Source of the DNA: an uncultured Bacteroidales bacterium
GTDB taxonomy: Bacteria; Bacteroidota; Bacteroidia; Bacteroidales; Bacteroidaceae
Assembly: GCA_902787575.1 (NCBI GenBank)
Contig: CADAGX010000024.1
Coordinates: forward strand, 1-37,102
Reading direction: 5' to 3'
DNA: 37,102 nt
Below are positions 1 to 37,102 of this stretch, one piece after another. The notes beneath the pieces are model-generated. The model made no database searches. It saw nothing but the letters and a program-made list of their open reading frames with translations, and had not been told where the DNA came from. The translations under genes were made by a program, and so were the position numbers. Position 1 is the first letter of the stretch; the number at the start of each line of letters is the position of its first letter.

Positions 1-609
1 ATTGCTGGTGGCAAGTCCCGTGGTAGGGTTGAATGCCTTACCACCGGCTGCAAAGGTCATGCGCACATTTGTGGCATTGGCCGTACGGCCGTCGGTAGAG
101 AACACCTGGAGTTTGGCTACGATGCGATTCAGGGTTGCACTGATATCCACCCCAGCTGTGGAGATGATGTTCACAGTCTGCGTACAGGCAAACGTCTCGC
201 GCGAATGGTCGCCGGTGTAAGCTGCCTCTGTTGGACTAGTCAACGTAAACACATCGCCATCGCCCTGGCCTCGGGCTATCACCACCATGGTGTAACTGCC
301 CATGGGCAACGAGCACTCAAATTCGCCAAAAGTGTCGTAGGTGCTGGCGTCTTCCCTGAGCTGTGTGGTCTTTAGCACCTCCGTGCTACCGCTGTAGAAA
401 GCCAAAGTGACCGCCTTGACGCCATTGTAGTCAGCCACATCCTGTGCCGCACGTGTAGTGGGGAAATCCTCTTGCGAAACGGAGAAACCGCTGACATGTA
501 CCTTCACAGGTACCAGTTCGTTACTATTGTTTACATTAATGTCGCTGTCATTGTTGCTGCAAGCAGCGAAGAGCAGGGCAAAGCCTGCCAGAATCAAATT
601 CTTTTTCAT
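1..609 (-). CDS. Lipoprotein resembling fimbrillin/FimB-Mfa2-type accessory subunits (3' part outside window)
   Basis: The reverse strand is open from an ATG at 609 to the window edge (203 codons, no stop). The N-terminus is a lipoprotein signal: Lys-Lys, a hydrophobic stretch and a lipobox LFAAC with Cys17, followed by an Asn/Ser/Asp-rich linker, as in exported Bacteroidales lipoproteins. Residues from about 33 onward alternate short beta-strand-like segments. A TTRAA segment near residue 52 and the pattern of Thr/Ser/Gly-rich strands resemble FimB/Mfa2 and fimbrillin-like proteins, in which a beta-sandwich follows the lipidated N-terminus. The role would then be anchoring or tipping a surface fimbria, which is inference. 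The antiterminator gene lies directly upstream on the same strand. Family assignment is tentative because the C-terminal half is missing; the lipoprotein call itself is firm. Confidence 0.75.
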   Translation of the reverse strand, partial: MKKNLILAGFALLFAACSNNDSDINVNNSNELVPVKVHVSGFSVSQEDFPTTRAAQDVADYNGVKAVTLAFYSGSTEVLKTTQLREDASTYDTFGEFECSLPMGSYTMVVIARGQGDGDVFTLTSPTEAAYTGDHSRETFACTQTVNIISTAGVDISATLNRIVAKLQVFSTDGRTANATNVRMTFAAGGKAFNPTTGLATSN

Positions 610-628
610 AATTGTTTGTTTAAAATTG

Positions 629-660
629 CAAAATAACAGATTGTCCCCTGTTATATCAAA
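629..660 (-). promoter_or_regulatory. Putative promoter with palindromic operator for the lipoprotein gene
   Basis: On the minus strand a TTTG (660-657) is followed after exactly 20 nt by TTATTTTG (636-629), one mismatch from the Bacteroidetes -7 consensus TAnnTTTG. The spacer contains the perfect inverted repeat ATAACAG-N8-CTGTTAT (633-639 and 648-654), which overlaps the -7 box. The transcript would start about 15 nt before the ATG. The palindrome could bind a repressor or form a hairpin. Seen: the sequence elements. Inferred: their function. Confidence 0.45.
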
Positions 661-791
661 ATTCAAAAGCAAACAACTATGAGAATCTTCTTCTCGAGGA
701 TTACTTACTACTAACAGCCCTTATAAATCCTGCACTGCCGACAACCATTATCCATTGCATTTTTCTGAATGCGACGCCAATCTGTTGCCAT

Positions 792-1409
792 CTAATCTTT
801 CGACATAAAACTCCGATATTCATCCTCCGTGATTTCCTCGAGCCAAGAAGGCGGCACAAAAGCAAGAGCCATGGCAGCAAGCCCCTCGAGCTGGACTACG
901 ACACACTGAGTTTTTTTTATGCGCTTGATGGTGCCAACGACATTCACGAAGTCTCCTTGGTTTATACGGACACGCTTGCCCGGTTTTGCAATGAAATCAG
1001 AATAGTTGAGCAGCGCCACCTTATCTCCCCTACGATTGTAGATGCTCATGAAGTTATCCATCTGTCGGTCTGGCACTACAAGGATTTTATTTAGCATCGC
1101 GCCAGTAAGGCGATCCGAAATCCGATTTGTGTAATATCGCATCGGAGCATATTCCGCACGCGTCATCTTGAGGCGTGTTATGGCTTCTTGCGAGGACCGG
1201 ATGAAGATGAGGCCATCGATGGCGGGCACGCGATTACTATGGACATCAAAGTCATCTGTACGCTCGAACTCGGTATGCCAAACCATGAAGTTCTGAATGC
1301 CATCCTCATCAAGCAGCTTTTGTAATCGTTGCATGCGCTCGGCTCGTCCGTACGCTATGCGCATGGGATACCAATGTAACGCATCCTTATCTATCTCGTT
1401 GGCTTCCAT
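792..1409 (-). CDS. UpxY/NusG-family specialised transcription antiterminator
   Basis: The protein has 205 residues. Residues 10-120 form a NusG N-terminal (NGN) domain beginning with the HWYPMRIAYGRAERMQ segment, equivalent to the typical WYv...xGrE start of NusG paralogs. A region around 145-195 (residues such as GDFVNVVGTIKRIKK) resembles a KOW domain. The divergent sequence, and a second-position relationship to a surface-protein gene rather than secE/rplK, mark it as a specialised paralog like UpxY, which in Bacteroides reads through terminators in capsule operons. Here the next gene, 182 nt downstream, is a fimbrillin-like lipoprotein, so it may control surface-structure expression (inference). 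The ATG at 1409 is the only good start. A promoter-like TATCTTTGCA and a terminator-like hairpin lie in its leader. Confidence 0.85.
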   Translation of the reverse strand: MEANEIDKDALHWYPMRIAYGRAERMQRLQKLLDEDGIQNFMVWHTEFERTDDFDVHSNRVPAIDGLIFIRSSQEAITRLKMTRAEYAPMRYYTNRISDRLTGAMLNKILVVPDRQMDNFMSIYNRRGDKVALLNYSDFIAKPGKRVRINQGDFVNVVGTIKRIKKTQCVVVQLEGLAAMALAFVPPSWLEEITEDEYRSFMSKD

Positions 1410-1477
1410 TGTTTTCTAACGCGCAAAAGCAAAGGAGGGGGACACTGCCATTTGTACAGCAGCGCTCCGAAAGACCG

Positions 1478-1508
1478 ACGAAAAGGAAAAAGTGCCATGC
1501 CATGCACT
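1478..1508 (-). terminator. Terminator-like hairpin in the leader of the antiterminator gene
   Basis: Read on the minus strand, AGTGC (1508-1504), an 8-nt loop and GCACT (1495-1491) are followed at once by TTTTTCCTTTTC. A 5-bp stem plus a T-run is a weak intrinsic-terminator shape. It sits between the putative promoter (1541-1550) and the start codon (1409), so it could act as an attenuator of its own gene. The stem is short and the function is inferred. Confidence 0.35.
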
Positions 1509-1540
1509 GTCATTCAGCAACATTAGGAGAGCATTCTTTT

Positions 1541-1550
1541 TGCAAAGATA
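1541..1550 (-). promoter_or_regulatory. -7 promoter element for the antiterminator gene
   Basis: The minus strand reads TATCTTTGCA, a perfect TAnnTTTG followed by the GCA often seen in this genome (compare 7391, 19249, 22182, 24616). A TTCG lies 20 nt upstream as a weak -33 box. It implies an mRNA leader of about 125 nt. Confidence 0.55.
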
Positions 1551-1892
1551 CGGAATATTATTCAAACAAACGAACATTTTCGGGAAATAAATGTTAGAAC
1601 AAAAAATTCTCATGAGATATTTCATAGAAATATGCTTACATTAGAGAGCGGGAAAATGTCGCAAATCTGGCATTCTGCCTAATTTTATTCTCATACCATG
1701 AAGCGTTTCTTTTGTATCCATGTTGGAATTGGAACAGGAGATGTCGCAATGGAACCTATACAAATAGTACAGTATTTTTTACACGCAAGAATCTCATGGA
1801 ATTCGTTCACCACAAATAAAAATAAGTGTCACGATCTGGGCCAAACACGGTAAAGGAAAAGCAAATTGCTCGGAAATTTTCGTCACGAGCCA
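1551..1892. other. AT-rich intergenic stretch without a convincing gene
   Basis: This 340-nt stretch is clearly AT-rich (for example 27% GC in 1561-1620). It separates the antiterminator gene from the end of the open frame behind the transglutaminase-like gene. A 51-codon plus-strand frame at 1698-1853 has no recognisable features. No strong terminator hairpin or RNA gene was seen. Confidence 0.5.
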
Positions 1893-2060
1893 CTACTTCA
1901 ATTCTTCTGTATGGAACAACGCCACGTCCCTTTCAACGAAACATAAATAATGACATTCCGCGTCATAAGCGAGAAGGCACATAACGTTGTTCTCAAATAC
2001 CACATTCTTGCTGACGAACGAGGTATCTGTCGCAATAATTGTTGAATTCTTGGCCGCGTG
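1893..2060 (-). other. In-frame open extension behind the amber stop of the transglutaminase-like gene
   Basis: Directly after the TAG at 2063-2061 the same minus-strand reading frame continues for 55 sense codons to a TAG at 1895-1893. By my count 29 of the 55 codons end in G or C, well above the AT-rich flank. The translated segment (for example ATDTSFVSKNVVFENN and FVERDVALFHTEELK) reads like a normal protein tail. It may be the original C-terminus cut off by a nonsense mutation, or chance. No start codon or separate gene signal was seen. Confidence 0.45.
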
Positions 2061-2978
2061 CTATTGGGGAGCCGCCCAGAACAGGCGGGCATCGCTGGTG
2101 ACAATCGCAGTGCCATCTTCGCTCACCTCTATGCCATAAGGCTGATACCCGGAAGGTACAAGATTCACGTATCTGCCCGTTTCCTGATTTTCGTCCCAGC
2201 ATTCCTGCCCAAAGTGAAGCGTTTCCCAGCAGCTGAACCAATACAGATTCTTGGCCATGTAGGCGTAGTACCAAGTTTTCTTCTTCGTAGCTTTGCCGTA
2301 ATGAGGATGATACCAGATGTCTTCTCCGCTAATATATCGCTCTCTCATCTCGGATAGCGAAAGCGGTGTGCCCGCTTCGTCCGTCGCATAATTCGCCTGG
2401 TCCGAGTCAATCATTGCCCATTTGCGCAGTTCGGGGAGCCATACTTGGTTCACAACATGGCAGTCGCTCTCCTCAATTTTAGGCATACAGGTGATATAGG
2501 ATGCCGTGATACCGACAGAAGAAAGTAACTCGTAGAGCAAAATGCTGTGGAGGCGGCAATTGAAAGCAGGTTCCGTTGTCTTTGTGTATTCCCAGAGGGT
2601 GATGGCGTCGCGCCTGGTGGGTTGCGCCTTCTGGTTGGCGTGCGGAATGTTATCGGACACGAACTTTGCTATGGCCAGCGTCTTCTCCCAAGTGGTGGCC
2701 TCTGCGCTGTAGAGTGTATCCAACTGGAAGTAGGCACGAATCTCCGCTGCTTTGGCAGAATCCGCAATGCTCTGCATATTGAATTCGACCGAGTCTGCTG
2801 CATAAGTTCCTGCAGTCCGCAGTAATTCTACTCGCTCGTCGAGGCGTCCCAGCGTGGTTTCCTCAATATTAATATCTAAGTAGCCGGATTTAGCATATAA
2901 GATGAGCGCTACGGTGAGCACACCGACCAATGCGAACAAACACAAGATGGTTTTCAGAAGGAGTTTCAGGGCTTTCAT
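2061..2978 (-). CDS. Transglutaminase-like cysteine protease-fold protein, membrane anchored
   Basis: The protein has 305 residues to the TAG at 2061. Residues 7-28 form an N-terminal hydrophobic segment (signal anchor or uncleaved signal) placing the rest in the periplasm. The central part (about 105-200) fits the transglutaminase-like superfamily: a Cys in FNCRLHSILLYELL, a His in DCHVVNQVWLPE and an Asp in KWAMIDSDQ form a C-H-D triad in the expected order. The substrate is unknown; such domains act as proteases or peptide-bond-modifying enzymes. It begins 24 nt after the small basic gene and is probably the last gene of the purB operon. The frame stays open for 55 codons beyond the amber stop, so the annotated end may be a truncation. 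Confidence 0.75.
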   Translation of the reverse strand: MKALKLLLKTILCLFALVGVLTVALILYAKSGYLDINIEETTLGRLDERVELLRTAGTYAADSVEFNMQSIADSAKAAEIRAYFQLDTLYSAEATTWEKTLAIAKFVSDNIPHANQKAQPTRRDAITLWEYTKTTEPAFNCRLHSILLYELLSSVGITASYITCMPKIEESDCHVVNQVWLPELRKWAMIDSDQANYATDEAGTPLSLSEMRERYISGEDIWYHPHYGKATKKKTWYYAYMAKNLYWFSCWETLHFGQECWDENQETGRYVNLVPSGYQPYGIEVSEDGTAIVTSDARLFWAAPQ

Positions 2979-3002
2979 ATCTTTGATTTTCTGTTTTACG
3001 AT

Positions 3003-3179
3003 TTAAGAGACTTCCGTGCTGCGGTGCTTTTGCTTGCGCGTGTACGTTTTCTTGGAGGCGTGGATGCTGTGCCGCGAATGAAAGCCGGGGCCGAGCAGTT
3101 CTTGCTCGGCCTCGCGGTTTCCTCGTCGGCTGGCACGAAGATAATCGTCCAGCGTGGTTTGTCGTTTGCGACGTTTCAT
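3003..3179 (-). CDS. Small basic protein of unknown function
   Basis: The 58-residue protein starts MKRRKRQTTLDDYLRASRR and ends with a Lys/Arg-rich tail (SKKTYTRKQKHRS). The charge pattern, with basic clusters around one acidic helix, suggests binding to RNA, ribosome or DNA, but I recognise no named family. The ATG at 3179 is preferred over an upstream in-frame ATG at 3209 that would overlap the asnS end by 14 nt and add ten poorly protein-like residues. It sits 16 nt after asnS and 24 nt before the transglutaminase-like gene, both on the same strand, so it is co-transcribed. Tight packing and ordinary codon use support a real gene. Confidence 0.65.
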   Translation of the reverse strand: MKRRKRQTTLDDYLRASRRGNREAEQELLGPGFHSRHSIHASKKTYTRKQKHRSTEVS

Positions 3180-3195
3180 TTCTGAAAAACTGGCT

Positions 3196-4635
3196 TTAGA
3201 ATTCGGCATTCTTGGGCGTGCGCGGGAAGGGAATGACGTCGCGAATGTTCTGCATTCCCGTGACGAAAAGTATCAGACGCTCAAAACCAAGACCGAAGCC
3301 TGCATGCGGGCAGCTGCCGTACTTGCGCGTATCGAGATACCACCAGAGGTGGGTCATATCCATCTCGCGACGATTGATTTCCGTCATCAACTTTTCGTAG
3401 CTCTCTTCACGCACGCTGCCACCAATGATTTCTCCTATCGATGGGAAGAGCACGTCAGTTCCCTGCATGGTGGGGCCGGGAGCGACGGCTCCCTTGTAGC
3501 CCACACTGCCTCCGTCGGCCGTCTCCGGGTTCTGCTTCATATAGAACGACTTGAAAGAGCGCGGGTAGTCGGTCATTATGACGGGTTTGCGGAAGTGCTC
3601 CTCCACGAGGTAACGCTCGTGCTCGCTGGCCAAGTCGTCGCCCCACTGGCATGGGAACTCAAACTTCCGGCCGCCCTTGATGGCTTCCTGCAGGATGCGG
3701 ATGCCCTCGGTATAAGGCAGACGCACAAATTCCTCCTTCAGCACACTTTCCAGCCGCTCGATGAGTCCTTTGTCTACCATTTTGTTGAGAAATTCCAAGT
3801 CGTCGCGACAGTTATCCAGCGCCCAGCGCACGCAATACTTGATGAAGTCCTCCTCGAGATCCATCAACTCTTCCTGATCCATGAAGGCGATTTCGGGTTC
3901 TATCATCCAGAACTCTGCAAGGTGTCGCGGCGTGTTGCTATTCTCTGCGCGGAAAGTGGGGCCAAACGTATAGATGGCACCGAGTGCCGTTGCGCCCAGT
4001 TCGCCCTCCAGCTGCCCACTTACCGTCAGCGAGGTCTGCTCGCCAAAGAAGTCGTCGCTGTAAATAATTTTGCCCTGCTCGTCCTTTTTCAGATCGTAGA
4101 GGTTCTTGGTCGTCACCTGGAACATGTTGCCGGCACCTTCGCAGTCGCTGGCCGTGATGAGTGGCGTATGGAAATAGAAGTAGCCGTGCTCGTGGAAATA
4201 GCTATGAATGGCCATGGCCATGTTGTGGCGTATGCGGAAGACAGCGCCAAAGGTATTGGTGCGCGGACGCAGGTGTGCCACTGTGCGCAGGTACTCCCAC
4301 GAGGCGCCTTTCTTCTGCAGGGGATAGGTGTTGTCGCAGTCGCCCAAAATCTCAATGGCCGTGGCTCGGATTTCGCTGGCTTGCCCAGCTGCAGGGCTCT
4401 CCACCAGTGTTCCTTCCACGCTGAGGCATGCACCGGTGGTGATGCGTCGCAATGTTTCCTCGCTGAAGTCGGCATCGTCGCCCACGACTTGCACATTCTT
4501 GATGGTGGAGCCGTCGTTCAGGGCGATGAAGAAGATACCCTTGCTGCCGCGCTTGCTACGCACCCAGCCTTTCACGTTTATTTCGGCGCCGAAGTCTGTA
4601 CGCTTCAGGGCGTCAATGATCTTTGTTCTTTTCAT
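3196..4635 (-). CDS. asnS: Asparagine--tRNA ligase
   Basis: Charges tRNA(Asn) with asparagine in the cytoplasm. The 479-residue product has the usual length. The N-terminal OB-fold anticodon-binding domain starts [20 protein letters not shown] (residues about 18-37). Class II motif 2 is seen as [21 protein letters not shown] and motif 3 as [15 protein letters not shown] near the C-terminus. AsnRS rather than AspRS is indicated by the length, the absence of the bacterial AspRS insertion domain, and the compact archaeal/AsnRS-like layout. The start is the ATG at 4635 ([10 protein letters not shown]); upstream in-frame codons to 4755 overlap the previous gene and look random. It lies 62 nt behind the pseudouridine synthase gene in the same operon. 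Confidence 0.95.
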
Positions 4636-4697
4636 AATATGGTGTTGTTGTTTTCTGCTGTTAGACTCATCTTTCTGCGTATCGTCTCTCTGGCTTC

Positions 4698-5954
4698 TCA
4701 CTCGAAGGCTCCCATGCGCAACATGTTCACTTCTTTCTCTGTGAGGAAGCGCCAATCGCCGCGCCGCACGTTCTTTTTGGTAAGACCTGCAAAGAAGACG
4801 CGGTCGAGCTTGATAACGCGGTAGCCGAGGCTTTCGAAGATGCGGCGCACGATGCGGTTGCGGCCGGAATGTATCTCGATACCCACTTGTTTCTTGTCCG
4901 TGGGGCTGGCATACTCAATGGCATCTGCATGAATCTCGCCGTCTTCGAGCATGATTCCTTCTGCTATTTTCTTCATGTCCGCGAGCGTCACGTTCTTGTC
5001 GAGGAAGACGTGATAGATTTTCTTCTTCTTGTATTGCGGATGAGTGAGTTTGCTGGCCAGTTCGCCATCGTTTGTCAGCAGCAAAACGCCAGTGGTGTTG
5101 CGGTCCAGACGCCCCACGGGATAGATGCGCTCGCGGCAGGCGCCCTTGACGAGTTCCATCACCGTCTTGCGGTTCTGCGGGTCTTCGCTCGTTGTCACCG
5201 TGTCCTTTGGCTTATTCAGCAGCACGTAGACTTTTTTCTCCATCGTGACGGTCTGGTCGTGGAACTTCACCGTATCGGTACGTTTCACCTTTGTACCCAG
5301 TTCGGTAACGATTTCTCCGTTCACACTAACGACTCCGGCCTGTATGAACTCGTCGGCTTCGCGACGGCTGCACACGCCAGCATTGGCAAGGAAGCGATTC
5401 AGGCGTACGGGAGCGTCCAAATCGATGTGCGTGTCTTTGTATTCTATCTGTTTCTTCATGCTATATTTGGCATGAGGATTGTAGTCTGCACTGTGCGGGC
5501 GGCGGCCAGGCTGTCCCTGAGCGTAGTTGCTACGCGGACGCGACTGGCGCGACTGGTATCCGCCATCTCCCTGCTGGTAACCGCCTTCACGAGGCTGGAA
5601 ACCACCTTCGCGAGGCTGATAGCCGCCTTCGCGATTGTAAGGTCGCTGCGTACGGAATCCGGGACGCTGCGGGCGTTCGCCTTCGCGCTGTTGGTAGGTT
5701 CCTTCGCGACGTTGGTAGCCGCCTTCGCGGCGGGGCGAGCCACTTACGCGCTCGGCTCGCATGGCGGGTCTGCTGCCCTGTCCTTCGGCCGAGGCTCCTG
5801 CAGCCCGGTTGATACGCGGACGCAGACGGCGACCATTGGAAGTGAAACCTTCGCCTTGTCGGCCTTCGTTGTTCTGAGGGCGATAGCCATCTCGGCCAGA
5901 GCCCCTGCTGCTGTCGGAGAATTTCTCGCGCCAGCTTTCGTCTTCGATACTCAT
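4698..5954 (-). CDS. RsuA/RluB-family rRNA pseudouridine synthase with long R/G/Q-rich N-terminal region
   Basis: The 418-residue protein isomerises a uridine in rRNA. An S4 RNA-binding domain covers about 184-230 ([19 protein letters not shown]). The catalytic domain follows with the family signature [17 protein letters not shown], catalytic Asp284. The first 165 residues are unusual: low-complexity Arg/Gly/Gln/Tyr sequence with repeats of the type REGGYQ and REGGFQ between about 76 and 135. This is a disordered, RGG-like tail that probably binds RNA (inference). Typical RluB proteins of other phyla have their extension at the C-terminus. The ATG at 5954 ([10 protein letters not shown]) keeps a 60-nt spacing from purB. 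rluB, rluE or rluF specificity cannot be decided. Confidence 0.9.
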
Positions 5955-6014
5955 GTTTTCCTGATTTTGGGTTTTGACGATGTGTGTTTTTCTCTTGTGT
6001 CTCTGTTTTTTATC

Positions 6015-7355
6015 CTAAATACCTGTATATGTCTGCGGTGTGATGGCTCGCAGCTCGGCTTTCACGTCTTCGCTGACGTTTAGTTCCTCTATGAAGTCCT
6101 TAATCGTTTTTTCTGTGATGCCTGCCCCTGTGCGTGTGAGCGCTTTCAGCGCTTCGTACGGGTTGGGGTACGCCTCGCGCCGCAGTATTGTCTGAATGGC
6201 TTCGGCCACCACGGCCCAGCATCCGTCCAGGTCGCGCCGTATGGCTTCCTCGTTGAGCAGCAGTTTTCGCAGTCCCTTGAGTGTACTCTGAATGCTGATG
6301 ACCATGTGTCCGAGGGGCACACCCACATTGCGCAGCACGGTACTGTCTGTCAGGTCGCGCTGCAGTCGACTTACGGGCAGTTTCTGGCTCAGGTGGCTCA
6401 GCAGTGCGTTGGCCATTCCGAGGTTGCCTTCCGAGTTTTCGAAGTCGATTGGGTTCACTTTGTGCGGCATGGCGCTGCTGCCCACCTCGCCTGCTTTTAT
6501 TTTCTGTCGGAAGTATTCCATCGAGACGTACTGCCAGAAGTCGCGGTCGAGGTCCACCAGAATCGTATTGATGCGCCTCATTGCATCGAAGATGGCAGCC
6601 AGTGAGTCGTAATTGCTAATCTGTGTAGTGTACTCCTCGCGCTCCAGTCCGAGACGTGCCACAAAGCGATTTCCGAATGCTTTCCAGTCGTAGGTAGGAT
6701 ATGCCACATGATGTGCATTGTAGTTGCCCGTAGCTCCACCAAACTTGGCTGTGACGGGGCAGTCTTTCAGTACTGCCAACTGTCGCCTTAGGCGGTAGGC
6801 AAAGACTCGAACCTCCTTGCCCAGTCGGGTGGGACTGGCCGGCTGTCCGTGCGTCTTGGCCAGCATGGGTACGTTGTCCCATGCCGTCGCATATTCGTCG
6901 AGCTGCGCCAGCAGTTCGTCCACGAGCGGATAATAAACCTGCTCCAAGGCTTCGCGTATGCTGAGCGGCACGCTGGTGTTGTTGATGTCCTGCGATGTCA
7001 GTCCGAAGTGTATGAACTCCTTGAATGCCTGCAGTCCGAAGGCGTCGAAGCGTTCCTTCAGGAAGTATTCTACAGCCTTCACATCATGGTTCGTCACTTG
7101 CTCGATATCCTTCACGCGCTGGGCATCAGCCTCGCTGAAGTCGGCGTACACTTTCCGCAGGCGCTCGAACTCCGAAGCGGGGAAAGCGGCCAGCTGCGGC
7201 AGGGGCAGTTCGCACAGTGCGATGAAATATTCCACCTCCACGCGTACGCGATAACGAATGAGCGCGAACTCGGAGAAATAAGCGGCCAACGGCTCGGCTT
7301 TACTGCGATACCTCCCATCCACGGGCGATATGGCTGTCAGGACATCAAGTTGCAT
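6015..7355 (-). CDS. purB: Adenylosuccinate lyase
   Basis: Catalyses two steps of purine synthesis: SAICAR to AICAR plus fumarate, and adenylosuccinate to AMP plus fumarate. The 446-residue protein begins MQLDVLTAISPVDGRY, the E. coli-type PurB start. It carries TSQDINNT (120-127), KTHGQPASPT (167-176) with the catalytic-region His169, and the fumarase/lyase superfamily signature GSSAMPHKVN at 292-301 with the mobile-loop Ser. First gene of the minus-strand group purB, pseudouridine synthase, asnS. A promoter-like TACCTTTGCA lies 36-45 nt upstream of the ATG. Confidence 0.97.
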   Translation of the reverse strand: MQLDVLTAISPVDGRYRSKAEPLAAYFSEFALIRYRVRVEVEYFIALCELPLPQLAAFPASEFERLRKVYADFSEADAQRVKDIEQVTNHDVKAVEYFLKERFDAFGLQAFKEFIHFGLTSQDINNTSVPLSIREALEQVYYPLVDELLAQLDEYATAWDNVPMLAKTHGQPASPTRLGKEVRVFAYRLRRQLAVLKDCPVTAKFGGATGNYNAHHVAYPTYDWKAFGNRFVARLGLEREEYTTQISNYDSLAAIFDAMRRINTILVDLDRDFWQYVSMEYFRQKIKAGEVGSSAMPHKVNPIDFENSEGNLGMANALLSHLSQKLPVSRLQRDLTDSTVLRNVGVPLGHMVISIQSTLKGLRKLLLNEEAIRRDLDGCWAVVAEAIQTILRREAYPNPYEALKALTRTGAGITEKTIKDFIEELNVSEDVKAELRAITPQTYTGI

Positions 7356-7390
7356 ACAGTCAGATAAAAACGATATTTTTCACTTGCGGC

Positions 7391-7400
7391 TGCAAAGGTA
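7391..7400 (-). promoter_or_regulatory. -7 promoter element for purB operon
   Basis: The minus strand reads TACCTTTGCA, a perfect TAnnTTTG with the genome's usual GCA extension, ending 36 nt upstream of the purB ATG. No clear -33 TTTG at the ideal spacing was found, so the assignment rests on the -7 box and position. Confidence 0.5.
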
Positions 7401-7536
7401 CAACTTTTCGCGCAATAAAGCCCTCAATTCGGCGGAAAAATGCAAAAATGGGACTCACTACTTGACACATGACAATTTTCACCTGTAGGAAACCTTCGGG
7501 CCACGAGGAAAAATTCTGAAATCGCACGTCGCAATA

Positions 7537-7568
7537 TTTTCGCGTAAGGCAGAAAAAACGTATCTTTG
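7537..7568 (+). promoter_or_regulatory. Promoter for the AlkZ-related gene
   Basis: TTTT (7537-7540), a 20-nt spacer and TATCTTTG (7561-7568) match the Bacteroidetes promoter with one mismatch in the -33 box. The start codon lies 40 nt downstream. The 250-nt region 7356-7608 is a divergent promoter region shared with purB. Confidence 0.55.
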
Positions 7569-7608
7569 CCCAACGAAACAGAAGAACAACCCACCAAACA
7601 CACGCAAT

Positions 7609-8331
7609 ATGAGTTCACATGTCGACCTTTTCAGCCGCATCTACGCCTTGGGCGAAGCGACGCCCGAGGGATACCAGATTCACTCTTGTCCGCAACTGAT
7701 AGAGAGAATCCAGACGATAGGCTTCCTGCCTCTGCTCGACAGCGGCATCGCCGGCTACAGCGCAGAAGCCATGATGGCCGACGAGTGCCGTTACGTGCAG
7801 TTTCCAGACGGCTCGTGGGAATGGCCGCTGTGGGAATGGAAAGGCCCGGCCGCCACGGAGGGCAATTGTGTGTACGGGAAGTTCTTCGACGGCAAGGCGG
7901 GATTCGTAAGCCGACAGTGGTGGCCCGACTTTTTCAACTGGCGCCGGAGCCAAAATCCCGTACCGCAGGAGGGAAGCATCGAGGAGTTGATTCTCTCCAC
8001 GCTGCGGCAAGGCGGCAGTATGATAGCCCGCAAGCTGCGTGCCGCGTGCGATTTCACGGGCCCTAAGATGCGGAGCCGTTTCGACAGCTACGTGGCACGG
8101 CTGCAAATGGGGTGTCACATCGTGACGGCCGACTTTGTTTATCCACGTGACAAACACGGCCGGGAATACGGCTTCGGATGGGCACTACTGACAACACCCG
8201 AGTACCTGCTGGGCCACGAAGCCTGCCAGTGTGAGCGCACGCCTATGGAGTCGTACGAACGGATGCAGCAACATCTCGCTCGCCTGTTGCCATTTGCCTC
8301 GCAGCAGCAGATAGATAAAATGCTGAAGTAA
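7609..8331 (+). CDS. AlkZ-related (YcaQ/HTH_42-like) protein
   Basis: A 240-residue soluble protein. The pattern matches Bacteroidales proteins called AlkZ-related: a Trp-rich segment (DGSWEWPLWEWKGP, about 67-80), then VYGKFFDGKAGFVSRQWWPDFFNW, then a helical part with winged-helix character (ILSTLRQGGSMIARKLRAACDF, about 127-148). A later YGFGWALLTTPEYLLG segment is also family-typical. AlkZ/YcaQ enzymes are DNA glycosylases that unhook interstrand crosslinks; whether this shorter relative has glycosylase activity is unknown. ATG at 7609 fits the promoter at 7537-7568. The gene is single, diverges from purB and converges with dsbD 26 nt away. Assignment is from remembered family pattern. 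Confidence 0.65.
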   Translation: MSSHVDLFSRIYALGEATPEGYQIHSCPQLIERIQTIGFLPLLDSGIAGYSAEAMMADECRYVQFPDGSWEWPLWEWKGPAATEGNCVYGKFFDGKAGFVSRQWWPDFFNWRRSQNPVPQEGSIEELILSTLRQGGSMIARKLRAACDFTGPKMRSRFDSYVARLQMGCHIVTADFVYPRDKHGREYGFGWALLTTPEYLLGHEACQCERTPMESYERMQQHLARLLPFASQQQIDKMLK

Positions 8332-8357
8332 GCCGCCGGCATTCTACGCGAAGGCGT

Positions 8358-10358
8358 TTATTTATAGCGTTTCAGACCTTCTTGGAGGAAGTCCATCCAG
8401 GCGGAGATGCGCTCGTCGAACGAATAAGATCGCGAGAGCGGATGTCCGTCATTGTCGAGCAGCACATAGAACGGCTGCGTGTTGGCCCCGAACTTGATGC
8501 GTTGCAGATAGCTCCACTTGTCGCCTACGGTGCGCAGTGTGCGGCGTGCTCCGTTCTCTTCGACCGCAATCGGCTCGGGCAGCAACGTCTTGTCGTCTAC
8601 GTGGAGCGTCACCAGCACGTAACGGCGGTTCATCACCTCGGCCACGCGCGGATCCGTCCATACGGCAGCCTCCATCTTGCGGCAGTTCACGCAGCCGAAT
8701 CCAGTGAAGTCGAGCAAGACGGGTTTCCGCTCGGCACGCGCCACGGCCATCGCCTCGTCATAGTCTGTGAAACGGGCCTCCACCACTGAGGGCGCAAGGC
8801 GGAAATCCTGCGTGCTGATGGGTGGCGCAAAGGCGCTCACCGCCTTGCACGGAGCGCCCCACAGACCGGGCACCATGTAAAGGGCGAATGCGAAACTGAG
8901 TGTAGCAAGGAAGAAACGCACAATCCCCGTGCGAGGACGCTGAACCAGATTGCCCATTTCGTCGTATTCGTCCTCATCATGCGGAAAACGCAACCAGCCC
9001 ACAAGGTAGGCGCCAAGCAAAGTAAAAAGCACAATCCACAGGGCCAGAAACGTCTCGCGGTCGAGTATGTGCCAGCCGTAGGCCAAATCGGCCACAGAGA
9101 GGAACTTCAGCGAAAAAGCCAGCTCCAGAAATCCCAGACACACCTTCACGCAGTTCATCCAGCCACCGCTGCGGGGCACACGCTTCAGCCAAGCGGGAAA
9201 GAGGGCAAACAACGTAAACGGCAGCGCCAGTGCCAGCGCGAAGCCCAGCATGCCCACGGCCGGTGCCACAAAGTTGCCCAGCAGGCTCACCTCCACCAAC
9301 AGGAAACCGATGATGGGACCCGTGCACGAGAAACTGACCAGCGTGAGCGTGGTGGCCATCAGGAAGATGCCAAGCCAGCCGCCAGCTGACTCCGACTTGC
9401 GGTCCACGGCATTCGTCCAGCGGCCAGGCAGCGTTATCTCGAAGCCGCCAAGGAAACTGGCACCGAAGAGCACAAGCAATAAGAAGAGGAATACGTTAAA
9501 GAAGGCGTTCGTGCTGAGCGCGTTCAGCTGGTCGGCCCCGTAGACCGACGTCACCAGCAACCCCAGCGCCAGATAGATGGCCACGATGCTCAGCCCATAT
9601 ATAAAGGCATCGCGCACACCGCGACTGCGCGACTGGCTGCGCTTCAGGAAGTAGCTCACAGTCATGGGAATGATGGGCCACACGCAGGGAGTGAGCAGTG
9701 CCAGCAGGCCGCCCGCCAAGCCGAGAAGGAAAATTTTCCAGAGTGGCAGAGTGCGGCTCAAGGCCTCGTCGCCAAAAGCCTGTAGCTCGTCGGCCACAGG
9801 CGCCCACAGCTCGGTCTCCAGTACAGCCGTCTGCAGCGTATCGATCTCAGCCTGGGCGTCTTCCGGCTTCGGGGAAGCGGACAGACTGTCGGCTGCGTCA
9901 TCTTTGATGCCCTGCCCCTCGAATGCGAACTCGACGTCCGAGGGCGGCATGCACGCCTCGCTGCTACACGCTCCGTACGTCAGCCGCCCCGCCATGCGAT
10001 ACGTCGGGCCCGTAATCCTGAGCCGCTGCGCAAAGACCGCGCGCCCAGCCATATAGCTCACCTCCGTCCCGAACATCTCGTCCACGCCTCGCCACACCTT
10101 GCCCCGCATCTCCAGTGGACCGCTGCTGCGCGCGCCCTCCAGACGGTCGAACGCCAGCCGCGCACAGGTGGGACCGCCATCGGCTATGTCCGAGCCGTAC
10201 ACGTGCCAGCCCGCATCCAATTCTCCCGTAAATACCAGTTCCACCAGCGCGTCAGACAGTCTGCGCTGCTCCACGCTCCAACGCACAGGCTCGGCCAGCT
10301 GCGCCGCCGCATGAGCCACCAGCGCCACCAGCGCCAAAACAACATATAGTTTCTTCAT
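8358..10358 (-). CDS. dsbD: Thiol:disulfide interchange protein DsbD
   Basis: Carries electrons from cytoplasmic thioredoxin across the inner membrane to periplasmic thiol proteins. All three domains are visible in 666 residues. After a signal peptide (1-20) comes the N-terminal domain with Cys131 and Cys136 (YGACSSEACMPP). An eight-helix transmembrane region spans about 205-500 with the paired cysteines Cys225 (LTPCVWPIIPM) and Cys345 (SFSCTGPIIG). The C-terminal thioredoxin domain (about 525-660) has the active site GFGCVNCRK, Cys556/Cys559. All redox cysteines are present, so it should be functional. The gene stands alone, convergent with the AlkZ-related gene; a REP-like repeat lies immediately upstream. 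Confidence 0.95.
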   Translation of the reverse strand: MKKLYVVLALVALVAHAAAQLAEPVRWSVEQRRLSDALVELVFTGELDAGWHVYGSDIADGGPTCARLAFDRLEGARSSGPLEMRGKVWRGVDEMFGTEVSYMAGRAVFAQRLRITGPTYRMAGRLTYGACSSEACMPPSDVEFAFEGQGIKDDAADSLSASPKPEDAQAEIDTLQTAVLETELWAPVADELQAFGDEALSRTLPLWKIFLLGLAGGLLALLTPCVWPIIPMTVSYFLKRSQSRSRGVRDAFIYGLSIVAIYLALGLLVTSVYGADQLNALSTNAFFNVFLFLLLVLFGASFLGGFEITLPGRWTNAVDRKSESAGGWLGIFLMATTLTLVSFSCTGPIIGFLLVEVSLLGNFVAPAVGMLGFALALALPFTLFALFPAWLKRVPRSGGWMNCVKVCLGFLELAFSLKFLSVADLAYGWHILDRETFLALWIVLFTLLGAYLVGWLRFPHDEDEYDEMGNLVQRPRTGIVRFFLATLSFAFALYMVPGLWGAPCKAVSAFAPPISTQDFRLAPSVVEARFTDYDEAMAVARAERKPVLLDFTGFGCVNCRKMEAAVWTDPRVAEVMNRRYVLVTLHVDDKTLLPEPIAVEENGARRTLRTVGDKWSYLQRIKFGANTQPFYVLLDNDGHPLSRSYSFDERISAWMDFLQEGLKRYK

Positions 10359-10371
10359 ATCTACCGATTTA

Positions 10372-10379
10372 CAAATTTA
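10372..10379 (-). promoter_or_regulatory. Possible -7 element for dsbD
   Basis: The minus strand reads TAAATTTG, a perfect TAnnTTTG, ending 13 nt before the dsbD ATG. The -33 position falls inside the neighbouring repeat and has no TTTG, so support is partial. Confidence 0.35.
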
Positions 10380-10386
10380 CTATTTA

Positions 10387-10460
10387 CCTCATCTCCTCGG
10401 AGAGGGGCCGGGGGTGAGGGCTACTCTTTCTCCTGTAAGGGGATTGGAGGTGGGGCTTCT
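10387..10460. repeat. REP-like G-rich intergenic repeat, two degenerate units
   Basis: Two direct units share the frame CTCCT...GGGG...GG.GGTG.GGGCT: unit one about 10393-10422 and unit two about 10430-10457. The first contains GGGGCCGGGGGTGAGG. The minus strand would encode LTPGPSPRR, a spurious peptide well known from such repeats in many bacterial genomes. This marks it as a member of a dispersed REP-type family rather than a gene. It lies between dsbD and a divergent gene. Confidence 0.7.
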
Positions 10461-10574
10461 CATCCAACAGCAAACGGCTGTTTCGCGCCGCAAACTTACA
10501 TATTTTTTTGCACATATCCCACCTTCCTGCAGCAAAAAACACACAAGACCGCATCGCGTGTCCAAGAATTTTCT

Positions 10575-10582
10575 TACATTTG
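10575..10582 (+). promoter_or_regulatory. -7 element for the secreted protein gene at 10637
   Basis: TACATTTG followed by CAG is a perfect TAnnTTTG, 54 nt before the ATG. No convincing -33 TTTG at the usual distance. Confidence 0.4.
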
Positions 10583-10636
10583 CAGCCAAAACGAATGCTT
10601 TCTACCCCAAAACCGAAACCAAAAGAAACAGAGAAA

Positions 10637-11293
10637 ATGAATACACAGATTTACTCCTTACGTTCTCTCCTCAGTTCGCCTCGTGGCGAGGCACACTCAC
10701 TCAGGCCCAGAACCCTGATCACCGCGCTGGCTGTCGTGCTGATGGCGCTGGGGCAGGTGCGCGCCCAAGGCCTGACGGGACGAATCTACACGAACCCAAA
10801 CATCATGGCCGAAGAAATCAACAACATGATAAAGGATGCCGACACGGCCGTGCGCCAGAAGCGCGACGAATTCTACGAGAAGGCGCGGCAAAAGAAAGGG
10901 CGCGAACTCACTGCGAAAGAGAAGCAGGAGGTGGAGGCTCAGGTGGAGAAAGGCATACAGATGATGAACGCCCTCAGGGGTGGCGTGAAGACAGCCGTCA
11001 CCGTGGAGTTCACCTCCGAGCGGGAAGTGACCACCAGGGTAAAGATGGAGGTGAAGGAGGAAGTGCTGAAGGCAGCGGGCGTGAACTGGGCCAAGCGCAA
11101 GGCCATCAAGATGGCACTGGCTGTGGCACCCACCCAGCAGAAAGGCACCTACACGCTGAGCGGCAACCAGATTATTGTCACCGACAAAGACGACCCTAAA
11201 GAGAAGGACACACTGCGCCTCAGCGAAGACGGCAAGAAACTCTTCGGCAAGCTCGACGAGAAGAAGAAGTTCGTGCTCACGCGCACCCAATAG
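10637..11293 (+). CDS. Secreted protein of unknown function with lipocalin-like C-terminal strands
   Basis: A 218-residue protein. A hydrophobic segment at about 27-42 (LITALAVVLMALGQVRA) is a signal peptide preceded by an unusually long polar N-region of some 25 residues. Residues 50-110 are highly charged, mainly helical (EKARQKKGRELTAKEKQEVE). The C-terminal 60 residues have a beta pattern, GTYTLSGNQIIVTDKD followed by LRLSEDGKKLFG, reminiscent of lipocalin-like or DUF4488-type repeats; this is only a resemblance. I do not recognise the family. The ATG at 10637 is preferred because the promoter -7 box lies at 10575; an in-frame upstream ATG at 10508 would lie before it. Confidence 0.7.
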   Translation: MNTQIYSLRSLLSSPRGEAHSLRPRTLITALAVVLMALGQVRAQGLTGRIYTNPNIMAEEINNMIKDADTAVRQKRDEFYEKARQKKGRELTAKEKQEVEAQVEKGIQMMNALRGGVKTAVTVEFTSEREVTTRVKMEVKEEVLKAAGVNWAKRKAIKMALAVAPTQQKGTYTLSGNQIIVTDKDDPKEKDTLRLSEDGKKLFGKLDEKKKFVLTRTQ

Positions 11294-11355
11294 GCGCACC
11301 GTCCCAACAAGCAGACAAAGAAGCTCGGGAGACAAGATGTAATATATTATATAAG

Positions 11356-11368
11356 GTACGCGCGCGTA
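11356..11368. other. Alternating purine-pyrimidine CG tract
   Basis: GTACGCGCGCGTA is a 13-nt strictly alternating run whose core TACGCGCGCGTA is a perfect palindrome. It lies in the 276-nt gap 11294-11569 between the secreted protein gene and acpP. Such runs can adopt Z-DNA. Similar tracts occur at 24582 and 34063. The rest of this gap holds an inverted repeat TTGCACA...TGTGCAA (11432-11438/11452-11458) and the acpP promoter, and no gene. Confidence 0.5.
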
Positions 11369-11484
11369 AAAAGACTTGAAGTTCCAAGCGGCTCGGAGAG
11401 GGCTGACGAGCACGAATGAGAGGCCCTTTTATTGCACAATCCGTGGTGCAGTGTGCAAAAAACATGCCTTTTTTATATGATTTG

Positions 11485-11516
11485 CTTGCATATTTGAGTA
11501 AATTGTCGTTACTTTG
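11485..11516 (+). promoter_or_regulatory. Promoter for acpP
   Basis: CTTG (11485-11488), 20 nt, then TTACTTTG (11509-11516), one mismatch from TAnnTTTG. The A-rich leader ends at the acpP ATG 54 nt downstream. Confidence 0.5.
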
Positions 11517-11569
11517 CCACCCGAAAGTGAAAAGACCATATTTTAATAACCAATTCTAAAAAAATTATT

Positions 11570-11803
11570 ATGTCTGAAATTGAAGCTAAAGTAAAAGAGA
11601 TTATCGTTGAAAAACTGGGTGTGGACGAAGCTGACGTGACGCCCGAAGCAAGTTTCACCAACGACCTTGGTGCTGACTCTCTGGACACAGTGGAACTCAT
11701 CATGGAGTTTGAGAAAGCATTCGAGATTACCATCCCAGACGACAAGGCCGAGAAGATTGCCACTGTGGCAGACGCCATCGCTTTCATAGAGGCTAACAAA
11801 TAA
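11570..11803 (+). CDS. acpP: Acyl carrier protein
   Basis: Carries growing acyl chains as thioesters on 4'-phosphopantetheine during fatty acid synthesis. The 77-residue acidic protein has the attachment motif [10 protein letters not shown] with Ser37 and the usual four-helix length. Located directly before fabF and rnc, an arrangement common in Bacteroidales. An A-rich leader (AAAAAAATTATTATG context) and no Shine-Dalgarno. The long spacer to fabF contains a large hairpin, which may let acpP be expressed above its partner. Confidence 0.97.
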
Positions 11804-11861
11804 AACGGAAAACGACTCACTCGCACACACAAGCGCGAAAAGAGTGAATCGCGATTTTACG

Positions 11862-11902
11862 GAGCAGAGAGTATAAGCGCACACGTGCTTTGCTCTCTTC
11901 TC
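11862..11902 (+). other. Imperfect hairpin between acpP and fabF
   Basis: GAG-c-AGAGAG pairs with CTCTCT-t-CTC around an inner stem AAGCGC-ACAC-GTGCTT, giving about 15 pairs with one mismatch and one internal loop. No T-run follows, so it is not a classical terminator. It may protect the acpP transcript end or reduce readthrough into fabF (inference). Confidence 0.45.
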
Positions 11903-11933
11903 TGAGTTATAAACTTTAATCCCCGACACTTAC

Positions 11934-13199
11934 ATGGAATTGAAGAGAGTCGTAGTTACCGGACTGGGCACCGTGAACCCGCTGGGAGGCGACGTTGCCA
12001 CCACATGGAAGAACATGCTGGACGGAGTGAGCGGTGCGGCACCTATCACCCATTTCGATGCTACAAACTTCAAAACGCAGTTCGCATGCGAAGTCAAAAA
12101 CTTCGATCCGGCTGCATACATAGACCGCAAGGAGGCACGCAAGATGGACCTCTACTGCCAATACGCACTGGCCGCTGCCACTCAGGCAGTGGAAGACTGC
12201 GGCATGGACTTGGAGGCCGAAGACAAGAGACGCATCGGAGTGGTGTTCGGCGTGGGAATAGGCGGCATGCACACGTTCGAGGAGGAGGTGCAGAACTGGG
12301 AGCGCACTGGCCCTACACTGGGCCCGAAGTTCAGCCCCTTCTTTGTGCCCAAGATGATTTCGGACATCTGTGCCGGACACATCAGCATTAAGTATGGTTT
12401 CCACGGGCCCAACTACATCACTTCTTCGGCTTGCGCTTCTTCGACAAACGCCATTGCCGACGCCTTCAACCTGATTCGCCTCGGAAAGGCCAGCGCCATC
12501 GTTACGGGCGGAGCTGAGGCTGCCATCTTCCCCTCTGGGGTGGGCGGATTCAATGCCATGCACGCCCTGAGCACCCGAAACGACGAGCCCGAGCGAGCCA
12601 GCCGACCCTTCAGCGCCAGCCGCGACGGATTCGTGATGGCCGAGGGCGCTGCCTGCCTGATACTGGAGGAACTGGAGCACGCCAAGGCTCGCGGAGCTAA
12701 GATTTACGCTGAAATGGCCGGAGCGGGCATGAGCGCTGACGCTCACCACATCACGGCCTCGCACCCCGAAGGGCTGGGCGCAAAACTGGTGATGCTGAAC
12801 GCACTGGAGGACGCAGAGATGCAGCCCGAGGACATCGACTACATAAATGTGCACGGCACGTCTACGCCCGTAGGAGACATCTCGGAGGTGAAGGCCATAA
12901 AGGATGTCTTTGGTGAGCACGCCTACAAGCTGAACATCAGCAGTACGAAGTCCATGACGGGCCACATGCTGGGAGCAGCCGGAGCCATGGAGGCACTGGC
13001 CAGCGTTCTGGCCGTGAAGAATGATATGGTGCCGCCCACCATCAACCACGAGGAAGGCGACGAGGATGAGCAGATAGACTACAGCCTGAACTTCACATTC
13101 GGCAAGGCGCAGAAACGCGAAGTGCGTGCCGCACTGAGCAATACGTTCGGCTTTGGCGGACACAATGCCTGCGCCATCTTCAAAAAGTACGCTCAGTAA
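11934..13199 (+). CDS. fabF: Beta-ketoacyl-ACP synthase II
   Basis: Condenses malonyl-ACP with acyl-ACP in fatty acid elongation. The 421-residue protein has the start RRVVVTGLG-type pattern (KRVVVTGLGTVNPLG), the active-site Cys167 in SSACASSTNA, His307 in NVHGTSTPVGD and His344 in STKSMTGHMLGAAG. This Cys-His-His triad defines the KAS I/II class, and the sequence is FabF-like. It is followed only 3 nt later by rnc, so the two are surely co-transcribed. ATG at 11934 preceded by TTAC; no Shine-Dalgarno. Confidence 0.96.
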   Translation: MELKRVVVTGLGTVNPLGGDVATTWKNMLDGVSGAAPITHFDATNFKTQFACEVKNFDPAAYIDRKEARKMDLYCQYALAAATQAVEDCGMDLEAEDKRRIGVVFGVGIGGMHTFEEEVQNWERTGPTLGPKFSPFFVPKMISDICAGHISIKYGFHGPNYITSSACASSTNAIADAFNLIRLGKASAIVTGGAEAAIFPSGVGGFNAMHALSTRNDEPERASRPFSASRDGFVMAEGAACLILEELEHAKARGAKIYAEMAGAGMSADAHHITASHPEGLGAKLVMLNALEDAEMQPEDIDYINVHGTSTPVGDISEVKAIKDVFGEHAYKLNISSTKSMTGHMLGAAGAMEALASVLAVKNDMVPPTINHEEGDEDEQIDYSLNFTFGKAQKREVRAALSNTFGFGGHNACAIFKKYAQ

Positions 13200-13202
13200 C
13201 AC

Positions 13203-13979
13203 GTGACTGCCGGCAACCTGATAGACACGATAAAGCTGCCTTTCCGAAAAGACAAGGCGCTTTATCGTGCTTTTTATTCCATCATGGGCTTCTACCCAAG
13301 GAATATCAGCTTCTATCGCGAGGCCATCATGCACAGCTCGCTCTCTGCAAGACAGGAGGGAAGGCCGCTAAACAACGAGAGGCTGGAATTTCTGGGCGAC
13401 GCGATACTGGACGCTGCGGTGGGAGACATCGTGTTCCGGCACTTCCAACGCAAACGCGAAGGGTTCCTGACTAACGCACGTAGCAAGATTGTGCAGCGCG
13501 AGACGCTGGGACACGTGGCAAGGCAACTGGGAATAGACAAACTTGTGCGCTCGACGAGCCACGGAAACGCGCACAACAGTTATCTGGGCGGAAATGCCTT
13601 CGAGGCGCTGATGGGCGCCATCTATCTGGACCGCGGATACGGATACTGCATGCGCTTTCTGGAGCAGCGCATCCTGAACGGAAAGGTGCTGGACATAGAG
13701 AAAATCTCGAACAAGGAGACGAACTTCAAAAGCCGCATTCTGGAGTTCTGCCAGAAAAGGCACCTGAGCATCGAACTGCCGCTCATAGACGAGCAGCGAG
13801 ACGAAGCAGGAGCACCGCTCTTCCGCTCGAAAGTAATGATTGAAGGCGTGGAATGTGGACTGGGAAGAGGCTACTCGAAGAAGGAGAGCCAACAGCAGGC
13901 CTGCAAAAACGCTTACCACAACTTGCGGCACAAGAAGGCCATACAGAAACTACTGCAAGAGAGAAAGAAAGAAGACTAA
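13203..13979 (+). CDS. rnc: Ribonuclease III (GTG start)
   Basis: Cleaves double-stranded RNA in rRNA and mRNA processing. The family signature NNERLEFLGDAILD lies at 57-70 with the metal-binding Glu and Asp residues; second acidic site in NAFEALMGAIYLD (Glu134, Asp143). A double-stranded RNA-binding domain fills the C-terminus (about 175-245, ending YSKKESQQQACKNAYHNL). The start is GTG at 13203, three bases after the fabF stop; the next in-frame ATG would remove 27 residues including the first conserved helix. Length 258, slightly longer than E. coli Rnc (226) because of an N-terminal extension usual in Bacteroidetes. Confidence 0.95.
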   Translation: MTAGNLIDTIKLPFRKDKALYRAFYSIMGFYPRNISFYREAIMHSSLSARQEGRPLNNERLEFLGDAILDAAVGDIVFRHFQRKREGFLTNARSKIVQRETLGHVARQLGIDKLVRSTSHGNAHNSYLGGNAFEALMGAIYLDRGYGYCMRFLEQRILNGKVLDIEKISNKETNFKSRILEFCQKRHLSIELPLIDEQRDEAGAPLFRSKVMIEGVECGLGRGYSKKESQQQACKNAYHNLRHKKAIQKLLQERKKED

Positions 13980-13982
13980 AGA

Positions 13983-15491
13983 ATGAGTCTCACAAACATC
14001 ATACGCCCCATCTTCTGCCTCCGCGAGCAACAGCTTGCCCGATACGCAGACCGATCCGAAGCACTGCAGCAGAAAGTGCTCGGCCGGTTGCTCCATGCAG
14101 CGCGCCACACGCAATGGGGAGAGGCACACGGCTACGCAGAGACAAAGGGATACAGCGAGTTTGCACGGCTGACACCGCTCTCCACCTACGAGGAACTGAA
14201 GGGCAGCATCGAACGAATGCGGCATGGAGAGCGCAACATCCTTTGGCCCGGACAGGTGAGGTGGTTTGCCAAATCCAGCGGAACGACAAACGACAAGAGC
14301 AAGTTCATACCCGTCAGCCCACAAGGGCTCCACGACACGCACTTTGCTGGAGGTCGTGATGCAGTGGTGTGGTATCTGCGCAACAATCCGCAAAGCCAAC
14401 TCTTCGACGGCCGCGCTCTCATACTGGGCGGAAGCCACGCTCCGAACTACAGTCTGCCCCACTCGCTCGTGGGTGATCTGAGCGCCATACTCATCGAAAA
14501 CATCAACCCGCTGGTAAACCTCATTCGCGTGCCGAAGAAGGAAACGGCCCTGCTCTCGGACTTCGAACTGAAACGCGACCGCATTGCCCGCGAAGCCATC
14601 AAAAAAAACGTGACGAACCTGAGCGGAGTGCCCTCTTGGATGCTCTCGGTGCTGACACGAGTAATGGAAATCAGCGGAGCACAACATTTGCAGGACGTCT
14701 GGCCCAACTTAGAGGTCTTCTTCCACGGAGGAGTGGCTTTCACACCTTACCGCGAGCAGTATCGCCGGCTCATCACCTCGGAGAGGATGCACTACATGGA
14801 GACGTACAACGCCTCGGAAGGCTTCTTCGGACTGCAAGACGACCCCAGCGACCCGGCCATGAGCCTGATGCTGGACTATGGCGTGTTCTACGAGTTCATC
14901 CCCATGGAGGAATTCGGCACCGAGCATCCCACAGTGCTGCCGCTCTGGGAGATAGAGACGGGCCGCAACTATGCAATGGTCATCAGCACGAGCAGCGGGC
15001 TCTGGCGCTACATCATAGGCGACACGGTGCGATTTACCAGCCTGCGCCCCTACAAATTTATCATCACGGGCCGCACAAAATCGTTCATCAACGCATTTGG
15101 CGAGGAACTCATTGTGGACAATGCAGAGAAAGGGCTGGCCGCAGCCTGTCAGCAGACGGGCGCTCAGGTACTGGAGTACACTGCGGCACCGGTCTATATG
15201 GATGCCGGAGCAAAATGCCGCCACCAGTGGCTCGTGGAGTTCAGTCAGCCGCCTGCAGACACGGAAGCGTTTGCCGAAGCGCTCGACGCAGCATTGCAGC
15301 GAATCAATTCGGACTACGAAGCCAAACGCTTCAAGGACATCACCTTGCAGCGACTGGAACTCGTGGTGGCTCGGACAGGACTTTTCCACGACTGGATGAA
15401 GGAGCGTGGCAAGCTGGGCGGCCAGCACAAGGTGCCTCGGCTGAGCAACAACCGCCAGCACATCGAAGCCTTGCTGGAAATGAATCACTAA
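13983..15491 (+). CDS. GH3-family acyl-adenylate-forming protein
   Basis: The 502-residue protein has the GH3 fold pattern: an N-terminal helical part with LGRLLHAARHTQWGEAHGY, the ATP/AMP-binding motif FAKSSGTTNDKSKFIPVS (about 96-113), YNASEGFFG (about 274-282) and a C-terminal swinging lid with GRTKSFINAFGEELI. In plants GH3 enzymes join hormones such as auxin to amino acids through an acyl adenylate; bacterial homologues are widespread in Bacteroidetes with unknown substrates. It starts 3 nt after rnc and lies in the acpP-fabF-rnc operon, so an acyl or lipid-related acid may be the substrate (inference). ATG at 13983. Confidence 0.88.
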   Translation: MSLTNIIRPIFCLREQQLARYADRSEALQQKVLGRLLHAARHTQWGEAHGYAETKGYSEFARLTPLSTYEELKGSIERMRHGERNILWPGQVRWFAKSSGTTNDKSKFIPVSPQGLHDTHFAGGRDAVVWYLRNNPQSQLFDGRALILGGSHAPNYSLPHSLVGDLSAILIENINPLVNLIRVPKKETALLSDFELKRDRIAREAIKKNVTNLSGVPSWMLSVLTRVMEISGAQHLQDVWPNLEVFFHGGVAFTPYREQYRRLITSERMHYMETYNASEGFFGLQDDPSDPAMSLMLDYGVFYEFIPMEEFGTEHPTVLPLWEIETGRNYAMVISTSSGLWRYIIGDTVRFTSLRPYKFIITGRTKSFINAFGEELIVDNAEKGLAAACQQTGAQVLEYTAAPVYMDAGAKCRHQWLVEFSQPPADTEAFAEALDAALQRINSDYEAKRFKDITLQRLELVVARTGLFHDWMKERGKLGGQHKVPRLSNNRQHIEALLEMNH

Positions 15492-15513
15492 AAGACAGCA
15501 CACATTCTCCCGC

Positions 15514-17487
15514 ATGAAGACACGTCACACCATTCCCATTCTGGCCACACTGCTGGCTGCCCTGCTGGCGGCCTGCGCCAGCATCGGTAACCCGGACGGA
15601 GGAGCATACGACGAGACACCGCCTCGGGTGCTTTCGGCCTCGCCTGCCGACCGATCCGTGATGAACAGGCGGAAGAAGGTGAACATCTATTTCGACGAAT
15701 TCATAAAACTGCAGAACGCCAATGAGAAAGTGGTGGTCTCGCCGCCACAGATAGAAGCCGCCAACGTGAGAGCCGACGGCAAACGCATCAAGATTGACCT
15801 CTTCGATTCCCTGCAGGCCAACACCACATATACCATAGATTTCTCTGACGCAATCGAGGATAACAACGAGGGAAATCCCATGGGACAGTACACTTATTCG
15901 TTCTCCACAGGCGAGACAATTGATACGATGGAAATCAGCGGCTATGTGTTGAATGCCGCCGACCTGGAGCCGGTAAAGGGAATCATGGTGGGGCTCTATC
16001 CGGCCGACAGCACATTCCACGACTCCATTTTCCGTTCGCGTCCCTTCAGCCGCGTCTCCCGAACAAACGGTTCCGGCCGCTTCTGCATCAAGGGCGTAAA
16101 GCCCGGCAGATACAAAGCATACGCGCTGACAGACGCTGACGGCAACTTCATCTTCAATCAGAAGAGCGAGCAGATAGCTTTCGACACGCTGACGCTGCAT
16201 ACCAGCAGCCGGCCAGACGTCAGAATGGACACCATTTGGCGCGATTCCACGCACTACGACTCCATTCGTGTCATCCCCTATACGCATTACTTCCCGGATA
16301 ATGTGATACTGACGGCTTTCCTCGAGGATGGTCAGGACCACCATTTGCTCAAGACCGAACGTCCGAGCCCCGAAATCTTCAAGCTCTTTTTCACCTCTCC
16401 GGCCGACACCCTGCCGCAAATTGAAGGTCTCAACTTCGACGCCTCCTGCCTGGTGGTCGAGCCGTCGCAGCACAACGACACCATCACCTACTGGGTCACA
16501 GACACCATCTACACGCACCTTCAGGACACATTGGCCATGGCACTCACGTTTCTCGACACTGACACGCTGGGACAACTCGTGCCGCACACCGACACACTGG
16601 AGCTCGTTCCGAAAGTCACTTGGGAGAAAATCCGTCGCGAGAAGCAGAAACAGATAGACGAATGGAACAAGGCCCGCGAGAAGCGCGCCAAGAAAGCCAA
16701 AGAGCCGCTGCCGCCCGAGGAGAATCCATACGAGAAAACTTACATTCAGATGTCCCTAAAGCCCGGCACCACAATCGGGCCGCACCAGAACATACGCTTC
16801 ATAGCCAACGAGCCATTCCTCAAGGTCGACACCGCAAGCCTTCATTTCTACGAGAAGAAAGACTCCGACCTGCTGCCGCGCCCCTTCCTATTCCTTCCCG
16901 TGGAGGGCGACAAGCGCAGCTACACGCTCTATGCCGAGTGGGAACCAAAGACCACTTACGTCTTCCAGGCCGACAGCGCTGCATTTATGAGCGTACTCGG
17001 CAACAGTTCCAAGCCGTTGAAAAATGAGATTAAGGTGCGTGCGCTGGAAGACTACGGAGCCATCTTCGTCCACGCCCTGCTGCCGGACTCCAACTTCGTG
17101 ATACAACTGCTGGGGCGCAACGACAAACCGATAGTGGAGAAGCGAGCCGACGCCGACGGACGTGCTGATTTCTTCTATCTGCAACCCGCCGAATACTTTA
17201 TCCGCGGCTTCATAGACCGCAACAGCAACGGCAAGTGGGACACGGGCAATTACAACCTCGGTCTGCAGCCCGAGGAGATGTTCTACTTCCCGAAGTCGCT
17301 CATGCTGAAGGCGCAGTGGGACATGGAACAAGACTGGGATGTGCGTGGCATCGCACGCAACTTGCAGAAGCCCGCAGCCATCACCAAGCAGAAACCCGAC
17401 AAAGAAAAGAATATCCGCAAACGAAACGAAGAGCGCGAAGCCGAGAAACGCAACGCCAAGAACAGGCAGCGCGGCACCTCTCGCTGA
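15514..17487 (+). CDS. Ig-like (Big_5/SbsA-type) domain lipoprotein
   Basis: 657 residues. Signal peptide with lipobox LLAACAS, lipidated Cys21. Residues about 34-132 form a Big_5 bacterial Ig-like domain (TPPRVLSASPADRSV start, YTIDFSDAIEDNNEGNP, end YTYSFSTG). A carboxypeptidase-regulatory-like beta domain seems to follow (ISGYVLNAADLEPVKGIMVGLYP). The segment around 370-415 is Lys/Glu/Arg-rich and probably coiled coil. A second similar beta domain near 540-600 ends with DRNSNGKWDTGNY. The C-terminal tail (about 610-657) is extremely basic and charged. Conserved in Bacteroidales as an envelope protein of unknown role. It is 22 nt after the GH3 gene and 19 nt before the DUF3108 gene. Confidence 0.85.
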   Translation: MKTRHTIPILATLLAALLAACASIGNPDGGAYDETPPRVLSASPADRSVMNRRKKVNIYFDEFIKLQNANEKVVVSPPQIEAANVRADGKRIKIDLFDSLQANTTYTIDFSDAIEDNNEGNPMGQYTYSFSTGETIDTMEISGYVLNAADLEPVKGIMVGLYPADSTFHDSIFRSRPFSRVSRTNGSGRFCIKGVKPGRYKAYALTDADGNFIFNQKSEQIAFDTLTLHTSSRPDVRMDTIWRDSTHYDSIRVIPYTHYFPDNVILTAFLEDGQDHHLLKTERPSPEIFKLFFTSPADTLPQIEGLNFDASCLVVEPSQHNDTITYWVTDTIYTHLQDTLAMALTFLDTDTLGQLVPHTDTLELVPKVTWEKIRREKQKQIDEWNKAREKRAKKAKEPLPPEENPYEKTYIQMSLKPGTTIGPHQNIRFIANEPFLKVDTASLHFYEKKDSDLLPRPFLFLPVEGDKRSYTLYAEWEPKTTYVFQADSAAFMSVLGNSSKPLKNEIKVRALEDYGAIFVHALLPDSNFVIQLLGRNDKPIVEKRADADGRADFFYLQPAEYFIRGFIDRNSNGKWDTGNYNLGLQPEEMFYFPKSLMLKAQWDMEQDWDVRGIARNLQKPAAITKQKPDKEKNIRKRNEEREAEKRNAKNRQRGTSR

Positions 17488-17506
17488 CAAACAAAATACA
17501 CGAACG

Positions 17507-18334
17507 ATGAACACGAAGAAATCTTTTGCCACACGCCTCGTGGCCCTCTTTTGCTTTGCAGCCGTTGCACTGACCGCCCGTTCGCAATGCACGGCCCAGA
17601 ACACCGCTTTCCAGTCGGGCGAGACGCTGTCATACGAACTTTTCTTCAATTGGAAGTTCGTTTGGATGAAAGCCGGCAAAGCCACCTTGCAGACCAACGA
17701 GACAACATGGGAAGGCAAGAAGGCATTCCGCAGCCGCCTCGTCACGCGCACCAGCGGATTTGCCGACAAGCACTTTGTCATGCGCGACACACTGCTCTCC
17801 GTCATCAGCACGGACATGGTTCCGCAGTATTATAAGAAGGCGGCCAACGAGGGCGGCAAGTATTACGTAGACCAAGTCTGGTACACCTATCCGCAGGGCG
17901 TCACCCATCTGCAGCAGGAATATCTCAACCGCAAAGGCGAAACATCGCGCGCCACAGCCGACCACACCGGTTGTGTGTACGACATGCTGAGCATGATGCT
18001 GCGCGCACGCTCGTTCGACGCCGACAAGTTCCGCGTGGGCGAGAAGCTAATTTTCCCGATGGCCGACGGACGCCGGGTGGAGAACGTGACGCTCATCTAT
18101 CGCGGCCGCAAGAACTTCAAAATGAAGGGCGAAGGCACCACTTACCGCTGCCTCGTTTTCTCGTTTGTGGAGTACGAAAAGAAGAAAGAGAAGGAAATCA
18201 TCACATTCTACATCAGCGACGACGCCAACCACATGCCCGTCCGCCTCGATCTCTTCCTCCGTTTCGGCACTGCCAAAGCTTATCTGAGCCGCTCCGAAGG
18301 CCTGCGAAATCCCTGCACCAGCATCGTAAAATAG
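17507..18334 (+). CDS. DUF3108 periplasmic protein
   Basis: 275 residues with a signal peptide (1-26, FATRLVALFCFAAVALTARSQ). The mature part begins QSGETLSYELFFNWKFVWMKAGKATL, the characteristic start of DUF3108: a long beta-rich protein of the outer-membrane/periplasm with the later FKMKGEGTTYRCLVFSF and a final ISDDANHMPVRLDLFLRFG. The function of the family is unknown; it is associated with the envelope. It is the last gene of the plus-strand group that starts with acpP and is followed by a strong hairpin. The ATG at 17507 lies 19 nt after the lipoprotein stop. Confidence 0.88.
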   Translation: MNTKKSFATRLVALFCFAAVALTARSQCTAQNTAFQSGETLSYELFFNWKFVWMKAGKATLQTNETTWEGKKAFRSRLVTRTSGFADKHFVMRDTLLSVISTDMVPQYYKKAANEGGKYYVDQVWYTYPQGVTHLQQEYLNRKGETSRATADHTGCVYDMLSMMLRARSFDADKFRVGEKLIFPMADGRRVENVTLIYRGRKNFKMKGEGTTYRCLVFSFVEYEKKKEKEIITFYISDDANHMPVRLDLFLRFGTAKAYLSRSEGLRNPCTSIVK

Positions 18335-18356
18335 CAGTCGCCCTGCGACAAAAAAT

Positions 18357-18393
18357 ATGCGACGTGTAGTTTTTTGCAAACTACACGTCGCAT
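18357..18393 (-). terminator. Strong intrinsic terminator for upp, perhaps bidirectional
   Basis: A perfect 16-bp inverted repeat (18357-18372 and 18378-18393) with a 5-nt loop. On the minus strand the stem is followed by ATTTTTTG, the classical order for the upp transcript. On the plus strand it lies 23 nt after the DUF3108 stop but lacks a clean T-run beyond the stem. Confidence 0.9.
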
Positions 18394-18433
18394 TCGTTCT
18401 TGCCACACGTGGTTTTACTCCACGCCACGCGTG

Positions 18434-19096
18434 CTAAATTTTGTCGCCAAAGGCCAAGTCTCCGGCATCGCCCAATCCGGGCACGATGTACGACCGCGCA
18501 TTCAGTTCGGGGTCGATGGCTGCACACCAGAGCGTCACGTCGTCGCGGTCGGCATACAACTCTTCCAGCCGGCGGACACCCACGCGGCTGCCGATGATGC
18601 ACGCCAGATGCATCTTCGCCGGCTGTCCCTTTGTCTCAAACGCCTTCACAGCCAGTTCCATGCTCTCGCCGGTGGCCAGCATCGGGTCCACCAGAATCAG
18701 CGTCTTACCCGTCAGGTCGGGCGAAGCGATATATTCGATGTGCACATCTACAGTGCGGCACTCCTTGTCTTTGTAGTAGCGGTACGCGCTGACAAAGGCA
18801 TTGCCAGCACGGTCGAACACACTGAGGAAACCCTGATGCATGGGCAGCCCAGCACGAAACACGGTGGCGAGTACTATCTGCTCGGAGCAGCAACGAACGA
18901 CACACGGAGCAAGGGGTGTTTGAAGCGTGCGATCGGCAAAGGTAAGCGTCTTGCTGATTTCGTAGGCCATCATTTCGCCAATGCGCTCCAGGTTGCGACG
19001 AAAACGAAGACGGTCGGACTGCACCGACTGGTCGCGCAACTCTGCCACGTACTGGTTCAGAATGCTGTCCGTCTCGCTAAAATTTACTATCTTCAT
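18434..19096 (-). CDS. upp: Uracil phosphoribosyltransferase
   Basis: Salvages uracil to UMP using PRPP. The 220-residue protein has the PRPP-binding loop LVDPMLATGESM, the FRAGLPMHQGF segment and the uracil-binding C-terminal IVPGLGDAGDLAFGDK, all typical for Upp. A single gene on the minus strand, transcribed from a TATCTTTG promoter element 27 nt upstream and ended by the hairpin at 18357-18393. Confidence 0.96.
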   Translation of the reverse strand: MKIVNFSETDSILNQYVAELRDQSVQSDRLRFRRNLERIGEMMAYEISKTLTFADRTLQTPLAPCVVRCCSEQIVLATVFRAGLPMHQGFLSVFDRAGNAFVSAYRYYKDKECRTVDVHIEYIASPDLTGKTLILVDPMLATGESMELAVKAFETKGQPAKMHLACIIGSRVGVRRLEELYADRDDVTLWCAAIDPELNARSYIVPGLGDAGDLAFGDKI

Positions 19097-19122
19097 AGTC
19101 GTATTTTTACCATTATCCGCAG

Positions 19123-19130
19123 CAAAGATA
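19123..19130 (-). promoter_or_regulatory. -7 element for upp
   Basis: The minus strand reads TATCTTTG followed by CTG, a perfect TAnnTTTG, with TTG-containing sequence about 22 nt upstream. The 229-nt gap 19097-19325 is a divergent promoter region for upp and pckA. Confidence 0.5.
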
Positions 19131-19225
19131 ATAAAAAAGTTTTGTTAATTGCCAAGTCCGCTTCGCAAAAAGTAAATAATACGCGAATTAGTGGGCAAAG
19201 GGTGGAGAAAAAACACTTCCGACGC

Positions 19226-19256
19226 TTCGCCATTCCATAGAAAAGTACTACCTTTG
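19226..19256 (+). promoter_or_regulatory. Promoter for pckA
   Basis: TTCG (19226-19229), 19 nt, then TACCTTTG (19249-19256) followed by CACC. The -7 box is perfect, the -33 box has one mismatch. The 5' leader of about 65 nt is A/T-rich with no obvious riboswitch. Confidence 0.55.
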
Positions 19257-19325
19257 CACCGCCAAAATGGAGAAATCTTTTTTTTCGTAGCAAAGAATCG
19301 TAAACATTATAAACAAAAAAAGAAA

Positions 19326-20939
19326 ATGGCAGCATTAGATTTATCAAAGTATGGCATTACGGGCAGCACCGTGATAGCGCACAACCCCTCGTATGAATTC
19401 CTCTTTGAGGAGGAGACGAAGGCCGGGCTTACCGGGTTCGACAAGGGCCAGAACACAGAACTGGACGCAGTAAACGTGATGACTGGCATCTACACCGGCC
19501 GCAGCCCCAAGGACAAATACATTGTGATGGACGAGAAGTCGAAAAACACCGTTTGGTGGACAACCGACGAGTATAAGAACGACAACCACCCCATGAGTGA
19601 AGAGGTCTGGGGCAAGGTAAAGGAAATCGCCATAAAGGAACTCTCTGGCAAGAACCTCTATGTGGTGGACGCTTTCTGCGGTGCCAACGAAGCCACTCGC
19701 CTGGCAGTTCGCTTTATCGTGGAGGTGGCTTGGCAGGCTCACTTCGTGAAGAACATGTTCATTCAGCCCACAGAAGAGGAACTGAAGAACTTCGAGCCGA
19801 ATTTCGTCATCTACAACGCCTCGAAGGCAAAGGTTGAGAATTACAAGGAACTCGGCCTCAACAGCGAGACGTGCGTCGCCTTCAATGTTACGAGCCGCGA
19901 ACAGTGTATCATCAACACGTGGTACGGAGGCGAGATGAAGAAGGGTATGTTCTCGATGCAGAACTATTTCCTGCCGCTCAACGGAATAGCCTCGATGCAC
20001 TGCTCGGCAAACACGGACATGGAAGGCAAGAACACGGCCATCTTCTTCGGACTTTCCGGCACGGGCAAAACCACTCTTTCCACCGACCCGAAGCGTCTGC
20101 TTATAGGCGATGACGAGCACGGATGGGACGACGAAGGCGTCTTCAATCTCGAGGGCGGCTGCTACGCCAAAGTGATAAATCTGGATAAGGAAAGCGAGCC
20201 TGACATCTACAACGCCATCCGCCGCGACGCGTTGCTCGAAAACGTAACGGTGGCAGCAGACGGCAAGATTGACTTCGCCGACAAGAGCGTGACCGAGAAC
20301 ACCCGCGTAAGCTATCCCATCGAGCACATCGAGAAGATTGCTAAGAAGGTGAACGGCAAGAGCGCTGGACCAGAGGCAAAGAACGTGATCTTCCTCTCGG
20401 CTGACGCATTTGGCGTGCTGCCTCCCGTGAGCATCCTCACTCCGGAACAAACGAAATATTACTTCCTGTCCGGCTTCACGGCTAAACTGGCCGGCACCGA
20501 GCGTGGCATCACAGAGCCTACTCCCACCTTCAGCGCATGCTTCGGTCAGGCCTTCTTGGAACTGCACCCCACAAAGTACGCAGAAGAACTGGTGAAGAAG
20601 ATGGAGAAGAGCGGAGCCAAGGCTTACCTGGTGAACACAGGTTGGAACGGTACTGGCAAGCGTATTTCCATCCGCGACACGCGTGGCATCATCGACGCCA
20701 TACTGGGCGGTGCCATCCTGAAGGCTCCCACCAAGAAGATTCCCTACTTCGACTTCGAAGTGCCCACACAGCTCGACGGTGTAGCATGGGGTATCCTCGA
20801 CCCGCGCGACACGTATCAGAATCGCGCCGAGTGGGAAGAGAAAGCTAAAGACTTGGCTGGCCGTTTCATCAAGAACTTCAAGAAGTACGAAGGAAACGAA
20901 GCTGGCAAGGCTTTGGTGGCCGCCGGTCCCAAACTGTAA
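19326..20939 (+). CDS. pckA: Phosphoenolpyruvate carboxykinase (ATP)
   Basis: Interconverts oxaloacetate plus ATP and PEP plus CO2 plus ADP. In succinate-producing Bacteroidales it usually works in the CO2-fixing direction (known for the group, not shown here). 537 residues, the normal length. Key motifs: [15 protein letters not shown] near the N-terminus, the P-loop [15 protein letters not shown] (about 239-253) and the metal-binding [22 protein letters not shown] directly after it. The ATG at 19326 is chosen because upstream in-frame codons to 19191 run through the promoter; the ATG follows an A-rich leader. Confidence 0.97.
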
Positions 20940-20967
20940 GACGTCAGCTCTCCCAGACGATATTACG

Positions 20968-21003
20968 AATCAGGCTCCGCAACACGCGGGGCCTGATTTT
21001 TGT
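20968..21003 (+). terminator. Intrinsic terminator of pckA
   Basis: A 13-bp stem AATCAGGCTCCGC / GCGGGGCCTGATT (one T-G wobble) with loop AACAC, followed by TTTTTG. It lies 28 nt after the pckA stop and may also serve the convergent hydrolase gene ending at 21048. Confidence 0.85.
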
Positions 21004-21047
21004 TTAGCTACCTGAAAGAAAAGGGCCAGTGGCGGACGAATGCTGAT

Positions 21048-22022
21048 TTAAGGCATGGCGCGCAGCACCACGTCGAGTCCGTCGTACGCGGCACGGAGCG
21101 GCAGAGGCAGGATGCGATTGAGCTCGTCCTGCGGCAGATGGCCGTGCAAGGCATTGGACATGTGAGTCAGATAGACGGGCTGGCCAGCGGGTGGCGTGTA
21201 GCGTTTCGTACGCGTCAACACGCGGGCGATGCGCGCCACCGTATTGGGTGCAGAATGATTGAAGATGCGAAAATCCTCGTCTCCGTCCACTCCCATTGTT
21301 GCCTCCATTACGAATGCGGTAATCGGCCTTGGTGGAATTTCGCTGCGATGTTCGTCTATGCCGGCCAGACGGCTTGCCTTGCCCATGATGCCGCTTGTAT
21401 CTGTGGCGTAGAGCAGTCGCACACCCAGATGCTCGGGCGTAGTGCCCTTCTCTACAAGATAGATTTGCGCCTGTTCCTCGTAGAAGTTGGTGGTATGATT
21501 GGCCGGTAGCGGTGTGATGACAAGTCCTTCCACCGAAATGGGCGTCCCCACCTTTAGCGTCACGAAGCGCGGCAATGGCAAGTTGAGTTTCTTTGCCTCC
21601 TGCATGAAGTCGCCTTTGGCGCGGTCGACCCACGTTTCTGAGACATAGACGTTCTTTACGCCCAGCGCCAAAGCCTGTTGCGGCTGATAGTGGTCGTTAT
21701 GCGAGTGGGTATAAAAGAGGTGCTCGGGATGACAACCTTCGGGAATCGTGTCAAGCACGCTCTTTGTGAGGTCTATCAGCACTTTGCCGTCGAGCAGTAT
21801 GCTGCTGTTCCGGCGTTCTCGCGTGGAGCCTGCGCGCCAGCCTGCAGCCCCCGTCCCAAGAAAGCGCATGCGAAGGTCGCCCTCGCCGCCTGCCACATTC
21901 TCACACGTAACGGGACCGAAACCGCCCGTTGCCTTCTCGTCCTTACCAAACACGCTCAGCGGATTCATTCCCGCCAAGGCCAGCGAAGCAACGCCGGCTT
22001 GCACAAAATTTCGTCTGTCCAT
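21048..22022 (-). CDS. Exported metallo-beta-lactamase-fold hydrolase
   Basis: 324 residues from the ATG at 22022. The N-terminus MDRRNFVQAGVASLALAG resembles a twin-arginine-type leader, suggesting export of a folded metalloenzyme. The MBL signature YTHSHNDHY gives the metal ligands His106, His108, Asp110 and His111 (HxHxDH). Further family residues appear in PANHTTNFY, LLYATDTSG and, near the end, YLTHMSN. The start MRFLGTGAAG (51-60) resembles PhnP/RNase Z-like phosphodiesterases that act on cyclic phosphates; the substrate is not determined. In-frame codons upstream to 22070 cover the -7 box and are rejected. Confidence 0.85.
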   Translation of the reverse strand: MDRRNFVQAGVASLALAGMNPLSVFGKDEKATGGFGPVTCENVAGGEGDLRMRFLGTGAAGWRAGSTRERRNSSILLDGKVLIDLTKSVLDTIPEGCHPEHLFYTHSHNDHYQPQQALALGVKNVYVSETWVDRAKGDFMQEAKKLNLPLPRFVTLKVGTPISVEGLVITPLPANHTTNFYEEQAQIYLVEKGTTPEHLGVRLLYATDTSGIMGKASRLAGIDEHRSEIPPRPITAFVMEATMGVDGDEDFRIFNHSAPNTVARIARVLTRTKRYTPPAGQPVYLTHMSNALHGHLPQDELNRILPLPLRAAYDGLDVVLRAMP

Positions 22023-22045
22023 CTTGTTTTCTGATTTCTCACCGC

Positions 22046-22053
22046 CAAAGTTA
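22046..22053 (-). promoter_or_regulatory. -7 element for the MBL-fold hydrolase
   Basis: The minus strand reads TAACTTTG, a perfect TAnnTTTG ending 24 nt before the ATG at 22022. No good -33 box. Confidence 0.4.
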
Positions 22054-22158
22054 CAAAAAAGAAAGCACATCTGCGTAATATAACACGTGGAAAAATAAAA
22101 ACCGCAGCAAGAAAAATCGCCGAGACACGAAGTTTTCCGAAAAATAAAGGGCGAAAGT

Positions 22159-22189
22159 TTTGCCAGTTCGAAGAAAAAACGTACCTTTG
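22159..22189 (+). promoter_or_regulatory. Promoter of rplU-rpmA
   Basis: TTTG (22159-22162), 19 nt, TACCTTTG (22182-22189) followed by CAG. Both boxes match the Bacteroidetes consensus perfectly; it is the best promoter in the window, as expected for a ribosomal protein operon. Confidence 0.75.
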
Positions 22190-22275
22190 CAGCCGATTAT
22201 GCCGCGAAGGCTCGAGAAGAAGGCCACGGGATGGCTTCGCCTCACGGTCCAAACCCGTTTAATACAAAAAATAAA
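22190..22275 (+). other. Structured leader of rplU
   Basis: The leader of about 80 nt contains GCGAAG (22204-22209) pairing with CTTCGC (22235-22240) around a G/A-rich loop, then an A-rich stretch before the ATG. It may be an autoregulatory ribosomal-protein leader; this is inference from a single sequence. Confidence 0.35.
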
Positions 22276-22593
22276 ATGTACGCAATCGTAGAGATTAACG
22301 GTCAGCAGTTTAAAGCAGAAGCCGGCAAGAAACTTTTCGTGCATCACATGCAGGATGCCGAAGCCGGACAGACTGTTGAGTTTGAGAATGTGTTGTTGGT
22401 AGACAACGACGGAACTATCCAAGTGGGTGCGCCGACAGTAGAAGGTGCGAAGGTTACGGCCGAAGTGAAGTGCCCGCTGGTAAAAGGCGAGAAGGTGCTC
22501 GTCTTCCACAAGAAGCGCCGCAAAGGTTATCGCAAGCTGAACGGACACCGCCAGCAGTTCACAGAGTTGACTATCAAGGAAGTTATTGCTTAA
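22276..22593 (+). CDS. rplU: 50S ribosomal protein L21
   Basis: A 105-residue protein beginning [19 protein letters not shown], the standard L21 start, and containing [21 protein letters not shown], the conserved basic rRNA-binding segment. Encoded directly before rpmA (L27), the conserved order. ATG at 22276 fits the L21 alignment; codons upstream to 22231 lie in the leader. Confidence 0.98.
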
Positions 22594-22621
22594 ATCTAAA
22601 AACACTTAGGAGGAACCCAAT

Positions 22622-22882
22622 ATGGCACATAAAAAAGGTGTAGGTAGTTCTAAGAACGGCCGCGAGTCAGCAGCTCAGCGACTCGGTGTGAAAATTTTCG
22701 GCGGCGAGCAGTGCGTTGCCGGCAACATTATCGTTCGTCAGCGTGGCACGCGCCACTATCCCGGACAGAACGTGGGCATCGGTAAAGATGACACCCTGTA
22801 TGCGCTCATTGACGGCACAGTTCAGTTTAAAAAAGGCCGCCGCGATCGCAGCACCGTGAACGTAATTCCCGCAGAAGCGTAA
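22622..22882 (+). CDS. rpmA: 50S ribosomal protein L27
   Basis: An 86-residue protein, [16 protein letters not shown] followed by [23 protein letters not shown], diagnostic for L27, whose N-terminal tail reaches the peptidyl-transferase centre. The start is preceded at 22608-22613 by AGGAGG with 8 nt spacing, a perfect Shine-Dalgarno site. This contrasts with the A-rich leaders of neighbouring genes. It starts with MAHKK directly, so there is no cleavable N-terminal extension of the Firmicutes type. Confidence 0.98.
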
Positions 22883-22903
22883 ACTTCCGCTCATTAAAAG
22901 CTA

Positions 22904-22941
22904 AGAAAGGCTGGACATCGAGCTCGATGTCCGGCCTTTCT
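22904..22941 (+). terminator. Terminator of rplU-rpmA, probably bidirectional
   Basis: Two 19-nt arms form an inverted repeat centred at 22922/22923 with one T-G wobble. The stem begins AGAAAGGC and ends GCCTTTCT, so the T-rich arm itself supplies part of the U-tract. It lies 22 nt after the rpmA stop and 22 nt before the end of the convergent CPBP gene. Confidence 0.8.
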
Positions 22942-22962
22942 GCATTTCGTCCCCAAACAAAA

Positions 22963-23571
22963 TCAGAACGGGAACCACACAAAGGCCGCTGCATCCCACA
23001 AAGCATGACTCAGCACGATTGCCGTGAAGTGCTGCGGAAAGAGACGGTAGAGGCCACCCCAAGCAATGCCACACGTCATGGCTGCCATAACAAGCATAAA
23101 ATTGCCCGACGGAACGTGTATCAGCGTATAAACCAGCGTAGTAAAAACAAAAGCCCTCGTGGCCGAAAAACGAGCAGTGAGCGTACGCTGTACAAATCCC
23201 CGCCAGAAGATTTCTTCCGCCGGCCCTATGATAAAAAGTAAGGCAAGGCCGATGAGCGTTGGCGATGCGCCTGATTTCATGTCATATATCAGGTCAACTT
23301 GTGGGCGGGCAAAGGCAAAAAGCCACTGCGACACCTTGTCGCCCGCCCAAAACGACAGCCACAAGACCACGGCAATGCCTGCACCGAGCAACAGTTCTGA
23401 CACGCTGCATCGCAACTGCGGCCTCCCACCCTGCCAGATGGCAAGCATCGTAAGGATGAGCGCCGAGGCCGTCATCGCGCACCAGAAGTCGAGATGCGGA
23501 GCAGTCCACGGCGAGAACATCGCAAACCAAAGCGCCGCAGCCACAAAAAGCGAAGGAAATACGCGTCGCAC
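22963..23571 (-). CDS. CPBP-family intramembrane metalloprotease (GTG start)
   Basis: 202 residues with about six to seven membrane segments. The family motif EExxxR is present at Glu119-Glu120-x3-Arg124 (GPAEEIFWRGFVQR). The second motif has His152 (VYTLIHVPSGN) and the third His189 (VLSHALWD). CPBP (Rce1/Abi-type) proteins are glutamate intramembrane proteases involved in prenyl-protein processing, signalling or bacteriocin self-immunity; the substrate here is unknown. The start is GTG at 23571, 4 nt after the menA stop, so the two are translationally linked. A link to prenyl metabolism through menA is suggestive only. Confidence 0.88.
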   Translation of the reverse strand: MRRVFPSLFVAAALWFAMFSPWTAPHLDFWCAMTASALILTMLAIWQGGRPQLRCSVSELLLGAGIAVVLWLSFWAGDKVSQWLFAFARPQVDLIYDMKSGASPTLIGLALLFIIGPAEEIFWRGFVQRTLTARFSATRAFVFTTLVYTLIHVPSGNFMLVMAAMTCGIAWGGLYRLFPQHFTAIVLSHALWDAAAFVWFPF

Positions 23572-23575
23572 GTCG

Positions 23576-24469
23576 TCAGCCGATGAAATGTGTTACCGCC
23601 ATACCGATAATCAGCAGCGCACTGAAAGCAAGTTGCAGCTGCGCCGTACGCTCATCGAGGCGTGCCAACTTTGTACCCTCCGTGTCGTTGCGGTCCATGA
23701 CATCGTGCACATTTCCCAGCGCCACAGGCAGCGACAAGAAAACTGCGAGGGCCGGCCACGAAACCACATTCAGCACCACCAAGAGCACCAGCCATACGTA
23801 CGGGAACAGCACTTCGAAAACGTACAGCCAACGGCCAAAACCTCGGCCGGTGAGCATGGGCAGCGTGTGAATGCCAGCCCGGCGGTCGGTAGTCACATCG
23901 CGAACATTATTCACATGAAGTATGGCAACTGTGATAAGTCCCACAGGAACGGCAAGCCACAACACGCCGCAAACGAACTTCCCGGCTGCGATAAACGAAG
24001 TTCCGAGCATCGGCAGCAAGGCGTAGCACAGGATGATTACCACGTCACCCAAGGCCATATATTTCAGCCGAGGGTAGCAAACCGACAGCGCCACGCCCAC
24101 AATGCCAATGGCCAACAGCGGCCACCCCGTGAGCCAAACCATCACAAGTCCCAGTCCCACAGCCAGCAAATTCAGCATCAGCGAGAGACGCATGAATTCC
24201 GAGGGCGTGAAATGTCCGTCAACAAGCTGTCGTACGCCAAACGTGTCGGCCGCATCCACGCCGCTCCGATAGTCGGCAATGTCGCTCCACACGTTGCCTG
24301 CTGCATGAACAAGTATGATATTCAGCACGGCCAGCGCGCCGAGCCACCATACCACAGGCACTTCCTTACTCCACAACCAAACGAAAGCCACGGCCACAGG
24401 CATCACCGAGGCCGGAAACGACCACGGACGCGTGGCCACCACCCAATCTTTGAACGAATGTTTCTCCAT
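23576..24469 (-). CDS. menA: 1,4-dihydroxy-2-naphthoate polyprenyltransferase (UbiA family)
   Basis: Attaches the polyprenyl chain to DHNA in menaquinone synthesis, in the inner membrane. 297 residues from the ATG at 24469, with eight to nine hydrophobic segments. The two Asp-rich motifs of UbiA enzymes are visible: NVWSDIADYRSGVD and HVNNVRDVTTDRRAG, both close to MenA versions. A GTG at 24490 would add seven residues but overlaps the -7 box TAATTTTG, so the ATG is preferred. Menaquinone serves the fumarate reductase chain in this group. It forms a two-gene unit with the CPBP protein. Confidence 0.88.
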   Translation of the reverse strand: MEKHSFKDWVVATRPWSFPASVMPVAVAFVWLWSKEVPVVWWLGALAVLNIILVHAAGNVWSDIADYRSGVDAADTFGVRQLVDGHFTPSEFMRLSLMLNLLAVGLGLVMVWLTGWPLLAIGIVGVALSVCYPRLKYMALGDVVIILCYALLPMLGTSFIAAGKFVCGVLWLAVPVGLITVAILHVNNVRDVTTDRRAGIHTLPMLTGRGFGRWLYVFEVLFPYVWLVLLVVLNVVSWPALAVFLSLPVALGNVHDVMDRNDTEGTKLARLDERTAQLQLAFSALLIIGMAVTHFIG

Positions 24470-24489
24470 ACAACAAAAGTTTTTCGACA

Positions 24490-24497
24490 CAAAATTA
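24490..24497 (-). promoter_or_regulatory. -7 element for menA
   Basis: The minus strand reads TAATTTTG, a perfect TAnnTTTG ending 20 nt before the ATG at 24469. It decides the start by excluding the GTG at 24490. The -33 region has no clear TTTG at 19-21 nt. Confidence 0.45.
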
Positions 24498-24581
24498 CAA
24501 TTTTCTCATCAAATACACATCATCTAAGGGCATGAAAACGGCCTGCAACGTGGCATTCTGCAACGTTAGGCACAAAATATT

Positions 24582-24593
24582 CGCGCGCGCGCG
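24582..24593. other. (CG)6 tract upstream of serS
   Basis: Six perfect CG dinucleotides flanked by AT-rich DNA, about 25 nt upstream of the serS -7 box. Capable of Z-DNA. Just upstream, CTGCAACGT occurs twice (24543-24551 and 24558-24566) with a 15-nt period. The gap 24498-24680 holds no gene. Confidence 0.5.
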
Positions 24594-24615
24594 TTACTTT
24601 TTTATATTTTTTCAG

Positions 24616-24623
24616 TACCTTTG
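24616..24623 (+). promoter_or_regulatory. -7 element for serS
   Basis: TACCTTTG followed by CGCG is a perfect TAnnTTTG, 57 nt before the serS ATG. The -33 region is a T-rich run without clear TTTG. Confidence 0.5.
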
Positions 24624-24680
24624 CGCGAAGAATGCCAGTGGCGTTTTCAGGAACAGAACGTAAATTTAAAAAACATACAC

Positions 24681-25997
24681 ATGCTAACGCTGAAATTAAT
24701 CACAGAAGAGACAGAACGTGTGGTGCGCGGCTTGGAGAAAAAGCACTTTCAGGGTGCCCGCGAGGCCGTGGCCGAAGTAATTGCAACAGATAAGATTCGT
24801 CGAGAGGCACAGACGCAGCTCGACCAGAACCTATCGGAAGCTAAGAAACTGGCTGCCGAGATCGGTGCGCTGATGAAGCAGGGAAAACGCGACGAAGCCG
24901 ACGCAGTGAAAAACAAAGTGGCCGCACTGAAGGAAACAAACAAGGCACTCGAGGAGACTAAAGCTGGTGCCGAGGCTGACATGGTGCGCCAACTCTGCGC
25001 CATACCCAACATACCATACGATCTCGTGCCCGAAGGCACTGGCGCCGAGGATAATCTGGTGGTAAAGAGCAGCCTGCGCGAATGCAAACCGGGCGACACT
25101 GTCGGAAACTGGGACACCGTACCCGACAATGGCGAAGCCAAACTACCGCATTGGGAACTGGCAAAAAAATACAATCTCATCGACTTTGACCTCGGCGTGA
25201 AGATTACAGGCGCAGGTTTTCCCGTTTACAGAGGAAAAGGCGCCCGTCTGCAGCGTGCACTCATCAACTTCTTTCTCGACGAGGCACGTGCCGCAGGTTA
25301 CGAAGAAATCATGCCGCCCACAGTGGTGAACCAGGCCAGCGGCTACGGCACAGGTCAGTTGCCCGACAAGGAAGGTCAGATGTATCACTGCGAGGTGGAC
25401 GACCTCTACCTGATACCCACGGCCGAGGTGCCGGTGACCAACATTTACCGCGATGTGATACTCGACGAGAAAGATCTCCCCATCAAGAATTGCGCTTACA
25501 CGCAGTGTTTCCGTCGCGAGGCCGGCTCGTACGGCAAGGATGTACGTGGGCTGAACCGCCTGCACGAGTTCTCGAAGGTGGAAATCGTGCGCATCGACAC
25601 ACCGGAGCACAGCGACGAGAGTCACCGCGAAATGTTGGAGCACGTGGAGGGACTGCTCAAAAAGTTGGAGCTCCCCTATCGCATCCTGCGTCTCTGCGGC
25701 GGCGACATGAGTTTCACCAGCAGCATTTGCTACGACTTCGAGGTCTATAGCGAGGCTCAGAAGCGTTGGCTCGAGGTAAGCAGCGTGTCGAACTTCGACA
25801 CTTATCAGGCAAACCGACTGAAATGTCGCATCCGCCGCGCAGCAGACAAGAAGACCGAGATTGCGCACACGCTCAACGGCTCTGCTCTAGCCCTGCCGCG
25901 CATCGTGGCCGCACTGCTCGAAAACAACCAGACAGCAGCCGGCATCCGCATTCCCAAAGCCCTCGTCCCCTATTGTGGCTTCGAGATGATAGACTAA
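24681..25997 (+). CDS. serS: Serine--tRNA ligase
   Basis: Charges tRNA(Ser), and tRNA(Sec) where present. 438 residues. The N-terminal long coiled-coil arm that grips the tRNA variable arm spans about 25-105 (LDQNLSEAKKLAAEIGALMK). The class II core shows motif 2 as TQCFRREAGSYGKDVRGLNRLHEF and motif 3 as the segment from LNGSALALPRIVAALLENNQ on. The serine-binding TAEVPVTN is also present. The ATG at 24681 (MLTLKLITEETERV) fits family alignments; upstream codons to 24621 start inside the promoter. First gene of a long plus-strand group. Confidence 0.97.
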   Translation: MLTLKLITEETERVVRGLEKKHFQGAREAVAEVIATDKIRREAQTQLDQNLSEAKKLAAEIGALMKQGKRDEADAVKNKVAALKETNKALEETKAGAEADMVRQLCAIPNIPYDLVPEGTGAEDNLVVKSSLRECKPGDTVGNWDTVPDNGEAKLPHWELAKKYNLIDFDLGVKITGAGFPVYRGKGARLQRALINFFLDEARAAGYEEIMPPTVVNQASGYGTGQLPDKEGQMYHCEVDDLYLIPTAEVPVTNIYRDVILDEKDLPIKNCAYTQCFRREAGSYGKDVRGLNRLHEFSKVEIVRIDTPEHSDESHREMLEHVEGLLKKLELPYRILRLCGGDMSFTSSICYDFEVYSEAQKRWLEVSSVSNFDTYQANRLKCRIRRAADKKTEIAHTLNGSALALPRIVAALLENNQTAAGIRIPKALVPYCGFEMID

Positions 25998-26022
25998 ATA
26001 TACCCCAAAAACAGCATACACA

Positions 26023-28386
26023 ATGAACCGTATAATATCCAAGCAGCAGTTCAGCGAGAAAGTTTTCAAACTGGTGGTAGAAGCACCCCTGATAGCCAAG
26101 GCACGTAAAGCCGGACACTTCGTCATCGTTCGTGTGGGCGAGAAGGGCGAACGCATCCCGCTCACCATTGCAGCCAGCGACCCCGAGCGCGGCACGATAA
26201 CACTGGTAATCCAGACCGTGGGCGCCAGCACGAGTAAGTTGTGCGCGCTCGAGCCGGGCGACGAAATCACCGATGTGGTGGGTCCGCTGGGCCGCGCCAC
26301 ACACATCGAAAAGTTTGGCACCGTCGTTTGCGCCGGCGGCGGCGTGGGCATTGCACCGATGCTGCCCATCATCGAGGCGCTGAAGGCTGCAGGAAACCGC
26401 GTAGTGAGCGTGCTTGCCGGCCGTTCGAAGGAACTTATCATTCTGGAGGACGAGGTGCGCAAGAGTTCCGACGAAGTAATTATTATGACCGACGACGGCT
26501 CCTACGGAAAACAAGGCGTCGTTACGGTAGGCATCGAGGAGGTAATCCAGCGCGAGAAAGTAGATAAGGTTTTTGCCATCGGTCCCGCCATCATGATGAA
26601 GTTCTGCTGCCTGCTGACGAAGAAGTACGATATTCCCACCGATGTGAGCCTGAACACAATCATGGTGGACGGAACAGGCATGTGTGGTGCGTGCCGCATC
26701 AGCGTGGCTGGCAAGATGAAGTTTGTCTGCGTCGATGGCCCCGAATTCGACGGCCATCAGGTGGATTTCGACGAGATGCTTCGTCGCGCCGGCGCATTCA
26801 AGGCTGAAGAAGCTGCTGCGTTCGAGAAATTCCTGCACGCGGCAGACGAAAAACCACAGCAGGCAACAACCGAAACCACGTGTGAGAAACCCGACGCCAC
26901 ACGCATGGACACCGATACACCCGTGAGCGAACTGATAGACCGCGCTGCACCATACCGCGAGGCACTGCGTAAAAGCATGAAAGCGAAGGAGCGCATGGCC
27001 ATTGCGCGCTGTCAGATGCCCGAACTCGACCCGACGTACCGCGCCACGACACGCACCGAAGAGGTGAACCGCGGCCTTACGACCGAGCAGGCTCTCACTG
27101 AGGCAAAGCGATGTCTCGACTGCGCCAACCCAACTTGCATGCAAGGTTGTCCCGTAAACATCGAGATACCCTCGTTCATAAAGAACATCGAACGTGGAGA
27201 ATTCTTAGCCGCCGCCCGGATTCTGAAGAGCACTTCTGCACTTCCTGCCGTGTGCGGCCGTGTCTGCCCACAGGAGAAACAGTGCGAAAGCCAGTGCATT
27301 CACCTGAAGATGGGCAGTCCGGCTGTGGCTATCGGCAACCTGGAACGCTTCGCCGCCGACTTTGAGCGCGAAAGCGGCCGCACGTCGTTGCCCGAGGTTG
27401 CAGCGCCCAACGGAAAGAAGATTGCCGTCATCGGTTCGGGCCCCAGCGGTCTTAGCTTTGCCGGCGACATGGCGCGCATGGGTTACGATGTGACAGTCTT
27501 CGAAGCACTGCACGAGATAGGTGGTGTGCTGAAGTATGGCATTCCCGAGTTCCGCCTGCCGAACCGCATCGTCGACGTGGAGATTGAGAACTTGCAGCGC
27601 ATGGGAGTACGGTTTGTGAAGGATTGCGTGGTGGGAAAGACCATCAGTGTCCGTCAGTTGGAAGACGAGGGATTCTGCGGAATCTTCGTCGGCAGTGGAG
27701 CCGGCCTGCCCAACTTTATGGGCATCCCAGGCGAGAATTCCAACGGTATCATGTCGAGCAATGAATATCTGACACGTGTGAATCTGATGGACGCCTCGTC
27801 CAACGACTCCGACACACCTGTACGCAAGGCCAAAAACGTAATGGTGGTCGGCGGCGGCAACACGGCAATGGACAGCTGCCGCACTGCCAAACGACTAGGT
27901 GCCGAGCGTGTTTTCATCGCATATCGCCGCAGCGAGCAGGAAATGCCCGCTCGACTCGAAGAGGTGAAGCACGCCAAAGAGGAAGGTATCGAGTTCATGA
28001 CCTTGCACAATCCCATCGAGTATCATGCCGACGAGAAGGGCAACGTCACGGAAGTGGTGCTTCAGAAAATGGAACTTGGCGAGCCGGATGCCAGTGGACG
28101 CCGCAGCCCGCAACCGATTCCGGGCGCCACAGAAACAATAGCCATCGACCAAGCCATCGTGGCCGTGGGTGTCAGCCCGAATCCCATCGTGCCGACCAGT
28201 ATCGACGGCCTGCAGTTGGGACGCAAGAACACCATCGTGGTGGACGAAACGATGCAAACCAACATCCCCACCATCTTCGCTGGCGGCGATATCGTGCGTG
28301 GCGGCGCCACCGTCATACTGGCCATGGGCGACGGACGACGTGCAGCCGCAGCGATGGATAAGTACATCAAAGAAAAACAACACTAA
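26023..28386 (+). CDS. Fused NfnA-NfnB-type NAD(P)H:ferredoxin oxidoreductase flavoprotein
   Basis: 787 residues joining two normally separate subunits. Residues 1-280 are a ferredoxin-reductase-like FAD/NAD domain (PyrK/NfnA type: VVCAGGGVGIAPMLP) with a 2Fe-2S site Asp216-x4-Cys221-x2-Cys224-x11-Cys236. The Asp in the first ligand position is a feature of NfnA rather than PyrK. Residues 310-787 resemble GltD/NfnB: cysteines 364, 367, 372, 376 and 411, 415, 421, 425 for two 4Fe-4S clusters, FAD motif IGSGPSGLSFAGD (470-482), and NADPH motif VVGGGNTAMDS. Likely role: electron-bifurcating exchange between NADH, NADPH and ferredoxin. It is often annotated as dihydroorotate dehydrogenase/glutamate synthase. 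The linker (about 270-305) is Thr/Glu-rich. Confidence 0.88.
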   Translation: MNRIISKQQFSEKVFKLVVEAPLIAKARKAGHFVIVRVGEKGERIPLTIAASDPERGTITLVIQTVGASTSKLCALEPGDEITDVVGPLGRATHIEKFGTVVCAGGGVGIAPMLPIIEALKAAGNRVVSVLAGRSKELIILEDEVRKSSDEVIIMTDDGSYGKQGVVTVGIEEVIQREKVDKVFAIGPAIMMKFCCLLTKKYDIPTDVSLNTIMVDGTGMCGACRISVAGKMKFVCVDGPEFDGHQVDFDEMLRRAGAFKAEEAAAFEKFLHAADEKPQQATTETTCEKPDATRMDTDTPVSELIDRAAPYREALRKSMKAKERMAIARCQMPELDPTYRATTRTEEVNRGLTTEQALTEAKRCLDCANPTCMQGCPVNIEIPSFIKNIERGEFLAAARILKSTSALPAVCGRVCPQEKQCESQCIHLKMGSPAVAIGNLERFAADFERESGRTSLPEVAAPNGKKIAVIGSGPSGLSFAGDMARMGYDVTVFEALHEIGGVLKYGIPEFRLPNRIVDVEIENLQRMGVRFVKDCVVGKTISVRQLEDEGFCGIFVGSGAGLPNFMGIPGENSNGIMSSNEYLTRVNLMDASSNDSDTPVRKAKNVMVVGGGNTAMDSCRTAKRLGAERVFIAYRRSEQEMPARLEEVKHAKEEGIEFMTLHNPIEYHADEKGNVTEVVLQKMELGEPDASGRRSPQPIPGATETIAIDQAIVAVGVSPNPIVPTSIDGLQLGRKNTIVVDETMQTNIPTIFAGGDIVRGGATVILAMGDGRRAAAAMDKYIKEKQH

Positions 28387-28403
28387 GAACAAAAAACGAT
28401 AAG

Positions 28404-30155
28404 ATGAGACACACAGCGATGAGACACCTGCTCGTGCTGCTGAGCGCATTCTTTATGCTGAATGCGTACGCTTGGGAGCGCGAGACTATTTGGCCGAAAG
28501 GCAAAATGCCGGATGCACAGGCCCACCAGATTGCGGCCATGACGGACGAAACGTCGAGCCCCAAATTCAATGCCGACAAGCACCGCGTAGCCTACCTCGA
28601 GTGGTTCGACGCACCGGCAAAGGAGAAACGCACCAACGGATGCATGATTCTCATTTCAGGCGGCAGTTACAAGAACTGCTGCGACGTGGGGCTTATCAAA
28701 CTCTGGCGCGAGACATTCACCGCTCTGGGCTTCCAGTGCGTGAATTTTGTGTATCGCACACCACGCCCCACAGGTCTGCCCATCTACCAGACGGCTTGGG
28801 AAGACGGACAGCGCGCCGTACGCATGGTGCGTAGCGAGGCAAAGAAGCGCGGTTTCGACCCCGAGAAAATTGGCGTCATCTCCATGTCTGCTGGCTCTCA
28901 CTTGGCAACCCTGCTGGCCACAACGTCGCTGACGCCGGCCTACACGCCAGTGGACAAACTCGACACGCTGCCGTGTCACATCAACTGGGCAATCATCAAC
29001 GCACCGGCCTACGTCACCACTGATGCAGAGGATGGCACACGCGCCACACGCCTTGGCTACGGAGTGGACGTGCGTATCTCCGATGTTTTCAAGTTCGACG
29101 CCAAGACTTGCCCCATCAGCCTGCATCACGGCGGCAACGATGTGTACTCGCCCAACGGCTCAACGCTCATCTACCGCGAATTGCGCAAGCGAAAAGTGCC
29201 GGCAGAACTTCATCTCTATCCCGACAAAGGACACGGAGCATTCGGGCTGGAACGCGGCATCGAGTTCATGCGCCAGATGGGATTCATCGGTCCGCTGGAG
29301 CCAGAGGTTGAAATCATGTCGCGCTACAACAACGACGACGCACGACGCGAGAAAATCGTGGAGGACGTGTGGCCCGAAGGAAAAATGCCGTGCGCACAAG
29401 AGCACCAGTGCAAGCCGTATATCGAATGGCACTTCCCGAAGCAGCTGAAGACAAACGCCATACAGATAATGTATTCGGGCGGCAGCTACAGAGGCAACGG
29501 TCCCGACGGCTTCGAGGTGGCACCGGTGCGCCGTTACCTCACCGAGAAAGGTATAACCGTCGTCACCCTGAAGTACCGCACACCGCGTCCCACGGCAGAA
29601 AGTGGGCTGGCCAAGCATACTTCTGCATGGCAGGATTTGCAGCGCACCATTCGCATCGTGCGTAGCAAAGCCAAGAGTTTCGGGCTCGACCCTGAGAAAA
29701 TCGGCATCATGGGCTTCTCGGCCGGCGGCCACCTCACCCTGATGGGTGTCACCTCGTCGCTCCACCAGTCTTACCTGCCGATAGACGAAATAGACAAGCA
29801 GCCGTGCAACGTGCAATGGGGCATTGGCATCTATCCAGCCTATGCTTTGACAGACGGCCCGGATGGACACAACACGGACGGCGGCAACGAGGACACAGAC
29901 CTGCTGGTGCCCGAATTCAGTTTCGACCTGAAAACAGCACCGATGCTCCTCGTTCATGGAGACGGCGACGGCTTCTCGGCCATGAACTCGGTAAAGACAT
30001 GGGAAAAGATGCGTAGCATGGGCATCCAAAGCGAGTTACATACGTTGGCCACACGCCCACATTGTTTCCAGAGGACAGCCGCGCCCGGCACGGGAAGCTA
30101 CACGTATCTCGACCGCGTTGGCGAGTTTTTGGATTACATGCTAAACAAAAAGTAA
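28404..30155 (+). CDS. Secreted tandem alpha/beta-hydrolase (esterase-like)
   Basis: 583 residues: a signal peptide (about 1-23) and two homologous alpha/beta-hydrolase domains. Each domain opens with a WPxGKMP motif (30-36; 323-329), then GGSY, then a YRTPRPT motif (117-123; 391-397). Probable triads: domain 1 Ser162 (SMSAGSHL), Asp246 (HGGNDVY), His277 (DKGHGAFG); domain 2 Ser439 (GFSAGGHL), Asp520 or Asp522 (VHGDGDGF), His553 (RPHCF). Domain 1 has Ser in place of the usual first Gly of GxSxG. The layout resembles acetyl-xylan or carbohydrate esterases of gut Bacteroidales; the substrate is unknown. An alternative ATG lies at 28419, both in a repeated ATGAGACAC. Confidence 0.85.
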   Translation: MRHTAMRHLLVLLSAFFMLNAYAWERETIWPKGKMPDAQAHQIAAMTDETSSPKFNADKHRVAYLEWFDAPAKEKRTNGCMILISGGSYKNCCDVGLIKLWRETFTALGFQCVNFVYRTPRPTGLPIYQTAWEDGQRAVRMVRSEAKKRGFDPEKIGVISMSAGSHLATLLATTSLTPAYTPVDKLDTLPCHINWAIINAPAYVTTDAEDGTRATRLGYGVDVRISDVFKFDAKTCPISLHHGGNDVYSPNGSTLIYRELRKRKVPAELHLYPDKGHGAFGLERGIEFMRQMGFIGPLEPEVEIMSRYNNDDARREKIVEDVWPEGKMPCAQEHQCKPYIEWHFPKQLKTNAIQIMYSGGSYRGNGPDGFEVAPVRRYLTEKGITVVTLKYRTPRPTAESGLAKHTSAWQDLQRTIRIVRSKAKSFGLDPEKIGIMGFSAGGHLTLMGVTSSLHQSYLPIDEIDKQPCNVQWGIGIYPAYALTDGPDGHNTDGGNEDTDLLVPEFSFDLKTAPMLLVHGDGDGFSAMNSVKTWEKMRSMGIQSELHTLATRPHCFQRTAAPGTGSYTYLDRVGEFLDYMLNKK

Positions 30156-30167
30156 CCTCGACCTGCG

Positions 30168-30533
30168 ATGAACGGATTGTATACTGTAGCGCTACTCTTG
30201 GCCAGCAATGTTTTCATGACGCTGGCTTGGTACCTCCACCTGCGTCTTTCGGAATCAGGAGTCAGCTCACACTGGCCGTTGATTGCCGTGATTGTCTTTT
30301 CGTGGGGCATCGCCTTCATTGAATATTGTTTTATGATTCCAGCCAATCGGATAGGCTTTGTCGGAAACGGCGGACCCTTCACGCTAATGCAACTGAAGGT
30401 CATTCAGGAGGTAATCTCGCTGCTGGTTTTCTGCATCATTGCCAATATGCTGTTCCAAGGCCAGCAGTTGCACTGGAACCACGTGGCAGCAGCCGTCTGT
30501 CTGGTATTGGCCGTGTACTTTATTTTCAAATAA
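30168..30533 (+). CDS. DMT-superfamily small membrane protein (DUF486-like)
   Basis: 121 residues with four hydrophobic segments (about 4-23, 36-56, 72-95, 102-119). The middle motif FSWGIAFIEYCFMIPANRIG and the later FTLMQLKVIQEVISLLVF match DUF486 (COG3169), small multidrug-resistance-like proteins with unknown substrate. Starts 12 nt after the hydrolase gene and ends 13 nt before the next, so it is part of the operon. No signal peptide apart from the first membrane helix. Confidence 0.85.
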   Translation: MNGLYTVALLLASNVFMTLAWYLHLRLSESGVSSHWPLIAVIVFSWGIAFIEYCFMIPANRIGFVGNGGPFTLMQLKVIQEVISLLVFCIIANMLFQGQQLHWNHVAAAVCLVLAVYFIFK

Positions 30534-30546
30534 AGCCATTTAACAC

Positions 30547-31797
30547 ATGAAGCGAACAGCACTTTTACTCCTTGTGGCTCTCTGCCTGACAGCATCCGCG
30601 CAACGGCGGCGCAAGCCGGTGGAACCGGTTTTTGATGTCACGCCCGAGCAAGCCATTGCCGCCTACGATTTCAACAAGGCTGAGGAGATTCTGAACGCAC
30701 AGATAGACTACCTCGAAAAGACGCAGCAGCCCACCGACGAGAAGGAGGCCCTGCTGGAAATCGTAAGGAAGAACCTTCTGAAACTGCAGTCCACAGCATG
30801 CGTGACATTCATCGATAGCATAGTGCTTCCTAAGAGCCTTCTGCTCAGTCACCTGCTGCTGGGCAGCGAGAGCGGCTCCGTGGAGAGCGCATCCAAGCTG
30901 TTGGGCACGCCCGACTCGCTCGGCTGCACACTCTACCTGAACCAACTCGAAAACAAACGGCTCTTTGCTGCGCCAAACGCTGCAGGCCACCTGCGCCTCT
31001 ACGGGCAAGAACTGATAGGCGGCGAATGGACCAAGGCACTGCCGCTGGACGGACTTGGCGAGGAAGACGAAGCAGATATGAACTTCCCCTTCATGCTCGA
31101 CGATGGCGTGACACTCTACTTCGCTGCCTGCAGTGAGGAAGGACTGGGCGGATATGATATCTATATGACGCGCTACGACACCGATGAGCACACGTTCCTC
31201 GCGCCCGAAAACGTGGGAATGCCCTTCAACTCGCCCGCCAACGATTATCTATATGTCGTGGACGAGTTCAACAATCTGGGCTACTTCGCCACAGACCGCA
31301 ACCAACCGGCCGACAGCGTCTGCCTCTACACCTTCATTCCCAGTCAGACGCGCCGCGTCTACAACGAAGAAAACGTAGGACGCAACGGGCTGCGACGTCT
31401 GGCACGCATACAGAGCATCCGCGAGACGTGGACAGACAAGGCTGATGTTGCTGCGGCACAGAAGCGGCTGGCCGAAGTACGCAATGGGGAGAAGCAGGAA
31501 CAGAAGGCTCACGACTTCGACTTCATACTCAACGACCGCCACGTCTACACCACCCTTTCAGATTTCCGTAGCGACGAGGCACGCAAGCTGGCAGTCCGCT
31601 GGCTCGAGACGAAACGCGACAACGAGAAGACCACGGCCGCCCTGCGCCAACTGCGTGAGCAATATGCAGCAGCGCCCGCTGCCACCAAGCAGCAACTGGC
31701 TCCTCAAATACGCATCATGGAAGCCAAGGCCGAACAATTATATAGCGAACAGAGAGAACAAGAAAAACAAATACGTAAAAGAGAAACTGTAAACTGA
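30547..31797 (+). CDS. Periplasmic protein with PD40-like beta-propeller repeats
   Basis: 416 residues with a signal peptide (1-18, LLLLVALCLTASAQ). A helical segment follows (30-110). Residues about 130-265 contain strands typical of WD40-like PD40 repeats, for example GLGGYDIYMTRYD and FNSPANDYLYVVDEFNNLGYFATDR, as in Bacteroidetes OmpA-associated and PorE-like proteins. The C-terminal 110 residues are highly charged and likely coiled coil (AEQLYSEQREQEKQIRKRE). No OmpA domain is attached. Its function is unknown. 5 nt before the phosphorylase gene. Confidence 0.75.
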   Translation: MKRTALLLLVALCLTASAQRRRKPVEPVFDVTPEQAIAAYDFNKAEEILNAQIDYLEKTQQPTDEKEALLEIVRKNLLKLQSTACVTFIDSIVLPKSLLLSHLLLGSESGSVESASKLLGTPDSLGCTLYLNQLENKRLFAAPNAAGHLRLYGQELIGGEWTKALPLDGLGEEDEADMNFPFMLDDGVTLYFAACSEEGLGGYDIYMTRYDTDEHTFLAPENVGMPFNSPANDYLYVVDEFNNLGYFATDRNQPADSVCLYTFIPSQTRRVYNEENVGRNGLRRLARIQSIRETWTDKADVAAAQKRLAEVRNGEKQEQKAHDFDFILNDRHVYTTLSDFRSDEARKLAVRWLETKRDNEKTTAALRQLREQYAAAPAATKQQLAPQIRIMEAKAEQLYSEQREQEKQIRKRETVN

Positions 31798-31802
31798 CAA
31801 CC

Positions 31803-32684
31803 ATGAAACGCTTTGAACCATCAGAACTAATCATCAACGAGGACGGTAGCGTATTCCATCTTCACGTCCGTCCCGAACAGCTGGCAGACAGAGTTATCCT
31901 CGTAGGCGATCCTGGCCGCGTGGATTTGGTGGCAAGCCACTTCGAAACAAAAGAGTGCGACCTGCAGAGTCGCGAGTTTCATACCATCACAGGCACCTTC
32001 GCAGGCAAGCGAATCACAGTGCTCTCCACTGGCATCGGCTGCGACAACATCGACATTACGATGAACGAGCTGGATGCCTTGGCAAATATAGATTTCGAGA
32101 CGCGCACCGAGAAAGCCATCAAGCGCACACTCACGCTCGTACGCATCGGCACTTGCGGCGGCTTGCAACCCGAAGCTCCCTTGGGAACATTCATTGCCAG
32201 CGTCAAGAGTATTGGTTTCGACGGCTTGCTCAATTACTACGCTGGCCGCAACGATGTCTGCGACCTGGAAATGGAAAAGGCTTTCGTCCAGCATATGAAC
32301 TGGTGCCCGCTGAAAGGAGCGCCCTATGTGGCTACAGCCGACGCCTCTCTCATCGAGCAAGTAGCAGGAAAGGAAATGCTGCGCGGCATCACAGTGGCTT
32401 GCGGCGGTTTCTACGGCCCGCAAGGCCGTCAAATTCGCCTCGGCATACAAGACCCTGACCAGAATGAGAAGATTGAGTCTTTCCGCTATCAGACAAGCAA
32501 AGGTGAACTGAAGATTTACAACTTCGAGATGGAGTCGTCCGCCCTCGCTGGCCTTGCTGCCTTGCTCGGACACCGTGCCATGACCTGCTGCATGGTTATC
32601 GCTAACCGCTACGCAAAGGAGATGAACACCAACTACAAAGGCAGCATCGACGAACTCATCAAGCTTGTCCTCGACCGGATCTAA
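31803..32684 (+). CDS. Uridine phosphorylase-like nucleoside phosphorylase
   Basis: 293 residues, phosphorolysis of nucleosides to base plus ribose 1-phosphate. Motifs of the PNP/UDP family: phosphate site VILVGDPGRVDLV (30-42), STGIGCDNIDI (74-84), LVRIGTCGGL (near 112-121) and FEMESSALAGLAALLGH, whose Glu-Met-Glu binds ribose. The overall pattern is closest to Udp-type enzymes, though the 40-residue excess over E. coli Udp indicates the Bacteroidetes subgroup, and specificity cannot be fixed. With upp elsewhere in the window it would feed pyrimidine salvage. ATG at 31803 directly after the preceding gene. Confidence 0.88.
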   Translation: MKRFEPSELIINEDGSVFHLHVRPEQLADRVILVGDPGRVDLVASHFETKECDLQSREFHTITGTFAGKRITVLSTGIGCDNIDITMNELDALANIDFETRTEKAIKRTLTLVRIGTCGGLQPEAPLGTFIASVKSIGFDGLLNYYAGRNDVCDLEMEKAFVQHMNWCPLKGAPYVATADASLIEQVAGKEMLRGITVACGGFYGPQGRQIRLGIQDPDQNEKIESFRYQTSKGELKIYNFEMESSALAGLAALLGHRAMTCCMVIANRYAKEMNTNYKGSIDELIKLVLDRI

Positions 32685-32692
32685 TCAAGGTA

Positions 32693-32995
32693 ATGGCAGA
32701 AATAACAATATCAATAATCTTTGCCCTTATTCCTCTAGTAATGAGCATAATCATTGCCTTTGGTAAGGGCGATGACCTCATTGCAGGGTACAATACTGCA
32801 AGCAGGGAAGAGAAAGAGAAGGTAAACATCAAGCGTTTGAGACTTGTGACCGTCATTATGCTTCTGCTTTCCAGCATTTTTGTCGCTTTTCTGCCTTTCG
32901 CCTCGCAGATGCAGCAATATGCAATGATTGCAGTATTGATATTCCTCGCCGTGATATTCATCATAATAGCCAACACCTGGTGCAAAAAGAAATAG
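32693..32995 (+). CDS. DUF3784 small membrane protein
   Basis: 100 residues: membrane helix (about 5-23), then the family motif KGDDLIAGYNTASREEKEK in a cytoplasmic loop, then two more helices (49-71, 76-94) and a basic end CKKK. DUF3784 is found in Firmicutes and Bacteroidetes; function unknown. Base composition is visibly more AT-rich than its neighbours, which may mean later acquisition or only the hydrophobic content. It overlaps no gene and lies 8 nt after the phosphorylase and 2 nt before the aldolase gene. Confidence 0.85.
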   Translation: MAEITISIIFALIPLVMSIIIAFGKGDDLIAGYNTASREEKEKVNIKRLRLVTVIMLLLSSIFVAFLPFASQMQQYAMIAVLIFLAVIFIIIANTWCKKK

Positions 32996-32997
32996 CG

Positions 32998-34035
32998 ATG
33001 AAGATATCATTCGAAAGCGATTATAACAACGGCGCACATCCTGAAGTGATTTGTCATTTGCTCGAGACAAACGGCAAACAGAGCCAGTCGTACGGTTTCG
33101 ATGAATGGAGCGAGAAGGCACGAGACAAGATACGCGATGCTTGCAAGTGCCCTAATGCCGACATCTTCTTCCTCGTAGGCGGCACGCAGACCAATGCTAC
33201 GGTGATAGACGCGTTGTTGCCCTCGTATGCAGGCGTAGTCGCAGCAATGACAGCTCACATCAATGTACACGAATCTGGTGCTGTGGAAGCCAGCGGCCAC
33301 AAGGTCATCACCCTGCCTCAAGAGGACGGCAAACTCACGGCCGACAGCCTGAGCACTTATTTGGCCGCTTTCCATGCCGACCCGACATGGGAGCACATGG
33401 TGCAGCCCGGAATGACGTACATTACCTTTCCCACCGAACTTGGCACCATTTACTCAACCAGCGAGATTAAAGCCATCTACGAAGTTTGCCGCCGATACCA
33501 AATACCACTCTTCATCGACGGCGCCCGCTTGGGCTACGGCCTTGCAGCCGATGGTTGCGATATAGACTTTCCATGGCTCGCTCACCACTGCGATGCGTTC
33601 TACATCGGTGGTACCAAGGTTGGTGCGCTATGTGGCGAGGCTGTTGTCTTTCCGACTGGCGCTCCGCGAGGATTCTTCACGCAGGTGAAGCGACACGGCG
33701 CCCTGCTGGCCAAGAGCCGATTGGCTGGAGTGCAGTTCGATGCACTCTTCACCGACGGTCTCTACCTGCGTATTTCGGCGCACGCAATCGAGATGGCAAT
33801 GCAGTTGCGCGACATTTTCCGCGAGGCTGGTTTCGTATTGCGCCCATCACCTACCAATCAGCAGTTCGTTGAGCTACCGAACGAGCAGATGCAAGCCCTG
33901 ATGCAGCAGATTCTCTTCGAGACGTGGGAACCCATCGATGCACACCGCACACTCTGCCGCTTCGTCACCAGCTGGGCCACCACATCGCAGGACTTAGAAT
34001 GCCTGCGCTCAGCCTTGAAAACCTTACAAAAATGA
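32998..34035 (+). CDS. Threonine-aldolase-like PLP enzyme (beta-eliminating lyase fold)
   Basis: 345 residues, aspartate aminotransferase fold type I. Visible: SFESDYNNGAHPEV at the N-terminus, the FLVGGTQTNATV loop, Asp174 in FIDGARLGYG that contacts the PLP nitrogen, and Lys207 in YIGGTKVGALCGEAVVFP forming the Schiff base. This is the L-threonine/L-allo-threonine aldolase group (glycine plus acetaldehyde), though other beta-eliminating lyases share the pattern. The gene precedes serB, so both deal with serine/glycine/threonine metabolism. ATG at 32998 is preferred over one at 32980, which overlaps the DUF3784 end. Confidence 0.88.
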   Translation: MKISFESDYNNGAHPEVICHLLETNGKQSQSYGFDEWSEKARDKIRDACKCPNADIFFLVGGTQTNATVIDALLPSYAGVVAAMTAHINVHESGAVEASGHKVITLPQEDGKLTADSLSTYLAAFHADPTWEHMVQPGMTYITFPTELGTIYSTSEIKAIYEVCRRYQIPLFIDGARLGYGLAADGCDIDFPWLAHHCDAFYIGGTKVGALCGEAVVFPTGAPRGFFTQVKRHGALLAKSRLAGVQFDALFTDGLYLRISAHAIEMAMQLRDIFREAGFVLRPSPTNQQFVELPNEQMQALMQQILFETWEPIDAHRTLCRFVTSWATTSQDLECLRSALKTLQK

Positions 34036-34062
34036 CATAGAATAGTCGTACGATAAGAATCT

Positions 34063-34077
34063 CGCGCGTGCGCGCAT
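34063..34077. other. Alternating CG/TG tract before serB
   Basis: A 15-nt strictly alternating pyrimidine-purine run, CGCGCGTGCGCGCAT, followed by AT-rich AAATTAATTAAGG. It is the only notable element in the 75-nt gap 34036-34110. Like the tracts at 11356 and 24582 it may adopt Z-DNA or act as an upstream element. No clear -7 box was found here. Confidence 0.45.
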
Positions 34078-34110
34078 AAATTAATTAAGGTATAGCATCC
34101 CTCCAGACAC

Positions 34111-35346
34111 ATGGCAAAGTTCGAACAAATAATCGTCCGCATCAACGGACTCGACCGCCCAGGCCTGACCGCCGAGATAATGAAAATCCTGGCACGTTAT
34201 GGCGCCCAGATTCTTGACATCGGGCAGGCCGACATTCACAACACGCTTTCACTCGGAATCCTCATACGCATCGACGAAAATAGTTCGGGACAGGTAATGA
34301 AGGAACTGCTGTTCAAGGCCACCGAGCTAAGCGTAAACATAGGTTTCGCGCCAGTCAGCGACGACGAATACGAAGCATGGGTGCAGCGCCAAGGTCGCAA
34401 CCGATACATCCTCACTCTCGTTGGACGACAGCTGACGGCATCGCAGATAGCTGCCACCTCCGAAATAATTACGCGGCAGGGACTGAACATCGACTCCATC
34501 CTGCGCCTCTCGGGCAGAATGAGTATCGTGAATCCTGCGAAAAACGTCAGAGCGTGCATAGAATTCTCACTCCGAGGCACTCCGGCCGACCGAAGCGTCA
34601 TGCAAGCCGAGCTAATGAAAATGACGGCCGAACGCGAGATTGATTTCTCCTTCCAACGCGACGACATGTACCGCCGTATGCGCCGGCTCATATGTTTTGA
34701 TATGGATTCCACGCTCATACAGACCGAATGCATAGATGAACTGGCCGAGCGTGCCGGAGTTGGCGAAGAGGTGAAGAGAATCACCGAGCGCGCTATGCGT
34801 GGCGAAATAGATTTTCGCGAAAGTTTCACTCAGCGCGTGCGTCTGCTGCGCGGCCTCGACGTAAGTGTGATGCGCGAGATTGCCGAAAAACTGCCCATCA
34901 CGGAAGGCGTGGACCGATTGATGTCAATTTTGAAACAATGCGGCTACAAGATAGCCATCCTAAGCGGTGGTTTCACGTACTTTGGAGAGTACCTGCAGCG
35001 CCGTTACGGCATAGATTACGTGTATGCTAACGAGCTGGAGATTGGCGACGACGGTAAACTGACGGGCAACTATGTAGGTGACATCGTGGACGGACAACGG
35101 AAAGCCGAATTGCTGCGTCTGATTGCGCAGGTAGAGAAGGTAAATTTGGCACAGACCATTGCAGTGGGTGACGGAGCCAACGACCTTCCGATGATTTCCG
35201 AAGCCGGCCTTGGCATCGCCTTCCATGCTAAGCCACGCGTGGCTGCCAGCGCCATGCAGAGCATCAACACAATAGGGCTGGACGGTGTGCTGTATTTCCT
35301 CGGTTTCAAAGATAGTTATCTTGGCGAACAAGGAAAAATGGTTTAG
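34111..35346 (+). CDS. serB: Phosphoserine phosphatase with N-terminal ACT domains
   Basis: Last step of serine biosynthesis, phosphoserine to serine. 411 residues. Two ACT-like domains fill the first 180 residues (IIVRINGLDRPGLTAEIMKI at 7-26; ILTLVGRQLTASQIA near 100-114), suggesting allosteric control by an amino acid. The HAD catalytic domain starts with motif I FDMDSTLIQTECIDE (Asp197 nucleophile, Asp199), motif II at AILSGGFTY (283 to 290), and motif IV GDGANDLPM (353-361). All catalytic residues are present. It lies 13 nt before mnmE. Confidence 0.95.
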   Translation: MAKFEQIIVRINGLDRPGLTAEIMKILARYGAQILDIGQADIHNTLSLGILIRIDENSSGQVMKELLFKATELSVNIGFAPVSDDEYEAWVQRQGRNRYILTLVGRQLTASQIAATSEIITRQGLNIDSILRLSGRMSIVNPAKNVRACIEFSLRGTPADRSVMQAELMKMTAEREIDFSFQRDDMYRRMRRLICFDMDSTLIQTECIDELAERAGVGEEVKRITERAMRGEIDFRESFTQRVRLLRGLDVSVMREIAEKLPITEGVDRLMSILKQCGYKIAILSGGFTYFGEYLQRRYGIDYVYANELEIGDDGKLTGNYVGDIVDGQRKAELLRLIAQVEKVNLAQTIAVGDGANDLPMISEAGLGIAFHAKPRVAASAMQSINTIGLDGVLYFLGFKDSYLGEQGKMV

Positions 35347-35359
35347 ACTTCTCAACGTT

Positions 35360-36763
35360 ATGACAAACGACACCATCTGCGCTCTTGCCACTTCTCCCGG
35401 CGGTGCCATCGCCGTAATTCGCCTTTCGGGTGAAACTACGTTCCAGACGTTGGAAAAGGTCTTCTCGAAGAAACTATCCGATGCACCTGCCAACACGCTA
35501 CACTACGGTCATATCATAGACGGCACAAATGCACAGGATGGAAAGGGCGAGATGGTGGACGATGTCATCGTGTCGGTCTTTCGCGCGCCACATAGTTATA
35601 CGGGCGAGGATGCAGCTGAAATCTCATGTCACGGAAGCCGTTACATTGTCCAGCGCATCTTGCAACTTCTTATACACCATGGCGCACGACAGGCACAGCC
35701 AGGTGAATTCACCCAGCGCGCTTTCTTGAATGGCAAAATGGACCTCTCGCAGGCCGAAGCAGTGGCCGACCTTATTGCCAGCACCAATGCCGCTACGCAT
35801 CGAATGGCCATAAGCCAGTTGCGAGGTGGCTTCAGCCGCGAACTCTCCCAACTGCGCGAGCAATTGCTCCAACTCACCGCCTTACTCGAACTCGAACTCG
35901 ACTTCTCAGACCAAGACGTGGAGTTTGCTGACCGCAAAAGGCTGCTGCTGTTGGCTGAGACCATAAGCAGCCATATACAAAAACTCACAGACTCATTTCA
36001 GACAGGCAACGCCTTAAAAAACGGCGTCCCAGTAGCAATCATCGGTGCTCCGAATGTAGGAAAGAGCACGCTTTTGAACACCCTTCTGCACGACGAGCGC
36101 GCCATTGTGAGCGACATACAAGGCACTACGCGCGACCTCGTGGAGGATGTGATACAGATAAAAGGAATAACGTTCCGATTCATCGACACAGCTGGCATAC
36201 GCCGCACTAAAGACCAAATAGAGAAACTGGGCATCGAACGCAGCCTGCAGGCAGCCGAACGTGCACAGATTATTATTCTGCTCACCGAGCCCAATGTGTC
36301 GTTTCCCGAGCTTCGGATAGACTCGAAGCCCATCATCCGAGTCATTAATAAGTGCGACCAGAATATGCCTAGCTCGTCTTTCCTCTACCACAAGCGCACG
36401 CCCGGGCAATACATCCATATTTCTGCCCTGAAGGGTGACGGAATTCAACTTCTAGAAGAGGCTCTTGTGCGCGAAGCCGCACTGCCCGAACTTTCGGACA
36501 CAGAGACAGTGGTCACAAACGTACGACACTATGAAGCGCTGATGAATGCACAATCCAACCTGCAGCGCGTCATTGCCTCCTTGAATGCTGGCAGTGGTAC
36601 ACCCATGGGCGCTGCAACAGCTTTCCAACCCGCCCCAACAATCGACCTAATTGCCGAAGACCTTCGACTAGTCCTCTCCGACTTAGCCGAAATAACTGGC
36701 GGCAAAATTACATCACAAGAGACCCTCAACGAAATCTTTTCCAGATTCTGCGTGGGAAAGTAG
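35360..36763 (+). CDS. mnmE: tRNA modification GTPase MnmE (TrmE)
   Basis: With MnmG adds the 5-carboxymethylaminomethyl group to wobble uridines. 467 residues. The N-terminal folate-binding domain begins TICALATSPGGAIAVIRLSG; the G domain has G1 GAPNVGKST (229-237), G3 DTAG (276-279) and G4 NKCD (330-333); the C-terminal signature FCVGK carries the conserved Cys464. ATG at 35360, 13 nt after serB; codons upstream overlap serB. The TAG stop is created at the junction of a perfect 19-bp tandem duplication (36743-36780). Removing one copy would give the same protein ending in TAA. Confidence 0.97.
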   Translation: MTNDTICALATSPGGAIAVIRLSGETTFQTLEKVFSKKLSDAPANTLHYGHIIDGTNAQDGKGEMVDDVIVSVFRAPHSYTGEDAAEISCHGSRYIVQRILQLLIHHGARQAQPGEFTQRAFLNGKMDLSQAEAVADLIASTNAATHRMAISQLRGGFSRELSQLREQLLQLTALLELELDFSDQDVEFADRKRLLLLAETISSHIQKLTDSFQTGNALKNGVPVAIIGAPNVGKSTLLNTLLHDERAIVSDIQGTTRDLVEDVIQIKGITFRFIDTAGIRRTKDQIEKLGIERSLQAAERAQIIILLTEPNVSFPELRIDSKPIIRVINKCDQNMPSSSFLYHKRTPGQYIHISALKGDGIQLLEEALVREAALPELSDTETVVTNVRHYEALMNAQSNLQRVIASLNAGSGTPMGAATAFQPAPTIDLIAEDLRLVLSDLAEITGGKITSQETLNEIFSRFCVGK

Positions 36764-36780
36764 ATTCTGCGTGGGAAAGT
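36743..36780 (+). repeat. Perfect 19-bp tandem duplication at the mnmE 3' end; candidate attachment site
   Basis: AGATTCTGCGTGGGAAAGT occurs at 36743-36761 and again directly at 36762-36780. The first copy encodes RFCVGK and the first base of the stop codon. The same gene end is the known attB of SGI1-type integrative elements in Gammaproteobacteria. Duplicated att cores are left by integration or by excision of one of two elements. Seen: repeat and position. Inferred: attachment role. Confidence 0.7.
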
Positions 36781-36809
36781 AAATCCCGATTAGCATCGAT
36801 TACAATCAA

Positions 36810-36956
36810 TCACAAAATATCACATAAGGCATTCATAATGAGCGCCTTTTCTTTTTGCCCACTTTTTAAGTAAAGTCGATAAAAATCGTTTTTGCTCGAT
36901 TTTTTGTACCGCTCCTGTATGGAAAAGCCATTTCCTATGAGAACTATTCTATTCAT
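36810..36956 (-). pseudogene. AbiH-like N-terminal fragment (48 codons)
   Basis: From the ATG at 36956 the frame reads MNRIVLIGNGFSIQERYK and later NDFYRLYLK, then meets a TGA at 36812-36810. MNRIVLIGNGF followed by a short helix and a xDF motif is the typical start of AbiH-family proteins (bacteriophage abortive infection), which normally have about 250-400 residues. The later codons run antisense through the mnmE terminator and do not look conserved. The ATG overlaps the stop of the preceding frame by 8 nt, as in a translationally coupled operon. I read it as a gene truncated at the island edge; a chance resemblance of eleven residues remains possible. Confidence 0.45.
36826..36856 (+). terminator. 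Intrinsic terminator downstream of mnmE
   Basis: AAGGC (36826-36830) and GCCTT (36844-36848) form the outer stem; TTCA/TGAG form an inner stem after one mismatch with a TAA loop. A T-run TTTCTTTTT follows to 36856. It would end the serS-mnmE transcript. Confidence 0.7.
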
Positions 36957-37102
36957 CTACAATACTTTCTAATGTTGTGACAAATGGAAGGTATCTGATT
37001 TCACCTCTACGCTGAGTCTTCATTATGTTTACATTTCCCAAATCTGCAGATTGTTGGGGATTGTAATCCAATAACAAATATTTTACAGCAGATTTCTCCA
37101 TA
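36949..37102 (-). CDS. Unidentified protein, C-terminal part (extends beyond window or begins at 37101)
   Basis: The minus strand is open from the window edge to a TAG at 36951-36949, with an ATG at 37101 giving 50 residues: MEKSAVKYLLLDYNPQQ near the start and RYLPFVTTLESIVDE at the end. The composition is protein-like and the region is AT-rich (about 34% GC by my count for 36781-37102), unlike the core genes. It overlaps by 8 nt with the AbiH-like start that follows. I do not recognise the family. Whether the ATG at 37101 is the true start cannot be seen because only one base precedes it. Confidence 0.55.
   Translation of the reverse strand, partial: MEKSAVKYLLLDYNPQQSADLGNVNIMKTQRRGEIRYLPFVTTLESIVDE

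Follow-up and report, generated by a model that had tools for sequence, protein, structure and literature searches.

Two perfect copies of a 19-nt sequence abut at the 3' end of mnmE in an uncultured Bacteroidales genome, and the locus raises the question of whether this gene end serves as an attachment site for mobile elements and, if so, where the second copy came from. The window, by which we mean the whole 37,102-nt stretch of DNA analyzed here, is one whole contig (C24) of an assembly with a completeness of 86.88%. As this contig ends 322 nt past the repeat, the right-hand side is unreadable, and the answer was therefore drawn from relatives. Our main reading, to which we assign a probability of roughly 0.87, is that the mnmE 3' end is the attB of several tyrosine-integrase element families in Bacteroidales; among them appear to be phage-like and mobilizable elements as well as segments that carry defence-type genes but no integrase.

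The mnmE repeat and the element end behind it

The window's mnmE, encoding the tRNA modification GTPase, was delineated from its open reading frame and Pfam matches (TrmE_N and MnmE_helical) at 35360..36763 on the plus strand, with its 3' end as the predicted attB. As the initial annotation had stated, AGATTCTGCGTGGGAAAGT occurs at 36743-36761 and again at 36762-36780, the copies abutting with 0 mismatches. These are the only matches with at most three mismatches in the window (mean of 0.01 in 100 shuffles), and a whole-assembly search recovered three further matches, with 3 mismatches each, in the rest of the assembly. The first copy (plus strand, located by sequence match) holds the native core TTCTGCGTGGGAAAG (36746-36760) and supplies the last codons FCVGK, its first AGA being an Arg codon of the window's own mnmE. 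The second (plus strand) holds another core at 36765-36779, identical over all 15 nt, and the TAGA spacer between the two cores (36761-36764) is the mnmE stop plus an A. Hence the MnmE C-terminus RFCVGK is kept intact and the TAG stop spans the junction of the two copies, just as first described. Among relatives, the recurring unit is the 15-nt core, with variants, plus the TAGA spacer. A tRNA gene was considered as the target of the site and rejected, as none was found in the window. A terminator supplied by the element was considered too and is not claimed, as a scan of the window found none; hairpin-like sequence was seen by eye in relatives.

From the second core onward, the window matches the left end of an integrase-bearing element of another genome, G136 (L119/L023), with 91.7% identity over 156 alignment columns (36765-36919, plus strand; BLAST). 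We designate this second core and its arm a 'type A' left end. Beyond 36919 the window diverges from G136 and a methyltransferase-like gene enters on the minus strand (36949..37102), its 3' end preserved up to the point where the contig cuts it. Its last 50 aa (36952-37101) match protein C-termini in six other genomes, and both of the two proteins examined among these are N6_N4_Mtase DNA methyltransferases, making the gene probable cargo. The window thus closes on a type A left end, belonging to an element or a remnant of one, with probable restriction-modification cargo. The initial annotation had suggested an excision scar or tandem arrays from adjacent copies with no element between; the site is not simply empty, as an element end adjoins copy 2, and the copies may represent an excision scar.

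The window's shared downstream group, type A, consists of G000, G121, G136, G073, and G007, with MnmE identities of 55-73% to the window's protein, and BLAST placed the same end on G096 and on contig C3 of G110. Where 2 kb or more of a type A end is available, G136 has an integrase and G007 lacks one, carrying a NERD-domain protein in the 4 kb searched; type A ends, therefore, need not lead to an integrase. Within the window's assembly, we found no near-perfect third core, and a search for the type A integrase returned one weak partial match (36%, residues 229-366) on another contig, which was rejected as the window's own integrase. Separately, in G073 (L191, 440-1057) the type A left end is followed by a 206-aa zinc-ribbon protein, which we take to resemble an insertion-sequence protein.

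Contig breaks, shared DNA, and integrases downstream of mnmE

An MnmE match was present in 138 of 139 same-genus genomes, most of them fragmented. Among the matches listed, our census covers 99 mnmE 3' ends from 98 genomes (G082 twice, the window's genome included), leaving out paralogues, matches stopping well before the C-terminus, and a few near-complete ones (G056, G092, and G109); the end in G098 was placed by hand. In four cases the sequence breaks off within the last codon or right at it; these were counted as contig ends, and all 95 readable ends encode (F/Y)C(V/I)GK. G082 carries two full-length mnmE-like genes (C12:5815-7182 and C46:77035-78318), which may mean contamination or a genuine second copy.

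Assemblies tend to break at repeated or strain-variable DNA. A contig end lies within 250 bp downstream of mnmE in 33 of 99 census ends, as against none of the 92 with a known upstream distance (Fisher 2e-11), and within 500 bp in 43 of 99 against 0 of 92 (2e-15), both p-values being indicative as the genomes are related. The genome_contigs set gave the same picture, with 18 and 25 of 78 loci broken within 250 and 500 bp downstream, respectively, against a single one upstream at either distance; these counts cover 78 of 80 loci, including four that break off within the last codons, and the set overlaps the genus census (L045, for instance, is apparently the contig of G088). Some contigs end within the core itself (e.g. 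L066, L082, and L099).

The DNA that follows is both variable and shared, in line with the variable sequence that the initial annotation had anticipated beyond the repeat. Comparing the first 60 bp after the stop in the 88 ends of at least that length, with tandem units removed beforehand, placed 46 of them in nine groups (four pairs and larger groups of 16, 8, 6, 5, and 3 members). The identity threshold for grouping was 0.68, and 20000 shuffles attained 0.53 at most. Plain chromosomal sequence may account for at least two pairs (G132/G125 and G084/G098).

Tyrosine integrase frames were detected downstream of mnmE in 12 genus genomes, all co-directional with it and beginning 163-2066 bp after its stop, using an HMM built from the integrases of five of these genomes. 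In Pfam, all five combine PF00589 with PF13102, and four add PF17293. Restricting the count to genus genomes with at least 2 kb downstream, 10 of 41 have a match and the other 31 show none to this HMM within 6 kb; at least some mnmE sites look empty (G132 and G125), and others may hold remnants. Upstream sequence was surveyed over 4 kb in the genome_contigs set, as the genus set had short upstream flanks: among 33 loci flanked on each side by 4 kb or more, an integrase lies within 4 kb downstream in 11 (10 on the mnmE strand) and upstream in none. Carriers include Bacteroides mediterraneensis, B. faecichinchillae, Parabacteroides, Massilibacteroides, and Prevotella sp. 885. The integrases fall into divergent groups, the most distant pairs sharing less than 30% identity (some sequences being partial), and several lineages therefore use one address. 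By Pfam, the integrase adjoining the left end has catalytic and SAM-like domains and usually an arm-binding domain, as seen in the five genus integrases, the B. mediterraneensis element L060, and the viral contig L298. A recombinase near the site, as sought by the initial annotation, is thus present in relatives as a co-directional tyrosine integrase and not in the window's assembly, where the contig ends before one could appear.

Six IMG/VR contigs also encode an MnmE relative, and four of them (L298, L299, L300, and L302) have an integrase 195-225 bp after it. Both contigs scanned of these four carry phage families: a tape measure protein and a helicase loader in L298, and a RecE-like exonuclease in L300. 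L297 lacks this integrase arrangement; its first gene is mnmE, next comes an open frame of 377 aa, and the genes beyond lie on the opposite strand, one of them for a tail-type protein. In the viral_contigs set, the tandem pattern had one match, in L296, where 38 nt identical to window positions 36745-36782 lie beyond an endolysin gene, away from mnmE. The right-arm pattern had 0 matches in this set; no attP was found in three human faecal virome records, and neither an excised circle nor an attP in the sequences searched. By eye, L293 has an mnmE-like end with a type B-like arm about 240 bp before its integrase.

Right ends, cargo, and known systems

The far ends of these elements are recognizable within the genus as TATTTGCAGAT, a short spacer, and a core, an arrangement found in 12 of 139 genomes and in none of the reversed control; in the right ends inspected, TGATTATCA or a near form stands before TATTTGCAGAT. 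One integrase-bearing element is complete on a single contig, in G051, where 6.4 kb hold, in order, an HTH protein, an integrase, AbiEi, AbiEii, a PD-(D/E)XK protein, an unknown protein, the right arm, and the core. No relaxase was matched among the six genes scanned. The last of these genes (L178:529-2094) encodes a protein of 522 aa whose start is signal-like and which matches no Pfam family.

Three shorter segments likewise end in an arm and a core but gave no integrase match to the HMM. That of G052 (5.4 kb) encodes Fic and a 774-aa SMC-like ATPase, which fell below the Pfam cut-off and matched PADLOC Ppl at 5e-16; that of G029 (5.3 kb) encodes AbiEi, AbiEii, an ATPase piece, and PAD_porph; and that of L110 (1.6 kb) encodes Fic. 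G052, G029, and L110 have cores at both ends, as does G051, and these three integrase-less segments show what characterizes a CIME, namely att sites kept and the integrase lost. The B. mediterraneensis element L060, with its relaxase (PF03432) and MobC (PF05713), qualifies as an IME. Ends are also stacked: a right end is followed by another left end in G053, G110, G138, and G147 (G053 and G138 by eye), the second left end in G110 being of type A. Similar 355-aa Fic proteins stand behind mnmE in three genomes (L129:14898-15962, L110:11595-12659, and L118:8210-9274), adjoining a right end in two of them.

A distal copy of the mnmE end was clear in two of eight isolates scanned and weak in a third. 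Parabacteroides PF5-9 repeats 16 identical nt at a distance of 11.2 kb and has an integrase at its left end; Marinifilum N1E240 has two such matches, one of 17 nt 7.2 kb from mnmE and one of 18 nt 7.6 kb from it, with no integrase match to the HMM in 10 kb. The match in the B. mediterraneensis isolate (G144) is an 11-nt run at 37 kb, and the other five (G147, G156, G154, G158, and G142) have no near-perfect distal core, although in G147 a further type A left end, 39 kb away from mnmE, adjoins a core. Most of the interval from mnmE to the distal core in Marinifilum sp. N1E240 is filled by a gene for a 1722-aa protein (L230:8337-13502), ATPase-like by eye (GYRGMGKTS) and matched by neither Pfam nor PADLOC. 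The further core copy looked for beyond the repeat therefore exists in relatives; the window's contig ends before one could appear.

From this arrangement we infer recombination at the core. The integrase would join a core of about 15-18 bp in mnmE (TTYTGYRTSGGAAAG plus the stop, with variants) to the core of a circular element. As the element would supply its own last codons, mnmE would be restored at the left end, and the old mnmE end would shift to the element's right end, which in the genus would place the old core behind the arm (TGATTATCA or close, then TATTTGCAGAT). On this reading, copy 1 in the window is the mnmE end, and copy 2 is another att core abutting the left end of an element, the rest of which the assembly lacks.

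In kind, these elements are known: an SGI1-like target, IMEs, CIMEs, and phage stacking; the tandem core is unusual. SGI1 is described (PMC3285670 and PMC8409611) as lying in the 3' end of trmE/mnmE, bounded by imperfect repeats of 18 bp, one of them the gene's last 18 bp, and as having a lambda-family integrase. The elements examined here likewise occupy the final bases of mnmE and preserve the gene end, and the proposal that elements of Bacteroidetes use SGI1's target is supported by the same gene end together with integrases and distal cores in relatives. Against the 18-bp repeats of SGI1 stand 18 nt in Marinifilum and 16 nt in Parabacteroides, with five of eight isolates negative and the window's contig ending too early. 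The likeness seen is one of target site; the phylum is another, the cores are tandem, and the genes found here encode HTH_17 proteins and PF17293-containing integrases, with DUF3987, DUF6371, a MobA-type relaxase, and MobC in the B. mediterraneensis element.

L060 resembles the class of Bacteroides NBU1, NBU2, and Tn4555 in combining a tyrosine integrase, a relaxase, and MobC in an integrated element. Its target, however, is a protein gene, whereas the gene targets of Bacteroidetes elements given in the available part of a review table are tRNA genes (PMC5704250). The same review, in the part available, describes CIMEs and accretion at shared att sites, which resemble our integrase-less segments between cores (G052, G029, and L110) and the end-to-end stacking; here, by comparison, several cores are themselves tandem and the gene content is defence-type (Fic, AbiE, and ATPases). 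The rAID clusters of Bacteroidales, as outlined in the available text of PMC12247911, also unite a tyrosine recombinase with defence genes and are defined by a recombinase upstream of at least two co-oriented, low-GC short genes. A search of titles and abstract openings, largely in papers outside subscription, found no published report of an mnmE/trmE attachment site in Bacteroidetes.

One conserved chromosomal address would join phage-like elements, mobilizable elements, and defence-type genes in a dominant gut and rumen group, which would help explain the frequent assembly breaks behind mnmE. Anchoring on the mnmE end makes it possible to extract such elements from many genomes and to compare and count them, and genetic tools for Bacteroidales may be landed at this site. 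The same gene end is used by SGI1 in Gammaproteobacteria and by several of the integrase groups described above, which raises the question of why the C-terminal codons of mnmE make such a good target.

The tandem core and competing accounts

That the breaks and shared downstream pieces merely reflect an assembly artefact or a conserved mnmE-linked repeat, with no mobile elements involved, we consider very improbable. The sequences do come mostly from fragmented assemblies, and many shared ends are short, but long contigs and isolates, too, have yielded integrases, cargo, right arms, and distal cores, and the shared ends fall in several unrelated groups with divergent integrases. The initial proposal of an island attachment site at this gene end thus gains support from the downstream breaks, integrases, and distal cores of relatives.

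The origin of the double core is a separate matter. Core-TAGA-core occurs in 25 of 139 genomes and in none of the reversed control, and directly at mnmE in 17 of 99 ends; half of the 12 right-arm genomes (6) also have it at the distal right end. Of the 17 tandems at mnmE, 15 pair unlike copies (in G100, G138, and G098 the first has ATCGG and the second GTGGG), so that the copies were probably carried by elements rather than made by local duplication. In addition, the mnmE stop is TAG in 16 of the 17 tandem genes against 21 of 78 others (p = 3e-7, indicative). Ordinary replication slippage, duplicating 19 bp at the gene end without any mobile element, was tested through these comparisons of copies and stop codons and came out as improbable, though less so than the artefact: it would have to account for a unit that recurs across the genus, for unlike copies, for the TAG bias, and for tandems at distal right ends and on a viral contig off mnmE. 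In its favour, both the window and G073 carry a pair of identical 15-nt cores, as recent slippage would give, and chromosomal-looking genes follow the tandem in G057 and G058; as the window's copies are identical, slippage there fits its own sequence too. Across the genus, the comparison favours a double core that would have arrived with elements.

If so, the tandem could be an excision footprint, whereby elements with a core-TAGA-core right end enter by one core and leave by the other, each such event leaving or removing one 19-bp unit; this we hold as a tentative possibility. Five of the six right ends with an arm and a tandem begin with an identical TTCTGCGTCGGAAAG-TAGA, the very first copy found at mnmE in G010, G012, G057, G105, and G123, and the G057 tandem precedes chromosomal-looking genes with no integrase match over 19.8 kb. 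Yet no before-and-after pair of one strain and no attP sequence was found, tandems also precede left ends of types A, B, and D, which would need further steps, and the unit is not fixed, the second core standing 20-21 nt on instead of 19 in G001, G011, and G036. A broader and rather doubtful alternative makes the mnmE end a shared cassette dock, on whose one core divergent phage and island integrases would act, integrase-less defence cassettes being moved in trans and the tandem 19-bp core being the working register. New cassettes would enter beside mnmE and each round would add or remove one core unit, somewhat as in integrons; candidate cassettes span 1.6-7.6 kb and consist of Fic alone, AbiE with others, the SMC-like ATPase with Fic, or the 1722-aa ATPase-like gene. 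Our preferred reading remains an attB used by several element families, with the extra core probably travelling with them. In the three genomes with the wider spacing (L247, L260, and L128, respectively), the spacer reads TAACA or TGAACA, not TAGA.
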